DNA of 64,000 nt from Bacillus sp. J33 (GTDB lineage: Bacteria; Bacillota; Bacilli; Bacillales; Cytobacillaceae): the NCBI RefSeq assembly GCF_000518885.1, contig NZ_JAEL01000005.1, positions 62,001-126,000 of the forward strand. Reading direction: 5' to 3'. Below, in pieces: positions 1-64,000 of this stretch (its first letter is position 1; each line of letters starts with the position of its first letter). Position numbers and translations under genes: made by a program. The notes under the pieces were generated by a model. That model ran no database searches and was not told where the DNA came from. It worked only from the letters and a program-made list of their open reading frames with translations.

Positions 1-234
1 CCATTAGTAAGCAAAGCTGAATCTGATCTAATTCATAAAGGAATGACTTATGAGGAAGTGGTGTCAATTATTGGGCAGGAAGGAACTTTAAGCAATGAAA
101 CTAAAATGAGCCACGCCACTTTAACCTCATATAAATGGGAAAATGAAGATGGTAGTTATGCCGCTATTTTTTTCTCTGACAAAAACACAGGGGTACCTAA
201 AGTTGAAGATTTTATATTCAGCAACTTAAAATAA
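1..234 (+). CDS. C-terminal part of a small DUF3862/BLIP-like protein (5' end outside window)
   Basis: The frame is open from the first base, reading P-L-V-S-K-A-E-S-D-L before the first internal Met, so only the last 77 codons are present. The visible part has the pattern 'GMTYEEVVSIIGQEG' followed by 'YKWENEDGSYAAIFFSDKN'. That pattern is typical of the small SmpA/BLIP/DUF3862 fold of secreted lipoproteins. In temperate phages of Gram-positive bacteria such proteins are often expressed in the lysogen near the lysis end, and some act in superinfection exclusion. That role is inference here because the signal sequence and lipobox lie outside the window. Confidence 0.6.
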   Translation, partial: PLVSKAESDLIHKGMTYEEVVSIIGQEGTLSNETKMSHATLTSYKWENEDGSYAAIFFSDKNTGVPKVEDFIFSNLK

Positions 235-242
235 TAAAAAAC

Positions 243-272
243 AAACCGTCTCAATTAAGAGGCGGTTTTTAT
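243..272. terminator. Bidirectional intrinsic terminator
   Basis: A 9-bp stem (AACCGTCTC / GAGGCGGTT with one G-T pair) is followed by a T-run on the plus strand. The mirrored A-run upstream gives T-rich sequence on the minus strand. It separates the convergent DUF3862-like gene and the LexA-HTH gene, and overlaps the last codons of the latter. Confidence 0.8.
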
Positions 273-476
273 TATGCGCAGCGTTCTTGGTTGTGTTGGC
301 TCCCAGCTGATATATCCTTTGTCTTTTAATTTATGAAGCAGATCACTAACTGTGGATGGTGATTTTAATCCCAACATATCTGCAATGTCACGAAATGCCG
401 GTGGATAATTGTGTTTATTTATATATTGATTTATGGCTTCTAAAGTTTCCTTTTGTCTCTTCGATAGTTTACGCAT
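255..476 (-). CDS. Stand-alone LexA-type winged-helix DNA-binding protein (no protease domain)
   Basis: The 73-residue protein corresponds to the N-terminal DNA-binding domain of LexA: 'LSKRQKETLEAINQYINKH', then 'FRDIADMLGLKSPSTVSDLL' (recognition HTH), then a winged strand. It ends where LexA would continue to its linker, Ala-Gly cleavage site and S24 peptidase, all absent. Its ATG overlaps the stop of the upstream gene by a few bases, so translation is coupled. The operon promoter carries a LexA box in its spacer (724-737). By inference it could bind SOS-like sites but cannot be inactivated by RecA-stimulated self-cleavage. MarR/GntR-like winged helices are less good matches. Confidence 0.75.
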   Translation of the reverse strand: MRKLSKRQKETLEAINQYINKHNYPPAFRDIADMLGLKSPSTVSDLLHKLKDKGYISWEPTQPRTLRIIKTAS

Positions 477-696
477 AATTTACCCCTCTTTTTCTACGTT
501 GTTTGGCAGCTGATAAAATGTTTGCTCGTTTAAATGATCTCAGCTGCTGTTTACCAATATCAAATGCCAGGATGCCCTCCACGGTTATTTTTCTAACTAT
601 AACAGACCTTTGGGAAAGCTCACCTGCATTATTCATGTAGATTAAATCAATTGGTAATTTATTTTCCAGAGAGGATTTAAACAAGCAATTCATCAT
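469..696 (-). CDS. Small SOS-controlled phage protein (unknown function, WYL-like SH3 strand pattern)
   Basis: The chosen ATG at 696 sits 6-7 nt after AAGGAG. Longer upstream reading lacks a ribosome site. The 75-residue product contains 'PIDLIYMNNAGELSQRSVIV' and 'ILAFDIGKQQLRSFKRANIL', resembling the small beta-barrel found in WYL-type proteins and in short Bacillus proteins next to YolD/UvrX genes. It is the first gene of the leftward two-gene operon with the LexA-HTH gene. Its function is unknown. Its SOS box and promoter spacing imply damage-inducible expression. Confidence 0.65.
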   Translation of the reverse strand: MMNCLFKSSLENKLPIDLIYMNNAGELSQRSVIVRKITVEGILAFDIGKQQLRSFKRANILSAAKQRRKRGVNYA

Positions 697-715
697 TTTC
701 AGCTCCTTTGACATA

Positions 716-744
716 ATAATATACAAACACGCGTTCGTTTTCAA
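716..744 (-). promoter_or_regulatory. SOS-type promoter for the leftward LexA-HTH operon
   Basis: On the minus strand TTGAAA (739-744) and TATTAT (716-721) are separated by 17 nt. The whole spacer is occupied by the LexA box at 724-737, so bound LexA would block RNA polymerase. Confidence 0.75.
724..737 (-). promoter_or_regulatory. LexA (DinR) operator, SOS box 1
   Basis: Read on the minus strand the site is CGAACGCGTGTTTG, which fits the Bacillus SOS box CGAAC-N4-GTTYG. It lies between the -35 and -10 of the leftward promoter. Confidence 0.8.
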
Positions 745-745
745 G

Positions 746-773
746 TTGATTTTCGAACAAATGTTTGTATAAT
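746..773 (+). promoter_or_regulatory. SOS-type promoter for the rightward yolD operon
   Basis: TTGATT (746-751) and a perfect TATAAT (768-773) are spaced by 16 nt. The second LexA box (754-767) fills nearly all of the spacer. Confidence 0.8.
754..767 (+). promoter_or_regulatory. LexA (DinR) operator, SOS box 2
   Basis: CGAACAAATGTTTG matches the Bacillus SOS consensus. It is the mirror partner of box 1, 16 nt away, each reading CGAAC-N4-GTTTG in its own direction of transcription. Confidence 0.85.
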
Positions 774-798
774 TTATAGTATAAGGAGATGACAGGAA

Positions 799-1128
799 AT
801 GATTCGTGATCGCGGAAAAAAGAAATGGCAATCTGCATTCTTCATGCCCGAGCATGTAAAATTGCTAAAACAAATAACCTTTGATGATAAGAAGCAAATG
901 AAGCCCCAGCTGGATGAGCAGGAATTCGAGGAGATTGGCTTTATAGTCATGGAGTCTCTTAATTACAGTGTTCCAATTAAAGTGACGGTCTGGAGGGATG
1001 GGTTTTTTCAGGCTTTAACAGGAATAGTCGATAAGGTGGATATGCTAATGAAATACATACTATTTGAATGTGATGACGGAAAAAGAAGGGTCATTATTGA
1101 GGAAATTACAGCTGTTGAGAGGGTTTAA
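799..1128 (+). CDS. yolD: YolD-like protein
   Basis: The 109-residue protein opens with 'MIRDRGKKKWQSAFFMPEHV' and continues with 'LDEQEFEEIGFIVMESLNY', both hallmarks of the YolD-like family. In Bacillus and its phages YolD is commonly paired with UvrX/YqjW-type Y-family polymerases and is SOS-regulated. Here no polymerase follows; a 119-residue protein of unknown function is the partner instead. The AAGGAG ribosome site is 11 nt upstream, and a nearer CAGGAA also occurs. The promoter has a LexA box in its spacer. YolD's biochemical role is not settled. Confidence 0.9.
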   Translation: MIRDRGKKKWQSAFFMPEHVKLLKQITFDDKKQMKPQLDEQEFEEIGFIVMESLNYSVPIKVTVWRDGFFQALTGIVDKVDMLMKYILFECDDGKRRVIIEEITAVERV

Positions 1129-1130
1129 CG

Positions 1131-1490
1131 ATGACCAGGATTCCAGAAAAAGACCGCGATATTTTAGAGCAAGCAATGTACCTGCCTATGCTGCTAACCA
1201 TCCTTGAACGTGATCGGATTATATTTGATAATGCGGGCTTTAAGCTGAAAGAGCCTTATCTTCAGTTAATTGAAGAAACAATAAAGGTTGTTCAAAGTGA
1301 TTTAAAAGAAGCGAAGTTTGCCATGAGGAAAGGGCAGATGAAGGTTGAGCAGGTAGCTAGAGACGAGGCTTTTACAATGTTTTTATTCATATACAAAGGA
1401 TTTGAGGAACAGCATAATTACTTCAATCCCCGGATCCGGAATAAGGTTCAGGAATTATTAGAGTTTTATTTATTTAAGAAATTTAGATAA
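1131..1490 (+). CDS. Conserved phage protein partnered with YolD, unknown function
   Basis: The 119-residue, mostly helical protein starts 2 nt after the yolD stop, so it belongs to the same SOS-regulated transcript. Regions such as 'LEQAMYLPMLLTILERDR' and 'PYLQLIEETIKVVQSDLKEA' predict long amphipathic helices, and no catalytic motif is visible. Similar proteins follow YolD in Bacillus prophages in my general recollection. I do not assign a function. Confidence 0.75.
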   Translation: MTRIPEKDRDILEQAMYLPMLLTILERDRIIFDNAGFKLKEPYLQLIEETIKVVQSDLKEAKFAMRKGQMKVEQVARDEAFTMFLFIYKGFEEQHNYFNPRIRNKVQELLEFYLFKKFR

Positions 1491-1568
1491 CAAGCAGTAC
1501 CCCTTTAACTTCATGAATTAGACATAAGAAATTAACCAATTTGTTGATAGGGAAAGGGTAGATTTAAA

Positions 1569-1742
1569 TTGACTAGACTCCGTGCATATGATGTTAAAGT
1601 AATTAGAAGAAGATATCAAAGGGAAATATTAAGGGATGAAGGAAAGCCAAGAGAACTAATTGAGGAAATTGCATGTGAATTTGAAGTAAAACCATCATGT
1701 ATATATAGGATTATTAAAAGAAAGACCTGGAAACATTTATAA
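1569..1742 (+). CDS. Small HTH-like protein (57 aa)
   Basis: Reading starts at TTG 1569, preceded by GGGAAAGGG about 7-10 nt upstream. The product is very basic and contains 'LIEEIACEFEVKPSCIYRII', a resolvase/Hin-type helix-turn-helix pattern. It ends 'KRKTWKHL', typical of short phage HTH proteins that read like the DNA-contact tail of homing endonucleases. The stop abuts a strong terminator. It may be a regulator or a leftover of a larger DNA-binding protein. Confidence 0.6.
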   Translation: MTRLRAYDVKVIRRRYQREILRDEGKPRELIEEIACEFEVKPSCIYRIIKRKTWKHL

Positions 1743-1770
1743 GCCCCTCTCGATTGAGAAGGGCTTTATT
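1741..1770. terminator. Bidirectional terminator at the end of the late operon
   Basis: The arms AAGCCC and GGGCTT, with internal CTC/GAG pairs around GATT, form a stable hairpin between the convergent 57-aa gene and the last late gene. T-rich sequence follows on the plus strand. On the minus strand the tail is less T-rich. Confidence 0.7.
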
Positions 1771-1784
1771 TCCTATAGAGAACA

Positions 1785-1901
1785 TTACTTCTTCTTTGGT
1801 ATATCAGAAGTCTTAATTGTCCCAGTGATAATTCTTAATTTCTTTGGGTCTCCAAGATATTCTTCTTTGACGTAATTATTGTGACCAGCATTTTCTTGCA
1901 T
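1785..1901 (-). CDS. Last late-operon small protein (38 aa), unknown
   Basis: ATG 1901 is 8 nt after GAGGTG, a good ribosome site. The 38-residue product is hydrophilic, with 'NNYVKEEYLGDPKKLRII' and a Lys-rich C terminus. It lies between the endolysin and the operon terminator and is read in the late direction. I see no membrane segment or motif and assign no function. Confidence 0.6.
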   Translation of the reverse strand: MQENAGHNNYVKEEYLGDPKKLRIITGTIKTSDIPKKK

Positions 1902-1957
1902 TATATTTCACCTCACTATTAAATATGGGCACATCTCAAAGGACAAGGACTTGTAAC

Positions 1958-2683
1958 TTACTTTAAAAAGTTTTCAACTGCTTTCGTGACTGCAGCTCGA
2001 TCCTTACCAGATAAATTAATGAGCTTATCTGCGTATTTATCTAATCCATTCATCGTGCCGCCTACCACATACAATTTCTTTGCCACTTTTTTGTTAGGGA
2101 TTCCACCTCTAAAGAAAAGTGGGGCCTGTAGCCTTTTACATACTAATTCAGCATCATCAATATCAGGGAATGCTCCAACTAAAACAGCTTCTTCTAACAT
2201 TTCATCTTCCTCCTTTACTACTTTAGAAACTAAATTCGGCCTCTTGCCATTCTGCAAGTCTCTTAATGACAACCCACCCATCATTTCAAGGTGAGGATAA
2301 TCAACGAAGCCTTTCCAATCCCCGCCCCAAGCGAAACCTAGTGATTTGGCAATGGCAGCGACTCTTCGCCATTTTGCATTAACGGTCCACAGCGCTCTTT
2401 TGCCGTCATCGCTAACAAGGAAATAATCAACTGCCAATCCATAGTTATGGTTAGATTGGCCACCTTTAGCATTCGTGACGACATTTCCGGGTTTAGTTCT
2501 CCCTTGTGCATATAGCGCATTTTGTTCTGCAAAGGAGCGATAGCCACTGGAGATTTGCACGTATATTCCTTCCTCATAAGCCCTTTTGATGACTTCCAAT
2601 GCAGATTCTTTCACAACAGGATGCACCCCAGATCCCATATTACGGATGGACCGGTCAATAAGAGTTTTTAATTGTACGGTCAT
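1958..2683 (-). CDS. Endolysin: M15 peptidase (L-Ala-D-Glu / DD-carboxypeptidase type) with a CWB2-like wall-binding module
   Basis: Start ATG 2683 is preceded by GGGAG; upstream reading would need a TTG without a ribosome site. Residues about 1-150 match VanY/CwlK-type zinc peptidases. Visible motifs are 'SSGYRSFAEQNALY', 'SNHNYGLAVDYF' (zinc His and Asp) and 'DYPHLEMMGG' (second His). Residues about 160-241 contain 'AELVCKRLQAPLFF', 'KKLYVVGGT' and 'LINLSGKDRAAV', the core of one CW_binding_2 (CWB2) repeat. The enzyme should cut peptidoglycan stem peptides for host lysis. It follows holin and XhlA-like genes in the lysis cassette. The single, partly degenerate CWB2 unit is unusual because these usually come as triplets. 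Confidence 0.9.
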   Translation of the reverse strand: MTVQLKTLIDRSIRNMGSGVHPVVKESALEVIKRAYEEGIYVQISSGYRSFAEQNALYAQGRTKPGNVVTNAKGGQSNHNYGLAVDYFLVSDDGKRALWTVNAKWRRVAAIAKSLGFAWGGDWKGFVDYPHLEMMGGLSLRDLQNGKRPNLVSKVVKEEDEMLEEAVLVGAFPDIDDAELVCKRLQAPLFFRGGIPNKKVAKKLYVVGGTMNGLDKYADKLINLSGKDRAAVTKAVENFLK

Positions 2684-2727
2684 TTTTACCACTCCCTTCA
2701 AAAATAAAAGCCACCCCGAAGGGCAGC

Positions 2728-2994
2728 TTATTTAGGCCATTGATATCTTTTGGCTTGATGACTATCTTCAATCCCTTTTGTTGTAGGGTCATTTAATGCA
2801 TTCCAGATGCTGACCACTATAAGAAACAGAACATAAGGATTAGAAAATGCACCGGACAGCAAATTAAAAACAGAACCCCAAGTAGTGAGGTCCTGCGCAG
2901 TTAACCCAAAATATCCAAGTATTGGTGCAAAGAATGCTAAAAATAATTGTGCAAGAAATACAGGATTTTTAAATCTTACTTTCCAGTTGATCAT
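2728..2994 (-). CDS. Holin, phi LC3 family (Phage_holin_1)
   Basis: The 88-residue protein starts 'MINWKVRFKNPVFLAQLFLA', the family signature, with two hydrophobic segments (about residues 11-33 and 52-66) and a short basic C-terminal tail. It should form the membrane lesion that lets the endolysin reach the wall. It is the middle gene of a holin-endolysin cassette, one base from the XhlA-like gene and 44 nt from the endolysin. Confidence 0.93.
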   Translation of the reverse strand: MINWKVRFKNPVFLAQLFLAFFAPILGYFGLTAQDLTTWGSVFNLLSGAFSNPYVLFLIVVSIWNALNDPTTKGIEDSHQAKRYQWPK

Positions 2995-2995
2995 T

Positions 2996-3274
2996 TTAAC
3001 TTCCTCCTTTAAATACCGTGAATATAATCGCTATGCTGCCACCAATAATGCCCGTGCACATTGCGGTAATTATGGCGCCAGTAATTGTCCGCTTTATCCA
3101 AGTGGTGTTTTCATCAATTTTATTTAGCTTCTCATTAATAGAGAATATTTGCTGATCGTGTTTATCTGTGGTTCTTTCTAATTTGCTTACCCTTACTTCA
3201 AGGGACTTTATTTCACCTTGCATTTCGGTTATTTTTTGTTCGTATCCATTCACAACTGTCGCCTCCTGTGTCAC
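2996..3274 (-). CDS. xhlA: XhlA-like (haemolysin XhlA family) lysis protein
   Basis: A coiled-coil region ('KITEMQGEIKSLEVRVSKLE', about residues 14-60) is followed by one C-terminal membrane segment ('TGAIITAMCTGIIGGSIAII'). This is the layout of XhlA, which works with the holin and endolysin in PBSX-type lysis. Two starts are possible: GTG 3274 after GGGGGG, or GTG 3253, which has the better AGGAGG site 8 nt upstream. The longer form is listed. Confidence 0.88.
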   Translation of the reverse strand: MTQEATVVNGYEQKITEMQGEIKSLEVRVSKLERTTDKHDQQIFSINEKLNKIDENTTWIKRTITGAIITAMCTGIIGGSIAIIFTVFKGGS

Positions 3275-3308
3275 TCACAATCCCCCCTTGAAGGCAATAA
3301 AAAAAGCC

Positions 3309-3503
3309 TTATTCGGCTTCCTTAACTGGCACAGGACCAGCAATTTTTGCTAGCTCTTTCTTTAATTTTTCATTTTCCTTTTTCAATGCCTGGTTCTCTT
3401 GTTCTCTCTGAGTTGCTGCAGCTGAGAAAATTGCTTTATCTCGGCTTAAAGTGGCAATTTGATTGGATAAATCTTGTATAACTAATTCAATATCAGCGTT
3501 CAT
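3309..3503 (-). CDS. Small coiled-coil phage protein (64 aa)
   Basis: Starts at ATG 3503, 7-8 nt after GAAGGTG, and overlaps the upstream 65-aa gene by 4 nt. The sequence is a near-continuous heptad pattern ('QALKKENEKLKKELAKIAG') ending in an acidic VKEAE tail. It sits between tail-tip genes and the lysis cassette, where small tail-fibre accessory or XkdX-like proteins are usual. No specific function can be given. Confidence 0.75.
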   Translation of the reverse strand: MNADIELVIQDLSNQIATLSRDKAIFSAAATQREQENQALKKENEKLKKELAKIAGPVPVKEAE

Positions 3504-3697
3504 GCTTTTTCACCTTCCATCCATTTTTTATTTTTCTTATTCCATTTTGGCAACTTCAAATCATCTGGAGGTCTTGCCCTTTTGATATTGGCTGGCAGAG
3601 GTATGTCTTCAGATATTATTACTACTCCCTTAAAGACTCCCTGATCATCATGTTCATATGCTTCAATTCGCTGGGGTCGCTTCTTCCATAATTCCAT
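3500..3697 (-). CDS. Small tail-module protein (65 aa), unknown
   Basis: ATG 3697 is chosen because CAGGAGGA lies 6-7 nt upstream. A longer frame to 3754 has no ribosome site. The start falls inside the Tal gene end (34-nt overlap). The product has 'IEAYEHDDQGVFKGVVIIS' and a Trp/Lys-rich C terminus ('LPKWNKKNKKWMEG'), as often seen in short proteins following siphophage tail-tip genes. It may be a tail-tip accessory protein; this is inference from position. Confidence 0.7.
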   Translation of the reverse strand: MELWKKRPQRIEAYEHDDQGVFKGVVIISEDIPLPANIKRARPPDDLKLPKWNKKNKKWMEGEKA

Positions 3698-6600
3698 CGG
3701 TATCCTCCTGCAAGATTGACATATCTGCCCAAAACGCACCCGCATGATCAACACGCTCTCCTACAATCCGACAGTCTGCTGTGCCTTCTCCGGCTATCAC
3801 ATAATAGTCATAACCTTTTTCGATTATTTTCCCATTGTTCGGGAACACCGCGAAGTCTGTTACAGATTTACGATACTGTGGATCAAGGAATACTTTCACA
3901 CCATCAGCATTCAAAGGAATGGAGAAATCAATATACTCAATCAAAACTTGAGGACTATCTATAGGTGACATGCCCAGATTCTCTCCGTCAACTACGATGG
4001 ATCCCCCTGTTTTACTACCGTCTGAACCGAAGGAGTGTTTTGCTACGCCTCCGAAATAAAGGACTGCAGATCCTGAGCTGTATGCAAGATAATCTGAAGT
4101 AGACCTTTGAAGACGGGCTATGTTTCCGGTCATGTCAATTTTACATCCAGTATTCGCCCAATCCATCACATTAGTGGACACTCGTACCACTGTAGTATTC
4201 TCATAGCCTAAGTATAGGATGCCTCCGGCAGCACTTACGGTCACATTTCCGTTATTATAATCACGGAAAAGATAGCCATTATTTGTACCAACAATACCGC
4301 TTGCTGTGTCAAGTTTGATTCCGCTGCTAGTCCCGGTTAAGTGTATTCTTCCGTTTGAAGGCATGTACAAATCCTTTGTTACACGTAGTTCGCCTACAAC
4401 TTCGACTACTCCCGAACCTGAGTTACCGTTGTTTGCCGCACTGATCTTAAGCTTGCCGCCTGGCAATCTAGTTCCGGTAGATACATACACTAAATCTTCA
4501 TAGACAATGGACGCTCCGACTCCTACGATCGGTACACCGCCATCCATTGCCTCTTCATCTATATACTGCCATACAGCCCCTCCGCCTAGTTGATTGTATT
4601 GAAAGGACGTACCACTAGGCCAGTATTTAAACAATCCGGCTGATAAGCTTGCGCTGTTAACGCCGTCATTCACGTTCACGCTTCCTGTGTAATTACCTGT
4701 AGCACCTGACAGCTTTCCGGCGTATGCCAGATCCCCGTTGCTGTCTGCGGAAATCATATCCGTCCACGTACTATTTATAAGCTTTTGGACCTTAAACCCA
4801 TCTGTAGCATTAGCAATAGTGCGTACCTTTCCATCGGAACGAATAGCCATAAAACCTGAAGTAGCGTCAATCTTAACGCCGTTATAAAGGATTCCTTTAT
4901 AGAGATTGTCCTCAACCGCTGGGCTCCAATTCGTTGCCTTGTCCCCTTCTTCAATCTGAACCTCTAAAAAGCGTATCCAAGGAGTAGTAGTAGGTGTTCT
5001 AGCCCCTAGCAGTAAACGGCAATCCGCAGCAGTGAAAGGCGCTGTAAACGTAAACGTTACTCTTCTAAAATCTTCACTAGTTGCATCATCGGCAACAATA
5101 GGATGGTCTGCTAAAACGATATTTCCTAAGTGCTGATTTGCATTACTGTTAGAAAGTAAGTAACAATAGTCCAGTTGCGTGATTGCAGAGTGATTAGACA
5201 CTAAAAATGAAACTGTATATTTCATACCTTGCATAACAGCAAAATAATTACCAGCACTGTCCTTTAAGTGGACAGCTATTGCATTTCCGGATGTTGTACT
5301 AGCCGTATACCAAAGCTGAAGAACTTTACGGACTGCTCCATTAATGGTTCGGTTCTGAATAGACAATGTGGAAGCTGTTGTATTCCAGGCTTGCCAGTAA
5401 TCTAAAGAATGGTCCCCTATATCCGTGTGCTTATGAAGGTTACGACCTCCGACTTTCAGTGCATTCACATAGGCTTTTGCATTGGATTCCGCTGTATTGG
5501 CCTTTGACAGTGCGCCTGCAGGAGTTTCTTTGGTGCTTGGATCGTATCCGGTAGCAAAATTTGTAGTAGACCCAATTTGTATACGTTCTGCATCTAAAAC
5601 ACCCGTTTTAATGACGCCAGCGTCTATCCCGATAGCACTAAACATCTCGGTTGTGACGGTAATGGCATTACTCCACTCTGTGCCATTCCACCTCTTCCAA
5701 ATATACGGGCTTACACTTGTATCTATCCATAAATCGCCAGTAACAGGATTAGACGGAGCAATAGTACTCTGGCTGATCTTTTTATTGGCATACGTCTCTA
5801 CAAAATCTGTGGCAGCTGCTTCCGCATCCGCGGCTTTGCCGGAAGAAATACTATCCAGCGCTGCAGCATGTGCAGATTCATAACGAGTTATAGCCAATCG
5901 GTATTCTTCTGTTTTTAATTCCAGATCAGAACGCTCAGAATCAGATATAATTTTATCAACGATCACAGCATCTATAACTGAAACCAAAGCGTTATATTTT
6001 TGGTCAAAGTTTGTTTTTGATGCTGTCAACTCCGTTTGAACAGTATCATCATATAATTGGGGATGATTATTTACGGAATTGAAACGCTCATCAAAAGCTG
6101 CTTTCTCTTTCAACAGCTGAATTTTATGCCCTTTTAGTTTCTCAATTTCAGATAATTCAACGGCTATGGCTTCGGCATATTCTTTGGCATTGCCTTCAGC
6201 AGTTCCGGCTACCTGTTCAGCATATTCTCTAGCAGCCACTACTTCTGCCTCAGATGCCTTCTTCTGCAGAACCGCTTTTAATGCTTTGAAAGTGGCCATG
6301 ATTTCTTCTTCTGTGTATTCGATAAAATCACCAAGAATAAACGTCTTTTTCGAACGATTGGACACCGCACGTTTTACCGAAATAATCCTGGCATCCAAGT
6401 ATAAAGGCGGCACATAGGACGTGTCTTTAATCCTTACTGTGTCGCCTTTTCTTACTTTCTCATGTTCATATCCTAAAATATGTTCAATAGAGACAGCATC
6501 CGCTTCATATAAGACGGAGGTATTGATACGCTTATCCAATTCCGCTCTCGTTAATGTTGTGAGACGCGCTTCTGTCATGTCCAGGTCACTGGTTTCTGGC

Positions 6601-7364
6601 GTATAGATTCCCCATAGATGACGAACGGTGCCGTCTGGTCTTTTTTTCGCCCATCTCTGCAGGGCATCTTCATCTTCTACCCGAACGACTAATCGTGTCC
6701 CATCTTCCTTTTCAGGGCCAAGACCGATTAAGGCCGTTACAATATCCGAGTTTTCACGGCGTTTCACACCAACCAGGTCTTTTCCTAGTACAATTTCTTT
6801 CCCATAAAAAGCGCCTTCCCGCTCGATAAAATCCACATATCTGCCTGTGATTCTATTTGCTTTTGTTTCAACCCGAAAACGGATTTCTAATTCAAACAGG
6901 CTTGCGATCTGCCGAAGGGCTGACAGGGCATCGGTATGTTCTGTAAACTCAACTTTTCGAAGATCAAGGCCTTCCGCTATTCCCAACTGCCAGTCAGTAC
7001 CTGGAAGGATGTGATTCGCAGCTGTTTGGATGGTCTGCCCCTCAAGCACAACTGGATCGATAATCTTTTGCTTAGCAATATCCGTAAATGAGGCATTACA
7101 TTTAACCTCTTTCTTACGGTCATATTGATAGGTTTCGAGAATAATAAACTCCCGGAAAAATCCATCCTCATCCGGAATGACAACTAAATTCCGCTTACTG
7201 ACAAAATCGGCAGCAGGCACCGTTGCCTGCATGGTAAAATCAAATGTTTCCTGATTATTTTTTAATGTGTCCTCGTGGATATCGTTCCAGAAGAGGGCAG
7301 CGTTAGGCTTATTTTCAAGTGTTGTTAGAATTTTTTCAGTCTGATAGTCAAGCACATGAATCAT
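3663..7364 (-). CDS. Tail-associated lysin/receptor-binding protein (Tal, prophage endopeptidase tail family)
   Basis: The 1,233-residue protein begins with the Tal/gp21-like tail-hub fold ('MIHVLDYQTEKILTTLENKP'), continues into a coiled-coil region (about 355-520, 'AAREYAEQVAGTAEGNAKEY') and then a long beta-rich C terminus. That region contains phage baseplate repeats such as 'GVKIDATSGFMAIRSDGK' and a carbohydrate-binding-like jelly-roll stretch (about 640-810). Its ATG overlaps the Dit stop (ATGA). It should form the tail tip that contacts the cell surface. The C-terminal region is the likely host-range determinant. No Ser/Cys peptidase triad could be assigned by eye. Confidence 0.9.
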   Translation of the reverse strand: MIHVLDYQTEKILTTLENKPNAALFWNDIHEDTLKNNQETFDFTMQATVPAADFVSKRNLVVIPDEDGFFREFIILETYQYDRKKEVKCNASFTDIAKQKIIDPVVLEGQTIQTAANHILPGTDWQLGIAEGLDLRKVEFTEHTDALSALRQIASLFELEIRFRVETKANRITGRYVDFIEREGAFYGKEIVLGKDLVGVKRRENSDIVTALIGLGPEKEDGTRLVVRVEDEDALQRWAKKRPDGTVRHLWGIYTPETSDLDMTEARLTTLTRAELDKRINTSVLYEADAVSIEHILGYEHEKVRKGDTVRIKDTSYVPPLYLDARIISVKRAVSNRSKKTFILGDFIEYTEEEIMATFKALKAVLQKKASEAEVVAAREYAEQVAGTAEGNAKEYAEAIAVELSEIEKLKGHKIQLLKEKAAFDERFNSVNNHPQLYDDTVQTELTASKTNFDQKYNALVSVIDAVIVDKIISDSERSDLELKTEEYRLAITRYESAHAAALDSISSGKAADAEAAATDFVETYANKKISQSTIAPSNPVTGDLWIDTSVSPYIWKRWNGTEWSNAITVTTEMFSAIGIDAGVIKTGVLDAERIQIGSTTNFATGYDPSTKETPAGALSKANTAESNAKAYVNALKVGGRNLHKHTDIGDHSLDYWQAWNTTASTLSIQNRTINGAVRKVLQLWYTASTTSGNAIAVHLKDSAGNYFAVMQGMKYTVSFLVSNHSAITQLDYCYLLSNSNANQHLGNIVLADHPIVADDATSEDFRRVTFTFTAPFTAADCRLLLGARTPTTTPWIRFLEVQIEEGDKATNWSPAVEDNLYKGILYNGVKIDATSGFMAIRSDGKVRTIANATDGFKVQKLINSTWTDMISADSNGDLAYAGKLSGATGNYTGSVNVNDGVNSASLSAGLFKYWPSGTSFQYNQLGGGAVWQYIDEEAMDGGVPIVGVGASIVYEDLVYVSTGTRLPGGKLKISAANNGNSGSGVVEVVGELRVTKDLYMPSNGRIHLTGTSSGIKLDTASGIVGTNNGYLFRDYNNGNVTVSAAGGILYLGYENTTVVRVSTNVMDWANTGCKIDMTGNIARLQRSTSDYLAYSSGSAVLYFGGVAKHSFGSDGSKTGGSIVVDGENLGMSPIDSPQVLIEYIDFSIPLNADGVKVFLDPQYRKSVTDFAVFPNNGKIIEKGYDYYVIAGEGTADCRIVGERVDHAGAFWADMSILQEDTDGIMEEATPAN

Positions 7365-8794
7365 CTAAAGCGCTCCCTCCATTCGACTTCAATATCCACA
7401 GAATTGAAATCAGAGACGCCAATAATGTTTTGCCCTTTTACTAATGGAAAATAACTGGCTCCAAAGTCTTTGAGGTCCGTCCGGTCTTCTCCATTAATTC
7501 GGATGGAGCTGGCAGCATGATCAATTTCTATAACGTCTCCTGCGTGAGCAATATAGGGAATCTGATTCTCTTGTTTCTGATTAATTTTATAAATCCTCAT
7601 CAATTGAAAAGATTGACTTGTAGGTGTGAACGTTCCATATTGCCCAAGATGCAGCTGGATTTGAGTAATTGGCGCCTGGTATTTATTATTAAGGTCATCA
7701 TATCCCACACCCCATGTCCGATAATGTTTGAACTTACCGTCCCGTGTACGGTTAGCGATATAGACATACCAGCGTTTCCCGATGCGTTCCAGACGAATAA
7801 TACCTTGGAAATTATTCCACCAAATATTCGTTTTTCCTGTTGTGCTGACCATGGTATGCCCGCCTACATCACCCAGTCTGACTTCGGCTCGATTTGATTT
7901 TGTGTGGCGCCATGGATCCGCCATTTGCACCATAGCAACCACATTATTGTTAACATCAAGCAGATAAATCATGGCTCTCCCAATCATGTTTGGGTCTGCA
8001 TGATTATCCTGCCGGAAATAAAATTCTGCACGGAAATCCTGCAAAGCCTCTGAAAAAGACTTTTTTAAAGCTGGTCCGTGCCAAGCACTTCCCGTTCCAT
8101 AGCTGCTGGCTATAAAATCATTTCCGTCAGATGCCATGGTGCCTGCCACAGCACCACCCTCTACATAGGATGCGGACACCCAGCCAACAGTGGATTTCAT
8201 ATCATCATTTAAGATGAGTTGTTCCCTTACAAAAGGCGTTTCCTTTACCTGATAAGGTTCCCCAATCCGCATATATCCCTGGTCAGTTATAATGTCCAAA
8301 AAAGTAATGGATTCTTTGGCAGTTGCACGAAAGATAGGGTAAGTTTCAACAGATCCATCGTACACAACCGAAGAAGCCTCTGCAGGAAGTACCGCGAATT
8401 TACTTACGCCATATTTGTAGGGGTCAGGACATACAAATGTAATTGTGCCACGCCCAAATCGTGCAATATCTTCAATGTCCAGGGATCCATCAACAACGGC
8501 ATAATAAGTCCTACCCGGTTCATCATCAAAAATTAGCGCACCCGCCTGTTCAGTTATTAACCATTCAGAAAGGTCTTCTTCAAGTTTCCTCACGTCTAAC
8601 CGATCGTGACCATTAATGACAATTGGCTGCTCAATAATCCTGACTTCGGTGTCGGTACTTTCCAAATAAGCACCCGGTCTTCCTGGAATCTGTAACAAAT
8701 TTCGTTTGATTGGAGCGAAGGCAGAGCGCCTTTTGCCTCTTTCTAATATAAGGTAATCTTTTTTTATGCCATTAAAAGACAATGAAAAGAGCAT
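7361..8794 (-). CDS. Distal tail protein (Dit)
   Basis: The N-terminal ~150 residues ('MLFSLSFNGIKKDYLILERG', 'RPGAYLESTDTEVRIIEQPI') match the siphovirus Dit/SPP1 gp19.1 family that caps the tail tube. At 477 residues it is longer than a minimal Dit (about 250). The extra middle part (about 190-400, with 'TRDGKFKHYRTWGVGYDD') looks like an inserted carbohydrate-binding jelly roll, making this an 'evolved Dit'. Start and stop overlap the tape-measure and Tal genes (TGATG, ATGA), so all three are translationally coupled. Confidence 0.92.
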   Translation of the reverse strand: MLFSLSFNGIKKDYLILERGKRRSAFAPIKRNLLQIPGRPGAYLESTDTEVRIIEQPIVINGHDRLDVRKLEEDLSEWLITEQAGALIFDDEPGRTYYAVVDGSLDIEDIARFGRGTITFVCPDPYKYGVSKFAVLPAEASSVVYDGSVETYPIFRATAKESITFLDIITDQGYMRIGEPYQVKETPFVREQLILNDDMKSTVGWVSASYVEGGAVAGTMASDGNDFIASSYGTGSAWHGPALKKSFSEALQDFRAEFYFRQDNHADPNMIGRAMIYLLDVNNNVVAMVQMADPWRHTKSNRAEVRLGDVGGHTMVSTTGKTNIWWNNFQGIIRLERIGKRWYVYIANRTRDGKFKHYRTWGVGYDDLNNKYQAPITQIQLHLGQYGTFTPTSQSFQLMRIYKINQKQENQIPYIAHAGDVIEIDHAASSIRINGEDRTDLKDFGASYFPLVKGQNIIGVSDFNSVDIEVEWRERFR

Positions 8795-11700
8795 CAGAAC
8801 GCCCTCCCTTCAAATGCTTTATTTCTATCATTATTGAAATCTAGTATTTCCTTTACATGTGGAGAAATCGTGTATGCTAATTCTCTTCCATCGACATTGA
8901 ATGAAGTATCTTTTTGAAGAATTCTCAAAAGGATTTGGTTTTGTTGTAAGGTTGCATTTAACAAATTCCTTAATAAGGAATCATCATTATTTTGGTTTGG
9001 AATATTAGGCAGTTGATTTGGCCGCTTATTCCCTGTAATTTCCCGACCTGCCAATGCCAATAGTTTCATAGCTTCAGTTCTTCTGCTTGGATCCGTTGGA
9101 ATAACCCACTCTGGCCAACCACCTTCAGCCAAACGATATAAGCCTTCATTGTTTATCAAACCGCCTGTTGCATAACCCACACCTCTATACGCTTTTGTTA
9201 AACTGCCATAACGAGCCACTGCATAACGGATAGAAGCAAGAATGTTAGACAGAGGATCATAAATGTTTGAATTAAATCCTGGCATTGCGTATGCCCTGAA
9301 TGTAGGGTCAATAACCTGCATTAGTCCCTTTGATGGAATCCCACGCTTGGCGTTGATATCCCACAAATTAATAGCTCGTGGATTGCCCCCAGATTCTGTT
9401 TTCATCTGGTAAAGCAATCTGTCTAAATTAGCTTTAGTATATTGCCCAGTCATCATTAAAGCCTTTGCAGCTATTCCAGACCAGCGTGAAACACCTGATC
9501 CAGAAGATACACTGCCGATATCACCAAACCAGTTATCCCACATTTCTTTAATGCTGCCTTTTGCCATATCTCCAATAACAGATAATGGATTTCCAATATG
9601 ATTTTTCATCCAGGAAGGGAAAATACCATCCGTCAGATTAAACTTGTTTTTAACTAGGTCCCACACATTACCGGCACCTTTCAGAAATACATCGAAGTAA
9701 TCACCAATTCCATCTTTATAGCCAGGGAATCCATAAGATTTTAATAAATTTTCTGTGAGTGGATTTGGTAAAACGGAAGAGCCTTTTGGTAAATTACTAT
9801 GGAATTCAGCTCCTCTCATACCTAAGAGGGTTACTCCTTTTCCAGGAATATGTGCTAACTCCGGCCCTTCCTCACCAACAATAGCAGGACCACCAGGATG
9901 ACCACTGGATGGCGTACCAATGGCGTATCCAGGAGCTAATCTAGCATTCTGTCTTCTTTGCTTCTGACGTCCTGTTTCTTTAAGAGATCCCCTCTTAGCT
10001 AATGGCTCTTTCCCAAATAGGCCTCGAACCCAGTTCCAAGCTTTTAATACACCATTATACATAGAATCCCATTTTGCCAACACTTCGCCAGTCTCCCAGT
10101 TAACTTTATCGACATGTTCGCCAGCCTGTGCCTGGGCTTCTTTAACGACATCGTAGTGCATGTCTTGTGCTTTGGTTACTGATTCATCTCTTGCACGTTC
10201 AGCCTCTTTTATCATTGCATCAGCTTCATTTTTCTTGATAGTGCCCGTTACATCGCGACCGAGTTCTATTGTTGCGATTTTTTGATCATATTCTTTTTGA
10301 GCCTCTTTAACGACTTTATCACGGGTTTCTACGGATTTTCGGACTGTATTTGCAGCAGTTTCAGCTTCGATAATGCTTTTATTCGCTTTTAAATTATTGA
10401 GGATTGTTTCTTGTTCTTGTTTACTCTTAGACAGCTCTTCCACAGCTTTTACTCGTTGACTGGCTTGAAGTCTTTCTAATTCAGCACCTTCAGCTTCTGT
10501 AATTCCTCGCTTTTCATCAACTGCTGTTTGCCAAATTTCCTTAATTCGTGCCTGAGTCGCATTATGTGCCTCGATTTCCTCTAGTTGTTTCGCTTTTAAT
10601 TGTGCCATTCTTTTAGCCTCTTCTTGCTCAGTCAACACATCACTTTCAGCAAATAATCGTTGCTGTTCTTCCAATTGCTTAGTGTGATTTTCTTTCATTG
10701 CTTGAAGGACTTGGTCACCCATCTCTTGATATTTAGCAACCATATCATCTGACATTGTCTGAGTAATTGTAGCCTGTGACCAAGCAAGGGAGTTTAATTC
10801 TGCAGTGGCATCTTCATCTAATTTCATATAACTGCCGACAGCCTTCTCGGTGGCCTTTGATATTTCACCAGCGAAAATATCTGACTTGATGATAGGTTTG
10901 TCCATTTCTTTATCAAGAGCTAAAAATCCAGCACCCAGGCCAGCTATTCCTAAAACGGTAAGACCAACTGGACCTGATAAAAGCCCTAATCCAGTAATCA
11001 ACCCACTTATTCCAGTTGCCGCAAAACCTAGACCTGTTATTAACGGACCGGTTGCTGCAGCTAAACCGCCGATAACAAGGATAGACTTTTGCCCTTCCGG
11101 AGATAAACCTTTCATCCACTCCGTAAAATCTTCAACTTTTTCTGAAGCAGCATCAAGGGCAGGTTCAATAGTATCCATCAATACATTAGCGAGAGGTAAA
11201 AGAGATGCTCCTAGTTCCCTTAATTCTCTCTGTACGCGGGCTCCAAGGTTTTTTTGAAGGGTTTCGCCTGCCTTTTCAGTCGCTCCTTCCAGTCCAGACA
11301 ATTCACCCTGAACGTTCCCCATAGCATATATGGCATCGCTCTCTAAGTCTTCCCATTGGGTTCCGAAAACACCAACAGCAATCTGATTAGCCTTCACCTG
11401 ATTATCCATGTTGGATAATTCTTTAATAATGGCATCCATCACTTCTTTACCGGTGGATTTACCTTTAAGAAAGCTTTTCCAGATCTTTTGTGTGCCTGAA
11501 CTAAGTTCTCCCATGGCATCTGAAGTAGTTTTAGAACCATCTTTTATACGGATATTGAATTCTTTTACAGCATCCCCGACTTTATCAAGATTAAAGGCTC
11601 CATTAACAGCACCTTGTTCTAGAATGCCGAACATTTCCTCGGCACTCATTCCCATGGCAGCGAACTGTGGTGCGTATTCGTTTACCGTGTCTAGAAACTC

Positions 11701-12603
11701 TCCACTAAAATCGAGTCCATTCTGAAAACCCCAAGTTAATAAATCAAATGCCTCTTTACTGGTTGAACCAAAATTCATCATAAGAGCATTTGCAACTTTA
11801 GTGGTATCATTAACATCTGCCTCAAACCGTTCAAATAGAACCGATGCACTCTTTCCGATTTCTTTAAGTTCATCTTGAGTAGCCCAGCTCAATGCACCCA
11901 TGTTTTTCTCTACGGTGGTCATTGTTGCTGATATATCTTCAATATTTTCTCCAAAGCCTTCCTTCCACAGGTTCTGAGCAGCCTTTGTTAACTTCTTTGT
12001 TTCATCCTCTGTTAATCCCAAAGACGCCTGCATTTTACCCTGGGCTTTTCGAAAATCGTCTGCAGATTTTAATGCTAATCCACCAAGTCCTATAAGAGGG
12101 GTAGTAACAGACATTGTCATGGTTTGCCCAATGCCTTTTAGCTTGTCACCGACTCCAGATAAAGTTGATCCTGCATTTTCTGCGGAACGATTAAACCTTA
12201 CCCAAAAGCCTTCACTTCGTTCCTGCTCTTCTCTTAAATCATTTAATTCTTGGGTTGTACGGTCAATAGATCGTTCTAAGTTCCTCAATGCTGCTATTTG
12301 ATTGTTATAGCTCCGGGCAGCTGCTTCTGCTTCCCTTGAACCTTCTCCAAATTCCCTGACCATTCTTTCATATTCTTCTCTAGAAGCCTGGACGATTCGG
12401 TTTTGCAGTGTGAGCTTCCTGTTCAATCCCTGTAAGCGTGTCTCATATTTCTCTACAGACCGATCAGCCCGATCAAACGCTGACAAGTTTGCTGTCATCT
12501 CACTGTTTAGTGTTCTCATTCGATCTCTTAGACCAGTCAAACCCCGTTCAAGCGTCAATGAATCAAGGTCCAGCCCTATAGATAACCCTTCGATTCTTTC
12601 CAT
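8794..12603 (-). CDS. Tape measure protein with C-terminal lytic transglycosylase (SLT) domain
   Basis: The ATG at 12,603 has GGGAGGG 6 nt upstream; a GTG two codons earlier is the alternative. The ~1,269-residue protein has an N-terminal coiled coil, the TMP core ('LTKAAQNLWKEGFGENIEDI'), hydrophobic helices (about 505-560) and a charged coiled coil (about 610-830). Residues about 1,070-1,150 form an SLT goose-lysozyme-like domain ('YQMKTESGGNPRAINLWD', 'SKGLMQVIDPTFRAYA'), with Glu of 'TESGG' as the likely catalytic residue. It sets tail length and probably cuts peptidoglycan at entry. It follows the gpG/gpGT chaperones as expected. Confidence 0.95.
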   Translation of the reverse strand: MERIEGLSIGLDLDSLTLERGLTGLRDRMRTLNSEMTANLSAFDRADRSVEKYETRLQGLNRKLTLQNRIVQASREEYERMVREFGEGSREAEAAARSYNNQIAALRNLERSIDRTTQELNDLREEQERSEGFWVRFNRSAENAGSTLSGVGDKLKGIGQTMTMSVTTPLIGLGGLALKSADDFRKAQGKMQASLGLTEDETKKLTKAAQNLWKEGFGENIEDISATMTTVEKNMGALSWATQDELKEIGKSASVLFERFEADVNDTTKVANALMMNFGSTSKEAFDLLTWGFQNGLDFSGEFLDTVNEYAPQFAAMGMSAEEMFGILEQGAVNGAFNLDKVGDAVKEFNIRIKDGSKTTSDAMGELSSGTQKIWKSFLKGKSTGKEVMDAIIKELSNMDNQVKANQIAVGVFGTQWEDLESDAIYAMGNVQGELSGLEGATEKAGETLQKNLGARVQRELRELGASLLPLANVLMDTIEPALDAASEKVEDFTEWMKGLSPEGQKSILVIGGLAAATGPLITGLGFAATGISGLITGLGLLSGPVGLTVLGIAGLGAGFLALDKEMDKPIIKSDIFAGEISKATEKAVGSYMKLDEDATAELNSLAWSQATITQTMSDDMVAKYQEMGDQVLQAMKENHTKQLEEQQRLFAESDVLTEQEEAKRMAQLKAKQLEEIEAHNATQARIKEIWQTAVDEKRGITEAEGAELERLQASQRVKAVEELSKSKQEQETILNNLKANKSIIEAETAANTVRKSVETRDKVVKEAQKEYDQKIATIELGRDVTGTIKKNEADAMIKEAERARDESVTKAQDMHYDVVKEAQAQAGEHVDKVNWETGEVLAKWDSMYNGVLKAWNWVRGLFGKEPLAKRGSLKETGRQKQRRQNARLAPGYAIGTPSSGHPGGPAIVGEEGPELAHIPGKGVTLLGMRGAEFHSNLPKGSSVLPNPLTENLLKSYGFPGYKDGIGDYFDVFLKGAGNVWDLVKNKFNLTDGIFPSWMKNHIGNPLSVIGDMAKGSIKEMWDNWFGDIGSVSSGSGVSRWSGIAAKALMMTGQYTKANLDRLLYQMKTESGGNPRAINLWDINAKRGIPSKGLMQVIDPTFRAYAMPGFNSNIYDPLSNILASIRYAVARYGSLTKAYRGVGYATGGLINNEGLYRLAEGGWPEWVIPTDPSRRTEAMKLLALAGREITGNKRPNQLPNIPNQNNDDSLLRNLLNATLQQNQILLRILQKDTSFNVDGRELAYTISPHVKEILDFNNDRNKAFEGRAF

Positions 12604-12618
12604 ATTCACCCTCCCTTC

Positions 12619-13154
12619 TTAACCACCAAATGCAGCGATGAGAGATTTCTCTTTCTTTGGTTTGTTGCGTTCGCTTAAAATTTCGATAACAAAATGATAA
12701 GGCATAGCTAAAACCTCATTGATATCCTTGCCTTTTTCCACAAATGACAAGATTAGTTTGTCCAGGTATTCTTTTTGCTTTTCTATAGTGAAATCGGCAT
12801 CACTCAATTCTTCTTCGCCAAATACTTTTTTGTTTCATCTGACTGTTGACCCCTAGATATAAATAGAATTTGTTGCTGGAGGACATCAATCGCATCAGGA
12901 GCATGCAGGCCATTCATCAACTCATCCTTGGTAAATTGACCCTTGTATACATCGTTAGCCACGAAATCAAGGAGCTTATCAATCATTTCTTTTTCGTTAG
13001 TTCTTGAGATCTTTTCCATATCTGCAGATAAGTCAATCGCTTGATAAACCACTGAAAGAGGAATAAATACAGGTGTCAGATATTTTTGAGTAACGATTTC
13101 GCCTTCTTTTACTTCCTTAACCAGTTCAATCATATTTCGTTTTAAATTTGCCAT
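12619..13154 (-). CDS. Tail assembly chaperone gpGT, -1 frameshift product
   Basis: The second reading frame (12,619-12,807; 'SDADFTIEKQKEYLDKL') lacks a convincing start, having only a TTG. It is joined to the upstream gpG frame by a -1 slip at A-AAA-AAG (12,825-12,831). After the slip the ribosome reads V-F-G-E-E-E-L-S-D-A-D. This is the classic siphophage G/GT arrangement, in which the T part binds the tape measure. The frame offset between the two ORFs is exactly -1. Confidence 0.88.
12804..13154 (-). CDS. Tail assembly chaperone gpG
   Basis: This 116-residue protein ('MANLKRNMIELVKEVKEGEI') lies directly before the tape-measure gene, the fixed position of siphophage tail chaperone G. 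It ends 'KKYLAKKN' just past the slippery site. It coats the tape measure during tail tube assembly and is absent from virions. Here it is separated from the major tail protein by an inserted glycosyltransferase gene, which is not the usual order. Confidence 0.88.
   Translation of the reverse strand: MANLKRNMIELVKEVKEGEIVTQKYLTPVFIPLSVVYQAIDLSADMEKISRTNEKEMIDKLLDFVANDVYKGQFTKDELMNGLHAPDAIDVLQQQILFISRGQQSDETKKYLAKKN
12825..12831 (-). promoter_or_regulatory. Programmed -1 ribosomal frameshift site (gpG/gpGT)
   Basis: Read on the minus strand the heptamer is A AAA AAG in the gpG frame (codons ACA AAA AAG), the same slippery sequence used by E. coli dnaX. It sits 8 codons before the gpG stop. 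Confidence 0.85.
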
Positions 13155-13210
13155 TTTTCATCCCTCATTTTCTAAAGTTTTATAAACAACAAAAAAGAGC
13201 AGGCAATAGC

Positions 13211-14293
13211 CTACTCAACTTCTTTAATCACTGGAGCACCGAATTTGTTATTATTTGAAAGCAGCTCTTTTAGGCGCTTCTTAGAAACTTTTTTATCTAC
13301 TGGCTTTGGAAAAGCCTCTCCCTTTTCATAAAACTTGTTGTCATCCTGCAAATCAATAAAAGGATAAATTACTTCATACCTCATATCATCACTCCTCTTT
13401 TCAGCATTAATAACATCCTTTATGGCTTTTACATATTCAATCGATGCTTTGCTGCTGTCAATTCCGTTAAAGTCATCTTTAAATGGTGTTCTATTTACGT
13501 ATTTACCTTTAAAAAACAAGCTCTGATGATCGTCTATCACACCAGCATTGTGGAAAATCTTTGTTTCATAATATCTATTTAAATCATTTGTCGGCCAGCA
13601 AAAATCCAACTCACGGTCACATTTCACTGTTTTTCCAAAATGATATACATTCCATAACTGAGCCCACATTTCCGCTGTCCATTTTTGAATAGGAACATAT
13701 CCTGAACCATTCTTACGAACATACTCATTCTCTACTGCTGATAAAAATCTATATAGTCTTACTGAATCTTCATAGACTTTTCTCCAGTATTCATAGGTCG
13801 GATTCTTTATAACCCATTGTGCACCACCAGCAGGGTTATTTTTTCTAATAATTGATGCATCAATCCCGATTACATCACACATGCGATCCAATAAATCTGA
13901 GCCTTTACTATCGATATATTCGACGTCAATATAACCTGTACAATCTGAGGCAAACCACACATTCTCTGTTGGGATTACATTTGGAATTTCTCTTAATAAA
14001 ACATCACTATCCAAATAAAAATAAGAACCGTTTTCTCTTGAACGGTCCTCCTCTAAGTAATTCATCCACAAATAAGGCTTTACAGATGGAATATAACTTT
14101 TATCTCTAGGTGTATCGTCATAAACATGGACATCAACCTGGTATTTTTTTTGAAGATATATAGGTATTCCATCGTCCCACTGCGCAAACAGCAGGACAAT
14201 GTCTTGAATACCTAATTTCTTTAGCCGTGTAATACATACTTCCAGTTCCCATTCAAACCGCTTGATAGCTGGCTGGCATAATATGAATTTCAT
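13211..14293 (-). CDS. Phage-encoded glycosyltransferase in the virion gene cluster
   Basis: The 360-residue protein has a GT-A fold pattern: 'MKFILCQPAIKRFEWELEVC', a nucleotide-sugar region 'YIPSVKPYLWMNYL', a DxD motif in 'SYFYLDSDVLLREI' (metal/UDP-sugar binding), then 'NPAGGAQWVIKNP', 'CWPTND' and 'KIFHNAGV'. There is no signal peptide or membrane segment, so it should act in the cytoplasm. The ATG is 6 nt after the major tail protein stop and lacks a Shine-Dalgarno sequence, implying translational coupling to that very highly expressed gene. Position and poly-Thr tails on three virion proteins point to glycosylation of virion proteins. Known mycobacteriophage precedents exist. Acceptor and sugar are inference. 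Confidence 0.85.
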   Translation of the reverse strand: MKFILCQPAIKRFEWELEVCITRLKKLGIQDIVLLFAQWDDGIPIYLQKKYQVDVHVYDDTPRDKSYIPSVKPYLWMNYLEEDRSRENGSYFYLDSDVLLREIPNVIPTENVWFASDCTGYIDVEYIDSKGSDLLDRMCDVIGIDASIIRKNNPAGGAQWVIKNPTYEYWRKVYEDSVRLYRFLSAVENEYVRKNGSGYVPIQKWTAEMWAQLWNVYHFGKTVKCDRELDFCWPTNDLNRYYETKIFHNAGVIDDHQSLFFKGKYVNRTPFKDDFNGIDSSKASIEYVKAIKDVINAEKRSDDMRYEVIYPFIDLQDDNKFYEKGEAFPKPVDKKVSKKRLKELLSNNNKFGAPVIKEVE

Positions 14294-14299
14294 ATGCTA

Positions 14300-14929
14300 T
14301 TAAACTGCTGCAGTTGTAGTTGTGGTTGTTGTGGAAGTGCTTGGATATGGCACACCAAAAACAGCCTGGAATAATGCATCACGTTTTGTAGTCGTATTGA
14401 CTTCATCGTACGCAAATACAACGGATTTTTCTTTAGTGAAGCCTGCAACTTCACGATCCATGAACTCTGCAGAAATTTCATCATTCTGGAATTCAGTATT
14501 TTCCTGCTTTGTTTGAGCATTAATATTTGGACGCATAAAAATACCTTTCGTTAAGCCAACCCATTCCCTGCTGCCATCTTCATATGTTTTAGCAAATACA
14601 CATGCCACATATGGAGGTGTATCTTCGCTCCCATATGAATGTAAACCAGCAGCTGTCGCCTCGAGACCAAGTAAGATTTTTCGGTCCTCAATCGGCAACT
14701 TGTGGAAGGCTCCAGTAACACTGATATTACCAGCTGATACAGCGATTTCAGCCGTTCTGTTATCACCGTATGCCCGGACAGCTTCTTGAGGCATTTCAAC
14801 TGTAATTGTTTGGGCAAATTCGATTCTTTCTATAGAACCTGAAATAATCGCTGTGCCTGTCGGATCTAGGACTCCATAATAAAATTCATCTACTCCAGTT
14901 GATGCACGATAATTTTTTTCCATGTTCAT
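14300..14929 (-). CDS. Major tail (tube) protein with poly-Thr C-terminal tail
   Basis: The 209-residue protein starts 'MNMEKNYRASTGVDEFYYGV' and has the phi13-type major tail fold ('AISGSIERIEFAQTITVEMP'-like strands, 'TKGIFMRPNINAQTKQENTE'). Note the C terminus: after 'VFGVPYPSTS' come seven Thr codons using all ACN variants and then A-A-V-stop. The last 12 nt (GCAGCAGTTTAA) are identical to the end of the capsid gene. The tail is dispensable for the fold and would be exposed on the tube surface; I infer it is a modification tag. Confidence 0.9.
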   Translation of the reverse strand: MNMEKNYRASTGVDEFYYGVLDPTGTAIISGSIERIEFAQTITVEMPQEAVRAYGDNRTAEIAVSAGNISVTGAFHKLPIEDRKILLGLEATAAGLHSYGSEDTPPYVACVFAKTYEDGSREWVGLTKGIFMRPNINAQTKQENTEFQNDEISAEFMDREVAGFTKEKSVVFAYDEVNTTTKRDALFQAVFGVPYPSTSTTTTTTTAAV

Positions 14930-14939
14930 CCTCCTAAAA

Positions 14940-15317
14940 TTAAATTACATAACTTTTTCCACGATACCTCCTGGCATCACGATAAATGTTTAAGTCTTTG
15001 TCCCATTCGTCTACACCGCCACCGGTTTGAGCGAAACCCACCTTGTCCCACATAACTTTGCGAATTTGTTTCGCTACAGCGTCCCTATCAGCTAAACTTT
15101 TTGACCAAACTTCTATTTGAAACAGATGATCTTCAGTAAGCCATTTGTTATCAGCATAATCTTTTGGAGTGGGAGTATCTAATGGGTCAATCACAATATA
15201 CGGACCTTTTACTAAATCCGTTGTGGATGGGTACTCATAGAACTTAATTCGACTGCCGACTTTCTCTTGAATAAGTGAATCAGCCAGGAAGGATTCATAA
15301 ATTTTATTAATCATCAT
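14940..15317 (-). CDS. Tail terminator / tail completion protein (DUF3168-like)
   Basis: The 125-residue protein ('IYESFLADSLIQEKVGSRIK', 'PYIVIDPLDTPTPKDYADNK') matches small siphophage tail-terminator proteins that cap the tail tube at the head-proximal end. It starts within the end of the HK97 gp10-like gene (overlap 4 nt) and lies directly before the major tail gene, the standard place. Confidence 0.8.
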   Translation of the reverse strand: MMINKIYESFLADSLIQEKVGSRIKFYEYPSTTDLVKGPYIVIDPLDTPTPKDYADNKWLTEDHLFQIEVWSKSLADRDAVAKQIRKVMWDKVGFAQTGGGVDEWDKDLNIYRDARRYRGKSYVI

Positions 15318-15706
15318 ATCCCCCTCCTGACTGCTTCTTCAACTGCTCTTTTATAGGCGTTTTCAGAATTTCTTAAGGCACGGGCAATAGCCCCTTTTCC
15401 CTTAGGATTAGGATTCTTGACCGTTCCCCACTCATTTAAATGGATAATTCGGTAACGATCCTTTGGACCTCGCCAATGCACCTTAATAGACCGAACACCA
15501 GCCACGCTCATTGGCTCAGATACTGTTATTTCATCAATGGACGCTCCGGTATCTTTAAAACTTTCAAACTGTGATTTAAGTTCCCTCACAAATGCCTCTG
15601 CTCCAGCTTTGAGTGCTTCATCGCTAACGGCTTGCATTCTTTCTCTGCCCAGGCGCCTTTCCAAATCGTTCAGCAATCTATTAAGACCACTAACCCTTGC
15701 GCTCAT
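15314..15706 (-). CDS. HK97 gp10-like head-tail / neck protein
   Basis: A 130-residue basic protein with 'LNRLLNDLERRLGRERMQAV' and 'GAEAFVRELKSQFES', then 'VHWRGPKDRYRIIHLNEWGT', the recurring signature of the HK97 gp10 family, in which the conserved HxxE/GT stretch marks the fold. It overlaps the genes on both sides by 4 nt, in the order connector, closure, gp10, terminator, major tail. Confidence 0.88.
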   Translation of the reverse strand: MSARVSGLNRLLNDLERRLGRERMQAVSDEALKAGAEAFVRELKSQFESFKDTGASIDEITVSEPMSVAGVRSIKVHWRGPKDRYRIIHLNEWGTVKNPNPKGKGAIARALRNSENAYKRAVEEAVRRGI

Positions 15707-16080
15707 GATGTTACACCCGAAATAACTTTAATAAAGTCCCGATTTTGCAAATCAGGCTGAGCGTGTTTTACGTTGTACCGCAAATGCTCATATTCAGGGG
15801 CATGAACCTGAACATAGTGTTTATTTGTTGGAAAGAATACACCGTGTGAATCTCGAATTGTAATTGTCAAGTCAGATAAAGTTCCATTCGACTTAGCTAT
15901 TTCAATATCTTTGCTCCATACCTCATCAATTTTGGCCCATGTCTGATATAAAATATTTTTATGTGTCTCGCCTGGTAGTGGACCATCATTTGGTGCAAAT
16001 TCATAAAAGGTGACACGCGTCCTCAATTCACCCGTATTAACTCTGGGTGGTTTGTATTTAAATGGCTGCACCTCTAACAC
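15703..16080 (-). CDS. Head closure protein (phage head-tail adaptor family)
   Basis: The 125-residue protein has 'NTGELRTRVTFYEFAPNDGP' and 'TYQ/ILYQTWAKIDEVWSKD'-type strands followed by 'DLTITIRDSHGVFFPTNKHY', as in SPP1 gp16 / HK97 gp7-like adaptors that plug the portal after packaging. It sits between the connector and the gp10-like gene. Confidence 0.86.
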   Translation of the reverse strand: MLEVQPFKYKPPRVNTGELRTRVTFYEFAPNDGPLPGETHKNILYQTWAKIDEVWSKDIEIAKSNGTLSDLTITIRDSHGVFFPTNKHYVQVHAPEYEHLRYNVKHAQPDLQNRDFIKVISGVTS

Positions 16081-16086
16081 CTCTTT

Positions 16087-16422
16087 TTAAATTACAGTTG
16101 TTGTCGTGGTTGTGGTGCTTGTAGTGGTTGTGGTGGTATCATCTTCTAACACGATTTCCTCTAGAGCCTTATCTATCGCTAAACCATTAATCTGGCTTAA
16201 AAAATTAGTTTCAAAGTATTCTAGAGCATCGTTATATACATAGCGTGAACGCTCGAAAACAAGCTCCTTAAACTCTTCATCTATGACTAGATCATAATCA
16301 CCGCACGACCTCCTCAAAGCCTTAACAGACGCAGAAAGGATGCGTCTTAGGTTAGAATCTTCATGATTACCTAAGTGCATCCTTTCTTTAAATTCTGTTA
16401 ATATTTCATCCGTGATGGTCAT
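16087..16422 (-). CDS. Head-tail connector (HK97 gp6-like) with poly-Thr C-terminal tail
   Basis: The first ~90 residues ('DEILTEFKERMHLGNHEDSN', 'RSRYVYNDALEYFETNFLSQ') are the helical gp6/gp15-type connector that docks on the portal. After 'EEIVLEDD' the protein ends in six Thr, one Ser, seven Thr, then V-I-stop, which is not part of the fold. The codons are varied (ACC, ACA, ACT, ACG), so selection is for Thr rather than for a simple DNA repeat. It shares this with the capsid and major tail proteins. The gene is 6-16 nt from its neighbours. Confidence 0.88.
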   Translation of the reverse strand: MTITDEILTEFKERMHLGNHEDSNLRRILSASVKALRRSCGDYDLVIDEEFKELVFERSRYVYNDALEYFETNFLSQINGLAIDKALEEIVLEDDTTTTTTSTTTTTTTVI

Positions 16423-16437
16423 TTACATCACTTCCCA

Positions 16438-17604
16438 TTAAACTGCTGCGGTAGTTGTTGTAGTGGTTGTTATAGATAATGTGTAAATGGCTGCTACTTT
16501 GTTGTCACGTGGCTTACCGAATGCGAAAGTCTTTGCAACGTGTAAGTTGCAATCTTCAATCGCTAATGTTTGCTCATACTCTTTTACCTCAACACCACCA
16601 CCACGGTATGCATCGTAACGATCTTTAACAAAAGCGATTACTTCACCAGATGTTGCAAACACAGATTCAACAAGTGTGAAATTGAATGGTAAAGCAGTGA
16701 TATAGACACCTAAAGAGTTTTGAGTAGTAAATTTTGCTTTTAAGTCCCAAGCATCTTCTGGGTTAATAATTAAAACTACTTTTCCACTAACATTTAACGG
16801 TTTACCGTTTTCTTTTTTGGACAATAATTTACCGATTGCCGCAAACTCTTTAATGGTTGTTTGTGAGTCTGCTAAAGTGAGTGTGCTTTGAGCCGCTTTT
16901 TTAGCGTGACCGTTCGTTGGATCTACTGCCGCTGCTAAATCACGAATTAAACCGATTGGCTCATGTTTAGTCGGACCGGCACCATTAATAATTGCATTCT
17001 CTAAAGCTACCGCGTACGTTTCTGTGATTTGAGCACGCACGTATGCTTCAACCCATGTTGGACCAAATTTTTTCAAATCTTTTGGTAATACAACGAATGC
17101 TGTTAATTTAGATTGAGCGATATTCTCTTGTTTAAATGCTGCATCTAATTGTCCTTTAATATCTCCAAAAATTGGACCCCATACAGCTGCACCTTCATAT
17201 TCAGAAGTGATTGCTGTAAGCGTAATAGTTCCAAGGTTTCGGAAGTTGATCACTGATAATAACGGATGATCCGCCGTTAATTCTTCATAGATACGCTCAA
17301 CAACTGTTTCTGGTAAGATTACATTACTTGTGAATCCATCTGATTGAACAACCGCATTGAAAAATGTTCTCTCTTCTGTTGTTAACACGTTCGTTCCACG
17401 AGAAGTTAAAACCATATTATCTAAGTTGTCGTTCGTTACCTGTTCCTTTATTTGAGTAGATAAAGAATTTACCAGAGCATCCTGCATTTCGCTCCAAGCT
17501 GTTTCAATTTGTTCTGGTGTAGAACTTTCGTTTTTAACTACTGCAGCATAATTTTTTTTCGCATTTTCATAAGACTCAGTGTGATTGTTTAATTTCATAA
17601 CCAT
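16438..17604 (-). CDS. Major capsid protein (HK97 fold) with poly-Thr C-terminal tail
   Basis: The 388-residue protein has an N-terminal helical delta region (about 1-90) followed by the HK97 fold ('PETVVERIYEELTADHPLLS', 'WVEAYVRAQITETYAVALEN', 'VKDRYDAYRGGGVEVKEYEQ'). A typical capsid ends near 'KVAAIYTLSI'; here seven Thr plus A-A-V are appended. GGAGGG lies 9 nt before the ATG. It follows the ClpP-like protease that should cleave the delta domain. The tail may project from the capsid surface and be glycosylated (inference). Confidence 0.95.
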   Translation of the reverse strand: MVMKLNNHTESYENAKKNYAAVVKNESSTPEQIETAWSEMQDALVNSLSTQIKEQVTNDNLDNMVLTSRGTNVLTTEERTFFNAVVQSDGFTSNVILPETVVERIYEELTADHPLLSVINFRNLGTITLTAITSEYEGAAVWGPIFGDIKGQLDAAFKQENIAQSKLTAFVVLPKDLKKFGPTWVEAYVRAQITETYAVALENAIINGAGPTKHEPIGLIRDLAAAVDPTNGHAKKAAQSTLTLADSQTTIKEFAAIGKLLSKKENGKPLNVSGKVVLIINPEDAWDLKAKFTTQNSLGVYITALPFNFTLVESVFATSGEVIAFVKDRYDAYRGGGVEVKEYEQTLAIEDCNLHVAKTFAFGKPRDNKVAAIYTLSITTTTTTTAAV

Positions 17605-17630
17605 TATTTGTTTCCCTCCAATTTTTATAA

Positions 17631-18338
17631 TTAAAAAATGAACCGCGATTTCGCTACAGCTGGTGTAGGTTTCGGTTCATCATTTTGATTTTTCTTTAAT
17701 TGTTCTAATTCGTTTTTCATTTCATCAAATTGTTTCTTCATTTGATTGAATGCTTCTTCGTCAACAGTGGTTGATGTTTTCTGTTTAAATGCAACAATTT
17801 TATTGTTGAACTTATCTGCTTCGTCTTTAAATACTTCTGATTCTACTGTTTCTGGATCAGCATCCACAATTTCATCGGCTAAACCTAACTCTACAGCTTT
17901 TGTTGCTGAAAGATACGTTTCTTCATCGAGTAATTTCTTAGCTGTGTCTGCATCAATTCGATGCGTATATGAAGCTAAGACAGATTCTCCAATACTATCT
18001 AAATCGTCTGCCGCTTTTCGTAATTTTTTTGCATTTCCAGCTACAATTGTCCAAGCATTATGAACCATTAATTGAGTATTTGAATACATTCTGATTTTGT
18101 CAGCGCCCATACAAATAACTGATGCCGCACTTGCAGCAATACCAGTTATAGTAGCTGTAACATTTCCTTTGTGGCCTCGTAATGTATTCATGATATCAAT
18201 TCCAGCAAATACATCACCGCCATACGAATTGATTTCCAACTCAATATCTTCATCTTCTTTAACACTTCTCATTTTGTAGTTAAAATCCCAAATACTTGAG
18301 TTCCAACTTGTAATATCACCTTTAATTTTATGCTTCAC
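17631..18338 (-). CDS. Prohead protease, ClpP (S14) type
   Basis: Residues about 1-165 are a ClpP-like serine protease: 'DIELEINSYGGDVFAGIDIM', the nucleophile Ser in 'GIAASAASVICMGAD' and the catalytic His in 'QLMVHNAWTI'. The C-terminal ~50 residues form a Glu/Lys coiled coil ('NQMKKQFDEMKNELEQLKKN') that probably serves as a scaffold. It matures the capsid shell. Start overlaps the portal stop by 4 nt. Confidence 0.93.
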   Translation of the reverse strand: MKHKIKGDITSWNSSIWDFNYKMRSVKEDEDIELEINSYGGDVFAGIDIMNTLRGHKGNVTATITGIAASAASVICMGADKIRMYSNTQLMVHNAWTIVAGNAKKLRKAADDLDSIGESVLASYTHRIDADTAKKLLDEETYLSATKAVELGLADEIVDADPETVESEVFKDEADKFNNKIVAFKQKTSTTVDEEAFNQMKKQFDEMKNELEQLKKNQNDEPKPTPAVAKSRFIF

Positions 18339-19474
18339 TGATTCTCACCTCCTTCAACTGCATTGGCAGATTGATAGTTTTTAGTTAATACGAATTTGTC
18401 TAGCTCTGGATCGTCTGAACGTTCTGACCCAAACAATTCCCTCACCTCGTTCCTTGTGAATGCACCAGAGGCAACAAGCTTGTCTACCGCTTCAGCATGT
18501 TCAATTAAATCTTTTTCTGTTAAACCAAAGACATCAATCCTATAACCATTTAAGTATTGTTGTTTCGTGATCAGTTTTGCATTTAATTCATTTTGTATCT
18601 TCTTAACAATAGGCCCATTACAAAACTTAACATATGCTTTAATACTTGTTTCATAATCTGATAGATCCCCGTGTATAAGAGCATTGGGTATGCCTAAAAT
18701 GTTAGCAACATCATCAATTAACGATCTTTTCAGCTTAGTTAGTTCATCGATTGATTGCCCGTTATTATCCCCACTGGAAACTTCGTCATATTCAAAGCCT
18801 TTAAGCTTCGGAACAAGAGCCACAGAGTTTTTCCTAAAAGAAGTAAATAGCTTATCAATGAATTTTTGCAGTTTGGTTTGATTTTCCTCTGTAAGTTGTT
18901 GAGTAGAATCTAAACCAACCGTACCCCGAATCTGATTTTTCCTTAAACTTACCTCGATCATTCTGCTGAATAGGTTAGCATAATCATCAAACATTCCATT
19001 CATAAACTTAGTTAGTTTTTCGTTATTGTAGGTGATGTGAAGAACTTCATCCATTCGGAATGTTCGTTGGAAAGTATAATCCTTTACCGTTACGTCTCGG
19101 AAAACATCCGGATATACTGCAAGCTCGTCTCTAGTAAAATCATCAGCAATTAATAAATCATTAGTATCAGTTAAGATAACTAACACTTCATTCTCATAAA
19201 TCAACTTGTAAGTGAAATCCTGCCAGAAATCTGCAGCACTTTGATCGGTATTAGGCCTTACATTAAGGAGGTAATGCCAATCATCAAATTGACGGTTTTT
19301 CTTAATCATAATTCTAAAATCCGACTGGCTTATTGTTCGACTGATAAAATTAATACACGTTTCCAGCGCCATTTTCTTTAAATAGGCTCGTTCTGTTGTT
19401 TCGTCTATTAAATCTAAATCAAACATCCATTCCAGCTCACTATTGCGTTTTAATACGTCACTTAACCACCCCAC
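18335..19474 (-). CDS. Portal protein (HK97 family)
   Basis: The 379-residue protein starts at GTG 19,474 with a strong AAAGGAGGTGA site. It has the HK97 portal pattern: 'CINFISRTISQSDFRIM', 'YLLNVRPNTDQSAADFWQDF', 'DDVANILGIPNALIHGDLSD' and 'RNEVRELFG'. It forms the dodecameric DNA channel at one capsid vertex and docks the terminase. It lies between TerL and the prohead protease, the conserved order. Confidence 0.95.
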   Translation of the reverse strand: MGWLSDVLKRNSELEWMFDLDLIDETTERAYLKKMALETCINFISRTISQSDFRIMIKKNRQFDDWHYLLNVRPNTDQSAADFWQDFTYKLIYENEVLVILTDTNDLLIADDFTRDELAVYPDVFRDVTVKDYTFQRTFRMDEVLHITYNNEKLTKFMNGMFDDYANLFSRMIEVSLRKNQIRGTVGLDSTQQLTEENQTKLQKFIDKLFTSFRKNSVALVPKLKGFEYDEVSSGDNNGQSIDELTKLKRSLIDDVANILGIPNALIHGDLSDYETSIKAYVKFCNGPIVKKIQNELNAKLITKQQYLNGYRIDVFGLTEKDLIEHAEAVDKLVASGAFTRNEVRELFGSERSDDPELDKFVLTKNYQSANAVEGGENQ

Positions 19475-19492
19475 TTTTTATCCTCACCTCCT

Positions 19493-21178
19493 TTAAAAAT
19501 TCAGGGCATCTAGTACATCAAATGAATCTTCAAAATTAAATTCGCTTATTTCGTCTATGCGATATAGTCCACAAACAAATGCCTGGAAGCCGTCTGTTTT
19601 GCGACGGATAGGTTCCTTTTTTTGATACTCTTTATTTCCGTCCTTCTTGATTACAACCAAAACATTATTGGTGTACCAGCGCATCAAAGGGTTGTCCCCA
19701 AAAATAAATTGTTGGTTGGCAAATCCGGTTTCTACGCGTGGTGCTAATAAACTATGGATAGCTTTTGGATTCCTTATAACTTCTACTTCAAATCCCGCTT
19801 CCTCAAGGGGAGCCCTCAAAATTTCCATTCTGAAGTTATCGGCAATTATTTTTTTTATGATGTAATACTTGCTCTTCTCAACAAACCACTCAACAACATG
19901 TTTTGGATTAATTGTGGCTTCATCCAGTACAGTAAGAAGTCTATCTCTTTCCCAATCTCGAATAGGGGCAAATTTGCGTTTACCCGCCATTTCCGAATCA
20001 TGCTTTTTAGAATAACTGTAGAATTTATCAACAAATTCTTTTCTGACAAAAGAATGAGTGAGAAATGGATATTTTCCTTCATGTTTGAATATAAGCCCAC
20101 ATGCAGCGAAGTCTCGAATGCTGGCAAAGTCCAAACAGCCAATACACTCTCTGCCTAATAGATCCGGCATCTCCTGGTTGGTTGCTTCAATTTCTTCCCA
20201 TTTAGCAACGGAGCGCTCAAGGTCTGTAACCGGCAAATTCATACGTTTGGTCATGAACTCCTCACGGTTGCTTGGATCATCTTCCAAGGCTTCAAATTCT
20301 TCCATGATGGTATCAAACAAACTTTGAGCATAGCTGCTTCTTGGATGAGAGAGCATTGGATTGGCAAGTTCCCAATTGTCTGGCTCATTAACTTCTTCCT
20401 CATTATTGAGCTTGCAGATAAAAGGGAAGATAGCATTTGGCCGAGCTTCTCCTTTCAATACTTTAGAAGCCAGGGCCTTCATATTGTCCAGGAAGCCATC
20501 ACGGACATAACCATCTGTCCCGATATAAAACTCTCGGGGATTCGGTTTTTTACCTAGACCTGAAATATGGACACGAACATCTTTATTACTTTCAAACTGA
20601 TGGATTTCATCAAATACAACAGCACCATCACGCAAACCGTCTTTTGTTTCACCATTGCTGGTACGGAACTTTAAAATGGATCCGGTCTTTTTTGATGTGA
20701 TTTTTTCTTTTGTCCTGGAAAACATATTCTTTAAGGTGCCGCTTCTGCCAATAACATTGTACGTCTCATCAAAAGATGTCTTTGCCTGCTCTTCAGAGTT
20801 AGCAACAATAGAAACGTTGTATTCTTTTATTCCATGAAGTGGAGTGGTTAAGAAATGGGTAATAACAGAAATTAATCCGTTCTTTCCACCACCACGACCT
20901 AACATCCAAAGATGTTTACGGTAAAAAACACGATCATTCTTTTTATAAAACAAAAAAACGAAAGCAATTAAGAACTTCTGGAATGCCGAAAGTGGGAAAT
21001 ACCACTTCTCACCAAACCGAATACACTTCTCAATCATTTCGTCATCAAAATATAGATCGTCGCGACTTAGCACATGCTCCTCTAAATATTCAATAAGCAT
21101 GCTGCGCTCTTTATTAAACTTAATCCTTCCAGATTTCCAGAGATTAATATATTCCTGAACGTACTTGTTGATTTTCAA
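19493..21178 (-). CDS. terL: Terminase large subunit
   Basis: The 561-residue packaging motor has an ATPase P-loop ('HLWMLGRGGGKNGLISVITH'), a Walker B ('AVVFDEIHQFES') and a C-terminal RNase H-like nuclease ('CIGCLDFASIRDFAACGLIF', 'IKKIIADNFRMEIL', 'KTDGFQAFVCGLYR'). It is of the YmfN/HK97-like Terminase_1 group. Translation starts at TTG 21,178 overlapping the terS stop (TTGA) with no clear ribosome site, so it is coupled to TerS. Confidence 0.95.
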   Translation of the reverse strand: MKINKYVQEYINLWKSGRIKFNKERSMLIEYLEEHVLSRDDLYFDDEMIEKCIRFGEKWYFPLSAFQKFLIAFVFLFYKKNDRVFYRKHLWMLGRGGGKNGLISVITHFLTTPLHGIKEYNVSIVANSEEQAKTSFDETYNVIGRSGTLKNMFSRTKEKITSKKTGSILKFRTSNGETKDGLRDGAVVFDEIHQFESNKDVRVHISGLGKKPNPREFYIGTDGYVRDGFLDNMKALASKVLKGEARPNAIFPFICKLNNEEEVNEPDNWELANPMLSHPRSSYAQSLFDTIMEEFEALEDDPSNREEFMTKRMNLPVTDLERSVAKWEEIEATNQEMPDLLGRECIGCLDFASIRDFAACGLIFKHEGKYPFLTHSFVRKEFVDKFYSYSKKHDSEMAGKRKFAPIRDWERDRLLTVLDEATINPKHVVEWFVEKSKYYIIKKIIADNFRMEILRAPLEEAGFEVEVIRNPKAIHSLLAPRVETGFANQQFIFGDNPLMRWYTNNVLVVIKKDGNKEYQKKEPIRRKTDGFQAFVCGLYRIDEISEFNFEDSFDVLDALNF

Positions 21179-21495
21179 ATTAGATCATCATCCGAATATT
21201 CATCTTCATCTGAAGGGGAATGGGTCCCTTCATTGACAAAATTAAACGTTTTTTCAATGGCCAACAGCTGGGCACTAACTTTTATTTTGTCATTTACAGC
21301 TGGGTGACTTTTGACAAAACGCTGTGGTCCATTTTCAGTTATAACCGTGGCACCGTCGCGCTTGATATCTTTATCCAGCTTCTTATTTAATTTGACCAGG
21401 CTAATATATCGCTCAACCTTTTCAACTTCAACCAGGTCATCAATATCTATCTTGCTCATCAGCTGCTGCTGTAACTTTGAAATACTTACCGGCAT
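21175..21495 (-). CDS. terS: Terminase small subunit (P27 family-like)
   Basis: The 106-residue protein has the P27-type helical layout: 'VEKVERYISLVKLNKKLDKD', 'GPQRFVKSHPAVNDKIKV', 'QLLAIEKTFNF' and an acidic C-terminal tail ('SDEDEYSDDD'). It recognises the packaging site and hands DNA to TerL. A purine-rich GGGGGG precedes its ATG. Confidence 0.88.
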   Translation of the reverse strand: MPVSISKLQQQLMSKIDIDDLVEVEKVERYISLVKLNKKLDKDIKRDGATVITENGPQRFVKSHPAVNDKIKVSAQLLAIEKTFNFVNEGTHSPSDEDEYSDDDLI

Positions 21496-21584
21496 CCCAT
21501 CCCCCCCTTACGTGAAGTTTTTCTCTGAAAATCTCGACGGAACAGCCTTTGCCCCGGTGTTCCATATGGAAAAAAAGCCAAAAC

Positions 21585-21612
21585 TTTTTGACCGGGGGGT
21601 ATTCTGAAAAAA
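21585..21612. other. Candidate cos/packaging-site region between HNH and terS
   Basis: The non-coding 130 nt upstream of terS contains a CCGGGGGG block flanked by A/T tracts, plus a second CCCCGG about 40 nt left. In HNH-associated cos phages the cohesive site lies beside terS. The conserved GACCGGGGGG-type block fits that. No overhang can be determined from one prophage. Confidence 0.4.
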
Positions 21613-21626
21613 TTTTTTAATTTTTT

Positions 21627-21866
21627 TTATGAAATTATTATTTCATTTTCATAAGTCACAGTTTTTAAAATTCCAACACTCTCATAATAAGAAATCGTTA
21701 CATTCTTTAGAGTCTGGTGTTTATGATTAGTTGACCAATCTACACCAAGATGAACAATCTTCTCAATCCTTTGTCCATTAACAATTACTACTGGAGCGTT
21801 AATTGCTTGATCAATCTCAATACTCAAGAATGGTTTGCTTTGTTCATTCTCCAATACTCTTACCAC
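21627..21866 (-). CDS. Small beta-rich phage protein (79 aa), unknown
   Basis: Reads from a GTG at 21,866 that overlaps the end of the HNH gene (7 nt). The product, with 'PFLSIEIDQAINAPVVIVNG' and 'VDWSTNHKHQTLKNVTISYY', predicts alternating beta strands. It lies between HNH and terS, where small proteins of unknown role are common. The start has a weak ribosome site, so translational coupling to HNH is likely. Confidence 0.65.
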   Translation of the reverse strand: MVRVLENEQSKPFLSIEIDQAINAPVVIVNGQRIEKIVHLGVDWSTNHKHQTLKNVTISYYESVGILKTVTYENEIIIS

Positions 21867-22198
21867 CTTTCATCATGCTGCCATTTGTTTGGCTTCTTAT
21901 TCCTGAAGTCTCGACCATGTTCTTTGTTATGACAATCAACACAAACAGTCTCCAGGTTATCTTCATCGAGAGCCAGGTCTGGATGATGCTCGAGCTCCTT
22001 GATATGGTGAACAACCAACTGGATCTTCTTACGTCCTGCGCTCTCACTGTATTCATTTGTATCAATGCTCAGTCGTCCTTGCCGTTTGCATTCCTGGCAT
22101 TCATAGTTGTCACGCTTCTTGATCTCTGCCCGCAGCTTCTTCCATTCACCACTGTTATAAAACTTACTCTTTTGTTCCTGTGTTTTATATTCAGTCAT
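21860..22198 (-). CDS. HNH endonuclease of the packaging module
   Basis: ATG 22,198 follows AGGA closely. The 112-residue protein has two CxxC-type knuckles ('YECQECKRQG', 'VCVDCHNKEHG') around the HNH core 'VVHHIKELEHHPDLALDEDN'. HNH proteins encoded beside terS/terL in HK97-like cos phages stimulate terminase cutting at cos. It is in the late operon just upstream of terS. Confidence 0.92.
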   Translation of the reverse strand: MTEYKTQEQKSKFYNSGEWKKLRAEIKKRDNYECQECKRQGRLSIDTNEYSESAGRKKIQLVVHHIKELEHHPDLALDEDNLETVCVDCHNKEHGRDFRNKKPNKWQHDERW

Positions 22199-22209
22199 AT
22201 TCCTGGATC

Positions 22210-22413
22210 CTACCCACCGAGTGACTTGTGTGTAATAGCTAAACATTTCTCACAGTAAAATGTAGCAGAGATATTTCTTATTGCTGGTTTACTATCTGCG
22301 TATACATTTGTTATTTGTTTATCTAACACTTGGTATTTGTGCTCACATACTTTCGGCATAGACTTTGGCGCAACAGGTCTTTCTGGCTTATTTGTAAAAG
22401 AAGGTTTGTTCAT
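22210..22413 (-). CDS. Small zinc-knuckle-like protein (67 aa)
   Basis: Contains 'CEHKYQVLDKQ' and 'FYCEKCLAITHKS', a plausible Cys-His/Cys-Cys metal site. It overlaps the upstream 64-aa gene by 4 nt and ends 12 nt before the HNH ATG, at the head of the late operon. Its function is unknown. Confidence 0.7.
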   Translation of the reverse strand: MNKPSFTNKPERPVAPKSMPKVCEHKYQVLDKQITNVYADSKPAIRNISATFYCEKCLAITHKSLGG

Positions 22414-22604
22414 CTTCTTCTCACAGCTCCATTCACTCTTTTATAAGTATCCCTATGCTTACCCATCAGATCTTCTATATCTCTTCTGGAAAGATGTTCT
22501 TGCTGCTTCTTCGGCTTTGCCTTTTCCTTTTTATTTCTGCTGGATCGTCTGAGCTGATTAAAATGCTGAATGGTTTCCTTATTTAAATGATCAGCAAACT
22601 TCAT
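22410..22604 (-). CDS. First gene of the late operon: basic 64-aa protein, unknown
   Basis: ATG 22,604 is 6 nt after GAGGTG. The product is strongly basic ('RRSSRNKKEKAKPKKQQ', ending 'VNGAVRRR'). It lies directly after the terminator-like inverted repeat (22,618-22,684) and so is probably the first gene of the ArpU-activated late transcript. A DNA- or RNA-binding role is possible but unsupported. Confidence 0.7.
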   Translation of the reverse strand: MKFADHLNKETIQHFNQLRRSSRNKKEKAKPKKQQEHLSRRDIEDLMGKHRDTYKRVNGAVRRR

Positions 22605-22617
22605 AGGCTCACCTCAA

Positions 22618-22684
22618 AAGAACATAAAAAAACGAGCAAAATCATTAAGAAATCGCCCGTTTTTTGTCAGTTTTCTATGTTCTT
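22618..22684. terminator. Terminator-like hairpin enclosed by a larger inverted repeat, early/late boundary
   Basis: AAGAACATA (22,618-22,626) is repeated inverted as TATGTTCTT (22,676-22,684). Inside, ACGAGC and GCCCGTTTTTT form a terminator-like stem with flanking T-runs. It lies between the late activator gene and the first late gene, so it could end early transcription or bind the activator. Confidence 0.6.
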
Positions 22685-22744
22685 ATGATATCTTGCTTTT
22701 TCAATAGATTACATATTTTCACTTGGGTGTAAGTTTTATGCAAG

Positions 22745-23146
22745 TTATTGAAGTGAAAGAGATTCAGCAAACTTAATCATTCTTATTATTTCAGCATGCT
22801 TTTTATAAATATAACTGGCACTGTAATTTAGATCCTCTGCTATGGTCTCCAGTGTCATGCCATCTACGTATTTCATTTTAAGTATTTTATGATCTAATCC
22901 TTTAAATTTATCAACAAGACACAACAGCTTTTTCATTTGCTCTCGTTTGAATTGGAGATCAACTTTAATCTTCTCAATAATCTCTTCAACCTTTGCTCCC
23001 TTTGAATCTGGTTGTAATTGAATACCGGATAAGTCTCCACCTATCATCCAGCGTTTCAACTCACGTTCTGTTTGTTCAAGGTTAAATTCTAAGTAGGTGA
23101 TTTCCTCTTCAAGCTTTTGATAATCGCGCAGCCATTCATACAACAT
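22745..23146 (-). CDS. ArpU/RinA-like late transcription activator
   Basis: The 133-residue protein has an N-terminal coiled coil ('YQKLEEEITYLEFNLEQTER') and a C-terminal sigma-70 region-4-like HTH ('KILKMKYVDGMTLETIAEDL', 'NYSASYIYKKHAEIIRMI'). Proteins of this type at the end of early regions switch on packaging and structural genes in Gram-positive phages. The late operon begins just beyond it. GCAGGTG precedes the ATG. Confidence 0.85.
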   Translation of the reverse strand: MLYEWLRDYQKLEEEITYLEFNLEQTERELKRWMIGGDLSGIQLQPDSKGAKVEEIIEKIKVDLQFKREQMKKLLCLVDKFKGLDHKILKMKYVDGMTLETIAEDLNYSASYIYKKHAEIIRMIKFAESLSLQ

Positions 23147-23174
23147 GCTTCACCTGCCTTTTTGATGAAAATGC

Positions 23175-23422
23175 GGTAACAGAAGGTAACAGATAACAAA
23201 TTCATCTGTTACCTCCTTAGACCCTTGGTACTACTGGGTTTTCATTCACTTTAGGGTCAAAAGGTAACAGATAAACCCCCTTATTTTCTTATATAGAATT
23301 ACTTCTTTTTTTTATTTAATATTAATAAAGAAAGTAAATCTTCTGTTACCTGTTACCGACACCCCTCAAACCATTGATATGATTGACTTTTTCGAGGTAA
23401 CAGATAAGGTAACAGGTAACAG
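23175..23422. repeat. Nine iterons GGTAACAG (both orientations), putative replication origin
   Basis: Exact copies occur at 23,175, 23,185, 23,263, 23,396, 23,408 and 23,415 on the plus strand, and at 23,206, 23,343 and 23,350 inverted. Several overlap by one base (GGTAACAGGTAACAG). An AT-rich segment (23,281-23,340) lies in the middle, as in an unwinding element. The block is non-coding and lies directly downstream of the primase-helicase gene. Confidence 0.8.
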
Positions 23423-23455
23423 ATAACGCCTGTTTTTTATTGAAAATCGTCTAAA

Positions 23456-23574
23456 ATGGTCACGTTTTTACCCATTTTCGTGACCGTTTTTTGCCACAAT
23501 AGATTTTAAAACCCTTGATACATAAGGATGGAGAAAATAATTTTGACCAAAAATGGTCACGAACCTTTGACCAT
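23456..23574. repeat. Second repeat family (ATGGTCACG / TGACCAT), likely origin- or helicase-linked
   Basis: ATGGTCACG occurs at 23,456-23,464 and 23,553-23,561. Inverted or partial copies are CGTGACC (23,479-23,485), TTGACCA (23,543) and TTGACCATT (23,567). TGACCAaaaaTGGTCA forms a palindrome at 23,544-23,559. Together with the GGTAACAG block this fills the 469-nt gene-free stretch before the primase gene. Confidence 0.7.
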
Positions 23575-23615
23575 TTCCCCTTTTTCAGGGTGATTTTGGG
23601 TGAGCGCGAAAAAAA

Positions 23616-25481
23616 TTACTCACTTTTAATGAAAATGCGTTTGTTTTTACCATCAACTTTTTGTTGTGTGGAAGTGTAACCAAATAATTGTTTTATTTGT
23701 TTACTGAAGCTGATATTGCTAACCGGCTGGAAACCATTATCTGAGCAATACAAACGATATTGGTCATACACATCTTTAACCACTCCACGCTCCAGCTGCA
23801 CATCTTCATTCTGTACAAAGCTGATAATCGGATTGTTTTCTTCTTGGTACTTCGATAGCTCGTCCTCAACAGCTTTGGATTTCGTAAATTGTTTGTTTTC
23901 AAGGAGTCGTTTGAGCGCTTTTAATGCTAAGTTCAAAACATAATGCAATGATTCTTCAGATAACAGCTTATCGGTAATGAAAGGATCATAGTCTTCATCA
24001 TGAACACTGAATTTAGCTTTAAATGGTACAATCTGCAGGCGTCTTCCTAAACCATCCGAATAATCATTAATTCTTGGCATTTCATTGGCAGAGAAAATTA
24101 ATTTTGCATAGTTAGTGAAATCAAACGGATCTTTTCCTTTTCGCTCCACATTCAAGGTTTCTCCAGTTGATAATTTCTTAAATACCGAGGATTCCTTGAT
24201 GTACCCCTTTGAAATATCATCACCAATGTTAACAAGCTTCCCAAATAATTCTGCCGTTTTAAATCGCTGATCAAGCTCTCTCAGGTCCAATGAAGATACG
24301 TTTTCTGTGCCGGCCAACCTCCGGATAATTTTCAGATAAGATGATTTTCCGTTGGATCCGTCTCCAGTAAGAATAAATGTTGCTGCAAATTCGTTTCTTC
24401 TGAAGAGAATGTAACCCAATATTTCTTCTAAGATGGCACGTACTTTTTTATCATTTACTGCCAACTTGCTGAACGTTTTATCTGTCACTTCATAATAAGC
24501 GTCCTTTATATAAGCCACAGGAATCTTATTTCTTGTAATAATCTCAGGTGAAAAGTCCATCAGCTGCCATGTTTCTAAATTAAATACTCCGTTTTTCACA
24601 GGAACATATTTTGTGGATGCAAAGTGCTTGTCCTTTGCCTTCAGCTGTAGATATGCCAAAGTTTCTTGACGCTGCATGCGTTTTAGTGATGGAATATGTT
24701 TGATCATGGCCTCTTCAATGTCAGCCTGGTTGTCTGAGTAAACACCATCTTTATAAATGTGAAGCAAGTTAGCAATCTTGCAAATATGATGTTCATTTAT
24801 CAAAAAATCACCGAATTTTTCATGTTGAAAAGAGTTTTTTACAAAAAAGGACTCTTTCATAAAGGCGTCATCACGTAATATTATGTTTAACTCATCTTTA
24901 CCAACTGGATCCTCTAAGATATAGGTATTAATGATTGAAATCGTTTCTTTAATATCTTTCTTAGCCAATCCTTGCGACTGCATTTTTAAGATATAAGTAA
25001 ACAATTTATCATTTCGCCCATCTCCAGCTGAAAGCTTGGTCAGGTTTGGATTTTTCTTATGGTAAGGATATAACCAGGCTGGCAGAGGAGCATGATCTTT
25101 TACCTTCCGGATCCATTTTCTTGTTTGGCCATTTATTTTTAATGGATCTGCTGTATTTTTGATTCCAAGCTTGTAATCACAGAGAATGCCAATATTGGAA
25201 TAACACTTTATTTTATTTGCTGTGATATCATATCCCTTAAAATAAAAGTGCATACCTCCGGTTGTCTCCAGGACTGAACATTGAATATTCTTATCCTCCA
25301 CAATATCCAGAAGTGTTTCCGCATCATCGATATCATCAACATCCACCATGATGAAATCATCTTCCAAAATACCAACAAAGGAATCTTCTTTTCTTGCTGT
25401 ATTATATGAAAGCAATTTACCACCATCTTTAAATGATGTAGCAGCATGCTTCCCATTCCCCTTTAGATATCCTTTATACAA
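23616..25481 (-). CDS. Primase-helicase (prim-pol plus D5/P4-type SF3 helicase)
   Basis: The 621-residue protein combines an N-terminal prim-pol-like part ('DDFIMVDVDDIDDAETLL', 'LETTGGMHFYFKGYD') with a D5-N linker and an SF3/P4-type helicase. The helicase shows Walker A 'ILTGDGSNGKSSYLKIIRRL', 'GKLVNIGDDISKGYI' and 'LIFSANEMPRINDYSDGLGR'. A winged-helix tail follows ('YRLYCSDNGFQPVSNISFSK'). It should prime and unwind at the phage origin, which is probably the iteron block downstream. It stands alone on its transcript between the cargo gene and the origin. Confidence 0.93.
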   Translation of the reverse strand: MYKGYLKGNGKHAATSFKDGGKLLSYNTARKEDSFVGILEDDFIMVDVDDIDDAETLLDIVEDKNIQCSVLETTGGMHFYFKGYDITANKIKCYSNIGILCDYKLGIKNTADPLKINGQTRKWIRKVKDHAPLPAWLYPYHKKNPNLTKLSAGDGRNDKLFTYILKMQSQGLAKKDIKETISIINTYILEDPVGKDELNIILRDDAFMKESFFVKNSFQHEKFGDFLINEHHICKIANLLHIYKDGVYSDNQADIEEAMIKHIPSLKRMQRQETLAYLQLKAKDKHFASTKYVPVKNGVFNLETWQLMDFSPEIITRNKIPVAYIKDAYYEVTDKTFSKLAVNDKKVRAILEEILGYILFRRNEFAATFILTGDGSNGKSSYLKIIRRLAGTENVSSLDLRELDQRFKTAELFGKLVNIGDDISKGYIKESSVFKKLSTGETLNVERKGKDPFDFTNYAKLIFSANEMPRINDYSDGLGRRLQIVPFKAKFSVHDEDYDPFITDKLLSEESLHYVLNLALKALKRLLENKQFTKSKAVEDELSKYQEENNPIISFVQNEDVQLERGVVKDVYDQYRLYCSDNGFQPVSNISFSKQIKQLFGYTSTQQKVDGKNKRIFIKSE

Positions 25482-25520
25482 AATTACTCACCTACTCTCT
25501 TTCCCCTCACAAAAAACAAA

Positions 25521-25549
25521 TTGTAAATATCCTGGGCCAACTGTATAAT
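25521..25549 (+). promoter_or_regulatory. Promoter of the cargo gene
   Basis: TTGTAA (25,521-25,526), 17 nt, TATAAT (25,544-25,549). It fits the sigma-A consensus well and is followed 31 nt later by the gene's own AAGGAG site and ATG. Confidence 0.8.
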
Positions 25550-25579
25550 TTTCCTAAAATAGCTAAGGAGATACAAAAT

Positions 25580-26410
25580 ATGACAAACCTTGAAATTGGC
25601 AATCTATTCTTAAAAACAAGCCTTTATAGTGAATTTGATTTTCCTTCAAATTACCAACATCTTTTTCGCACTATCTTTATTGATAACGAACATCTTCAGT
25701 TTGATGCGTTTTGTATTCATTGCCAAAAAGAATCTACATTCAAATTTAGCAATAAGTATATTAACAATGCGTATCAAACTTATCAGGCAGCTGTTGTAAG
25801 TAATAATGTTGAAAGGTACTGGAATAAACTTAAAGCTCCTATTCAAATTACCTTTGATTGTCAAAGAAATAAGGCTCATAATTACTCCATAGCCTTTACT
25901 TTACATAAGAACAAAATAACCAAATCAGGTCAGTATCCCTCACTGGCTTCCATTGAACAACACGACATTAAAAAGTACCAAAAAGTCCTTGAACGAGACT
26001 ATAAAGATTTCTCAAAAGGAATTGGTCTAGCATCTCATGGAGTTGGCATTGGATCTTTTGTTTATTTAAGACGCATATTCGAAAATCTAATTGAAGAAGC
26101 TCATCTAATTGCAAAAAATAATTCATTTTGGAACGAAGAACTTTATTCTCAAGCCAGAATGAATGAAAAGATCAATCTGCTTAAGGATTATTTACCAGCG
26201 ATCCTAGTACAATCGAAACAACTATACGGGATTATTAGCAAAGGGATCCATGAACTCGAAGAACAGGAATGTTTAGACATGTTTCCTCATATTAAGTTAG
26301 CAATAGAATTAATTCTTGATGAAAAACTTTATGAATTAGAAAAAGAAAAAAAGGTTTCTGAAATAAAAAAGTTTGTTCAGGAAAAACATATGGAATTACA
26401 AAATAAGTAA
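25580..26410 (+). CDS. Cargo ('moron') protein, unknown: zinc-ribbon-like N terminus plus helical HEPN/DUF4145-like C terminus
   Basis: This 276-residue gene is on the plus strand inside an otherwise leftward replication module, with its own sigma-A promoter, AAGGAG site and terminator. N-terminal 'FDAFCIHCQKES' and 'ITFDCQRNKAHN' could form a metal site. The C-terminal part ('IGLASHGVGIGSFVYLRRIF', 'LPAILVQSKQLYGIISKGIH', then a Lys/Glu helix) resembles the all-helical domain seen in DUF4145/HEPN-like proteins of defence loci. I do not recognise an exact family. Independent expression in the lysogen suggests a host-benefit or superinfection role (inference). Confidence 0.8.
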   Translation: MTNLEIGNLFLKTSLYSEFDFPSNYQHLFRTIFIDNEHLQFDAFCIHCQKESTFKFSNKYINNAYQTYQAAVVSNNVERYWNKLKAPIQITFDCQRNKAHNYSIAFTLHKNKITKSGQYPSLASIEQHDIKKYQKVLERDYKDFSKGIGLASHGVGIGSFVYLRRIFENLIEEAHLIAKNNSFWNEELYSQARMNEKINLLKDYLPAILVQSKQLYGIISKGIHELEEQECLDMFPHIKLAIELILDEKLYELEKEKKVSEIKKFVQEKHMELQNK

Positions 26411-26412
26411 GG

Positions 26413-26438
26413 AAAACTGGCAAACGCCAGTTTTTTTC
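26413..26438. terminator. Terminator after the cargo gene
   Basis: AAACTGGC (26,414-26,421) and GCCAGTTT (26,426-26,433) form an 8-bp stem with an AAAC loop and a run of seven T. On the minus strand it may also end part of the polymerase transcript. Confidence 0.88.
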
Positions 26439-28123
26439 TATTCCTTCCCTAAAAACGCATTTATCCGATCTATGGCTAAATCCAAGTACCACCAATAATC
26501 AAGTTTCCCCGGAACCTTTGCACCTGTGATATCATCATTGACAATAAAGCAGCATTCCGGAACATACGATATCTTCTCTGATGATCCATTCTTTACTTTC
26601 GTTAATTCTTTATCGTTTTTATCTATGCTGGCAAATATGCGGAAAACTTTTTCATGCATCCTCCTGGTGCCATATCTGGCATAATCGTATTTATTGCTGA
26701 TTTTGACGATCCTTTGAAATTTAATTAGCTGTTTACATCCGAAAATAGTTTCTTCTGGGTCGATGCCTTTAACAAAAAAATTTACTATCGCTTCATTTAC
26801 AATGGGAAGGTCATTATCCAGGTTATTTAATTTCTTCACATATGAGCCTTTTGATTTGTATTTCCCCTCTGAATCTACCAAGATATAATTATTAACATCC
26901 TTCTGAATAACCTTAGTAAACTCTTCAAATTCAAGCTCCATTTTTGTCCTTTGCTCCCACTCATAACAAATGTCATCGATTAAATCATAATCATCATAAT
27001 GTCTTAATTTGACCAGGACACCATCCGTATTGGACTGGATGATATCGCAGTATGGTTCAAGCTTTTCGATTAGATCAAGAAGCAATGTCATGCCACCGAT
27101 GCAAACATTATTAGCCATCAGAGGATCGTAGAGGCCATTGTATTTATCTTTCATAGCACCGTATGTACCGTTGATGACAATTTTCAATGGTGCCTGGCGC
27201 TTATCTTTAGCAGCTTTATATTTCAACCTGGTATCACGTATCTCCCGGAACTTTTCTGGGTTTTTGACGTTACGGCTTAGATATCCGTATTCGATCATGA
27301 GTGCCGGATAATAACTGGCCACATCGATGTTCAAGAAATGACCTGTTCCATAATAATTACTCCTTGCACCGTGCAGGCCTCCCCATGCAAATAAATGGGG
27401 AACGCCTGCAACGTCAATTTCGAAGACCTTGCTATAATCTTTGTTTTCCATATAGAAGTTAAGAACTTCCTTATATTTATCAATTTGCAAAGTGTTTGGA
27501 AACGAAAAGTCAAACTCATCATTTCTTGGTACCGTCGGCTGCCTTGCTTCCAAAATTACAGCTGCAAGCTGCGCTTTGGTTTTCGAGACATTTCTCATAG
27601 GCAGATTGAACATCTTTAAGAGTTCCATTTGAGACTCAAATTCGGTTATGTTCTCCATGAAAATGTGCATCGTTTCATGAACATCGTGGCGGCAATACTT
27701 AATGACCTCATCAATTTCTTCTTCAGTTAACTGACGATCAATGGTGAAGTTTACAGAAGATTCACGAATGTCATGTCCCTGGAAACCCTCGAGCTGCTTT
27801 AAGGACCTGAGCTTATTGGTCATAACATCGAAATTGAATAGCTGTATTTTCCAGAAGTCTTTATAAAACTTCCAGCCAGGCTCTTTTTTAACGATGATCC
27901 ATTCATTAATCTCCTGAGGAGAGAACCCGCAAATTATAGCCTTTAAAATGTACTGATCGTAATGCCGGCTATTGTAACCAATCCAAATATTTTTCTTTTG
28001 TTGGTTGTAAAACTCGATTAAAGCTTTAGCATTATTTACAAAGACCTTTTCTGATTTTGTATCTGTATCTGTAACAACAACCAGCCAATCATATTTAAAT
28101 ACCTCAAAGTCATAAAAGAGCAT
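26438..28123 (-). CDS. Compact family-B-like DNA polymerase with 3'-5' exonuclease
   Basis: The 561-residue protein has a DnaQ-type exonuclease: Exo I 'LFYDFEVFKYDW', Exo II 'IWIGYNSRHYDQYIL', Exo III 'VIKYCRHDVHETM'. The polymerase part shows motif A 'FLNIDVASYYPALMIEYG', motif B 'LKIVINGTYGAMKD' and motif C 'IIQSNTDGVLVKL', where the usual DTD reads NTD. It has no thumb extensions typical of cellular Pol II, being much shorter than the ~780-aa bacterial enzyme. It is presumably the phage replicase working with the primase-helicase. The NTDG motif C is shared by some phage polymerases in my recollection. Confidence 0.92.
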   Translation of the reverse strand: MLFYDFEVFKYDWLVVVTDTDTKSEKVFVNNAKALIEFYNQQKKNIWIGYNSRHYDQYILKAIICGFSPQEINEWIIVKKEPGWKFYKDFWKIQLFNFDVMTNKLRSLKQLEGFQGHDIRESSVNFTIDRQLTEEEIDEVIKYCRHDVHETMHIFMENITEFESQMELLKMFNLPMRNVSKTKAQLAAVILEARQPTVPRNDEFDFSFPNTLQIDKYKEVLNFYMENKDYSKVFEIDVAGVPHLFAWGGLHGARSNYYGTGHFLNIDVASYYPALMIEYGYLSRNVKNPEKFREIRDTRLKYKAAKDKRQAPLKIVINGTYGAMKDKYNGLYDPLMANNVCIGGMTLLLDLIEKLEPYCDIIQSNTDGVLVKLRHYDDYDLIDDICYEWEQRTKMELEFEEFTKVIQKDVNNYILVDSEGKYKSKGSYVKKLNNLDNDLPIVNEAIVNFFVKGIDPEETIFGCKQLIKFQRIVKISNKYDYARYGTRRMHEKVFRIFASIDKNDKELTKVKNGSSEKISYVPECCFIVNDDITGAKVPGKLDYWWYLDLAIDRINAFLGKE

Positions 28124-28127
28124 GTCT

Positions 28128-28268
28128 TCACACCTTACTTACAAAGCTAATGTCTAAAACGAATTGACAACCACATGAGCAGCCAAATTTAATTCTATTT
28201 TTAGCTCCCCAATACTTTTGTGAATAAACAGCATATCGACATTTAGGGCAAAATGCTTTATACGTCAT
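28128..28268 (-). CDS. Zinc-ribbon mini-protein (46 aa)
   Basis: ATG 28,268 lies inside the end of the MazG-like gene. The product has 'AFCPKCRYAV' and 'KFGCSCGCQFVLDI', two CxxC/CxC knuckles, enough for one zinc site. It ends 4 nt before the polymerase ATG, so it is co-translated with it. Confidence 0.75.
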   Translation of the reverse strand: MTYKAFCPKCRYAVYSQKYWGAKNRIKFGCSCGCQFVLDISFVSKV

Positions 28269-28503
28269 TGTCCTTCACCTGAAGCACTTGCTCAGCCATC
28301 CTTACACAGGATGCAGCTGTTTCAATTAACTCCCGATAGACACCATCAAAGTCATCTTCCTGCATCGCCTGAGCTACTTCCCCGGCCTCTTCCATAATCG
28401 TTATAAACCGCATTGGCAGAGGTAACTTTTGAGGATGGATTAAGTCCTGGCGTTCTCTTTCAGAATCAATATCATTTAAAATTCTTTCTCTTACCTCTTT
28501 CAT
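28258..28503 (-). CDS. MazG-like nucleotide pyrophosphohydrolase
   Basis: The 81-residue protein contains 'MRFITIMEEAGEVAQAMQED', where EExxE-type acidic residues bind magnesium in MazG-like/dUTPase-related helices, then 'YRELIETAASCVRMAEQVL'. Phage MazG-like enzymes cleave (p)ppGpp or non-canonical dNTPs. It overlaps the homing HNH gene stop and the zinc-ribbon start, all in one leftward transcript. Confidence 0.82.
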   Translation of the reverse strand: MKEVRERILNDIDSERERQDLIHPQKLPLPMRFITIMEEAGEVAQAMQEDDFDGVYRELIETAASCVRMAEQVLQVKDNDV

Positions 28504-29231
28504 TACATCACTTCCTCAAAGCTTGAAATTTCTTCATATTCATCAGCCCACATAAATAGCATTCCAGCGCTGGTTTTAGTTTTCTTATTGCAGTTATCTA
28601 AAACTGATTGGTAAGAACGATAATTTTTTCTCCCTGCTTCTCTTGATGATCGATACTCATCTAATACATCAAGTGTTTCAGGGTCAATTTTTACTACAGG
28701 TCTTGCTTTCGCTTTATGAGCAGTTTTCTTCCCTAACTCTTTGTTGCTGATATATTCTAAGTTACCGGCAAAATCATCTGTGACAATACCATTTTTATGG
28801 TGAAGCACTTCACCAGGCTTTGGATCATCCAGAAAATGATGAGCAACTAAATGGCCAGTTTTCATTTGCTGGTATTTCCCTTTGAACCATACCTTCACCA
28901 TTAAGTGTTTTCTGTGTAGAAATGGGAGGATGAAGGAAGAATGATTTTTATACACGCGCTGCACCCGACCATAGCTTGAAATGAGGAACTTTCCTTCTGA
29001 TCCTTCAACTTCCTTCCACACTTCCTGATGATATTTTTCTTTGACGTACCATTCTTTTCTCTTGGCAAGAGTTACTTTTTCATCAACTAAATAACAGTTG
29101 ATTTTAGCTAATTTCGAACCCTTTGACATCATCGATTTAAGACTTGATTTTGTAACTCCTGCAATATCAAGAACATAATCAAAAGTAGTTTCTGTGAGAA
29201 TATTTGTCCTGGGATCATATAGATATAGCAT
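28503..29231 (-). CDS. NUMOD4/HNH homing-type endonuclease
   Basis: ATG 29,231 is 7 nt after AGGAGG. Residues about 70-95 ('EVWKEVEGSEGKFLISSYGR') are a NUMOD4 motif. 'KTGHLVAHHFLDDPKPGEVL' with 'HHKNGIVTDDFAGNLEYIS' is the HNH nuclease, and the C terminus ('VLDEYRSSREAGRK') is a NUMOD1-like DNA-contact helix. It is free-standing, not inside an obvious intron. Such genes spread by cutting allelic sites in phage DNA and repair. Confidence 0.9.
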   Translation of the reverse strand: MLYLYDPRTNILTETTFDYVLDIAGVTKSSLKSMMSKGSKLAKINCYLVDEKVTLAKRKEWYVKEKYHQEVWKEVEGSEGKFLISSYGRVQRVYKNHSSFILPFLHRKHLMVKVWFKGKYQQMKTGHLVAHHFLDDPKPGEVLHHKNGIVTDDFAGNLEYISNKELGKKTAHKAKARPVVKIDPETLDVLDEYRSSREAGRKNYRSYQSVLDNCNKKTKTSAGMLFMWADEYEEISSFEEVM

Positions 29232-29424
29232 CCCTTTTCCTCCTAACAAACTGATCTATCAAAAAGTTTCTATTGTTTTCCAATAGTGCATAATTTACAA
29301 TGGTCATTGGAGAGTTGCAAAAACATGGATCAAATGGGAGCACCCCAACCATTGCGCAACTTTCTTTTTTTTTGCCTCCTAATCAACTGAACTATCATTT
29401 TGTTTCACTAAACCTTCGAATTGT

Positions 29425-29586
29425 TTAGCAATCATAATGACTAAAAATTTCATTGCCACAAAAATTACACCTAATCCTTACTATTTCTTCGCCTGTGATT
29501 TCGATACTTATATCATCTTTCTTAGAAAAAGCATCGTTCTTTTCTTCCTCATATTTGCAGTTTGAACACTTGATATTAAAAGCCAT
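29425..29586 (-). CDS. Zinc-ribbon protein (53 aa)
   Basis: ATG 29,586 has GAGGAG 7 nt upstream. A longer in-frame reading to TTG 29,727 exists but lacks support. The product has 'IKCSNCKYEEE' and 'IRCNFCGNEIFSHYDC', a four-Cys zinc ribbon. Position in the replication region suggests nucleic-acid contact. Partner unknown. Confidence 0.7.
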   Translation of the reverse strand: MAFNIKCSNCKYEEEKNDAFSKKDDISIEITGEEIVRIRCNFCGNEIFSHYDC

Positions 29587-29723
29587 TTCGTCTCTCCTCA
29601 CTACGCACTTTATGTCAAATGTATATTTACTTAAGCTAATGGAAAATTTATACTTATCGAGCAAGGCCAGCAGCCATAATTCAACCCACTTAAGATTCCG
29701 GTCCCTTGCTCGCACTAACTGTT

Positions 29724-29843
29724 TCAATCTTTCAAAACCCCAACTTTAACCCAATACCGTCTCCAATTATGTTTAATTATTTCCTTACGACGACTGGCCA
29801 GAGATTTTCTCAATCGTCTCCTCTGTTTAGTTTTATTGGCCAT
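29724..29843 (-). CDS. Very basic 39-aa phage protein
   Basis: ATG 29,843 overlaps the stop of the preceding 57-aa gene (TAATG), so it is translated by re-initiation. The product is Arg/Lys-rich ('TKQRRRLRKSLASRRKEIIK'), suggesting nucleic-acid binding. No family recognised. Confidence 0.6.
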   Translation of the reverse strand: MANKTKQRRRLRKSLASRRKEIIKHNWRRYWVKVGVLKD

Positions 29844-30016
29844 TAAAACCACCCACTCCCACCACTTGGAACATTTACTTCTCTGTAGGAATCCTCGGAA
29901 AGAGCCTTTCTCCTTCTCTGTAATTCACACGCTGCAGCATACCGATCTCTCATTCTCTCGTTCTCATTGGTTGCAATATCATATAGTTGCTGATCTGTAG
30001 CCTTAGATAAATCCAT
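29843..30016 (-). CDS. Small hypothetical protein (57 aa)
   Basis: ATG 30,016 is preceded by AAAGGGTG. The helical product ('DQQLYDIATNENERMRDRYA', 'ACELQRRRKALSEDSYREV') overlaps the next gene with TAATG. Function unknown; it belongs to the leftward early transcript. Confidence 0.6.
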   Translation of the reverse strand: MDLSKATDQQLYDIATNENERMRDRYAAACELQRRRKALSEDSYREVNVPSGGSGWF

Positions 30017-30034
30017 ATCAGCACACCCTTTGGT

Positions 30035-30121
30035 TTACTTTTTAAATTTTGTCCCTCTATAAAATCCAAACCAATACATTCCCAAAAAAAGAAAAAATCC
30101 TAAAATGTATTCAAACAACAC
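30035..30121 (-). CDS. Tiny single-span membrane protein (28 aa)
   Basis: GTG 30,121 lies 6 nt after AGGGTG. The peptide is one hydrophobic helix ('LFEYILGFFLFLGMYWFGF') with a Lys-rich end. Evidence is limited to ribosome site and composition. Confidence 0.4.
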   Translation of the reverse strand: MLFEYILGFFLFLGMYWFGFYRGTKFKK

Positions 30122-30178
30122 ATTTCACACCCTAACTTCGTATATTAAAAGGGAGCCCGGTGAGCTCCCCCTATTCAA

Positions 30179-30670
30179 TTATTCAACTTCAAATATTTCA
30201 ACGATCTTGAATGTATCGAATCCATCCTTATTCGTGCCTTTTTCAAGCAGATATTCAAATTGCCCATCAATCTCTTCATGAATATCTAGAATCAAATCAG
30301 CATAAGCTCCAAACCCAGTGAATTTAACATCATCCTTTTCGCAATCCCAAAGCGCACGCAGCATTTCATTGTTTTGGTGAACCTGAATGCCAAATGCTTT
30401 ATCGTTTTGCGGCTGCATTACTTTGTTGTAGAAAATACGCTGATTTTCATAATCACCGTCTACAACCTTGAACCAGATTGATAACATTGGATCACCTTTG
30501 GATGATTCCTTAAGCTCCATCTTTTCAACTTCAACCTCATACTGCCCATCCGGAAGTGGCTCAAAATCACCGCCGCCATTTTCCTCAACTTCTTTTACAT
30601 CTTCCGCAAGAGCTTCCAGATCCACCTGCTTGTCAAATTTACCCCAATCAAACTTTTTATCCTCTGCCAT
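30179..30670 (-). CDS. DUF669-like phage protein (ssDNA-binding/recombination accessory)
   Basis: The 163-residue protein reads 'FEPLPDGQYEVEVEKMELKE', 'GDPMLSIWFKVVDGDYENQR' and 'MLRALWDCEKDDVKFTGFGA', the conserved layout of DUF669. It is generally found beside Sak4/Erf-type recombinases and probably binds DNA with an OB-like fold. It follows the acidic 115-aa gene directly and is cotranscribed with the recombination module. No C-terminal DDDLPF tail is present. Confidence 0.82.
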   Translation of the reverse strand: MAEDKKFDWGKFDKQVDLEALAEDVKEVEENGGGDFEPLPDGQYEVEVEKMELKESSKGDPMLSIWFKVVDGDYENQRIFYNKVMQPQNDKAFGIQVHQNNEMLRALWDCEKDDVKFTGFGAYADLILDIHEEIDGQFEYLLEKGTNKDGFDTFKIVEIFEVE

Positions 30671-31017
30671 TATTGTTCATCCTCCTCATCATCGTTGCCA
30701 ATTTGTGATCCATCAAAATCTTCTTCCTCATCATGGTTTACAGAAACAGTACCATCAGTGCCAACGCTATATTCAACACCCTCATGCTGTTCTTCTGGCT
30801 CTTCTTTTTTAGAAGGTCCATTTTCCATAATTTCACGTGGCGTATCATAGCTAAAAGCCAGGTCAACCAAGAAATAAGTGCCGTATTTATTGTGCTTTTC
30901 ACTAATTTTAAAAGATGTTAAATAGATATCACCCTTTGCTTCTTCAACAACCTTTTCAGCCTCTTCACGAGTGTCAGCGTAATGCTGCTCCTTTGTATTA
31001 AGCTCTTTAACTGCCAT
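30670..31017 (-). CDS. Recombination-module protein with acidic C-terminal tail (115 aa)
   Basis: ATG 31,017 lies 8 nt after GGAGG, and the stop overlaps the DUF669 ATG. The ordered part ('GDIYLTSFKISEKHNKYGTY', 'FLVDLAFSYDTPREIME') looks like a small beta domain. The C terminus is nearly all Asp/Glu ('NHDEEEDFDGSQIGNDDEED'), as in SSB-like or DNA-mimic proteins. No OB-fold signature is strong enough to call SSB. Confidence 0.7.
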   Translation of the reverse strand: MAVKELNTKEQHYADTREEAEKVVEEAKGDIYLTSFKISEKHNKYGTYFLVDLAFSYDTPREIMENGPSKKEEPEEQHEGVEYSVGTDGTVSVNHDEEEDFDGSQIGNDDEEDEQ

Positions 31018-31057
31018 TTTCATTACCTCCAAATAGTTTTATTGTTTTATTGTTTTA

Positions 31058-32985
31058 TTAAAATGGCAGGTCATCATCTGAGATATCGATGACCCCACCA
31101 TTGTCTGAAAACGGGTCATTGATTAACTTTTTTTTTCACGTTCTCTTCTTGATCTACGACTACGAGTTCCCTTTTCATCCCCTTTAGCTTCTGCAGAGTC
31201 TTCTTCACCTGGCGGCGTATCATCTTCAGTCGGCTTACGGGAACGGCGCTGGCGTCCAGGCTTTTCTTCATTTATAGGAGCATCTTCCGTTTTGCGTGAG
31301 CGTCTTTCACGCTTTGGTTTTTCTTCAGGAACACCGTTAACATCATCTTCTGAATCTGGTGTTGTCATTTCTATTTCTTCTTCATCCGTTTCAATCTTTT
31401 TACGGGATGAACGTTCACGCTTAGGCTTTTCGTCACTTTCTTCTTTCTTAGCTCGTCCAGTACGCTTCGCTTTCTCTTTGGTTTTAGATGCTTTGCCTTC
31501 CTGGGCAGCTGTTAACTCCTCAATAAATGTTTCCATTTCCAACGGGATGGTATCGACTTCAAAATCAAAACGGCCTCCACCGAATACATTTTGTTTCTTA
31601 GCCAACTGCAGGAATCTTTCATCCTCAGAATTCACGAAAGCACGTAATGTTAAATCCACAGTGCCAGTAAGGAAATTGGCGACCTTGTCATTAATATTTG
31701 GTTTAAAGGTTGTTCGCTTGGATCCACCCTTCAAAGTGATTTCTTCAACCTTTTCTTTACTGATATAAATCAATTGATAACCAAGAGCTTTCAAACGCTT
31801 CATGGCGTTATTAAATTCAGTTGTAACCTTAGACCACCCTTTACCATAAGAACCGTCAGATTCATGCTCCCAGCCGTTCTTATCAAACACATAGACACGG
31901 CAGTGTTCGTAAATATCCTCAACCAGATCCAGGGCAACTGCTTCAAAGTCATTCTCTTCCGTTTCAAGTTCTGATAAGGTATCCAAGAAAACATCCCAGG
32001 CTAATTTACGATTTGTAACCCTGCCAGTTTTTGTGACAACATCTTTAATTGATACAACTGGAGCAGTGGTGTTATCCGTGTTCCCATCAGTATTGAGGAA
32101 TAACACGTTATCCACACCATCCACAAATGTGGACTTACCAACATACGAATCTGCGTATATCCAGAAATCTGGCTTCGTATCGATCTTTCTTTCACGACGT
32201 TCATTTTTAGGCAATGCCATTAAAATCTCTCCCTTATCATTTTCTATAGCTTCCAAGTAATTGGGCCTGAACCGCGGGTTGCAGCTGAAGCATTTTCCAC
32301 TGGCATTCTTTTTAGAGTAATCAGTAGTTTTCTCAATTTTGTCCATGCTGTTCTTGAAGTAAATGGACTCCATTTCATTAAATTCAATTGGGACAAACTT
32401 TACTTCTGATGCTTCAACTGTTTCAACCAGGCGTTTACGGAAATGGAATAAATCCTCTTTATCTTTTTGCTTTATGCTTGTCTTTGGAACGAATAGATAA
32501 GCCAGCTTTTTAACATTGAACCCATCTTGCTCTAGGTAGTCTTTGTAAATATGTAGCTGTCCGGATTCTAAATAGTTCTTGATGTTGTTCGAATACTTGA
32601 AATCCATTACCATGCAAGTATCATCAGGTGCCTTTATGATCAGATCCACAAACCCGAGATAACGTTCGTGATCGATTTTGTATTCATGGATAAACTCACA
32701 ATCTGCGAAACTCTGATTCAAGAAATCCTTTACTTTGGGAATGAGTATTTCTAACTTTATTCCTTCTTCAATAATGGCATCCGTTAAGACTGGAAAAGCA
32801 TTGTAGTATTCATGAAGAGAAGTCTCCACATCATGCTCAATTCCAGAGTGCAAAGCACGGCCAATTATTAAAGGGGTATCAGCATCTAATTTTGGAATTT
32901 CAGTAAGCTGCTGATTATATCTAAGATCAAAGTGATAGGGACAGTCATTGAATAATGAAACCCGGCTGTAACTGTATTGGCTCAT
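31058..32985 (-). CDS. Proposed -1 frameshift product: RecB-nuclease/Sak4 recombinase with SSB-mimic tail (642 aa)
   Basis: Slipping back one base at the A-run (31,129-31,135) continues reading past the zero-frame stop for 23 codons. The new tail reads K-L-I-NDPFSDNGG-V-IDISDDDLPF and ends in a stop at 31,058. IDISDDDLPF is the exact C-terminal peptide of Bacillus SsbA as I know it, and the preceding DPF...G pattern also matches. This tail recruits RecO, PriA, RecG, RecQ and others to SSB. A hairpin begins 5 nt after the heptamer. If the A-run is really one base longer, the tail would simply be in frame. Either way the SSB-like tail belongs to this gene. Confidence 0.75.
31084..31135 (-). promoter_or_regulatory. 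Proposed -1 frameshift signal (A9 slippery run plus hairpin)
   Basis: In the reading frame the codons are GAA AAA AAA AGT, giving A AAA AAA at 31,129-31,135. Downstream, ATC-A-ATGACCC pairs with GGGTCAT-C-GAT (31,113-31,123 with 31,085-31,095), ten pairs with one A-C mismatch around a 17-nt loop. The spacer is 5 nt, the optimum seen for bacterial frameshift stimulators. Confidence 0.7.
31123..32985 (-). CDS. Zero-frame product: RecB/Cas4-type nuclease fused to Sak4-like RecA-fold ATPase (620 aa)
   Basis: Residues about 1-245 are a PD-(D/E)XK nuclease: 'ALHSGIEHDVE', 'RYLGFVDLIIKAPDDTCMVM', 'DFKYSN', 'SGQLHIYKDYL' and a Cys-rich end ('SGKCFSCNPRF'). About 265-490 is a Sak4-type ATPase with P-loop 'YADSYVGKSTFVDGVDN', then 'FEAVALDLVEDIYEHCRVYV' and 'LGYQLIYISKEKVEEI'. 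About 505-620 is a low-complexity Lys/Arg/Glu tail with repeated 'EEKPKRERRSRK'. Sak4 proteins anneal ssDNA with help from SSB. The nuclease-Sak4 fusion would couple end resection with annealing. Confidence 0.88.
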   Translation of the reverse strand: MSQYSYSRVSLFNDCPYHFDLRYNQQLTEIPKLDADTPLIIGRALHSGIEHDVETSLHEYYNAFPVLTDAIIEEGIKLEILIPKVKDFLNQSFADCEFIHEYKIDHERYLGFVDLIIKAPDDTCMVMDFKYSNNIKNYLESGQLHIYKDYLEQDGFNVKKLAYLFVPKTSIKQKDKEDLFHFRKRLVETVEASEVKFVPIEFNEMESIYFKNSMDKIEKTTDYSKKNASGKCFSCNPRFRPNYLEAIENDKGEILMALPKNERRERKIDTKPDFWIYADSYVGKSTFVDGVDNVLFLNTDGNTDNTTAPVVSIKDVVTKTGRVTNRKLAWDVFLDTLSELETEENDFEAVALDLVEDIYEHCRVYVFDKNGWEHESDGSYGKGWSKVTTEFNNAMKRLKALGYQLIYISKEKVEEITLKGGSKRTTFKPNINDKVANFLTGTVDLTLRAFVNSEDERFLQLAKKQNVFGGGRFDFEVDTIPLEMETFIEELTAAQEGKASKTKEKAKRTGRAKKEESDEKPKRERSSRKKIETDEEEIEMTTPDSEDDVNGVPEEKPKRERRSRKTEDAPINEEKPGRQRRSRKPTEDDTPPGEEDSAEAKGDEKGTRSRRSRREREKKS

Positions 32986-33275
32986 AACTTAGCCACTTCC
33001 ATTAATGCTTCATTGGAGACTTTGATCTGGTCTAGATAGCTTTTCAAGTCTTTAACAGCACCTTTGTTTACCAATAACTCATTACGGGCTATAAACTTTA
33101 AAGCGCTATGAATGGTCTTTGAATAACCTTTGAATCGCCATTTCGTGACTGTCTCTTTTTTAATTGGATTGAACACTTCTTCCAACCGTTCAACCACTAC
33201 ATTTAGACCGTCATATTCTTTAATACGGACATTGCCAATTTCGATGAGGATAGCTTTCTCTTTAGTTTCAGTCAT
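32982..33275 (-). CDS. Small recombination-region protein (97 aa), unknown
   Basis: ATG 33,275 follows GAGGTGG by about 6 nt; a GTG three codons earlier is less likely. It overlaps the fusion gene start by 4 nt. The product ('ILIEIGNVRIKEYDGLNVVV', 'KKETVTKWRFKGYSKTIHSA', 'LKFIARNELLVNKGAVKDLK') is a mixed alpha/beta protein with no catalytic motif that I can see. Position suggests an accessory to the nuclease-Sak4 protein. Confidence 0.75.
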   Translation of the reverse strand: MTETKEKAILIEIGNVRIKEYDGLNVVVERLEEVFNPIKKETVTKWRFKGYSKTIHSALKFIARNELLVNKGAVKDLKSYLDQIKVSNEALMEVAKL

Positions 33276-33553
33276 CCAAACCACCTCACTTTCCAGGACT
33301 CAAAATCTTTAGGCCGAAGCACATAGGCCTCTCCACCTGAGTCTTTTATTTTCCGGATATTGTACAACTGCAATTTACTGGCCGTACCCACATCGGTTTT
33401 TAATTCAATGCCATGGAACTTTCCATCGATGCAGGCCAAGATATCAGGAATTCCTTCTTTGGTGTATTGACTCCCGGCCCAATACTTTACATGCCATACT
33501 TCTTTATCTTTTAAATACTTGATGACTTTTTTCTGAAATGCAGATTCTCTCAT
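33272..33553 (-). CDS. VRR-NUC domain nuclease
   Basis: The 93-residue protein is a complete stand-alone VRR-NUC domain: 'FQKKVIKYLKDKEVWHVKYW' helix, then 'GIPDILACIDGKFHGIELKT' with the PD and ExK metal ligands, then 'LQLYNIRKIKDSGGEAYVLR'. Such nucleases act on branched DNA. It lies between the zinc-ribbon gene and the recombinase genes with ATGA overlaps. Confidence 0.93.
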   Translation of the reverse strand: MRESAFQKKVIKYLKDKEVWHVKYWAGSQYTKEGIPDILACIDGKFHGIELKTDVGTASKLQLYNIRKIKDSGGEAYVLRPKDFESWKVRWFG

Positions 33554-33726
33554 CTGATGTCACCCCAATCAAGCTTGGAGCCACAGCCAGGACAATAATT
33601 AAATTCCTCATCCAATTTTGTTTCACATTTTCCACAGAACGGTTCTGACTCATCCCCTGCAGAAAAATAACTTTGATAAGCTTCAGTCCATTGGACTTTT
33701 ACAGTTTTTACTATTTTTAAAGGCAT
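33550..33726 (-). CDS. Zinc-ribbon protein (58 aa)
   Basis: ATG 33,726 directly follows the stop of the 105-aa gene; the TGA overlaps the VRR-NUC ATG (ATGA). 'PFCGKCETKLDEEFNYCPGC' is a four-Cys zinc ribbon with a 'GSKLDWGDIR' end. It may hold the nuclease or helicase on DNA; unproven. Confidence 0.75.
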   Translation of the reverse strand: MPLKIVKTVKVQWTEAYQSYFSAGDESEPFCGKCETKLDEEFNYCPGCGSKLDWGDIR

Positions 33727-34044
33727 TTATTTCACCTTGATTGTTAAACTAGCACTACGATTAGTGACTTTAGGATAATCAGCCATGAGCTCTGCATAAT
33801 GGTCAGGCTCTTCATTTTTCAGCCTGGTCGTATCTAAAGATTTACTTGTACTTGCTGCTGTTCTAGTGATTTTTAGCAAGTCATTATCAATCGACTTGAT
33901 TCCAAACTCATCCATTGCCTTGCCAAGCTCTTCTTTAAGTTTGGCAGTTTGATCTTTTAATAATTTTTCCTGTTGAATATGCTGTGCAACATTTGCCATC
34001 AATAACATGTGTTTGCTTTCAAATGCTTGTAATTCATTACTCAT
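33727..34044 (-). CDS. Coiled-coil phage protein (105 aa), Gp157-like in position
   Basis: Long helices ('QAFESKHMLLMANVAQHIQQ', 'EKLLKDQTAKLKEELGKAMD') are followed by a short beta hairpin ending 'SASLTIKVK'. Proteins of this shape in early siphophage operons are often grouped as Gp157-like, linked to resistance to other phages in lactic phages, but the match here is only general. Overlaps the next gene by one base. Confidence 0.65.
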   Translation of the reverse strand: MSNELQAFESKHMLLMANVAQHIQQEKLLKDQTAKLKEELGKAMDEFGIKSIDNDLLKITRTAASTSKSLDTTRLKNEEPDHYAELMADYPKVTNRSASLTIKVK

Positions 34045-34295
34045 TACTTGTCACACTCCTTCAGAACGATTTTCATATTCACAAGAGAAGGTTCAAGGCA
34101 CTTAATTTCCCCGTAAACAAGATCAATCTCATGAATACTTTTTAATGTTTTCGGTTCTTCCTCAATGTTGTAATCTCCAGATGCAATACGACCAACTAGA
34201 CTTTTCACTTCTGAATCCCGCTCATACATATGAACCTGATCCTCAGTAAAATGACCTCTGTTCTGTCTTGTGACAACCAGGTATCTTTTTAACAT
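34044..34295 (-). CDS. Small early protein (83 aa), unknown
   Basis: 'KRYLVVTRQNRGHFTEDQVH', 'EVKSLVGRIASGDYNIEEEP' and 'VYGEIKCLEPSLVNMKIVLK' predict a compact alpha/beta fold. It is cotranscribed between the helicase-side genes and the recombination genes. No function recognised. Confidence 0.7.
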   Translation of the reverse strand: MLKRYLVVTRQNRGHFTEDQVHMYERDSEVKSLVGRIASGDYNIEEEPKTLKSIHEIDLVYGEIKCLEPSLVNMKIVLKECDK

Positions 34296-34309
34296 TAAAG
34301 CTCAACTCC

Positions 34310-34576
34310 TTAACCGGAATACCTGGCAAAAGCAACGCCATTTTCTTTAGCTAATTTTTTACGTTCCCTACGGTTTAAAATCTCACCATAATCTTTTTTG
34401 ATTGCTGTAGAAACAGCCGATAATCCAAGTTCACCAGGTTGATAGGGTTGTTTGGTACTACGTGGGGCTTTAGCTCTTACACCCTTTTTCATTTCAGCAA
34501 AATCACGAGCAATCCCAGCTTGTTTGGCAACCCTAAAAGCTTGCATTTGGTCTATAAATCTTCTTAAAAAACTCAT
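34310..34576 (-). CDS. Basic early protein (88 aa), unknown
   Basis: ATG 34,576 has AGGAGG upstream and overlaps the helicase stop (ATGA). The product is basic, with 'MSFLRRFIDQMQAFRVAKQA' and 'YGEILNRRERKKLAKENGVA'. It may assist the helicase encoded just upstream. No motif recognised. Confidence 0.7.
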   Translation of the reverse strand: MSFLRRFIDQMQAFRVAKQAGIARDFAEMKKGVRAKAPRSTKQPYQPGELGLSAVSTAIKKDYGEILNRRERKKLAKENGVAFARYSG

Positions 34577-35799
34577 TCCATTTCCTCCTTCTCGAATAAA
34601 GCATCTGTATAATCTTTTCGCTCTCTCAGGACTTCGAGCATTCTCCACTCAATGGATCCATCTGTGAGCAGATAATAATAAAAGCATGGTTTCTCCTGGC
34701 CAATCCTGTGAATCCGTTTCTTGCTCTGCTCAAACAGCTCGCTCTTATCTGTGAGGGTAAAGTAAACGATCTTGTTTGCTTTCTGCAGGTTAAGACCCAT
34801 TGCGCCTGCCTGGTACTGAATGAGCGTTACAGAGTTTCCATGCTCCTCATAAGCTGATAAATCTTTTTGATCACCATTGACTGTGCTGATTGGTTTATTG
34901 ATAAGATCCACTAATGCTGCGTATTCCTTTTTAAAGTTGTAGAATATGATCATTCGATCATTCGTACTATCGATTAAATCTTTTACATACTGCAGTTTGT
35001 TTTGGTTGTATGCCCCTGCCAATTGCCGGAGATACAACTTCTTAGCAGCTGGGGTATCACCGATTAATTCTTGCTCACCAATCTCAATGATGTGGTCCTT
35101 TGTAAACTGCTTGTATTCTTTGGTGCCTGGTATCTTTACGATTTGGTCATTAACTGCAGGAAGATCAAAGACCTCTTCCGTCTTCATAAAGATGGCACCA
35201 TATTGCCGAAGCTTTGCTTTCAAGCGTTCCACATTTTTATAACCGGTGATGACAAACTTTTGATTCCGGTCATCCCATTCCTGGACAACAAATTGCTTTA
35301 AAAATAGTTTTTTTGTAATCTTCCAACCTAACAAATGCAGTTGTGACCATAATTCTTCATATTTTCCACCTGTAGGTGTTCCAGACAGAAGAATTACATT
35401 GTCAGCTGCAAGCTTCAGAATGAATTTACTCCGATTGGAAGATTCATTTTTTATCATGGAGGACTCGTCCATCATTAAAGTAAAATTCCTAAGCTTTAAT
35501 AATTCCGGCCGCCTCCAGACTTTGTCATAGTTGATGATTAAGACACTTTCTGGAGGAATATCCTCAATGCGCTGCTGATCAAAAACAATAACTTCATAGT
35601 CATAAAACTGATGGAAATGATCTTTCCAATCATCGATCTTTGATTTTTGACAGATTACAAGATTGTATGGGGTATTGAGCTCCCACATCTTTTCTGATCC
35701 AACGAATGTCTTCCCCAGACCCATGTCCAAGTAATAAGCAACACGGTCTTTTTGATATGTGTCATTCAATGCTCGTTCCTGGTGTGGAAAAAGTTTCAT
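34573..35799 (-). CDS. SNF2/SF2-type phage helicase
   Basis: The 408-residue protein has the SF2 set: motif I 'YLDMGLGKTFVGSEKMWEL', motif II 'LMMDESSMIKNESSNRSKFI' (DESS in place of DEAH), motif III 'VILLSGTPTGGKYEELWSQL', motif V 'TLIQYQAGAMGLNLQKANKI' and motif VI 'QSKKRIHRIGQEKPCFYYYL'. It lacks the accessory domains of chromatin remodellers, as do other phage SNF2 helicases. It probably remodels replication or recombination intermediates. It heads the leftward recombination block. Confidence 0.94.
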   Translation of the reverse strand: MKLFPHQERALNDTYQKDRVAYYLDMGLGKTFVGSEKMWELNTPYNLVICQKSKIDDWKDHFHQFYDYEVIVFDQQRIEDIPPESVLIINYDKVWRRPELLKLRNFTLMMDESSMIKNESSNRSKFILKLAADNVILLSGTPTGGKYEELWSQLHLLGWKITKKLFLKQFVVQEWDDRNQKFVITGYKNVERLKAKLRQYGAIFMKTEEVFDLPAVNDQIVKIPGTKEYKQFTKDHIIEIGEQELIGDTPAAKKLYLRQLAGAYNQNKLQYVKDLIDSTNDRMIIFYNFKKEYAALVDLINKPISTVNGDQKDLSAYEEHGNSVTLIQYQAGAMGLNLQKANKIVYFTLTDKSELFEQSKKRIHRIGQEKPCFYYYLLTDGSIEWRMLEVLRERKDYTDALFEKEEME

Positions 35800-35873
35800 T
35801 TACATCACATCGTTTCGTGCTATACTTTCAGTGTGTGTATTTTCTTGTGGCCACTTTGCAGAGTGGTCATTTT

Positions 35874-36032
35874 TTATACTGCACGATAGCAGCTGACTTG
35901 CTGATTGCCAATCAGATATGTTTTTAAATTTCCTTCTAACACCACATCATTTCCAAAAATGAAGTAGACATCATTTGAACAAATTTCATCACCGAATACA
36001 TCTTCAACTGGATGATTTTCACAAGTTTCCAC
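35874..36032 (-). CDS. Small early protein (52 aa), unknown
   Basis: GTG 36,032 follows GGGAGGTGAGAATA. The product has 'VFGDEICSNDVYFIFGND' and 'YLIGNQQVSCYRAV', a small beta-rich protein with three Cys. No homology recognised. Confidence 0.55.
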   Translation of the reverse strand: METCENHPVEDVFGDEICSNDVYFIFGNDVVLEGNLKTYLIGNQQVSCYRAV

Positions 36033-36065
36033 TATTCTCACCTCCCTTCAAATATGTAAAACCAA

Positions 36066-36194
36066 TTAATCAATAGGGTTATCAAGCATGAATTGAACAG
36101 TTACAATTTCGCGCAAGCTTGTGCTGTATTTGATGTTTTCCAACTTTGTGTGCCAATCACCATCAGAAACACTTGATAGTAACTCTTTGCTCAA
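36066..36194 (-). CDS. Small early protein (42 aa), unknown
   Basis: TTG 36,194 lies 9 nt after a strong AAAGGAGGTGA site; the competing ATG reading stops after 12 codons. The product includes 'SVSDGDWHTKLENIKYSTSL'. No family recognised. Confidence 0.5.
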   Translation of the reverse strand: MSKELLSSVSDGDWHTKLENIKYSTSLREIVTVQFMLDNPID

Positions 36195-36210
36195 TTTTCA
36201 TCACCTCCTT

Positions 36211-36291
36211 TTAGTTGAAAATCTCCCACACGATACAGGTAAACAACCAACCAATGAAGATCCCCAGTGCAAATGAACGGTAATTATTCAC
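36211..36291 (-). CDS. Tiny membrane protein (26 aa)
   Basis: GTG 36,291 follows GGAGGTGAAATTAAG. The peptide is one hydrophobic helix ('FALGIFIGWLFTCIVW') with a short polar end. It is one of two adjacent early membrane miniproteins. Confidence 0.5.
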   Translation of the reverse strand: MNNYRSFALGIFIGWLFTCIVWEIFN

Positions 36292-36309
36292 CTTAATTTC
36301 ACCTCCCGG

Positions 36310-36399
36310 CTACTCAGCCCAACCCTTGGCCTTTCCAACTGCAAAACCAGCGAATAACAATGTGATAAAGACGATTCCAAAGCATCCAATGCCGAACAC
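36310..36399 (-). CDS. Tiny membrane protein (29 aa)
   Basis: GTG 36,399 follows GGAGGTACCTGAC. One membrane helix ('FGIGCFGIVFITLLFAGFAV') and a basic end 'GKAKGWAE'. It is the first gene seen after the early regulatory region, so it may be made soon after infection. Confidence 0.5.
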   Translation of the reverse strand: MFGIGCFGIVFITLLFAGFAVGKAKGWAE

Positions 36400-36430
36400 G
36401 TCAGGTACCTCCAAATGCATAAATTTTTTA

Positions 36431-36467
36431 TTCCAATAGATTTCCTTCCGGTATAATAAAATTGGAA
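36431..36467. promoter_or_regulatory. Inverted repeat around a TATAAT -10 (possible operator)
   Basis: TTCCAAT (36,431-36,437) and ATTGGAA (36,461-36,467) flank TATAAT at 36,452-36,457, which precedes the rightward 81-aa gene. CCTTCC/GGAAGG repeats lie inside. The site sits between divergent early transcripts. Confidence 0.5.
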
Positions 36468-36479
36468 GGAGGTGGTAAT

Positions 36480-36725
36480 ATGAAACTCATAGAAGTTTTG
36501 AATAGTTTGTCGCCTATCAATGCAGAAAAACATGGACTGATAATTGACTTTCCGGATATAATTCAATCTTGTAAACTACTTGGCCAGGACTCGAGTGAAA
36601 TGATCGAAGTTAAACTCCATGAATTAGAAAAACAAGGGCTAATTAAAGTTGTTTGTATGGATGATCCTGGCTTTGAAAATTTAGTCATTGGTGTCAAATT
36701 AACTAAATGGAACGATTCCTTGTGA
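36480..36725 (+). CDS. Small regulator-like protein (81 aa), rightward
   Basis: ATG 36,480 follows AAGGAGGTGGT. The product, with 'LIEVLNSLSPINAEKHGLII' and 'IEVKLHELEKQGLIKVVC', predicts a winged-helix-like fold (helix pair plus hairpin). It is transcribed opposite to the early operon from the palindrome-flanked promoter and ends at its own terminator, so it may regulate that promoter. This is inference. Confidence 0.6.
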   Translation: MKLIEVLNSLSPINAEKHGLIIDFPDIIQSCKLLGQDSSEMIEVKLHELEKQGLIKVVCMDDPGFENLVIGVKLTKWNDSL

Positions 36726-36759
36726 TTTTCCTTACCGGTCATCATAATTAGATTTTTTC

Positions 36760-36794
36760 TCAGCCTCTGTTAAAGCAGGGGCTGATTTATATTG
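36760..36794 (+). terminator. Terminator of the rightward small gene
   Basis: TCAGCCTCTG (36,760-36,769) pairs with CAGGGGCTGA (36,776-36,785), ten pairs with one G-T, followed by TTTATATTG. Confidence 0.75.
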
Positions 36795-36868
36795 TTCTCC
36801 ATGACTTTACGTCGTTATGATTTTAGAACTAAATTCGTTCATCAAGTTTCGCCATGTTGGTAAAAAGA

Positions 36869-36891
36869 TAAGGCTGCTAATCAGCCTTGCT
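36869..36891 (-). terminator. Terminator of the cro transcript
   Basis: AAGGCTG (36,871-36,877) and CAGCCTT (36,883-36,889) form a 7-bp stem; on the minus strand it is followed by ATCTTTTT. It ends the cro/73-aa transcript. Confidence 0.75.
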
Positions 36892-36900
36892 TGCAAGTTC

Positions 36901-37122
36901 TTAATTTTCTACATAAGTTAGATATGTCCGAAGTTTCCCATCTTCCAGAGAGACCTTTCTCTCGTAATTATTTAAAAAATGTGGGTCCTCAATGGTGTCT
37001 CCTTTCTGTTTAAGGACCCAAACTCTTGAATGATTTAAAAGATCAGATAGTCCAACTGGGATAGGGATGCTATGACCCTCTAATTTGATATGAGTGACTT
37101 CTAGGTCCTCCATTAATTTCAA
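36901..37122 (-). CDS. Small protein downstream of cro (73 aa), unknown
   Basis: TTG 37,122 is 8 nt after GGGGAG; an ATG at 37,113 is the alternative. The product ('HSIPIPVGLSDLLNHSRVWV', 'NNYERKVSLEDGKLRTYLTY') is cotranscribed with cro and closed off by its own terminator. It may be an early regulator. Function unknown. Confidence 0.65.
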   Translation of the reverse strand: MKLMEDLEVTHIKLEGHSIPIPVGLSDLLNHSRVWVLKQKGDTIEDPHFLNNYERKVSLEDGKLRTYLTYVEN

Positions 37123-37142
37123 TTTACTTTCTCCCCTCCACC

Positions 37143-37376
37143 TTAAGTAGTTGATTCATCACCATTTACTCTACTTAAAGTAGAACCCTGGTTAAAAAAA
37201 ATACAATCATAACTCATTTCTAAGATATCCGATAGCTTCTTTGCTTCTCTAACAGTAACTTCATCTGGATGCTTCTCCATCTTGCTGTATGTTTGCACAT
37301 GGACTCCAAGCTTACTGGCTATCTCCCTCTGTGTAAAACCTTTTAGCAACCTAGCCTGTTTCAGTGTGAATCTCAC
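37143..37376 (-). CDS. Cro-like HTH regulator (XRE family)
   Basis: GTG 37,376 is chosen because GAGGTGAGAACG precedes it and the product then starts 'RFTLKQARLLKGFTQREIAS', the usual XRE opening; a GTG at 37,397 is also possible. The HTH continues 'KLGVHVQTYSKMEKHPDEVT'. It is divergent from the cI-like gene and its promoter overlaps a shared operator, the standard lysis/lysogeny switch. Product 77 aa. Confidence 0.88.
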   Translation of the reverse strand: MRFTLKQARLLKGFTQREIASKLGVHVQTYSKMEKHPDEVTVREAKKLSDILEMSYDCIFFNQGSTLSRVNGDESTT

Positions 37377-37410
37377 CGTTCTCACCTCGCTTTTCACCTT
37401 TCACAATCAC

Positions 37411-37439
37411 ATCTTATTCTACTTTTAGTAGATTGTCAA
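37411..37439 (-). promoter_or_regulatory. Early leftward promoter (PR-like) with operator OA
   Basis: On the minus strand TTGACA (37,434-37,439), 17 nt, TAAGAT (37,411-37,416). The spacer holds the palindromic operator TCTACTTTTAGTAGA (37,418-37,432). Confidence 0.85.
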
Positions 37440-37485
37440 CGATAAAATTCTCACGAATTTCTACCTTGAAAATAGGCAACTTAAA

Positions 37486-37495
37486 TAAAAGTAGA
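37486..37495. promoter_or_regulatory. Repressor operator OB (half-site match)
   Basis: TAAAAGTAGA at 37,486-37,495 repeats one arm of OA, placed between the two promoters. Confidence 0.6.
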
Positions 37496-37512
37496 TTTTT
37501 TTCGATATAATG

Positions 37513-37541
37513 TTGAACATTGTCTACTTTTAGTTTATATT
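37513..37541 (+). promoter_or_regulatory. Repressor promoter (PRM-like) with operator OC
   Basis: TTGAAC (37,513-37,518), 17 nt, TATATT (37,536-37,541). The spacer carries TCTACTTTTAGT (37,523-37,534), so the repressor probably regulates its own gene. Confidence 0.7.
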
Positions 37542-37572
37542 AATCATATAAATAGTGCCGGAGGGAAATAAA

Positions 37573-38217
37573 GTGAGTATAGGAAAAAATATTAAAAAGT
37601 TGAGAGAACTACATAATTTATCACAAAAAGAACTTGCAGAAATCGCAGGAGTATCTGATAAAGCAGTCTCTACTTGGGAGAACGAACTTAAAGAACCTCG
37701 TATGGGTACTATTCAGAAAATCGCAGATCATTTCGGAATATTAAAAAGTGATATCATTGAGGACCAAAAAGTAAATAGATTGAATAATGACACTCTCAAT
37801 GCGGATTCCATTCCAGTTCCTTTATTAGGATCAATAGCTGCTGGAGTTCCATTGGAGATGATTCCAGTAAAAGAAATGGTGAATGTACCAAGAGAAGTTG
37901 CAGAAACGTATCCAGAGGCTTTTTTAGTTCAGGTAACGGGAGATAGCATGAATAAAATTGTTCCTTCAGGAGCTCTTGCATTGATTGATCCTACAGAAGA
38001 AGTTAAAAATGGTGATATTGCTGCTGTTACAGTCAACGGATATGATGCAACTTTAAAAAGGTTTTATAAATTTCAGGATGGAATTACATTAGAACCTGAA
38101 AGTTATAACCCTGAAAACTCTACTCAGTTTTATAGTTCAAAAGAGCAAGAATACAACCCAATCCATATTAAAGGAAAATTAGTTTGGTACATGGCACCTT
38201 TAAACATTAAATTTTAA
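37573..38217 (+). CDS. CI-like repressor with S24 self-cleavage domain
   Basis: GTG 37,573 follows GGAGGGAAATAAA. Residues about 4-60 are an XRE HTH ('IGKNIKKLRELHNLSQKELA', 'SDKAVSTWENELKEPRMG'). About 80-214 is a LexA/CI peptidase: cleavage region 'LLGSIAAGVPLE' (Ala-Gly), nucleophile in 'VQVTGDSMNKIVPSG' and the Lys in 'DATLKRFYKF'. It should hold the prophage silent and be inactivated by RecA filaments during SOS. It is adjacent to cro and the integrase. Confidence 0.93.
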   Translation: MSIGKNIKKLRELHNLSQKELAEIAGVSDKAVSTWENELKEPRMGTIQKIADHFGILKSDIIEDQKVNRLNNDTLNADSIPVPLLGSIAAGVPLEMIPVKEMVNVPREVAETYPEAFLVQVTGDSMNKIVPSGALALIDPTEEVKNGDIAAVTVNGYDATLKRFYKFQDGITLEPESYNPENSTQFYSSKEQEYNPIHIKGKLVWYMAPLNIKF

Positions 38218-38231
38218 TCCAGGTGATATAT

Positions 38232-39587
38232 ATGACAAAAGCTGCTATCTATATCCGCGTCAGCACTCAAGACCAGGTTGAAAACTATAGTATAGAAGTA
38301 CAAAAAGAACGGTTAGAAGCATTTTGCAAAGCGAAAAACTGGGAAATTCATAACATTTATATTGACGGTGGCTACTCTGGAGCATCACTTGACCGTCCTG
38401 ATCTTCAGCGTTTACTTAAAGACTTAAAGGCCATTGATGCTGTTGTAGTTTATAAATTAGACAGATTATCCAGGTCTCAAAAAGATACACTTGAACTGAT
38501 TGAGGAACATTTCTTAAAAAACAAAGTTGATTTTGTATCAATAACAGAAACACTTGATACATCTACACCTTTTGGAAAAGCAATGATCGGCATTCTGTCT
38601 GTATTTGCTCAATTGGAACGCGAAACCATTGCTGAGCGTATGCGAATGGGGCACATAAAGAGGGCTGAAAATGGACTTAGAGGAATGGGTGGAGATTATG
38701 ACCCAGCCGGATATTTGCGAAAAGACGGGAATTTAATTATAAACAAGGAAGAAGCAGCGCATATACAAAGAGCTTATGATCTGTATGAGCAATCTCACTC
38801 AATAACACAAGTTCAAGAAATGCTTAAATTAGAAGGCTATAAAGTTTGGAGATTTAGACGGTACCGGGACATCCTTTCGAATCCTTTGTACATAGGACTT
38901 GTCAGTTTCGCCGGTAACCTATACGAGGGACAACATGAATCAATTATCTCTAAAGACCAATTTGAACGCGTACAGAGGCTCCTGGAAAGGCATAAGGGTA
39001 ATAACGCCCACAAGGCTAAAGAAAGCTTACTATCTGGATTAATCAAATGTGAGCATTGTGGCGAAAGTTTTGTATCTTATAGTACAGGCATATCGAAGAA
39101 GAACCCCAAAAAATATTATTACTACATGTGTAGGGCCAGAAGATTCCCTTCTGAATATGACGAGAAGTGCAACAATCAGAATTGGAGCAGACCAAAATTA
39201 GAAGCTCTAGTTATAAATGAACTTAAGAATCTTACCATCGAAAAAAGCCGTTCAAACAAAAAAGATCGTATTGTTAATTATGAAAAACAAATAAAAGACA
39301 TTAACAAAAAAATTGAACGACTTATTGAACTATACACCACAAATTTGGACATGGATAAAGATATATTAAATAAGCAAATGAATAAATTAAACGAAGAAAA
39401 AAAGAAGGTTCTAGAAAAACAAAAAGAGGCAACACCAGCTGCAGAGGAAATTACAGATGATATGCTAAAAGATATCCAAGTTGCTTTTGACGAACTGGAC
39501 TTCAAAGGTAAACAAATCGTAATTAATAAATTCATTAAAGAAATTAAAATAGATGACAAGAACGTCATAATTGAATGGCGTTTTTAA
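38232..39587 (+). CDS. int: Large serine recombinase (A118-like integrase)
   Basis: ATG 38,232 follows AGGTGAT. The 451-residue protein has the resolvase domain ('AAIYIRVSTQDQ', catalytic Ser 11; 'VVYKLDRLSRSQKDTLELIE'; 'AQLERETIAERMRMGHIKR'), a recombinase domain ('NPLYIGLVSFAGNLYEGQHE'), a zinc ribbon ('IKCEHCGESF' with 'KYYYYMCRARRFP') and a C-terminal coiled coil that controls directionality. It resembles Listeria A118 integrase, which targets comK; here the target is comFA. It lies 34 nt from the attR junction. Confidence 0.95.
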   Translation: MTKAAIYIRVSTQDQVENYSIEVQKERLEAFCKAKNWEIHNIYIDGGYSGASLDRPDLQRLLKDLKAIDAVVVYKLDRLSRSQKDTLELIEEHFLKNKVDFVSITETLDTSTPFGKAMIGILSVFAQLERETIAERMRMGHIKRAENGLRGMGGDYDPAGYLRKDGNLIINKEEAAHIQRAYDLYEQSHSITQVQEMLKLEGYKVWRFRRYRDILSNPLYIGLVSFAGNLYEGQHESIISKDQFERVQRLLERHKGNNAHKAKESLLSGLIKCEHCGESFVSYSTGISKKNPKKYYYYMCRARRFPSEYDEKCNNQNWSRPKLEALVINELKNLTIEKSRSNKKDRIVNYEKQIKDINKKIERLIELYTTNLDMDKDILNKQMNKLNEEKKKVLEKQKEATPAAEEITDDMLKDIQVAFDELDFKGKQIVINKFIKEIKIDDKNVIIEWRF

Positions 39588-39610
39588 TAGCAATAATTTT
39601 TATGTATTCA

Positions 39611-39640
39611 TATCGGGCTGTTCAAACGGCCCAGACGAGA
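39611..39640. other. attR: phage/comFA junction
   Basis: comFA codons run W-A-V and then meet TGA where ComFA normally continues C-G-A-G-K-T. The junction shows an imperfect inverted repeat (CGGGCTGTT / AACGGCCCAG) centred on TTCAAA (39,621-39,626), as expected for a serine-integrase att site. The shared host TG would be at 39,623-39,624. Confidence 0.75.
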
Positions 39641-40167
39641 AGCTCAGTGTTGTCAATGACGGCCTTCTTCACCCGGCCAGAGGCGATCTGCTGTCCGTCA
39701 GAAAGTGTGCCTCTCCAAACTAAGGGATTCTCTTTTTCGGCACGTGCAGGCTCTGGCCCAGTCCAGCTAATCAACGGTGCGCAGGCACTCACCCGCCCCA
39801 TTATGATGCACTTTCGGCAATAGCTGCACTTCTCCTCTCCGCAGCGGGCACAGGGAAAGCTTGCAAAAAGTGAGCTATCCTTATTGCCGCACCTTGCACA
39901 GGCAATCTTGTTTTTCAATTTCATAATGCCTTTTCGGTAAAGGATATAGCCGTTTTCGTAGTGTTCTTGAATTTCTTCCAGGGGAAAAGGGAGATCATCC
40001 GGTAAAAGCTGTTTTCCGTAGAGTAAGTGATGGAGTTCTTCGTTATAGGGGTAAGTTTCATTGAGTGATGGCTTTGGAATGGTTTCGATTGAGGAAATTG
40101 GAAGGCTGTCTAGGGGCCTTTCTTTTAAATATGGAGTTACTTTTTCATTTTTTAATATAAATCTCAA
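39622..40167 (-). pseudogene. comFA: comFA, 5' fragment cut by the prophage
   Basis: The 181 remaining residues match the N-terminal part of the competence helicase ComFA: the substrate-side domain, then a four-Cys zinc finger ('IACARCGNKDSSLFASFPCA', 'CSYCRKCIIMGRVSACAPLI') and 'LSDGQQIASGRVKKAVIDNT'. The frame ends at 'ELLVWAV' right where the Walker A (CGAGKTE) should follow. The ATPase core is therefore missing from this copy; the remainder should lie beyond attL, outside the window. In B. subtilis ComFA pulls single-stranded DNA into the cell, so this lysogen should be poorly transformable unless the phage excises precisely. Confidence 0.92.
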
Positions 40168-40271
40168 AAAATCACCTCATACAAAAAGAGAGTTCTATTC
40201 CTCAATTTTGCCATTGTCCCCCCTGTTTTTCAAGCCAATTCCATAATTTCACAATTTAGACAAAAAGAAAG

Positions 40272-40302
40272 CACCATCCCCTTAACAGGATGGCGCCTTC
40301 TA
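40272..40302 (-). terminator. Terminator downstream of degV
   Basis: GCACCATCC and GGATGGCGC (about 40,273-40,301) form a GC-rich stem; on the minus strand it is followed by TTTCTTTTTG. It separates degV from comFA, both read leftward. Confidence 0.75.
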
Positions 40303-40309
40303 AAATGTA

Positions 40310-41149
40310 TCACTTCTTCACCCAGCCAAATCCCATCGCACCTTCGCCCAGATGGGTTCCGATCACAGGACCAAAATAGCTGATCATAAATTCCACGTTT
40401 GGATACTCCGCCTCAAGCTCGGTCTTCCATTCACGCGCTTCTGCTTCTCTGTTAGCATGAATAATAACCGCCTTATACGGATCACCGCTCTTAACGTCTT
40501 CCCAGAACAAATCCACCATCCGCTTCATGGCCTTTTTCCGGGTGCGGATTTTTTCAAAAGGAACGATTTTCTTGTCTTCAAAATGAAGCAGCGGCTTTAC
40601 CTGCAGCAGGCTTCCAATCAAAGCCTGTGCACTTGAAAGGCGCCCTCCTCGCTGAAGATGGGATAAGTCATCCACCATGAAATAAGCTCTGACTGATTTC
40701 TTCATCTCTTCAAGCCGCTCAATGATTTCCTGAGGGCTTTTTCCAGCAGCGGCAAGTTCAGCTGCTTCAATGACATAGAAGCCCTGCACCATACAGCTGA
40801 TTTCAGAGTCGAACGGAAAAACCTGAATCCCCTCAACCATACTGCCAGCTGTAACGGCACCCTGGAAAGTGCCGCTGATGCCGCTTGATAGGTGGATTGA
40901 AACAACCGCATCATACTCCTTCGCAAGCTTCTCGAACAGTTCGGCAAACTGCCCAACTGGCGGCTGTGAAGTCGTTGGAAGTTCTTTGTGCTTCACTTCT
41001 TCATAAAAATCCCCGGCAGTGATTTCTACTTCTTCCTGGTACGTTTCACTTCCGAAAATCACGCTAAGCGGAATCATATGTATGTTTAATCTTTCTCTTA
41101 AATCCTTTGGGATGTATGCTGTACTATCTGTGACAACAGCCGTTTTCAT
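40310..41149 (-). CDS. degV: DegV-family fatty-acid-binding protein
   Basis: The 279-residue protein has the DegV fold: 'AVVTDSTAYIPKDLRERLNI', 'GDFYEEVKHKELPTTSQPPV', 'HLSSGISGTFQGAVTAGSMV' (fatty-acid carboxyl contact) and 'YFMVDDLSHLQRGGRLSSAQ'. DegV/FakB proteins carry fatty acids for phosphorylation by FakA. The gene is in the conserved comFA-degV-degU-degS neighbourhood. Confidence 0.95.
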   Translation of the reverse strand: MKTAVVTDSTAYIPKDLRERLNIHMIPLSVIFGSETYQEEVEITAGDFYEEVKHKELPTTSQPPVGQFAELFEKLAKEYDAVVSIHLSSGISGTFQGAVTAGSMVEGIQVFPFDSEISCMVQGFYVIEAAELAAAGKSPQEIIERLEEMKKSVRAYFMVDDLSHLQRGGRLSSAQALIGSLLQVKPLLHFEDKKIVPFEKIRTRKKAMKRMVDLFWEDVKSGDPYKAVIIHANREAEAREWKTELEAEYPNVEFMISYFGPVIGTHLGEGAMGFGWVKK

Positions 41150-41275
41150 AAATAGAGGTACCTTCCTTATCTTTTTTCTCTACTATATGTTCATGTACCA
41201 TTTTATATGAAAGCAGGAGAAAATGCATTAAGTTTAAGGCGACACCAAAGAAGACTTCGTTTTCGACAAATTTCG

Positions 41276-41292
41276 GGTGGTGCCTGGTACTC
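41276..41292. repeat. REP-like palindrome (GGTGCCTGGTACT core)
   Basis: GGTGGTGCCTGGTACTC, preceded by TTTTCGACAAATTT, resembles the short GGTGCCTGGCACC repeats scattered through many Bacillaceae genomes. Only one copy is in the window, in the degV-41,393 gap. Confidence 0.45.
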
Positions 41293-41392
41293 ATACAATA
41301 CCCATGCCCTTTATTTATACGATAAATTAATGTAAGATTTTTACATAAGGATTGTATATACATAGAAGGAAGATTAATAGGGAGGGATTGTA

Positions 41393-41542
41393 ATGTGGTT
41401 TTGGATCGGGGTTATTGTATTGCCTTTTGTGATCTTAATAGTCATTGAGGAGATTTTCCAGTTGGTCATGAAAAGATATATGAATGGGCCATTTAAACTT
41501 GAAATGAAGCTAAAATCACTTTTCACCAAAAACTCCGGATGA
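41393..41542 (+). CDS. Small single-span membrane protein (49 aa)
   Basis: ATG 41,393 has GGGAGGG 7 nt upstream. The N terminus is a membrane helix ('MWFWIGVIVLPFVILIVI'), followed by an amphipathic basic part ('EEIFQLVMKRYMNGPFKLEM'). It lies between degV and degU and ends at a terminator. Function unknown. Confidence 0.7.
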   Translation: MWFWIGVIVLPFVILIVIEEIFQLVMKRYMNGPFKLEMKLKSLFTKNSG

Positions 41543-41563
41543 TGTTTTAATAGACAAAGAAAC

Positions 41564-41602
41564 AAAAGCACGCGATGCATTTAAACATTCGCGTGCTTTT
41601 TA
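41564..41602. terminator. Bidirectional terminator between the small membrane gene and degU
   Basis: AAAAGCACGCGA and TCGCGTGCTTTT form a 12-bp stem, with A- and T-runs on the outer sides, suited to both directions. Confidence 0.88.
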
Positions 41603-41635
41603 TTCAATACTTTTCGACATAACTCGACTAGAATC

Positions 41636-42316
41636 TTATCGTACTTCCACCCAGCCATTCTTGATAGCAACAACCACTGCCTGTGTGCGGTCGTTTACAT
41701 TCATTTTTTGCAGAATATTGCTTACATGGTTTTTGACTGTCTTTTCACTTATGTAAAGTGCTTCGCCAATTCCGCGGTTGCTTTTTCCATCAGCCAGAAG
41801 CTGAAGAACTTCGCATTCGCGGCGAGTAAGCAAGTGGAGCGGACGGCGGATTTCCACTTGAGAATAAGAGCTATTGGTAGTCCCCTCTGCCGCTAGACGA
41901 CGATATTCATTAACTAAGTTGTGTGTAACCTTTGGATGTAAATACGATCCTCCATCAGCTACAACTTTTACTGCTTCCACTAATGCATCAGCATCCATTT
42001 CTTTTAAAAGGTAGCCGCTTGCTCCCGTTTTTAATGCATGCGTTACATAGTTTTCATCATCATGGATCGATAGAATAATAACCTTTGATTCTGGATATTT
42101 ATTGATCAATTGGCGGGTTGCCTCTACTCCATTGGTATTTGGCATGTTAATATCCATAATTATTACATCGGGATCATATTCCTCAACCAGCGACATGGCT
42201 TCGCTTCCATCGTCACCTTCAGCAACCACATCGAAGGATTTTTCAAAATCTAAAATGCGTTTTACCCCTTCTCTGAATAATTGATGGTCATCAATTATGA
42301 CAATCTTTGTAGTCAA
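41636..42316 (-). CDS. degU: Response regulator DegU
   Basis: The 226-residue protein has a receiver with '[20 protein letters not shown]', the phosphoacceptor Asp 55 ('[10 protein letters not shown]') and '[20 protein letters not shown]', then a LuxR-type HTH ('[20 protein letters not shown]', '[20 protein letters not shown]'). DegU with DegS controls exoenzymes, motility and competence in Bacillus. It follows degS in the same transcript. Confidence 0.97.
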
Positions 42317-42378
42317 ATGTTTCGCCTCCCAAATCTCCGGATAGTTTTATCTATTTCTATTTTCTAAGACGTTTTAAG

Positions 42379-43521
42379 CTACTCTTTTATTGGAACTTGC
42401 ATAATGATAATGGTTCCTTTACCAATTTTGGAATCTATGGACATCTGCCCGTCCAATAGTTCAATTCTTTCTCCCATTCCCATGATTCCAAATGAGCCTG
42501 CCCGCTTTTCACGAATATTAAAGCCTTTACCATCATCTTTTATAACAACTGCTACCCTTGTATTGTTGATCTCTATTTTCACATGAATTTCTTTGGCATC
42601 AGCATGCTTCAGAGCATTGGTAACAGATTCCTGTATCAAGCGGAACAATGCTACTTCATATTGTGGAGGGAGCCGCCTATCTTCTCCCACATTCGCAAAG
42701 TATATTTTTGTGTTCTTGTGATACTCTTCTATTGTTGCCAAATATTTTTTAAGAGTAGGAATCAAGCCTAGGTCATCAAGTGCCATTGGGCGCAAGTCAT
42801 AAATAATTCTTCGGACTTCATAAAGAGCGTTTCGAACCATCTTCTTCAGATCTTTAATCTCCGTAATTGCTTCATCTGACCCGCGTTCTTTATAGACCCT
42901 CTCAATTAAGTCGGATCTCATCATTACATTTGCCATCATCTGTGCAGGTCCATCATGGATTTCACGAGATACTCTCTTTCGTTCTTCTTCTTGCGCCTCA
43001 ATAATTTTTAATCCGAAATCCTGTTTAATCTTCGCATCCTCTATAATCTCTCCCATTTGTTTAAGATCACTTGTTAGATAATTCATAACCACGGTGATTT
43101 GAGAAATGAGGTGTTCTGCTCTATCAATCGTTTCGCTCACGCCAACAAGCCTTCGTTCTATATCATCTCGGCGATCTCTCAATTGCTTTTCAAGCTGCCG
43201 GTTCATAGATAAATCCATTTGCAGCTGATGAGCTTTCTCATATGCTTCCCGCACTTCAAACTCTGAATAATCCTTAAAGTGCATGCTTACTTCAGAGAGC
43301 CGCTTTCTGGCAAATCGGGTTTGTACCTCCAGCTTATCCCCTTCATCAATCACTTTGAGGACCAACTGTTTAACTTCTCTTAGTTCATCTGTTAAAGTTT
43401 GATGATCCTTTCGACATTGTTCTCCGATGCGGAATATTTCGTCTTTACTGGTCCCCACTGTTTGAACCATTTTTTCCAATATAAGATCCAAAGTTTTTGA
43501 ATCCAATTTTTTAATACTCAT
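42379..43521 (-). CDS. degS: Sensor kinase DegS
   Basis: ATG 43,521 is 7 nt after GGAGG; an ATG two codons upstream is too close to it. The 380-residue cytosolic kinase has an N-terminal sensor coiled coil, a HisKA_3 dimerisation segment with the phospho-His ('KRVSREIHDGPAQMMANVMM') and a GHKL ATPase ('LFRLIQESVTNALKHADAKE', 'IKDDGKGFNIREKRAGSFGI'). It has no membrane segment, as in B. subtilis DegS. Confidence 0.96.
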   Translation of the reverse strand: MSIKKLDSKTLDLILEKMVQTVGTSKDEIFRIGEQCRKDHQTLTDELREVKQLVLKVIDEGDKLEVQTRFARKRLSEVSMHFKDYSEFEVREAYEKAHQLQMDLSMNRQLEKQLRDRRDDIERRLVGVSETIDRAEHLISQITVVMNYLTSDLKQMGEIIEDAKIKQDFGLKIIEAQEEERKRVSREIHDGPAQMMANVMMRSDLIERVYKERGSDEAITEIKDLKKMVRNALYEVRRIIYDLRPMALDDLGLIPTLKKYLATIEEYHKNTKIYFANVGEDRRLPPQYEVALFRLIQESVTNALKHADAKEIHVKIEINNTRVAVVIKDDGKGFNIREKRAGSFGIMGMGERIELLDGQMSIDSKIGKGTIIIMQVPIKE

Positions 43522-43609
43522 TTCCATTCCTCCAAGGGTAAAAACCCTTCCGCTATGTACCTATATTTTAGCGTTAAATGAGCTAATATACTATCTTTCA
43601 AGTCAGAAA

Positions 43610-43639
43610 ATTATACCAAATCAACTAAAATTCGGTAAA
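43610..43639 (-). promoter_or_regulatory. Putative degS promoter; rest of the 416-nt gap is AT-rich
   Basis: On the minus strand TTTACC (43,634-43,639), 18 nt, TATAAT (43,610-43,615), about 90 nt before degS. The gap to yvyE (43,522-43,937) also holds a TATAAT at 43,878-43,883 for the rightward gene, without a good -35, and no coding sequence. Confidence 0.5.
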
Positions 43640-43937
43640 AAGACTCAGACTTGCGAATGTACCCCATGTCTTATATCCTAAATAAGAGAAGGGTAAACCT
43701 TACTATTAATGCAAAGGAATATGTATATTTATACCACATTAAAATTAAAAACGACACATTTTTCACTATAGTAGTATAAACATCAGAATAATTCATATTA
43801 TAACATGGGAAAAAATGTTCTATATTAAAGTTTCATTACAATCTGTTGAAAAATAGATGTTTGAAACCTTGTCGAATTATAATGAAATAAGTCACTTTTT
43901 TTAACGACTTTTTTGATCAGAGGAAGGAGCGGTTTTC

Positions 43938-44576
43938 ATGTTGCCCCGTTACTATACAGTAAAGGGTTATGGAGAAACTGAAATAGTTATAGAAAAGTCA
44001 AGGTTTATTGCCTATGTTTCAAGAGCTGAAACCGAAGAAGAGGCACAGGATTTCATTCAAACTATTAAAAAGAAACATTCAAATGCAACTCATAATTGTT
44101 CTGCATACTTAATTGGCGAGAATGACCAGATTCAAAAGGCAAATGATGATGGAGAGCCTAGTGGAACTGCCGGTGTTCCGATCCTGGAAGTCTTGAAGAA
44201 AAAGCAGCTTAAAGATACGGCGGTTGTCATAACCAGGTACTTCGGAGGAATAAAATTAGGAGCAGGCGGATTGATTCGTGCTTATAGTAAAGCCACCTCT
44301 GAAGGGCTAAAAGCGGCTGGGATTGTCGAACGAAAATTAATGAGGATTATGCATACAAAGGTTGATTATACCTGGCTGGGAAAATTGGAGAACGCACTCA
44401 GATCATCAGATTATAAATTAAAAGAGATTAATTACCTTGATGCTGTTGATATAGAGGCATACGTTGAAGAAAGCCAAATAGAATCTTTTATGGAATGGAT
44501 GACTGAGTTTACGAATGGTCAAGGAAAGATAATGAAGGGGACTCAACTTTATCTCGAGGAAAACATTAAACTATAA
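43938..44576 (+). CDS. yvyE: YvyE/YigZ (IMPACT family) protein
   Basis: The 212-residue protein carries the family signature 'NDDGEPSGTAGVPILEVLKK' after 'KKKHSNATHNCSAYLIGEND', and 'VVITRYFGGIKLGAGGLIRA'. It lies next to degS and the LCP gene as in B. subtilis. The biochemical role is not settled; relatives bind nucleic acid or influence translation. GAAGGAGC precedes the ATG. Confidence 0.95.
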   Translation: MLPRYYTVKGYGETEIVIEKSRFIAYVSRAETEEEAQDFIQTIKKKHSNATHNCSAYLIGENDQIQKANDDGEPSGTAGVPILEVLKKKQLKDTAVVITRYFGGIKLGAGGLIRAYSKATSEGLKAAGIVERKLMRIMHTKVDYTWLGKLENALRSSDYKLKEINYLDAVDIEAYVEESQIESFMEWMTEFTNGQGKIMKGTQLYLEENIKL

Positions 44577-44667
44577 TTAAATTTCCACCACTTATTTTAA
44601 TCCCTTCTATATATTATAATTAATTAATGTAAATTAGGACTATATTTTTTATTAAAGGATGTATACT

Positions 44668-45687
44668 ATGGAAAATTCTGATAGAGATATTAGAAGCAAG
44701 AGACACTATCGAAGAAAAAGAAGAATAAGATTATTGGTTTTCACATTAGCAACTGTTTTTTTTGCTGTCTTAACCTATTTCAGCTATGCAGCTTACCACA
44801 CCTATAAGGCAGTAGATAAATCATACGCAGAAGTAGAAGGAAGAAATGAAAAGTCTAACTTAAGGGAAGAACCAGTTTATGTTTCAAATGATCCCTTCTC
44901 AGTCCTTTTGTTGGGAATCGAGAATTATACCGATGAAAATGACCATGGAAGATCGGATACAATAATGGTAGCTACCTTTAATCCAAAGAATCAAACCATG
45001 AAGCTAATCAGCATCCCTAGAGATACACTCGTGGATATACCGGATTATAGAGAAGATAAAATTAACCATTCCTACTCAATAGGCGGAAAAGAGAAAGTTA
45101 TAGAAACAGTAGAAAATTTCCTGGATATTCCTATCGATTATTATGTAACAGTAAATTTCAAAAGCTTTATTAATATTGTTGATGTGCTTGGCGGAGTGAC
45201 CGTCGATGTACCTTTTGACTTTAACGATATTAATCAGAAATGGGAACGATTTTACTTTTATGAAGGAAAGCAGAAATTAAATGGGGATGAAGCGTTAGTT
45301 TATGCACGAATGAGAAAACAAGATCCTCGCGGAGATTTTGGCCGAAACGAGCGACAAAGACAGATAGTAACAGGAGTAATAGATAAGGTTACTTCACCCT
45401 CAACCCTTTTAAAAATAGATGAAATTGCTGAAGAAATCGGGGATAATATTGAAACCAATATGAAAGTAAACGAAGCTTTAGCCTTTATTAAGAAATACCC
45501 AGACTTTCGCTCTTCTTCAATTGAACAGCTCGAAATTACCGGTCATGATAATTACATTGACGGAGTTTATTATTTTAGCCCAGACGAAGAAGCAATGGAG
45601 GAAATTACACTTATACTCCAAGAGCACCTTTCCTATCAAAGAACATCACAAGAAACAGATGAATACAATTCAAACAAACTGGAATAG
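44668..45687 (+). CDS. tagU: LCP-family cell-wall polymer ligase (TagU/LytR type)
   Basis: ATG 44,668 lies about 7 nt after AAAGGA (an ATG three codons earlier abuts it). A basic N terminus and membrane helix ('RIRLLVFTLATVFFAVLTYF') anchor an extracellular LCP domain: 'FSVLLLGIENYTDENDHGRS', 'SDTIMVATFNPKNQTMKLIS', 'IPRDTLVDIPDYREDKINHS' and 'NGDEALVYARMRKQDPRGDF'. It transfers undecaprenyl-linked wall polymers to peptidoglycan. It stands beside a large polysaccharide operon whose product it may attach. Confidence 0.94.
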   Translation: MENSDRDIRSKRHYRRKRRIRLLVFTLATVFFAVLTYFSYAAYHTYKAVDKSYAEVEGRNEKSNLREEPVYVSNDPFSVLLLGIENYTDENDHGRSDTIMVATFNPKNQTMKLISIPRDTLVDIPDYREDKINHSYSIGGKEKVIETVENFLDIPIDYYVTVNFKSFINIVDVLGGVTVDVPFDFNDINQKWERFYFYEGKQKLNGDEALVYARMRKQDPRGDFGRNERQRQIVTGVIDKVTSPSTLLKIDEIAEEIGDNIETNMKVNEALAFIKKYPDFRSSSIEQLEITGHDNYIDGVYYFSPDEEAMEEITLILQEHLSYQRTSQETDEYNSNKLE

Positions 45688-45688
45688 A

Positions 45689-45729
45689 AAAAGCTGCTGA
45701 ACATGTGGTTCAGCAGCTTTTATAATTTT
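45689..45729. terminator. Bidirectional terminator between tagU and the polysaccharide operon
   Basis: AAAGCTGCTGAAC and GTTCAGCAGCTTT form a 13-bp stem with an ATGTG loop, flanked by A- and T-rich sides. It ends both convergent transcripts. Confidence 0.92.
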
Positions 45730-46396
45730 AGTCCTTGAATACTTCTGGAAGTACTAGGATAAATAAGCTTAACATTACCCCTGCAAGAAAACCGACAATC
45801 GCCCTTTGTACAGGTGAAACCCTAGGCATTTCCGAAACAGTTATATTATCAGCAATTTCGGTTTTCTCCAAAGTAGGTATAGTATAATTAAGATCGAATT
45901 TTTCTATGACCTTATCGATTTTTTCAAATTCCGAATCTGTATTTTCTAATTCCGCTATAGCACTTTCAATTATGTTTAATTTCATTGCGTATTTTTCATT
46001 ACTTGCCTTTAGTACCGCTTCTGTATAAAGGGACAGATCCTCTTCTATAGCGGCTTTGTCATTCCCTGATATCGATAATGTCATCTTTTTTTCAGGGGGA
46101 GAAACATCAACATTCAATTTTGATCTCAGTTCATCTAAATCAATATTGTATTTTTCTTTAACCTCATTTACAAATTTATCTGTTTTTATATAAGATTTCA
46201 TATATTCCGGCTTGGTTAAATATTCATTTTCAAAGTTGCCGAACTTCAAACTGACGCTTCCCTGATAGCTGACTGGTGTTTGGGAAGCCAGGAAATAGGC
46301 TACTGCAGAAGTTATGATCGGCAGTAAAATGATCAGCCATATGAGCTTCCGCGCCCTTAATAAAATACTTTTCACTCTGCGATTGAGATTATTCAT
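45728..46396 (-). CDS. Wzz-type chain-length/co-polymerase protein
   Basis: ATG 46,396 follows AAGGAG and overlaps the Wzy stop; longer reading is unlikely. The 222-residue protein has two membrane helices ('LIWLIILLPIITSAVAYFLA' near residue 20 and 'AIVGFLAGVMLSLFILVLPE' at the end) around an extracellular coiled-coil region. It should set polymer chain length in Wzx/Wzy assembly. No tyrosine kinase is seen nearby. Confidence 0.85.
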   Translation of the reverse strand: MNNLNRRVKSILLRARKLIWLIILLPIITSAVAYFLASQTPVSYQGSVSLKFGNFENEYLTKPEYMKSYIKTDKFVNEVKEKYNIDLDELRSKLNVDVSPPEKKMTLSISGNDKAAIEEDLSLYTEAVLKASNEKYAMKLNIIESAIAELENTDSEFEKIDKVIEKFDLNYTIPTLEKTEIADNITVSEMPRVSPVQRAIVGFLAGVMLSLFILVLPEVFKD

Positions 46397-47867
46397 TGAT
46401 TTGCTCCTTACCTTCAGTGTTCTTCTTATAACGTGCGTTAATATATCCGGCTGCGATTGCAAACAAGATCCAAACAAAGTTCAACGTCATGATCGAGCTG
46501 GGACTTATACTTGCTACGGAAAAGGCAATTAAGCTTGTACATAGTGCCTGGCTAATTAATCGGTCTTTCCAATGTTCTGCGCTTTTAAATAGTTTATACA
46601 ATATAACCATGAACCATAAATAGATTAGCACATAACCCATAAAAATAAGAACTCCGTAATGGACTAACAATTCCGCCCACCAGTTATGTATATTTAAAGT
46701 CCCCATGGTTGGAAATAATCCCGCAGCTTTCATATAGGTCTCTGCATTACCTGCTCCAATTCCGAAACCCAATGAATTGGCAATAAAGATAAGAGAGTTT
46801 TTAAGTAAATTTTTCCTTATATCCATTGAAGCATCACCTGTATCAGTAAAGGCAAATATACTTAGGATTTGCGATTCTACTTCTTTGAATATAGCTGTTA
46901 CGGCAGCCGGTGAGACGGCTAAGACAACAATAAAGCCTGCCGATCCTAAAAGCAATAAATATCTTTTCTGCTTTATGCTCGTAAAAAGAATGAACCAAAA
47001 AAATCCAGCTAACATAACAGCCAGCAAATTAGCTCTTGAGGATGTAACTAAAATTAAATATAAAGTTGTGCCTAATAAGGCGAAGCCTAACAATTTTAAT
47101 AAAAAGGACTTATGAAATTGCAGAAATGCCAATGCTATAAAAACGCTTATAGCCATATAGGTGGCAAAATCATTTTCATTTGTAAAAACAGCTGTCGGCC
47201 TGTCCCTTATATACATTGGTGCATTATACATTCGGGAAATGGGAAGATGCTGCAGTGTTAAGTGATTCCAAAAACCTAATCCAACCATCAACAGTAATAC
47301 AGCCATCCAGAGCCATAATAGGTTATGGTAATCTTCTCTCTCTTTAAAAAGGCTGATAAATAGGAAAGTAAACAATAAGCCTGAGCATAAAAAGATAATA
47401 TCCTTTATTCCTTCAGATACTGACAAAACCCATAATAATGAGAGAACAGCATAGGCTATCCAGAAGTAGTAAAAAAGAATAATGTTTTTTAACGGCTCTC
47501 TTCCAGCTGAAAAAAATTCATCTTTTACAAACCATTGGTAAAGGAGAATTATTACAGCAACAGGCAGGAGCAATCGATAAGGGAAAATGGAAATGGGGCC
47601 AAGTTTGAGGTTTAAAATGCCAGGCCCTAAAAAAGCTGAAAAGACAAAAGAATAAAGGATAATTTTGGTGATAGAATATTTTTTTAATAAAACAGCCACT
47701 AATTTAAATGAAAAAAGTACAGCAAGAAAAGATATTCCCATAAGAGCAAACGACCTGCTGATACTAAGGCCAGGAAGAATAAAGACAATCATCCAGCCCA
47801 GAATGGATGACACTAAAAATGCCCCTATCATTTGATGAACTGCTTTAAATTTGTAGACATTTTGCAT
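46389..47867 (-). CDS. O-antigen polymerase/ligase-like membrane protein (Wzy)
   Basis: The 492-residue protein has about 12 hydrophobic segments and a large periplasmic-type loop. Landmarks include 'MYIRDRPTAVFTNENDFATY' and 'GTLNIHNWWAELLVHYGVLI', as seen in O-antigen ligase/Wzy_C families. It should join repeat units outside the membrane. It follows the acetyltransferase gene and is coupled to Wzz. Confidence 0.88.
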   Translation of the reverse strand: MQNVYKFKAVHQMIGAFLVSSILGWMIVFILPGLSISRSFALMGISFLAVLFSFKLVAVLLKKYSITKIILYSFVFSAFLGPGILNLKLGPISIFPYRLLLPVAVIILLYQWFVKDEFFSAGREPLKNIILFYYFWIAYAVLSLLWVLSVSEGIKDIIFLCSGLLFTFLFISLFKEREDYHNLLWLWMAVLLLMVGLGFWNHLTLQHLPISRMYNAPMYIRDRPTAVFTNENDFATYMAISVFIALAFLQFHKSFLLKLLGFALLGTTLYLILVTSSRANLLAVMLAGFFWFILFTSIKQKRYLLLLGSAGFIVVLAVSPAAVTAIFKEVESQILSIFAFTDTGDASMDIRKNLLKNSLIFIANSLGFGIGAGNAETYMKAAGLFPTMGTLNIHNWWAELLVHYGVLIFMGYVLIYLWFMVILYKLFKSAEHWKDRLISQALCTSLIAFSVASISPSSIMTLNFVWILFAIAAGYINARYKKNTEGKEQINE

Positions 47868-47917
47868 GATTCTTCTCCTTCTTGCAGTTTAAAAAAAGGT
47901 CATTTACATGGTATAAG

Positions 47918-47945
47918 AGGCTGATGATTTTCATCAACCTCTTAA
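47918..47945. other. Hairpin between wbpD-like and wzy genes
   Basis: AAGAGGcTGATGA and TCATCAaCCTCTT form a stem with one mismatch. In the operon direction no T-run follows, so it may stabilise or process the mRNA rather than terminate it. Confidence 0.5.
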
Positions 47946-47950
47946 AGTTT

Positions 47951-48661
47951 TTATTGATTTCTTAACAATTGGTTTTCTGGAACTTTACGAAGTGGTTTGG
48001 CAGGAGATCCAACCACAAGATCTTCCTTGCCAACGTCTTTGGTAACCACGCTTCCAGCTCCGACAGCTCCATCTTCCTCAATGACTTTTCCAGGAAGAAT
48101 GGTGGAGTTAGCACCGATACGGCCGCCATTTTTAATGGTTATGCCCTTGAATTTATCAAGTCTTTCTTTAGAGCGGGCCATATAGTTATCGTTCGTTGTG
48201 ACTACTCCTGGGGCAACAAAAACATAATCTCCAAGCTCGGAATAAGCAGTAATGTAGCAGTTTGTTTCCAACTTACATTTCATTCCAATTTTACAATCAT
48301 TTTCAACTGCTGCTCCCCGGCCAACAATCGTTCTTTCGCCAATTGCTACACGCTCTCTTACTGTAGCAAGATCAGCAATAAAAACATCATTTCCAATTTC
48401 GGCATTGGCATAAATGATGGATGAAGTCCCAATTGTGCATCCAGATCCAATTATGGTTGGCGGCAGCTGATCTATATCAGGAAGGATAGAATTTTTAGCA
48501 CGGCTCGGCTGCTTACCAATCACTACATTATCTTGTATAGTAACTTCATCACCAATTTGTACACCTTCATAAATGATTACATTATGGCCAATAACAACAT
48601 TCTCCCCGAATGTCACATTTTCTGCTATAACTACATTATTGCCTTTCTTAACAGGATTCAT
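47951..48661 (-). CDS. wbpD: UDP-GlcNAc3NA N-acetyltransferase-like (WbpD type)
   Basis: The 236-residue protein is almost entirely left-handed beta-helix hexapeptides ('VTFGENVVIGHNVIIYEGVQ', 'GDEVTIQDNVVIGKQPSRAK', 'NGGRIGANSTILPGKVIEED'), with the acetyl-CoA-binding 'GAVGAGSVVTKDVGKEDLVV'. With the WbpA/B/E/I genes in the operon it should acetylate the 3-amino group of UDP-GlcNAc3NA. It lies 17 nt after the aminotransferase. Confidence 0.88.
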   Translation of the reverse strand: MNPVKKGNNVVIAENVTFGENVVIGHNVIIYEGVQIGDEVTIQDNVVIGKQPSRAKNSILPDIDQLPPTIIGSGCTIGTSSIIYANAEIGNDVFIADLATVRERVAIGERTIVGRGAAVENDCKIGMKCKLETNCYITAYSELGDYVFVAPGVVTTNDNYMARSKERLDKFKGITIKNGGRIGANSTILPGKVIEEDGAVGAGSVVTKDVGKEDLVVGSPAKPLRKVPENQLLRNQ

Positions 48662-48678
48662 CTTCGGATACCCCTCTC

Positions 48679-49791
48679 TTATTTAGAGTAAAACTCAACA
48701 ATCTTTCTTACTACGTATTCTTGCTGTTCAAGTTTTAGCTCAGGAAACATTGGGAGTGATAGCGCTTCTGTACATGCTTTTTCTGTTTCTGGTAGGTCTC
48801 CCTCTTTCCATCCAAGGTCAGCAAAAACTGGCTGCAAATGTAATGGTTTTGGATAATAAATCATTGTGCTAACGCCATTTTCTTTAAGGTATTCCTGCAA
48901 TTCATCACGTCTTGGCACACGGATGGTATATTGATGGAACACATGATCATTATGCTCTTCCACAAAAGGAGTTACAACAACGTCTCTCAAGCTCTCGTTT
49001 AGAAGCTGTGTATAGTTATTAGCACGTTCGCGACGAAGTTCACTCCATGTATCAAGATGAGGGAATTTCACATTCAGAACTGCTGCTTGAAGCTCATCCA
49101 GGCGGCTGTTGTATCCCAGCACATGATGGTAATACTTCGGCTTGCTTCCATGTACACGGATAACTCTCATTTTTTCAGCTAAATCTTCATCACTAGTAAC
49201 AATCATTCCCCCGTCTCCATAGGCCCCGAGGTTCTTTGTAGGGAAGAAGCTATATGTTGCAGCAGTACCAAGCTGTCCAACTTTTTTCCCTTTATACTTT
49301 GAACCAATTGCTTGAGCAGCATCTTCGATTACTGCCAAGCTGTGCTTTTTAGCAATTGCTGCTATTTCATCCATGTCTGCCATTTGGCCATATAAGTGAA
49401 CCGGAATGATTGCCTTTGTCTTATCAGTGATCACTTTTTCAATGCTCTTTGGATCAATATTAAAAGTCTTAGGGTCAATATCCGCAAAAACCGGCGTTGC
49501 GCCAGTTCTAGCTACAGCACCAGCAGTCGCAAAGAATGTAAAAGCAGGTACGATTACTTCATCTCCAGAGCCTACTCCGCTTGCCTGTAAAGCGATATGT
49601 ATTGCATCACTTCCATTTGCCACTCCAATTCCATAACCCACACCGCTATACTCAGCAACATCCTTTTCAAGTTTCTTAACATTTTCGCCCAGAATAAAGT
49701 GTGATTTGGACATTACATCATCCAGGACACTTAAAATCTCCTCTTTAAGGTTTTGATACTGTTCTGTTAAATCCAGCATGGTTACTTTCAT
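48679..49791 (-). CDS. wbpE: DegT/DnrJ/EryC1 aminotransferase (WbpE type)
   Basis: The 370-residue PLP enzyme shows 'YGIGVANGSDAIHIALQASG', 'VPVHLYGQMADMDEIAAIAK', 'VIEDAAQAIGSKYKGKKVGQ' and the PLP lysine in 'TYSFFPTKNLGAYGDGGMIV'. In this operon it should transaminate the 3-keto intermediate made by the WbpB-like enzyme. Confidence 0.93.
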   Translation of the reverse strand: MKVTMLDLTEQYQNLKEEILSVLDDVMSKSHFILGENVKKLEKDVAEYSGVGYGIGVANGSDAIHIALQASGVGSGDEVIVPAFTFFATAGAVARTGATPVFADIDPKTFNIDPKSIEKVITDKTKAIIPVHLYGQMADMDEIAAIAKKHSLAVIEDAAQAIGSKYKGKKVGQLGTAATYSFFPTKNLGAYGDGGMIVTSDEDLAEKMRVIRVHGSKPKYYHHVLGYNSRLDELQAAVLNVKFPHLDTWSELRRERANNYTQLLNESLRDVVVTPFVEEHNDHVFHQYTIRVPRRDELQEYLKENGVSTMIYYPKPLHLQPVFADLGWKEGDLPETEKACTEALSLPMFPELKLEQQEYVVRKIVEFYSK

Positions 49792-49807
49792 TCTAATCCC
49801 TCTTTCC

Positions 49808-50941
49808 TTAAATTTCTGAAACAGCTTTTGTTTCAGACAGGGTTTGATAAAGGTTAATTAATTTTTCACTTTCGCTTTCCCAGTTATAAATCTCTTCAAC
49901 TGCTCTTCTGCCGTTTTCGCCCATTTGTTTTGCTTCCTCAGGGTTTTCGATAATCCATTTCATTGCGTTTGCGATTTCCTCTACATTTAACGGATCTACG
50001 CATAACCCGCACTTATTTTTCTCAACAATATCTTTCCAAAGGGGAAAATTGGATGCTATTACAGGAACTCCTGCTGACATATACTCAAACATTTTTATAG
50101 GCAGAGAAACGATAAATCTGGGTTCAGGGTGAAGAAGCACTAAGCCCATACCCGCTTCAGTCAATACCCTTTTGACATTTGCACGGTCAAGAAAACCAAG
50201 GTAATCGGTATACCTAAAGCCTGGCATTGCCTTTACTTCCTCTTCAAGGCTTTTGGGGGCAAATTCCCCAGCAAGTACAAATCTGCACTCAGTGCTTTCA
50301 TTTACTTTTTCAATAGCCCGCACCATTTCTCTTATACCCCTTAATACATAGATGCCGCCAATATACAGAGCACTGCGGTTTCCATGCTCCCGATCAATGT
50401 TATCTGAAGCTAATTCATTAAGCAGCGGGTAATTATGAAGAGTAACTGTGCTTTTATTATAATTTTTAAAACGGCTGGCAATTGTAGGAGTAGCACATAC
50501 GACAGCGTCCAATTTGGCTGATACGTAGCCCTCATACCTTTTGACCAGGATTGAAACAAGTTTTCTTAATGGCTTGGGAATCCACTGTTTGGACAGCACT
50601 TGTTCCGGAACATCTTCATGAACATCATAGATTACCTTTTTCCCTCTGCTCTTTAGTTTTAATCCAATAGGCATAAGTTCAGGATCATGAAAATGATAGA
50701 CATCAGCATTAACTTCCAATGCTTTTTCAAAGACTTTCTGTGTCGTTTTTCTCATTCTGCCTAACTGGCCTTTTGCATCGGACTGCACACCGATAATCCG
50801 CACACCAGATACGGTCTTGCTTTCAGTATTTGGAACAATGTACGTAACATCGTACCCGCTCTGCACTAAAGATTGGCATTCTTTTATAAATATCCGTGTA
50901 TCGTTCATTGAATGAACGGATGTTAAATGGCAAACCTTCAT
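49808..50941 (-). CDS. GT4 glycosyltransferase
   Basis: ATG 50,941 is about 10 nt after AAGG; a GTG three codons earlier abuts that site. The 377-residue protein has 'VYHFHDPELMPIGLKLKSRG', 'YDVHEDVPEQVLSKQWIPKP' and the acceptor/donor motif 'PIKMFEYMSAGVPVIASNFP'. It should add one sugar of the repeat unit on the cytoplasmic side. Sugar unknown. Confidence 0.9.
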   Translation of the reverse strand: MKVCHLTSVHSMNDTRIFIKECQSLVQSGYDVTYIVPNTESKTVSGVRIIGVQSDAKGQLGRMRKTTQKVFEKALEVNADVYHFHDPELMPIGLKLKSRGKKVIYDVHEDVPEQVLSKQWIPKPLRKLVSILVKRYEGYVSAKLDAVVCATPTIASRFKNYNKSTVTLHNYPLLNELASDNIDREHGNRSALYIGGIYVLRGIREMVRAIEKVNESTECRFVLAGEFAPKSLEEEVKAMPGFRYTDYLGFLDRANVKRVLTEAGMGLVLLHPEPRFIVSLPIKMFEYMSAGVPVIASNFPLWKDIVEKNKCGLCVDPLNVEEIANAMKWIIENPEEAKQMGENGRRAVEEIYNWESESEKLINLYQTLSETKAVSEI

Positions 50942-50965
50942 ATCATTCACTACCTTAAAAGGAGG

Positions 50966-52183
50966 TTACTTCCCTAAGTTTTTTAATAAATCATCGACAA
51001 TGAACTTCCAGGAGTATGAGTTTTCGACAAACTCCCTGCCTGATTGAGATAGCTGATTATATTCAGCATCATCAAACGCTGCACACCGTATGATCTTATC
51101 CGCTATGGATTCGGGGTTCTCTGGTTTAGCAATTACACCGCAATTGTTATTTTCAATTAAATCGGCACTTTCTCCTTCCCCGCAATACAGAACTGGTACA
51201 CCGCTAGATAGTGCAGGAAAGATTTTTGATGGCCTAGCTCCTTTAAATAGTTCAATATTTTTCAGGGATACAATTGAAAAATCGGTAATTGAGAAAACAT
51301 CCGGCATATCACTTACCGGCACGGAATCATGAAAGATCAAGTTGCTTAACTGGAGCTCATCTTTCAGCTTTATCAAATTATCTTTCTCAGGACCGTCTCC
51401 AATAATTAAGAAACGGATATCCTTGTCTTTCTCTTCAACAATCTTTGCAGCTTTCAAAATGGAGTCCAGAGCTTGGGCATAGCCTATTCTTCCGGCAAAA
51501 GTAAATACTCTTTTCCCTTCAAAGCCCAGCTTTTTCACCCAGTCTTTATTAGCAGGCCGTGGTGCAAAGGTTTCTGTATTTACACCGTTGGGAAGCAGGA
51601 AAACCTCTTCCCTGCCTTTGCCCTTTTTTATCATATATTCATGTATTCCTTCAGTTGCAGCAGCAATTTTCCAGGATTTTTTGTAAAGCCATTTTTCAAG
51701 CCATTCAGCAAGCTTGATGAACGACTTATTTTTTACAAGCCCGAGTTCAACAGCTGACTCCGGCCAGATATCAGCGACGTTGAAAACGAATTTTGCCCGT
51801 TTAATTTTAGAGGCAAAGTAGCCTGTAATCCCCAGGAATAGTGGAGGCGATGTACAAACGATGACATCCGTTTTCTGAGATTTAAATACAGAATAGAAGG
51901 CGCTGAATGTAAAAGAGAAATAAGATGCCAGACGCCTCCAAAAGCTTCCTTTTGGGCTGGGATAAATCCAGCTGCGATGGACAGGGATGCCTTCATACTT
52001 TTCAAATTGATAAAACTTTCCTTTATACTCGGGCGGGATAATCCCGTTTGGATGATGAGGGAACGCTGTTAGAACTTCCACTTCATACCCTCTTTTTATA
52101 AGTTCTTTACTGACCTCATATAAACGGATTTGCGGTGCACCTGTTTCCGGCGGAAAGTTTTCACTTAAAAATGTTATTTTCAT
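50966..52183 (-). CDS. GT4 glycosyltransferase (WbuB-like)
   Basis: ATG 52,183 follows AGAGGT. The 405-residue protein starts 'KITFLSENFPPETGAPQIRL', has 'VIVCTSPPLFLGITGYFASK' and 'NVADIWPESAVELGLVKNKS', and ends with the donor region 'VPVLYCGEGESADLIENNNC'. WbuB-type enzymes transfer N-acetylated amino-sugars such as FucNAc. It may be the transferase for the ManNAc(3NAc)A residue or an adjoining sugar; unproven. Confidence 0.9.
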   Translation of the reverse strand: MKITFLSENFPPETGAPQIRLYEVSKELIKRGYEVEVLTAFPHHPNGIIPPEYKGKFYQFEKYEGIPVHRSWIYPSPKGSFWRRLASYFSFTFSAFYSVFKSQKTDVIVCTSPPLFLGITGYFASKIKRAKFVFNVADIWPESAVELGLVKNKSFIKLAEWLEKWLYKKSWKIAAATEGIHEYMIKKGKGREEVFLLPNGVNTETFAPRPANKDWVKKLGFEGKRVFTFAGRIGYAQALDSILKAAKIVEEKDKDIRFLIIGDGPEKDNLIKLKDELQLSNLIFHDSVPVSDMPDVFSITDFSIVSLKNIELFKGARPSKIFPALSSGVPVLYCGEGESADLIENNNCGVIAKPENPESIADKIIRCAAFDDAEYNQLSQSGREFVENSYSWKFIVDDLLKNLGK

Positions 52184-52196
52184 AAAAATGTACCTC

Positions 52197-53249
52197 TTAT
52201 TTAAAATGCTCCGCAATCTTTATAGAAGCATCTCCATTTCCAAAATACTCTTTGTACGCAGGGTTCAGTTCCGCTGCCACAGCGTCAAGGATTTTCCCAG
52301 GGTCTGTGCCTGTAAGTATATTAGCTGAATCCTCTAGTGTTTCTACCCACTCAGTTTGCTCTCTTAATGTAATGCATGGCACTTGTAGGAAATATGCTTC
52401 CTTTTGGATGCCGCCTGAGTCCGTGATAATCTTTTTTGCGTTGCTTTCCAAAGATAGAATATCAAGATATCCTACTGGATCAATAACCATCAGATCCGGT
52501 ACCGAAGCCAGGTCAATCCCCAAATTTTTTATTATATTCTTAGTTCTTGGATGAATCGGCCATACTTTTTTACCTTCGATTTTTGAGAATGCGGCAATGA
52601 TATTTTTTATGTTATTCTCATTATCGGTGTTTTCAGCCCTGTGAACAGTTATAAGATAATAATCCTTCTTTTTTAATCCAAAATCATCCAGGATAGCCGA
52701 CTTCTCTTCGGACAGTTGCTGATTATATTTAACCGCATCATACATTACATCGCCAACATTAAACACATTTTCAGTAATATTTTCATTTTTTAGGTTTGCA
52801 ATTGCTGTATCTGTTGGGCAGAAAAGGAAGTCCGAAATGTGATCCGTCATAATGCGATTAAGTTCTTCAGGCATTTTTTTATTAAAGCTTCTCAGTCCTG
52901 CTTCGACATGGATGACAGGTATGTGAAGCTTTGCTGCAGCCAATGCTCCTGCCACTGTGGAATTGGTATCTCCGTATACAAGCAGATAGTCGGGATTTTC
53001 ATCCTGAATAATCTTTTCAATTCCAGCCAGCATATCTCCAGTTTGCTTTCCATGGCTTGCCGAGCCAACATTTAAATGATAATCGGGTTTGGGAATATTG
53101 AGTTCATTAAAGAAAATATCACTCATATTTTTATCATAATGCTGCCCCGTATGAATATAGATTTCCTGATGATTCTTTCTTAATTCTCTCGAAACAGGCG
53201 CTGCTTTAATAAATTGCGGCCTTGCTCCAATAACGGTGAGAAATTTCAT
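52197..53249 (-). CDS. wbpI: UDP-GlcNAc/GlcNAc(3NAc)A 2-epimerase (WbpI/WecB family)
   Basis: ATG 53,249 has AAGGAG 10 nt upstream. The 350-residue protein starts 'MKFLTVIGARPQFIKAAPVS', the WbpI-like variant, rather than the 'GTRPEAIK' of Bacillus MnaA. It has 'VHRAENTDNENNIKN' and 'IHPRTKNIIKNLGIDLA', and a catalytic region 'ITDSGGIQKEAYFLQVPCIT'. With WbpA/B/E/D in the operon it should give UDP-ManNAc(3NAc)A; a plain WecB role is the alternative. Confidence 0.88.
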   Translation of the reverse strand: MKFLTVIGARPQFIKAAPVSRELRKNHQEIYIHTGQHYDKNMSDIFFNELNIPKPDYHLNVGSASHGKQTGDMLAGIEKIIQDENPDYLLVYGDTNSTVAGALAAAKLHIPVIHVEAGLRSFNKKMPEELNRIMTDHISDFLFCPTDTAIANLKNENITENVFNVGDVMYDAVKYNQQLSEEKSAILDDFGLKKKDYYLITVHRAENTDNENNIKNIIAAFSKIEGKKVWPIHPRTKNIIKNLGIDLASVPDLMVIDPVGYLDILSLESNAKKIITDSGGIQKEAYFLQVPCITLREQTEWVETLEDSANILTGTDPGKILDAVAAELNPAYKEYFGNGDASIKIAEHFK

Positions 53250-53284
53250 GTTATTAAAACTCCTTTGCATAACAAAATACGAAT

Positions 53285-53316
53285 AAGTAGCATAGAACCT
53301 TATTTCTATGCTACTT
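53285..53316 (-). other. Internal hairpin between the wbpA- and wbpI-like genes
   Basis: A perfect 13-bp stem (AAGTAGCATAGAA / TTCTATGCTACTT) with a 6-nt loop. In the operon direction the following sequence is ATTCGTATTTTG, too weak for a full terminator, so it could act as a partial attenuator or mRNA stabiliser. Confidence 0.65.
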
Positions 53317-53330
53317 TTCAGACAAACCTA

Positions 53331-54665
53331 TCAGAGCTTCACATATTTTTCCGGTTTTACAAAATTCTTGAGTGCATTTCTTGTATCAAAGACAACCTTA
53401 TTAGACTGGCTGATTAATTCATAATCAAATGCAGTATGGTCTGTTGTAATCAAAACCAGGTCAGCAGCTTCTAATACTTCTTTTGTTAGCGGCACTGTTT
53501 CAATAACTGTTCCACAAGAACGGAAGGATGTAACATGCGGATCACAAATCATTAGATCAGCCCCTTCGTTACGAAGCATTTCCACAATCGGAAGTACCGG
53601 AGATTCCCTTACATCATCAATGTCTTTTTTATAGGCTACACCAAGTACAGCTATTTTAGATCCTCTTAATGCAAGACCTTCCTTATTTAAAGCAAACATT
53701 AATTTATTAACAACAAATTCCGGCATTGCGTTGTTTATTTCTCCAGCAAGCTCAATTAAGCGTGTATGATAGTTGTATTCTCTAGCTTTCCAAGTAAGGT
53801 AGAACGGATCAATTGGTATACAGTGTCCGCCGAGTCCTGGACCAGGATAGAAAGGCATAAAGCCATACGGCTTTGTCGCTGCCGCATCAATTACTTCCCA
53901 TACATCAATTCCCATCTTATTGCACAAAACGGCCATTTCGTTTGCAAGTGCAATATTTATATGGCGGAAAGTATTTTCAAGGATTTTTTCCATTTCAGCG
54001 ACAGCCGGGCTTGATACCTGATGAACATCTCCTTCAAGTACACTCTTATACAATTCTGATGCAATTACTGTACAAGCAGGTGTGATTCCACCAACAACCT
54101 TAGGAGTATTCTTAGTATTAAAATGCTTATTCCCCGGATCTACACGTTCAGGAGAATATGCAAGAAAGAAGTCTTCACCACATTTTAGTCCGCTCTCTTC
54201 AAGAATTGGCTTTAGAACTTCTTCAGTCGTACCAGGATAAGTAGTACTTTCAAGAACAATTAACATGCCCTTATGCATATACTTTGCAATTTCTCTGCCT
54301 GAACTTTCTACATAAGAAGTATCCGGCTGCTGATATGTATCTAAGGGTGTTGGAACACAGATAGCAACTGCATCAACTTCTTGAATAAGGGAATAATCCG
54401 TCGTAGCTATTAATTGCTTATTTTGTGTAATTTCCTTTAATTCTTCATCCACTACATCACCAATATAGTTAACACCATCATTTACCATATCAGCTCTTTT
54501 TTGCTGAACGTCAAAACCGATTACTTTATATCCGGCTTTTGCTTTTTCAACCGCAAGAGGCAAGCCTACATAGCCTAACCCGACAACGCCTATAGTAGCC
54601 TCTCTTCCTGAAATTTTATCTAATAACTGTTGCCCTACTGAGTTTAATTGTACATTTTGCTCCAT
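53331..54665 (-). CDS. wbpA: UDP-N-acetylglucosamine 6-dehydrogenase (WbpA type)
   Basis: The 444-residue enzyme has an N-terminal NAD site ('IGVVGLGYVGLPLAVEKAKA'), the central helix region and the active-site Cys in 'PGPGLGGHCIPIDPFYLTWK', then a C-terminal domain with 'SKIAVLGVAYKKDIDDVRES'. It oxidises C6 of UDP-GlcNAc to UDP-GlcNAcA, the first step of the ManNAc(3NAc)A route. Upstream of it in the operon is the WbpB-type enzyme. Confidence 0.94.
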   Translation of the reverse strand: MEQNVQLNSVGQQLLDKISGREATIGVVGLGYVGLPLAVEKAKAGYKVIGFDVQQKRADMVNDGVNYIGDVVDEELKEITQNKQLIATTDYSLIQEVDAVAICVPTPLDTYQQPDTSYVESSGREIAKYMHKGMLIVLESTTYPGTTEEVLKPILEESGLKCGEDFFLAYSPERVDPGNKHFNTKNTPKVVGGITPACTVIASELYKSVLEGDVHQVSSPAVAEMEKILENTFRHINIALANEMAVLCNKMGIDVWEVIDAAATKPYGFMPFYPGPGLGGHCIPIDPFYLTWKAREYNYHTRLIELAGEINNAMPEFVVNKLMFALNKEGLALRGSKIAVLGVAYKKDIDDVRESPVLPIVEMLRNEGADLMICDPHVTSFRSCGTVIETVPLTKEVLEAADLVLITTDHTAFDYELISQSNKVVFDTRNALKNFVKPEKYVKL

Positions 54666-54682
54666 TATTAATCCCTCTTTTT

Positions 54683-55699
54683 TTAGTTTAATTTTTCCGG
54701 CTGATTTGTTCTTGCAGATTCATAAAGGGCCAGTACCAGTTCCAATGCTTTTCTGCCATCTATGCCTGTTACAACTGGCTCACGATTCTCTTCTATAGCC
54801 TGTACCATATCTTCAATGATGCATTGATGCCCAGGTTTACCGATAGGGTCTTGCTTAACTGTTTGAATAATATTTTCAACTTCATCCTCAGGCATTTCTT
54901 TAACGTTCCAATGTTCTACAAGACTTGCTGTCTTTCCGCCTACCTTGATAGTCCCGGATTCTCCAAAAACACTAATGGTCTCTTCAAGATTAGATGGATA
55001 AATAGTAGTTGCAGCCTCAATCACACCCAATGCTCCATTTTTAAAACGGATGACTCCGGTAGAAACATCTTCGGACTCAATATCCCGCAGCCTAGTTGCT
55101 TCCATGCTGAATACTTCCTCAACGTCTCCCATTAGCCAAAGAACCAAATCAAGATTATGGATCGCCTGATTCATCAATACTCCGCCATCCAAAGCCTTAG
55201 TCCCTCTCCACGCTGCCTGGTTATAATACTCCTGATTACGATTCCATCTTACAGTAGCATTGGCATGACTTAATTTGCCCAGCCTCTTTTCATCCATCAC
55301 TTTTTTTAGCTCCATCATTACAGGACGGAAACGATTTGGGTGAACAACTGACAATTTAACCTGATTTTCATTACAGGCATTAATAATTGCGTCAGTATCT
55401 TCCAATGTTAAAGCTATCGGCTTCTCAACGACAATATGTTTTTTTGCATTTGCAGCTTCTACTGCAATTGGTGCATGATAACCGCTTGGTGTGCAAATAT
55501 TCACTACGTCAATATCAGGGTTCTTTAATAATTCACTAAGTTGTGTATATCCTTTTACACCATATACTTCAGTAAATTCCTCAACTTTTTTCGGATCTGT
55601 GTCACATACTGCAACAAAACGTGCTCCTTCTGCATTATGGATTGCCTCCACATGTTTCTTGGCAATATGGCCACAGCCTACAATCGCAAAATTAATCAT
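54683..55699 (-). CDS. wbpB: Gfo/Idh/MocA-family 3-dehydrogenase (WbpB type)
   Basis: ATG 55,699 is 8 nt after AAGGAG. The 338-residue protein has the Rossmann start 'NFAIVGCGHIAKKHVEAIHN', the 'VEKPIALTLEDTDAIINACN' loop with the catalytic Lys and a C-terminal oxidoreductase domain ('HPNRFRPVMMELKKVMDEKR', 'GGVLMNQAIHNLDLVLWLMG'). In this pathway it should oxidise C3 of UDP-GlcNAcA before transamination. Confidence 0.92.
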   Translation of the reverse strand: MINFAIVGCGHIAKKHVEAIHNAEGARFVAVCDTDPKKVEEFTEVYGVKGYTQLSELLKNPDIDVVNICTPSGYHAPIAVEAANAKKHIVVEKPIALTLEDTDAIINACNENQVKLSVVHPNRFRPVMMELKKVMDEKRLGKLSHANATVRWNRNQEYYNQAAWRGTKALDGGVLMNQAIHNLDLVLWLMGDVEEVFSMEATRLRDIESEDVSTGVIRFKNGALGVIEAATTIYPSNLEETISVFGESGTIKVGGKTASLVEHWNVKEMPEDEVENIIQTVKQDPIGKPGHQCIIEDMVQAIEENREPVVTGIDGRKALELVLALYESARTNQPEKLN

Positions 55700-55765
55700 T
55701 ATCATATCTCCTTAAAAGTAATTTATATCTGAGACACGTAAATACAAAATACCACAAATTTCGCA

Positions 55766-57106
55766 CTAACTACGCAACAGTTTCTTTACAAAACTTTGAC
55801 GTTTTACTATTTTTTTTACCAACTGAACATCCTGCTTTTTAATTAATAGGAAATTGCTCCAAACCTCACCCGTAATTTTACCAAAAAGGAAAGATTTAAT
55901 AAAAAAACTTAAACTATAAGTAACTGTTGTCGTAATAGCTGCACCAACTGCACCGTATTTAGGTATTATAATAATATTTATAATAGTACTAAAAACGACG
56001 TTAAAGATAGACACATACATATTGATTTCTGGTTTGCCTCTGGCAGCTATATCATTTGATAAAACCTTCTCAACAGCTAAAAGGGAAATACCGGGCAATA
56101 GAATCTTTAGAAATAAAGAGCTTTCTTCGTATTTATCACCAAGAATCCCCACGATAAAATCCGTCCCTAAAAAAACGGCAAATCCAAAAAGAATCATAAA
56201 TAATAAAGTAAAGCGGCTCACAAGGGACGTCAGCTGATTTCTTTCTTCCTCTGTCCCCATTGCTGCAATTTTCGGAAGCAGCACGGTAGAAATAGATTGA
56301 GTAAAAACAGAGAGTTTTTCTCCAATATTTACAGCTGTAACATAAAGCCCAACAGCATATGGATTTACGAAGAAGCCAACAAGATAAATATCAAGACGAT
56401 AATTAAGGAACGTCACCAAATTGCTTAAATAAGATTTGAAACCATATTTAAAGGACTTTTTTAAGTAAGGATAATCTAATCTGGCTTTTCTTATGTTAAT
56501 TTTATACTTTCTTAAAAATAGACTTAATATAAATAAAAAAGTTACAAGATGGCCGAATAAAAAAGAATATAAAGCCCCCATTAATCCAAAATCCAGAAAA
56601 ACAACAAGAATTATAACAAAAATAAGATTTGTGATTTGAGTAATAACTAATATGGTATTAAAAACCTTAAAATCCTGGATCCCCTGAAATATTGTCTGAA
56701 AAAAAGTATTCAGAAGCATGATTGGTACTACAAGCAATATAAAATAAAAATAATTGGGGTCAACATCCTTAAAACTCATCTCGCCAAAAAAATAAACATA
56801 AATAGCCCCTGCAACTATAGCTATAGCACTTAATGACATGCCGACAATAAAATTACTATAAAAAGCATCTTTAAAAGTAACTTCTTCCTTGCTTACATAG
56901 TAAACAGTAGAAATATTAAGGCCAAAGTTGGTGAACATGGCAAGCATGGCAGGAAAAATAATAATCATTGAATACTGTCCCTGCAGTTCCGGGCCGAGCA
57001 CTCTAGCTAAAATAATAATGAGCAAAGTACCAATGATGATACTTGTAACCTGCCTAATCAATGTAATAAAGCTATCTTTTAAAAAGCTGTTTTTCTTTTG
57101 TGTCAT
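55766..57106 (-). CDS. Wzx-type polysaccharide flippase
   Basis: The 446-residue protein has about 12-14 hydrophobic helices in the MATE/Wzx layout ('ILARVLGPELQGQYSMIIIF', 'LLKILLPGISLLAVEKVLSN', 'PKYGAVGAAITTTVTYSLSF'). It should flip the lipid-linked repeat unit across the membrane. Its ATG overlaps the GT4 stop by 4 nt. Confidence 0.92.
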   Translation of the reverse strand: MTQKKNSFLKDSFITLIRQVTSIIIGTLLIIILARVLGPELQGQYSMIIIFPAMLAMFTNFGLNISTVYYVSKEEVTFKDAFYSNFIVGMSLSAIAIVAGAIYVYFFGEMSFKDVDPNYFYFILLVVPIMLLNTFFQTIFQGIQDFKVFNTILVITQITNLIFVIILVVFLDFGLMGALYSFLFGHLVTFLFILSLFLRKYKINIRKARLDYPYLKKSFKYGFKSYLSNLVTFLNYRLDIYLVGFFVNPYAVGLYVTAVNIGEKLSVFTQSISTVLLPKIAAMGTEEERNQLTSLVSRFTLLFMILFGFAVFLGTDFIVGILGDKYEESSLFLKILLPGISLLAVEKVLSNDIAARGKPEINMYVSIFNVVFSTIINIIIIPKYGAVGAAITTTVTYSLSFFIKSFLFGKITGEVWSNFLLIKKQDVQLVKKIVKRQSFVKKLLRS

Positions 57107-58341
57107 AAGCTATCACCATAAGAATTCAGCTCTTCAGCAAACTTTGTATAATTCGCTTCTGCATTATATGCTTGCAGCCACGACGAATAAGCTTTTTCCC
57201 TTTTATCTCTTTTAGCTTTCACTGGGAGTGATGCCGCTTCGTCTATTTTCGAAGCCAATTGCAAGGAAGAAATATCACTAGAAAGCAAAACCCCATTTTC
57301 ACTGTTGACCAATTCACTGGTACCCCCAACATCAGTAGCCATGGCGGGTATATGACAGCTAAATGCTTCCATAATTGAAACTGGTATCCCTTCGCTTGAA
57401 CTGACATTAATAAACATATCCACAGGATTTTCGATGTAATAGCGAATAACATCTTCATTAGTTAAACTTCCTGTAAAGGTATGTGTGATGTTGTTTGGAA
57501 AGACCTTTACGATATTCTCAAGCTTTTCTCTGTCAGGTCCATCTCCAATATGAGTCCAATGGATTTTATTCTTACAATTTTTTAATGACGACGCTAGGAG
57601 ATCCAACCTTTTCACAGGTACCATATAGGAACAGCTAACAATCCTGAACACATCGTCCGGAGACTCAAAAGACTCCCCATTTGGTGTACTAGTTCCAAGT
57701 CTTGCAATCTGGAGCTTATCTTTTAACCTTGGATACTGACCGCTAATAAAATCTACTCCGTTTTTTGAAATCAAATATATGCGATCAAGTTCTTCTATCA
57801 CTTTTTGTTTCAGCGGTAAATATGGAGGTCTATGGCGATATTCATATATATCCCCGCCGTGTCCTCTAGAAAAAGCAGTAAGTTTAGTATTCTCTTCCTT
57901 GATAAAAGCCGCACCTAAAGCAAGTGATAACCAATAGGAGTAACAAATAAAGGACTTACCCTTTGTATTCATTATTTGTTTTAGGATATAATCCCTAACC
58001 TCCACCCCTATTCCGATCCAGGACAGTAGTTTTAACACACCGCGATAGCCGAATTTCGCTGAATAACCTAATTCATTAAAAAACCAGCGTCTGCCCTGCG
58101 GGTCTGTTAAACCTTTGCTTTTGGCAAGCAGCTTATTTCGAGAATCCAAATTTTCAATTATATGTATTTCGGTATTTTCAGGAAGTTCTCTGCGACTAGA
58201 AAAATCCCTGGCATTAATAGGAATCAGATGAACTTTGCTAAATTTTTCACAAAGATATTCCAACTCTAACGTCAAAAATTCTTCCCCTGGATAAAAAGGG
58301 TAACGGTTTGTTATAAGAATTAATTCCTTCTCGATTGTCAT
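57103..58341 (-). CDS. GT4 glycosyltransferase (first gene of the polysaccharide operon)
   Basis: The 412-residue protein has 'RGHGGDIYEYRHRPPYLPLK', 'GTSTPNGESFESPDDVFRIV' and the donor motif 'SSSEGIPVSIMEAFSCHIPA'. It is the promoter-proximal gene of the leftward operon, after the terminator of tagO. The sugar is unknown; it probably acts late in repeat-unit assembly. Confidence 0.9.
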   Translation of the reverse strand: MTIEKELILITNRYPFYPGEEFLTLELEYLCEKFSKVHLIPINARDFSSRRELPENTEIHIIENLDSRNKLLAKSKGLTDPQGRRWFFNELGYSAKFGYRGVLKLLSWIGIGVEVRDYILKQIMNTKGKSFICYSYWLSLALGAAFIKEENTKLTAFSRGHGGDIYEYRHRPPYLPLKQKVIEELDRIYLISKNGVDFISGQYPRLKDKLQIARLGTSTPNGESFESPDDVFRIVSCSYMVPVKRLDLLASSLKNCKNKIHWTHIGDGPDREKLENIVKVFPNNITHTFTGSLTNEDVIRYYIENPVDMFINVSSSEGIPVSIMEAFSCHIPAMATDVGGTSELVNSENGVLLSSDISSLQLASKIDEAASLPVKAKRDKREKAYSSWLQAYNAEANYTKFAEELNSYGDSL

Positions 58342-58369
58342 AATGGACCATATCCTTAACCAATATTTG

Positions 58370-58407
58370 AAAAACCGTTTGCGGTATCTAACTCACAAAC
58401 GGTTTTT
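58370..58407 (-). terminator. Terminator downstream of tagO
   Basis: AAAAACCGTTTG and CAAACGGTTTTT form a 12-bp stem with a 13-nt loop; T-run on the minus strand. It separates tagO from the polysaccharide operon. Confidence 0.88.
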
Positions 58408-58412
58408 CACAA

Positions 58413-59471
58413 CTAATGCTTCCCGGTAACCTTTCTATACATCTTTATAAATGGCTTGTATCGATCATTCACAAGACCAATTAATTCAGCAATTACCTGG
58501 AAGAAAATCAAAAGAGCAAAAATGATAAACAAAGACCCGTAAAGAGTCGAGGTTTCAAATAATATAGCACTGACACTAAATAATATTCCCATACCATAAA
58601 TAACTAATACAGTATTTCGATGTGAGAGACCCATCGCCAATAACCTGTGATGCAAATGAGATTTATCAGGTGCCGAAATGGGCTGTTTGTTTACAGTCCG
58701 CCTAATAATGGCGAAAGTGGTGTCAAATATTGGCACTCCCAATATTATAATAGGAACAATAAAACTGAATAATGTTACACTTTTGTATAAACCTAACAGG
58801 GACAAAATTGAAATTGAATATCCTAAAAACAGGGCACCAGTATCACCCATAAATATTTTAGCCGGATGAAAATTGTAAAATAAGAAACCGATGATACTTC
58901 CAAGCAGGATCAAGGCAAGCGGGAAAATCAGAGTCTTTCCGGCAAGGCCTGCAATAATGGCAATTGTTGCAATTCCTATCGCCGAAATGCCGGCTGCCAG
59001 TCCATCAAGCCCATCAATTAAATTAATGGCATTAGTTATGGCAACTATCCAAAAAACTGTAATTGGCACTGCCCAAAATCCCAAATCAATTTTTGCAATA
59101 AAAGGTATATTAATGAACTCAATAGTCAATCCTGTACTTACAACGATTCCTGCAACCAGAATTTGGCCAAAAAATTTAATTTTTGCAGAGAGCTCATATT
59201 TATCATCTAAAATGCCAATAATTACTATTAGGATGGCTCCTATAGTAATACCAGTTATTCTTTGAGTGTGTAATCCAGCTGTAAAAAACCCTGCAATCAC
59301 TCCTATAAAAATGGCCAGTCCACCAAGCCGAGGCATCATTTTTTCATGAACCTTCCGCTGGTTTGGCTTATCAGTAGCCTTTATTTTATAGGCAAGCTTG
59401 ATCACAAAAGGAGTACATATCAATACGGTAAGCAGTGACACAAAGAATGAAATTATATATTGTGTAGTCAT
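58413..59471 (-). CDS. tagO: UDP-GlcNAc:undecaprenyl-phosphate GlcNAc-1-phosphate transferase (TagO/WecA)
   Basis: ATG 59,471 follows AAGGGG. The ~352-residue membrane enzyme has about 10 helices and the family motifs 'DKPNQRKVHEKMMPRLGG' (DDxx-type loop), 'AITNAINLIDGLDGLAAGIS', 'HPAKIFMGDTGALFLGYSIS' and the C-terminal 'KSHLHHRLLAMGLSHRN'. It starts wall teichoic acid and other undecaprenyl-linked polymers. It stands as its own leftward unit, in the conserved place after the LCP region. Confidence 0.95.
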   Translation of the reverse strand: MTTQYIISFFVSLLTVLICTPFVIKLAYKIKATDKPNQRKVHEKMMPRLGGLAIFIGVIAGFFTAGLHTQRITGITIGAILIVIIGILDDKYELSAKIKFFGQILVAGIVVSTGLTIEFINIPFIAKIDLGFWAVPITVFWIVAITNAINLIDGLDGLAAGISAIGIATIAIIAGLAGKTLIFPLALILLGSIIGFLFYNFHPAKIFMGDTGALFLGYSISILSLLGLYKSVTLFSFIVPIIILGVPIFDTTFAIIRRTVNKQPISAPDKSHLHHRLLAMGLSHRNTVLVIYGMGILFSVSAILFETSTLYGSLFIIFALLIFFQVIAELIGLVNDRYKPFIKMYRKVTGKH

Positions 59472-59691
59472 AGGTTCCCCTTCTTTAAGAGTAAAGGTAT
59501 TGTTTTCTCCCGGTAATAAGTTTAACACAATTTAAATTTTATTCAATTTATAGTTGTTTAATTTTTAATTACATTTTTTTCAGGGGTGTCATTTTATTTA
59601 CCTCTATTCCTGTTTAGGAGCAATTTCAAACCAACTTCTACTCTTCTTATTATTTTGGTTTGTTTTGGCCATCATATATCATGAAAATACA

Positions 59692-59729
59692 GGAAAACCC
59701 CCGCGGATATTTCCGACAGGGATTTTTCT
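59692..59729 (-). terminator. Terminator downstream of the CWB2-amidase gene
   Basis: On the minus strand AAAATCCCtGtCGGA pairs with TCCGcGGGGGTTTT around an AATA loop, followed by TTCC. The stem has small mismatches but ends in a T-run. Confidence 0.65.
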
Positions 59730-61223
59730 TTACTGTTTATTGAAATAATTTACAATACCTCTATAGATCGCTTCTGCTGCTTTTTGTCTAAATGAACTAT
59801 CTGCTAGCATCTTGGCATCATCTGGATTAGAGATAAAGGCAATTTCCACAAGCACACTTGGGATTTGAGTTGATGTAATAACTTTAAAACTCCCATGCTT
59901 AACGCCCCGATCAGTGGTACCCAAAGTTTTAACCATTTCTTTTTGGATTTCTTCTGCAAGAAGCTTGCTATCTGCAGAGGCATAAGTACTGTTCCACCAT
60001 GTTTCTGTCCCATTAGGTGATGACGTAGTATAGGAATTAACATGGATACTTACAAAAATATCTGCACCCGATTTATTCGCCTGGTTAACCCGCTGATCCA
60101 GCGATGGATAAGTGTCACCGGTTCTCGTCATAAGAACTTTAGACATTGAATTAGTTAATTTTGAATTAAGTCGTTTAGAAACATCCAGAACGATTTCCTT
60201 TTCGACTAACCCGTTTCCGCTTGCACCCGGATCACTGCCTCCATGTCCTGGATCAACCATTATCTTTTTCCCTACAACTGAAACACTTAACTGATTAAAA
60301 ATACTGCCTGATACAGAACCAGTACCTCCAAGAACTGTAAAATTCTGATACCCATTGTTAATTATTGCACTTTTAGTTTCACTTGGAATATATGAAGCAG
60401 TAAGTAAAATTGGAGAATTTTTCTTTGCAGCTAAAACAGAACCTGTGAGTGCATCTGCAAAAGTCATACCAGTAGCAATATATGAATGGGACTGAGAACT
60501 GTAAAATCTTCCGGCAATATTTTCTGCCACTTCAAACCTATTCGCTCCCCCTATCCGAAGAGGATTTGGAACTTGGTTATACACATTTTGAGAGATGCTT
60601 CCAGTCCCTCCAATTATGTAGGTTTGATTTACGTTCCATTGGGTAATAATATTCTTAGTTGATGCTGGCAATGAATCTTTATTAGTTAATAATATAGAAT
60701 ATCCATTTCTTGCTGCATATGGAGCGATCGCCAATGCATCCGGGAAATTCAGACCATATGCAAGGACAACCTTATCTTTTTTACCAACTTGCAATGCTAT
60801 ATTATTGGCTACTTCAAAACGGTCTTTCCCTGAAATCCTGGTTACAGATAATCCCATGTTCTTAAGCTCCCTGACAACTGCGTCAGAAATACTCCCTGTC
60901 CCTCCGACGATTGTAACAGAGGTAGCTCTAAGCCTTTGAATTTCCTGTTTGGTTGCAGCTGTGAGCGTTTTTGGCTGTGTTAATAAAATCGGGGCATTCT
61001 TTTTGTAGGCCAATGGTGCAGCAGCTAACGCATCAGCGTAAGCATTATAATTTGCTAAAACGACATTGGAAGAAGTAGTCCACCCATTTTTCGAAACATT
61101 TACCGCTACTTGAAATCGATCCTGACCATCCAACCTTACCGTGTAACCTTCCGCTGACACTTGAAATACCAGCACAAAAGAAAAGAGAAGTGTTAGCACT
61201 CCAGTTACGAAGTATTTTTTCAT
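59730..61223 (-). CDS. Secreted N-acetylmuramoyl-L-alanine amidase with three CWB2 repeats
   Basis: The 497-residue protein has a Sec signal (residues 1-24, ending 'FVLVFQVSA'), three CWB2 units (about 28-310; each with 'DRFxVAxNI' and 'IxGGTGSIS') and an amidase_3 domain (about 322-497). The amidase shows the zinc His and Glu in 'MVDPGHGGSDPGASG' and 'LVEKEIVLDVSKRL', then 'DIFVSIHVNSY' and 'PSVLVEIAFISNPD'. It should cut peptidoglycan during growth or separation while bound to a wall polymer, like LytC. Confidence 0.96.
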   Translation of the reverse strand: MKKYFVTGVLTLLFSFVLVFQVSAEGYTVRLDGQDRFQVAVNVSKNGWTTSSNVVLANYNAYADALAAAPLAYKKNAPILLTQPKTLTAATKQEIQRLRATSVTIVGGTGSISDAVVRELKNMGLSVTRISGKDRFEVANNIALQVGKKDKVVLAYGLNFPDALAIAPYAARNGYSILLTNKDSLPASTKNIITQWNVNQTYIIGGTGSISQNVYNQVPNPLRIGGANRFEVAENIAGRFYSSQSHSYIATGMTFADALTGSVLAAKKNSPILLTASYIPSETKSAIINNGYQNFTVLGGTGSVSGSIFNQLSVSVVGKKIMVDPGHGGSDPGASGNGLVEKEIVLDVSKRLNSKLTNSMSKVLMTRTGDTYPSLDQRVNQANKSGADIFVSIHVNSYTTSSPNGTETWWNSTYASADSKLLAEEIQKEMVKTLGTTDRGVKHGSFKVITSTQIPSVLVEIAFISNPDDAKMLADSSFRQKAAEAIYRGIVNYFNKQ

Positions 61224-61367
61224 TTCTTTGCCTCCCTAGTTGTTATCTCTCTTATTTTATCGGAATGAATCGACAAATTTCTATATTTCTTCCCAAAAAA
61301 ATGCAAATAGTAGTTTTGGAGTGTATCAATGGTTTTAGCTATTTAATGCTTTTTGTAAAAAAATATA

Positions 61368-61396
61368 AAAAGAACACAGCTTCTATACTGTGTTCA
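61368..61396 (-). terminator. Terminator downstream of the CWB2/DMFA-like gene
   Basis: GAACACAG (61,373-61,380) and CTGTGTTC (61,388-61,395) form an 8-bp stem, followed on the minus strand by TTTTTATATTTTTTT. Confidence 0.85.
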
Positions 61397-61411
61397 ACAT
61401 TAATTATTAAT

Positions 61412-63604
61412 TCATTTTAGCCTTTCAAGAGCATTTATTGTCATTATTTCAATATTTTTATCGTATCGGCCCTTATCCTGATGGCCATAAGGATCCAAAA
61501 AGTAATTCCAATAGAATGTACCGACTGAAAAGACTTTTCTGCCATCCGGCTTGTTATACCATATTACATCTGCAACAGAAGGCTTTCCATATAAAGTAAC
61601 AGGTGAGCGTGCAATATGTTCTATTCCGCTTGTAAGATCAGAGCGGTCAACTTCACCTCCGACGATCCCTACAATTTTATCCCCATCCTTTAAGCTCGTA
61701 CCTTCATAGATCCAATGCTTTGAATTAGTAACTACCAATGGCATCGTCTTTTCCGGGATTCCTCTATACATTGTACCAAATAACAACTCTTCCGGCCTGT
61801 TCACAGGATCATCTCTAAAGCGAGTTGTGACTTGGACAGGGTCTGTCTTGTTAAAGGGGTCTTCAGCTGCTCTATATTTATAACCTACTAGAGTCCTGTT
61901 CTCGTTTTCAAGCCTCACTTGCCAGTAGCCAATATTCGCATTAAACATTGCAAGATTCACATCCTGGGAATCTTCCACATGGTCTCTCATTTGCTTGCTC
62001 CAGTATTCATCATGCCCGGCAATAATTAATGTTTTAATGTCAGAGGATGAGAGAATTCCCTCATGCAAATCGGTATCTGTAATATAGGTGAGATTATAGC
62101 CCTTTTTCTCAAGCCAGCGAATTAAGTTATATTCGTATGTAAAAAACTCTCCCGCTCCCCAATAGTTTTTATAAGGCCTGTTAAAAGATAATTTTACAGC
62201 CGCTTCCTTGTTGGTACTATTATAACCATATAAGCTTTTACCGCCCCAGTTATTGTATGCCTGGTAGGTATTTGTCGCAATAAGAACCATAAAGTCTGCT
62301 TTTGGGTTAATGTCCCGTACTACAAAAGGTATAAAGCTTGCTTTCTTTTCCTGGTTAACTATTTTCGCCAAATATACCCCTGATTCCCAGCCTGAAGGTA
62401 TGCTATAAGTTACAGAAGGATCCCAATTTGCATCCAGAGTATCCTGTTTTATAGGTTTATGCTGAATATGAGCTTTTCTTCCTGTTAATGTCCCTTTTAA
62501 TTCCGCCCCTTTATTTTCGTAATAGCCCATTCTATAAAATTCAATGTGATAGTTTTGTAAGCTATTAATATAAAAAGTAATGGATTCATTAGGCAATACA
62601 GAGGTTTTAGAAGAATAACCCTGTAAACCGTAGCCGGCCCAATTTTTCATTTCCCATTGACCAGGAAGATAAATAATTCCGTTTCCGACAGAGCCTGTAC
62701 CTCCCAGTACTAATGTTTCAGTTATCATTTTGTCAATTAGCGTATTCTGTATAATATCTGGAACCCTAGTAGGCCATGTCAATAACATGGAGGCATTTTC
62801 TTTTGCTGCTAAAACCGATCCAGTTAAAGCATCTGCAAAGGTAAGGCCATTTGAAATATAAACCTTTTTACTTCCAGGGTTAAGAATTTTAAAAATATTA
62901 TTTGCCACTTCAAATCGATCTTTGCCGCCAATCCTTTGAACATTTGGCAATGCATCAGCAACCGTTTTCCCTACACTTCCTTCTCCTCCAACAATGATGG
63001 AATGCTGAATGTTTCTTTGTTTTATGGTTTCAGAAATAACAGGTGGCAAGCTATCTTTTCCGGTAAGAAGAATTGGATAGCCGGATCTGGCCGCGTATGG
63101 GGCCACTGCCAATGCATCAGGGAAATTCATTCCATAAGCTATTACAGCACCCTCAGACGGAGGCATTTTTCCAGCAATGTTTTTTGATACTTCAAAACGG
63201 TCCTTCCCTCCAATCCTTTCGACAACAGGGATGCCTACTGCTTTCAATTCCTTTATAAGACCGTCATTTAAACTGCCTTTTCCACCTACTAGGATTATCT
63301 TTTGCGGTTTCAAACGCAATATTTCCGTTTTGGTAGATGCAGTCAATTTTGCAGGTTGAGTTAAAAGGATGGGCGAGTCCAGCTGATAAGCGAATGGGGC
63401 AGCAGACAGCGCATCTGCAAATGCCAAATAGTTTGTAAGGATTACTGTTTTACTTCCGTTCGGCCAACCTTTTTTGGATAGATTTACCGCAACTTCAAAT
63501 CGATCTTTGCCTCCTACCCTTTCTTCTGCTGCAAGTGTCTGCTGATCAGAAATTAGCGCTAAAAACATTAAGGACAACAGAAAGCACAATAGTCTCTTTT
63601 TCAA
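61412..63604 (-). CDS. Secreted CWB2-repeat protein with N,N-dimethylformamidase-like C-terminal domain
   Basis: The 730-residue protein has a signal peptide (1-25), three CWB2 units (about 28-310) and then about 400 residues that resemble the C-terminal part of the N,N-dimethylformamidase large subunit. That part shows 'GYGLQGYSSKTSVLPNESIT', 'FYRMGYYENKGAELKGTLTG', 'DLHEGILSSSDIKTLIIAGH' with 'DEYWSKQMRDHVED', and 'GIEHIARSPVTLYGKPSVAD'. In the few characterised members this domain hydrolyses amides; here the substrate is unknown and could be a wall amide. It lies between two other CWB2 proteins. Confidence 0.85.
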   Translation of the reverse strand: MKKRLLCFLLSLMFLALISDQQTLAAEERVGGKDRFEVAVNLSKKGWPNGSKTVILTNYLAFADALSAAPFAYQLDSPILLTQPAKLTASTKTEILRLKPQKIILVGGKGSLNDGLIKELKAVGIPVVERIGGKDRFEVSKNIAGKMPPSEGAVIAYGMNFPDALAVAPYAARSGYPILLTGKDSLPPVISETIKQRNIQHSIIVGGEGSVGKTVADALPNVQRIGGKDRFEVANNIFKILNPGSKKVYISNGLTFADALTGSVLAAKENASMLLTWPTRVPDIIQNTLIDKMITETLVLGGTGSVGNGIIYLPGQWEMKNWAGYGLQGYSSKTSVLPNESITFYINSLQNYHIEFYRMGYYENKGAELKGTLTGRKAHIQHKPIKQDTLDANWDPSVTYSIPSGWESGVYLAKIVNQEKKASFIPFVVRDINPKADFMVLIATNTYQAYNNWGGKSLYGYNSTNKEAAVKLSFNRPYKNYWGAGEFFTYEYNLIRWLEKKGYNLTYITDTDLHEGILSSSDIKTLIIAGHDEYWSKQMRDHVEDSQDVNLAMFNANIGYWQVRLENENRTLVGYKYRAAEDPFNKTDPVQVTTRFRDDPVNRPEELLFGTMYRGIPEKTMPLVVTNSKHWIYEGTSLKDGDKIVGIVGGEVDRSDLTSGIEHIARSPVTLYGKPSVADVIWYNKPDGRKVFSVGTFYWNYFLDPYGHQDKGRYDKNIEIMTINALERLK

Positions 63605-63669
63605 ATAAAGTCCCCCAAATATTACTCTTTCTCTGTAATTTTTTAAACTTTGTTATTTACCATTAAAGA

Positions 63670-63699
63670 AAGACCCTGGAATAGGGTCTTAAGAATAAC
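63670..63699 (-). terminator. Terminator of the SpoIID/LytB-like gene
   Basis: AAGACCCT (63,670-63,677) and AGGGTCTT (63,683-63,690) form an 8-bp stem; on the minus strand TTCTTTAATGG follows. Confidence 0.85.
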
Positions 63700-63706
63700 A
63701 ATTTGA

Positions 63707-64000
63707 TTAGCGTACTACCAAATTGGTGTTAGGATAATAGAAACCTAGAATATCTTCATATTTTTTCCCTAATGCAGCCATGTTTTTGGCACCATATTGG
63801 CTCATTCCGACCCCATGGCCAAAGCCTTTTCCAGCAATAGCAAAAGAGCTATTAGGAAGCATTGAAACTGCTCCAGGAGAAACTGAACCCTCACCGCCAA
63901 GAATGGTAAAATTATTTAGCATTTTCTTCTGGATAACTCCCTCTGTCGGCTCGGTTAAGGTATGGGTATTGGAAAGCAGAATATTTCCTTTTTCTTTTGC
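63707..64000 (-). CDS. C-terminal part of a SpoIID/LytB-like wall protein with a CWB2 unit (5' end outside window)
   Basis: The visible 97 codons, open to the right edge, read 'GNILLSNTHTLTEPTEGVIQ' and 'NNFTILGGEGSVS' (end of a CWB2 repeat) and then the SpoIID/LytB signature 'GKGFGHGVGMSQYGAKNMAA' with 'YEDILGFYYPNTNLVV'. Because this signature is the last part of the SpoIID fold, the CWB2 unit appears inserted within or directly before it. LytB-type proteins stimulate amidases such as LytC, and an amidase gene lies two genes downstream, so they probably act together. Confidence 0.85.
   Translation of the reverse strand, partial: AKEKGNILLSNTHTLTEPTEGVIQKKMLNNFTILGGEGSVSPGAVSMLPNSSFAIAGKGFGHGVGMSQYGAKNMAALGKKYEDILGFYYPNTNLVVR

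Follow-up and report, generated by a model that had tools for sequence, protein, structure and literature searches.

What does a phage recombinase gene do with a peptide that lies directly beyond its stop codon, in another frame, and that closely resembles the C-terminal tail of the host single-stranded DNA-binding protein (SSB)? The gene lies in the 64-kb stretch of DNA analysed here (the window) and encodes a fusion of two domains. The Pfam scan finds PDDEXK_1 at the N-terminus (residues 4–194, 2.8e-14), which places this part in the PD-(D/E)XK superfamily, and the Sak4/AAA_24 ATPase at residues 271–473 (AAA_24, 1.8e-38), followed by a C-terminal linker rich in Arg and Glu. Among the PHROGs, phrog_8097 'exonuclease' covers almost the full length of the protein (3.3e-249), and phrog_124 'Sak4-like' also matches (6.2e-35). 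With both AAA_24 and phrog_124 matches, as Sak4-like annealing proteins have, nuclease-Sak4 is predicted to belong to this group. The SSB OB fold (PF00436) was not found by the Pfam scan in the zero-frame protein, no sequence relative of the fusion appeared in the PDB at E 0.01, and a PDB search with the tail gave a single, meaningless match. The phage's own DUF669 ssDNA-binding protein, encoded in the same module, ends in KIVEIFEVE, without an SSB tail; Firmicute phage sak4 genes are described as lying most commonly upstream of SSB genes, DUF669 included (PMC8093625). The host genome (G000) holds two PF00436 SSB genes, both outside the window's contig. The positions of all features are given in Table 1.

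Table 1. Positions of the nuclease-Sak4 gene, its slip site and hidden tail, and neighbouring genes in the window.
Feature	Position	Strand	Basis
Nuclease-Sak4 gene, PD-(D/E)XK nuclease + Sak4/AAA_24 ATPase fusion, 620 aa	31123..32985	-	Pfam, PHROGs
A9 run with in-frame A_AAA_AAA, then AGT TAA	31128..31136 (T on +)	-	sequence; identical 21 bases in L034
Zero-frame stop TAA	31123..31125	-	sequence
-1 frame extension KKKLINDPFSDNGGVIDISDDDLPF, SSB-type tail including stop	31058..31135	-	translation; SsbA comparison
Hairpin 3' of the slip site, 10 outer pairs, one mismatch, role doubtful	31085..31123	-	fold
Next gene, phrog_25377, function unknown	30670..31017	-	PHROGs
Phage ssDNA-binding protein, DUF669 / phrog_7778	30179..30670	-	Pfam, PHROGs
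SNF2-type helicase, upstream in same module	34573..35799	-	Pfam, PHROGs

The zero frame of the gene closes with GAA CGT GAA AAA AAA AGT TAA, which encodes EREKKS and a stop, and the A-run within it is exactly nine bases long. The shift-prone heptamer A_AAA_AAA stands in frame in codons that start 12 nt 5' of the stop, and the -1 frame continues beyond this point to its own stop at 31058–31060, ending in the D-D-D-I/L-P-F motif of SSB C-termini, a motif that the gene has in the -1 frame only. Among all six frames of the window, this is the one strict SSB-type C-terminus, and a looser SSB-tail motif scan of the same six frames gave no further place. The first-pass annotation had described the EREKKS end on an A9 run, the open -1 frame leading into an SSB-type tail, and the uniqueness of that tail in the window, and each of these observations holds. 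Within the tail frame, a TGA lies directly 5' of the A-run, and beyond the run there is no start codon of the types ATG, GTG or TTG; the tail is thus not an ordinary separate ORF, and its expression needs either a changed frame or a changed RNA. A separate small ORF was likewise rejected for three relatives, L034, L029 and L076, where the tail frame is closed just 5' and again lacks these start codons. A run of at least nine A or T, such as favours transcriptional slippage, occurs at the slip site of the window and L034 only, and is here a candidate for both a -1 ribosomal shift and RNA polymerase slippage.

A comparison of homologues, which the first-pass annotation had proposed as a check, reveals that several relatives retain an out-of-frame tail. 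Loci were collected from IMG/VR, genome contigs, genome searches and phage records, the IMG/VR relatives being in part the best 80 of 297, the best 80 of 351 and the best 80 of 287. From 257 loci, 244 gave a usable match; after 10 without a stop or with too little 3' DNA were dropped and 101 duplicates removed, 133 distinct 3' ends were left. A strict SSB tail lies out of frame past the stop in nine of them, in the +1 frame in three (L001, L022 and L093) and in the -1 frame in six (L011, which is the window's own phage, L029, L031, L034, L074 and L076). The independent prophage L034, in genome G017, encodes a 75% identical protein with the same 21 bases, GAACGTGAAAAAAAAAGTTAA, and the tail is again in the -1 frame. 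In L101 and L140, whose ends are near-identical, the tail lies in frame behind a TGA. The remaining 122 ends include two plain in-frame tails, EINLDDIPF in L064 and EINEDEIPF in L068, so recoding is not obligatory, and one variant in L062, EINEENVPF plus four further residues. Untailed ends number 119 of 133, counting L114 with its C-terminus KTDDLPY, and the tail is therefore dispensable in the family. L001, L026 (Jeotgalibacillus salarius) and L041 share one common C-terminus. Two homologues found later, L259 and L260, stand outside the 133 and have no tail, and additional searches of genomes added none to the tailed loci.

The signals at the stop differ between the lineages. In bacteria, A_AAA_AAG acts as a strong site for -1 shifting. 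In four of the six -1 loci, A_AAA_AAR is in frame and no stop closes the -1 frame between it and the tail: the window and L034 read GAA AAA AAA AGT TAA, L029 reads GAA AAA AAG TAG with A_AAA_AAG abutting the stop, and L031 has AGA AAA AAG some 20 codons before the stop, its -1 frame being open all the way to the tail. The other two, L074 and L076, read TCA AAG TAA, that is, A_AAG followed directly by the stop. The -1 signals are thus A9, A_AAA_AAG and A_AAG-stop, in two loci each. All three +1 loci read CGT CGG TAG C, where the T of TAG would be skipped and reading would resume at AGC. An in-frame A_AAA_AAR occurs in the final 40 codons of 11 of the 122 other ends, among which only L063 has a -1 frame that extends more than 5 nt beyond the stop, and this extension is not an SSB tail; none of the 122 terminates in A_AAG or in CGG. 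The shifted frame expected of a programmed -1 frameshift is therefore conserved in relatives, through lineage-specific signals, and absent from the untailed majority. Shifting by -1 at A_AAG is known from Bacillus cdd, +1 shifting at CGG_(A) from glass sponges, and other +1 shifts from Listeria phage PSA, whereas a bacterial CGG_TAG_C site was not found in the parts consulted of the same recoding review (PMC5009743). CGG_TAG_C is thus a putative +1 site, proposed here from its recurrence. The A9 run is missing from seven of the nine shifted loci (the three with CGG_TAG_C, the two with A_AAG-stop, and L029 and L031 with A_AAA_AAG on a shorter run), so the ribosome is the likelier agent in these. 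An internal start may serve the tail in the +1 loci and L031, because their tail frame is open further 5'. For L101, readthrough or decay is a likelier explanation than TGA as a sense codon, because the protein has no internal TGA before that stop and the remaining likely genes there close with TAA or TAG.

Downstream RNA structure finds less support than the first-pass annotation had supposed. The 10-pair stem with one mismatch that it placed 3' of the slip site exists; its role as an essential stimulator is not supported. The 58 nt folded in the window, including this hairpin, reach -14.5 kcal/mol (z -0.75), and 40 of 200 shuffled sequences are as stable or more so. L034, the other A9 locus, shows no stem like the window's (z +0.63; 141/200 shuffles as stable), and L029 and L031 each have 27 of 200 shuffles as stable. 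L074 has a 7-bp stem that begins after 5 nt of the piece led by the stop codon (7/200), and L076 a 5-bp stem that begins after 6 nt (18/200). Among the +1 loci, the figures are 6/200 for L001, 12/200 for L022 and 101/200 for L093 (z +0.12). The conserved 3' stimulatory structure of a programmed -1 frameshift was thus not found, no word resembling a Shine-Dalgarno stimulator was consistent among the shifted loci, and Rfam gave no match at gathering score. The window hairpin is unneeded to explain the data; structure may aid some members and is not an element common to all.

In the loci collected, the arrangement is specific to this gene. We compiled 2371 distinct ORF ends from loci L001–L260 by mechanical six-frame reading with a minimum length of 80 codons, and a strict shifted or post-stop tail occurs solely at the nuclease-Sak4 gene, in ten loci, two of which are counted twice via an overlapping frame. 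With this result and the single strict motif in the six frames of the window, a chance tail was rejected. Scanning IMG/VR for CGGTAGC followed by 40–70 nt and a tail gave 101–103 stretches, and the zero frame was read in 103. It is open for 473 codons up to the TAG in L268 (the same as L022) and for 351 in L330 (the same as L093), both Sak4 homologues; in the remaining 101 it extends over no more than 128 codons, and in these, except in L322, the tail frame has an open stretch of its own of at least 70 codons, like that of ordinary genes ending in the motif. The corresponding scan for AAAGTWR plus a tail gave 11 stretches. At three of these sites a long zero-frame ORF stops, namely in L386 (L076), L391 (L074) and L392 (the window's phage), again all Sak4 homologues; the other eight have a tail frame that is open over 60 codons or more.

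Divergence within the tail frame is coding-like. Four pairs of tails were compared with the six motif codons and the stop excluded (L022–L093, L001–L029, L074–L076 and L011–L034), and, counted in the tail frame, two of the differing sites are first, one is a second and 16 are third codon positions (16 of 19, P 7e-6 against equal thirds), with ten of the 16 coming from one distant pair, L001–L029, on which the result leans. Outside the motif, L022–L093 differ at three nonsynonymous and two synonymous codons and L074–L076 offer no informative sites; for L011–L034 the comparison covers just the last nine codons, since a longer one runs out of register (7 synonymous, 7 nonsynonymous). Compared with the ssb gene of the respective host, the window tail shows 6 synonymous and 1 nonsynonymous differences in 12 codons (G000), the L034 tail 10 and 2 in 20 (G017), the L029 tail 7 and 3 in 21 (G934), and the L001 tail 11 and 4 in 21 (G350).

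At the protein level, the phage tails tend to follow the SsbA end of their own host where the host is known, as judged from sequence scores. The host SsbA end and the phage tail read QDPFANDGQIDISDDDLPF and NDPFSDNGGVIDISDDDLPF in the window genome, DDDPFAGSGQIDISDDDLPF and IDDPFAGFGQIDISDDDLPF in G017, EDPFKNNGEPIDISDDDLPF and TDPFANNGEPIDISDDDLPF in Virgibacillus, KDPFSNDGQPIDISDDDLPF and YDPFANDGQPIEISDDMLPF in Jeotgalibacillus, and EDPFEKNDDPIDISDDDLPF and INYDLPIEITDDDLPF in Marinilactibacillus. The own-host pairing has the top total score among all 120 assignments of the five tails to the five SsbA ends, and again among all 24 when L031 is left out. For three of the five tails, the own host gives clearly the highest score; the own-host score of L031 is tied with another, and the window tail follows its host least well, scoring 73 with its own SsbA against 78 and 77 with two other hosts. 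As for the origin of the tail, 61–79% of the 90 nt of L022 tail DNA aligns at 76–80% identity with phage sequences, most of them annotated as ssb, with Psychrobacillus and Staphylococcus phages among the matches listed (20 of 25 records), which makes the captured 3' ends of ssb genes a likely source. We also built a quick tree from the first ~510 residues of 55 proteins, comprising homologues of at least 47% identity and the tailed members, with L022 left out and near-identical untailed rows thinned. The tailed members are scattered on it, and the tail has thus been repeatedly gained or lost, gain and loss not being distinguishable on this tree; five tail states need 10 changes, and the untailed state alone needs 9, at least 7 of them forced by the starred branches.

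How the frame is changed at the A9 run, and whether the tail is more than a relic, have to be weighed against these data. The -1 ribosomal slip favoured by the first-pass annotation is consistent with the in-frame A_AAA_AAA, but RNA polymerase slippage, which would yield an A10 mRNA without ribosomal frameshifting, is about equally plausible, and we put its chance at a little short of even. The exact A9 is kept in L034, though a shorter run suffices for a ribosomal site, and slippage on nine A or T is described as highly efficient in bacteria and as being used by Thermus dnaX (PMC5009743); against it stand the seven shifted loci that lack the run. The shift in the window may be ribosomal, transcriptional or both. 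The wider claim of the first-pass annotation, that a tail lies concealed in a second frame and is read through recoding, is supported by the homologues, with -1 shifting as only one of the probable routes. Alternatively, the tail could be an untranslated dead scar, either a recombined ssb 3' end or an in-frame tail broken by an indel. The ssb-like DNA of the L022 tail and the many untailed ends would suit such an origin, but the lineages differ in frame, each carries a signal for the shift, placed at the stop except in L031, where it stands some 20 codons 5' of the stop, the divergence is mostly synonymous overall, and three of the five phages nearly match the SsbA end of their own host. Moreover, the only SSB-like ORF end outside the Sak4 gene in the 133 loci is the far-upstream EELPW of L058, which fits a loose motif, so these loci have no resident ssb with a canonical tail. 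We regard a scar as improbable.

The two other explanations are less probable still. Long homopolymers are prone to sequencing error, and a true run of ten bases would simply put the tail in frame, an alternative that the first-pass annotation had itself named. It is countered by the same A9 in the independent genome G017 and by the seven other loci that are out of frame without such a run, which makes an error in sequencing or assembly hardly credible. The tail might also act as a degradation tag, ClpXP destroying the long form so that the shift tunes the protein level. A C-terminal DDDLPF or LPF is reported to turn GFP into a substrate of ClpXP in some strains of Streptococcus mutans, but not in three other S. 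mutans strains, S. gordonii or S. sanguinis (PMC5143411), and the longer, host-like stretch upstream would be unnecessary for a degron of three residues; we consider this reading quite unlikely.

Taken together, it is probable that nuclease-Sak4 is made in two forms, one of which gains an optional host-like SSB tail via recoding, and that selection acts on the tail and not on one particular signal. Part of the product would end at EREKKS; a share would enter the -1 frame at the A9 run, through a ribosomal slip on A_AAA_AAA before the stop, through RNA polymerase adding an A, or both, and would gain about 23 residues resembling the C-terminal tail of host SsbA. Relatives would reach a similar tail via A_AAA_AAG, A_AAG-stop, +1 shifting at CGG_TAG_C and perhaps TGA readthrough, and since the signals differ for a like tail, the optional tail itself appears to be what is selected. 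We infer that the tail is translated in a proportion of the product and that it recruits host SSB partners. Tails on a Sak4-fusion oligomer on phage ssDNA would dock SSB-tail readers, for example RecO, RecJ, PriA and RecG, which would let recombination intermediates be turned into replication, and a phage whose own ssDNA-binding protein is tailless could in this way provide the tail through some of its Sak4 oligomers. RecQ is another partner of the SSB C-terminus. The B. subtilis SSB C-terminus is reported to recruit at least 12 maintenance proteins, RecO and RecJ included (PMC3000357), and the title of an E. coli paper gives RecG and PriA as SSB partners. Recoded tails, at nine shifted ends and at two near-identical ends with the tail past the stop, outnumber in-frame tails (two and the L062 variant), and this excess suggests that a full complement of tails is unfavourable; we speculate that an acidic tail competing with the Arg-rich end for DNA is the cost.

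The known Sak4 annealing proteins of phage HK620 and Staphylococcus phi11 share with nuclease-Sak4 the AAA_24/Sak4 domain, a nearby ssDNA-binding gene (here DUF669) and an SSB partnership, whereas the present protein is fused to a PD-(D/E)XK nuclease and carries an Arg/Glu-rich linker. HK620 Sak4 is described as stimulated by its SSB via the last six residues of that SSB (PMC5928155), and Sak4 and the phage SSB as required for phi11 replication (PMC5499656); the tail that sits on a separate SSB in HK620 lies here behind the recombinase itself. The last ~20 residues of the phage tail resemble the C-terminal hub of Bacillus SsbA, but the tail comes without an OB fold, on another protein and, in the window, out of frame only. 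The word 'frameshift' is absent from the main texts of the Sak4 papers PMC8093625 and PMC5928155, and an SSB-type tail on an annealing protein was not reported in the titles and abstracts found in one open-access library. Among recoded genes, lambda G/GT likewise gives a share of its product a C-terminal extension via a shift. Slippage in Shigella spa13 is described as having the same outcome (PMC5009743). In contrast to both, the extension here is a docking peptide of a host protein on a recombinase, and different shift types occur across lineages of one gene family. The -1 shift at A_CGA_AAG in Bacillus cdd, which yields an extended cytidine deaminase and has an A_AAG-type site as in L074 and L076, is described as incidental (PMC5009743).

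In the broadest form of this reading, to which we give an even chance, these phages represent a recombinase class with a dose-controlled SSB-tail mimic, repeatedly captured from or fitted to the SsbA of the current host and placed behind any recoding signal (-1, +1 or readthrough), so that the share of tailed subunits would reach the host SSB interactome without SSB. If true, a non-SSB protein carries the host SSB docking tail via recoding, and one trait has been reached by different recoding routes inside one gene family. It would also be a warning that gene callers can miss short functional tails, and the link between phage recombination and host fork restart would become testable.

The loci L031, L063 and L001 hold homologues of the nuclease-Sak4 recombinase. 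The -1 frame of L031, read from A_AAA_AAG to the SSB-like tail, encodes an Arg-rich stretch (ARRERRSSRR) resembling the zero-frame end. The zero frame of L063 ends AAA AAA TAA, and the -1 frame stays open for 62 nt beyond this stop; the extension is basic and is not an SSB tail. At L001, no stop interrupts the +1 frame across the Arg/Glu-rich linker over about 185 codons, and therefore an internal start is possible there.

In the window itself, the NUMOD4-containing gene lies within the replication module and probably encodes a homing-type endonuclease.

Locations of features in the window and in related loci
Feature	Location	Strand	Remark
Second T9 run of the window	29365-29373		outside nuclease-Sak4 gene
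NUMOD4-containing gene	28503-29249	-	
Zero-frame stop, L063	4654		
Open +1 frame	L001 4343-4897		
TGA-interrupted end	L101:4765-4809		also in L140
ssb, Paenibacillus phage PG1	L395:2144-2563		HQ332138.1, about 23267-23686; unannotated
Phage protein	L393:1439-2623		about 394 residues

In the ssb gene of phage PG1, an in-frame TAG separates the OB fold, which ends VRFLE, from a full SSB tail ending DPFNDDGKPIDISDDDLPF; this TAG may reflect readthrough, a sequencing error or a mutation. Separately, the phage protein of L393 carries the C-terminus DEDPFSDGSSPIEISDDDLPF in frame.

The near-identical metagenomic homologues of L101 and L140 end SSE-TGA-IVIDEVSDDDIPF-TAA. No internal TGA occurs within the L101 homologue itself, and the likely genes adjoining it stop at TAA or TAG. 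TGA readthrough is a possible route by which these homologues would reach their tail.
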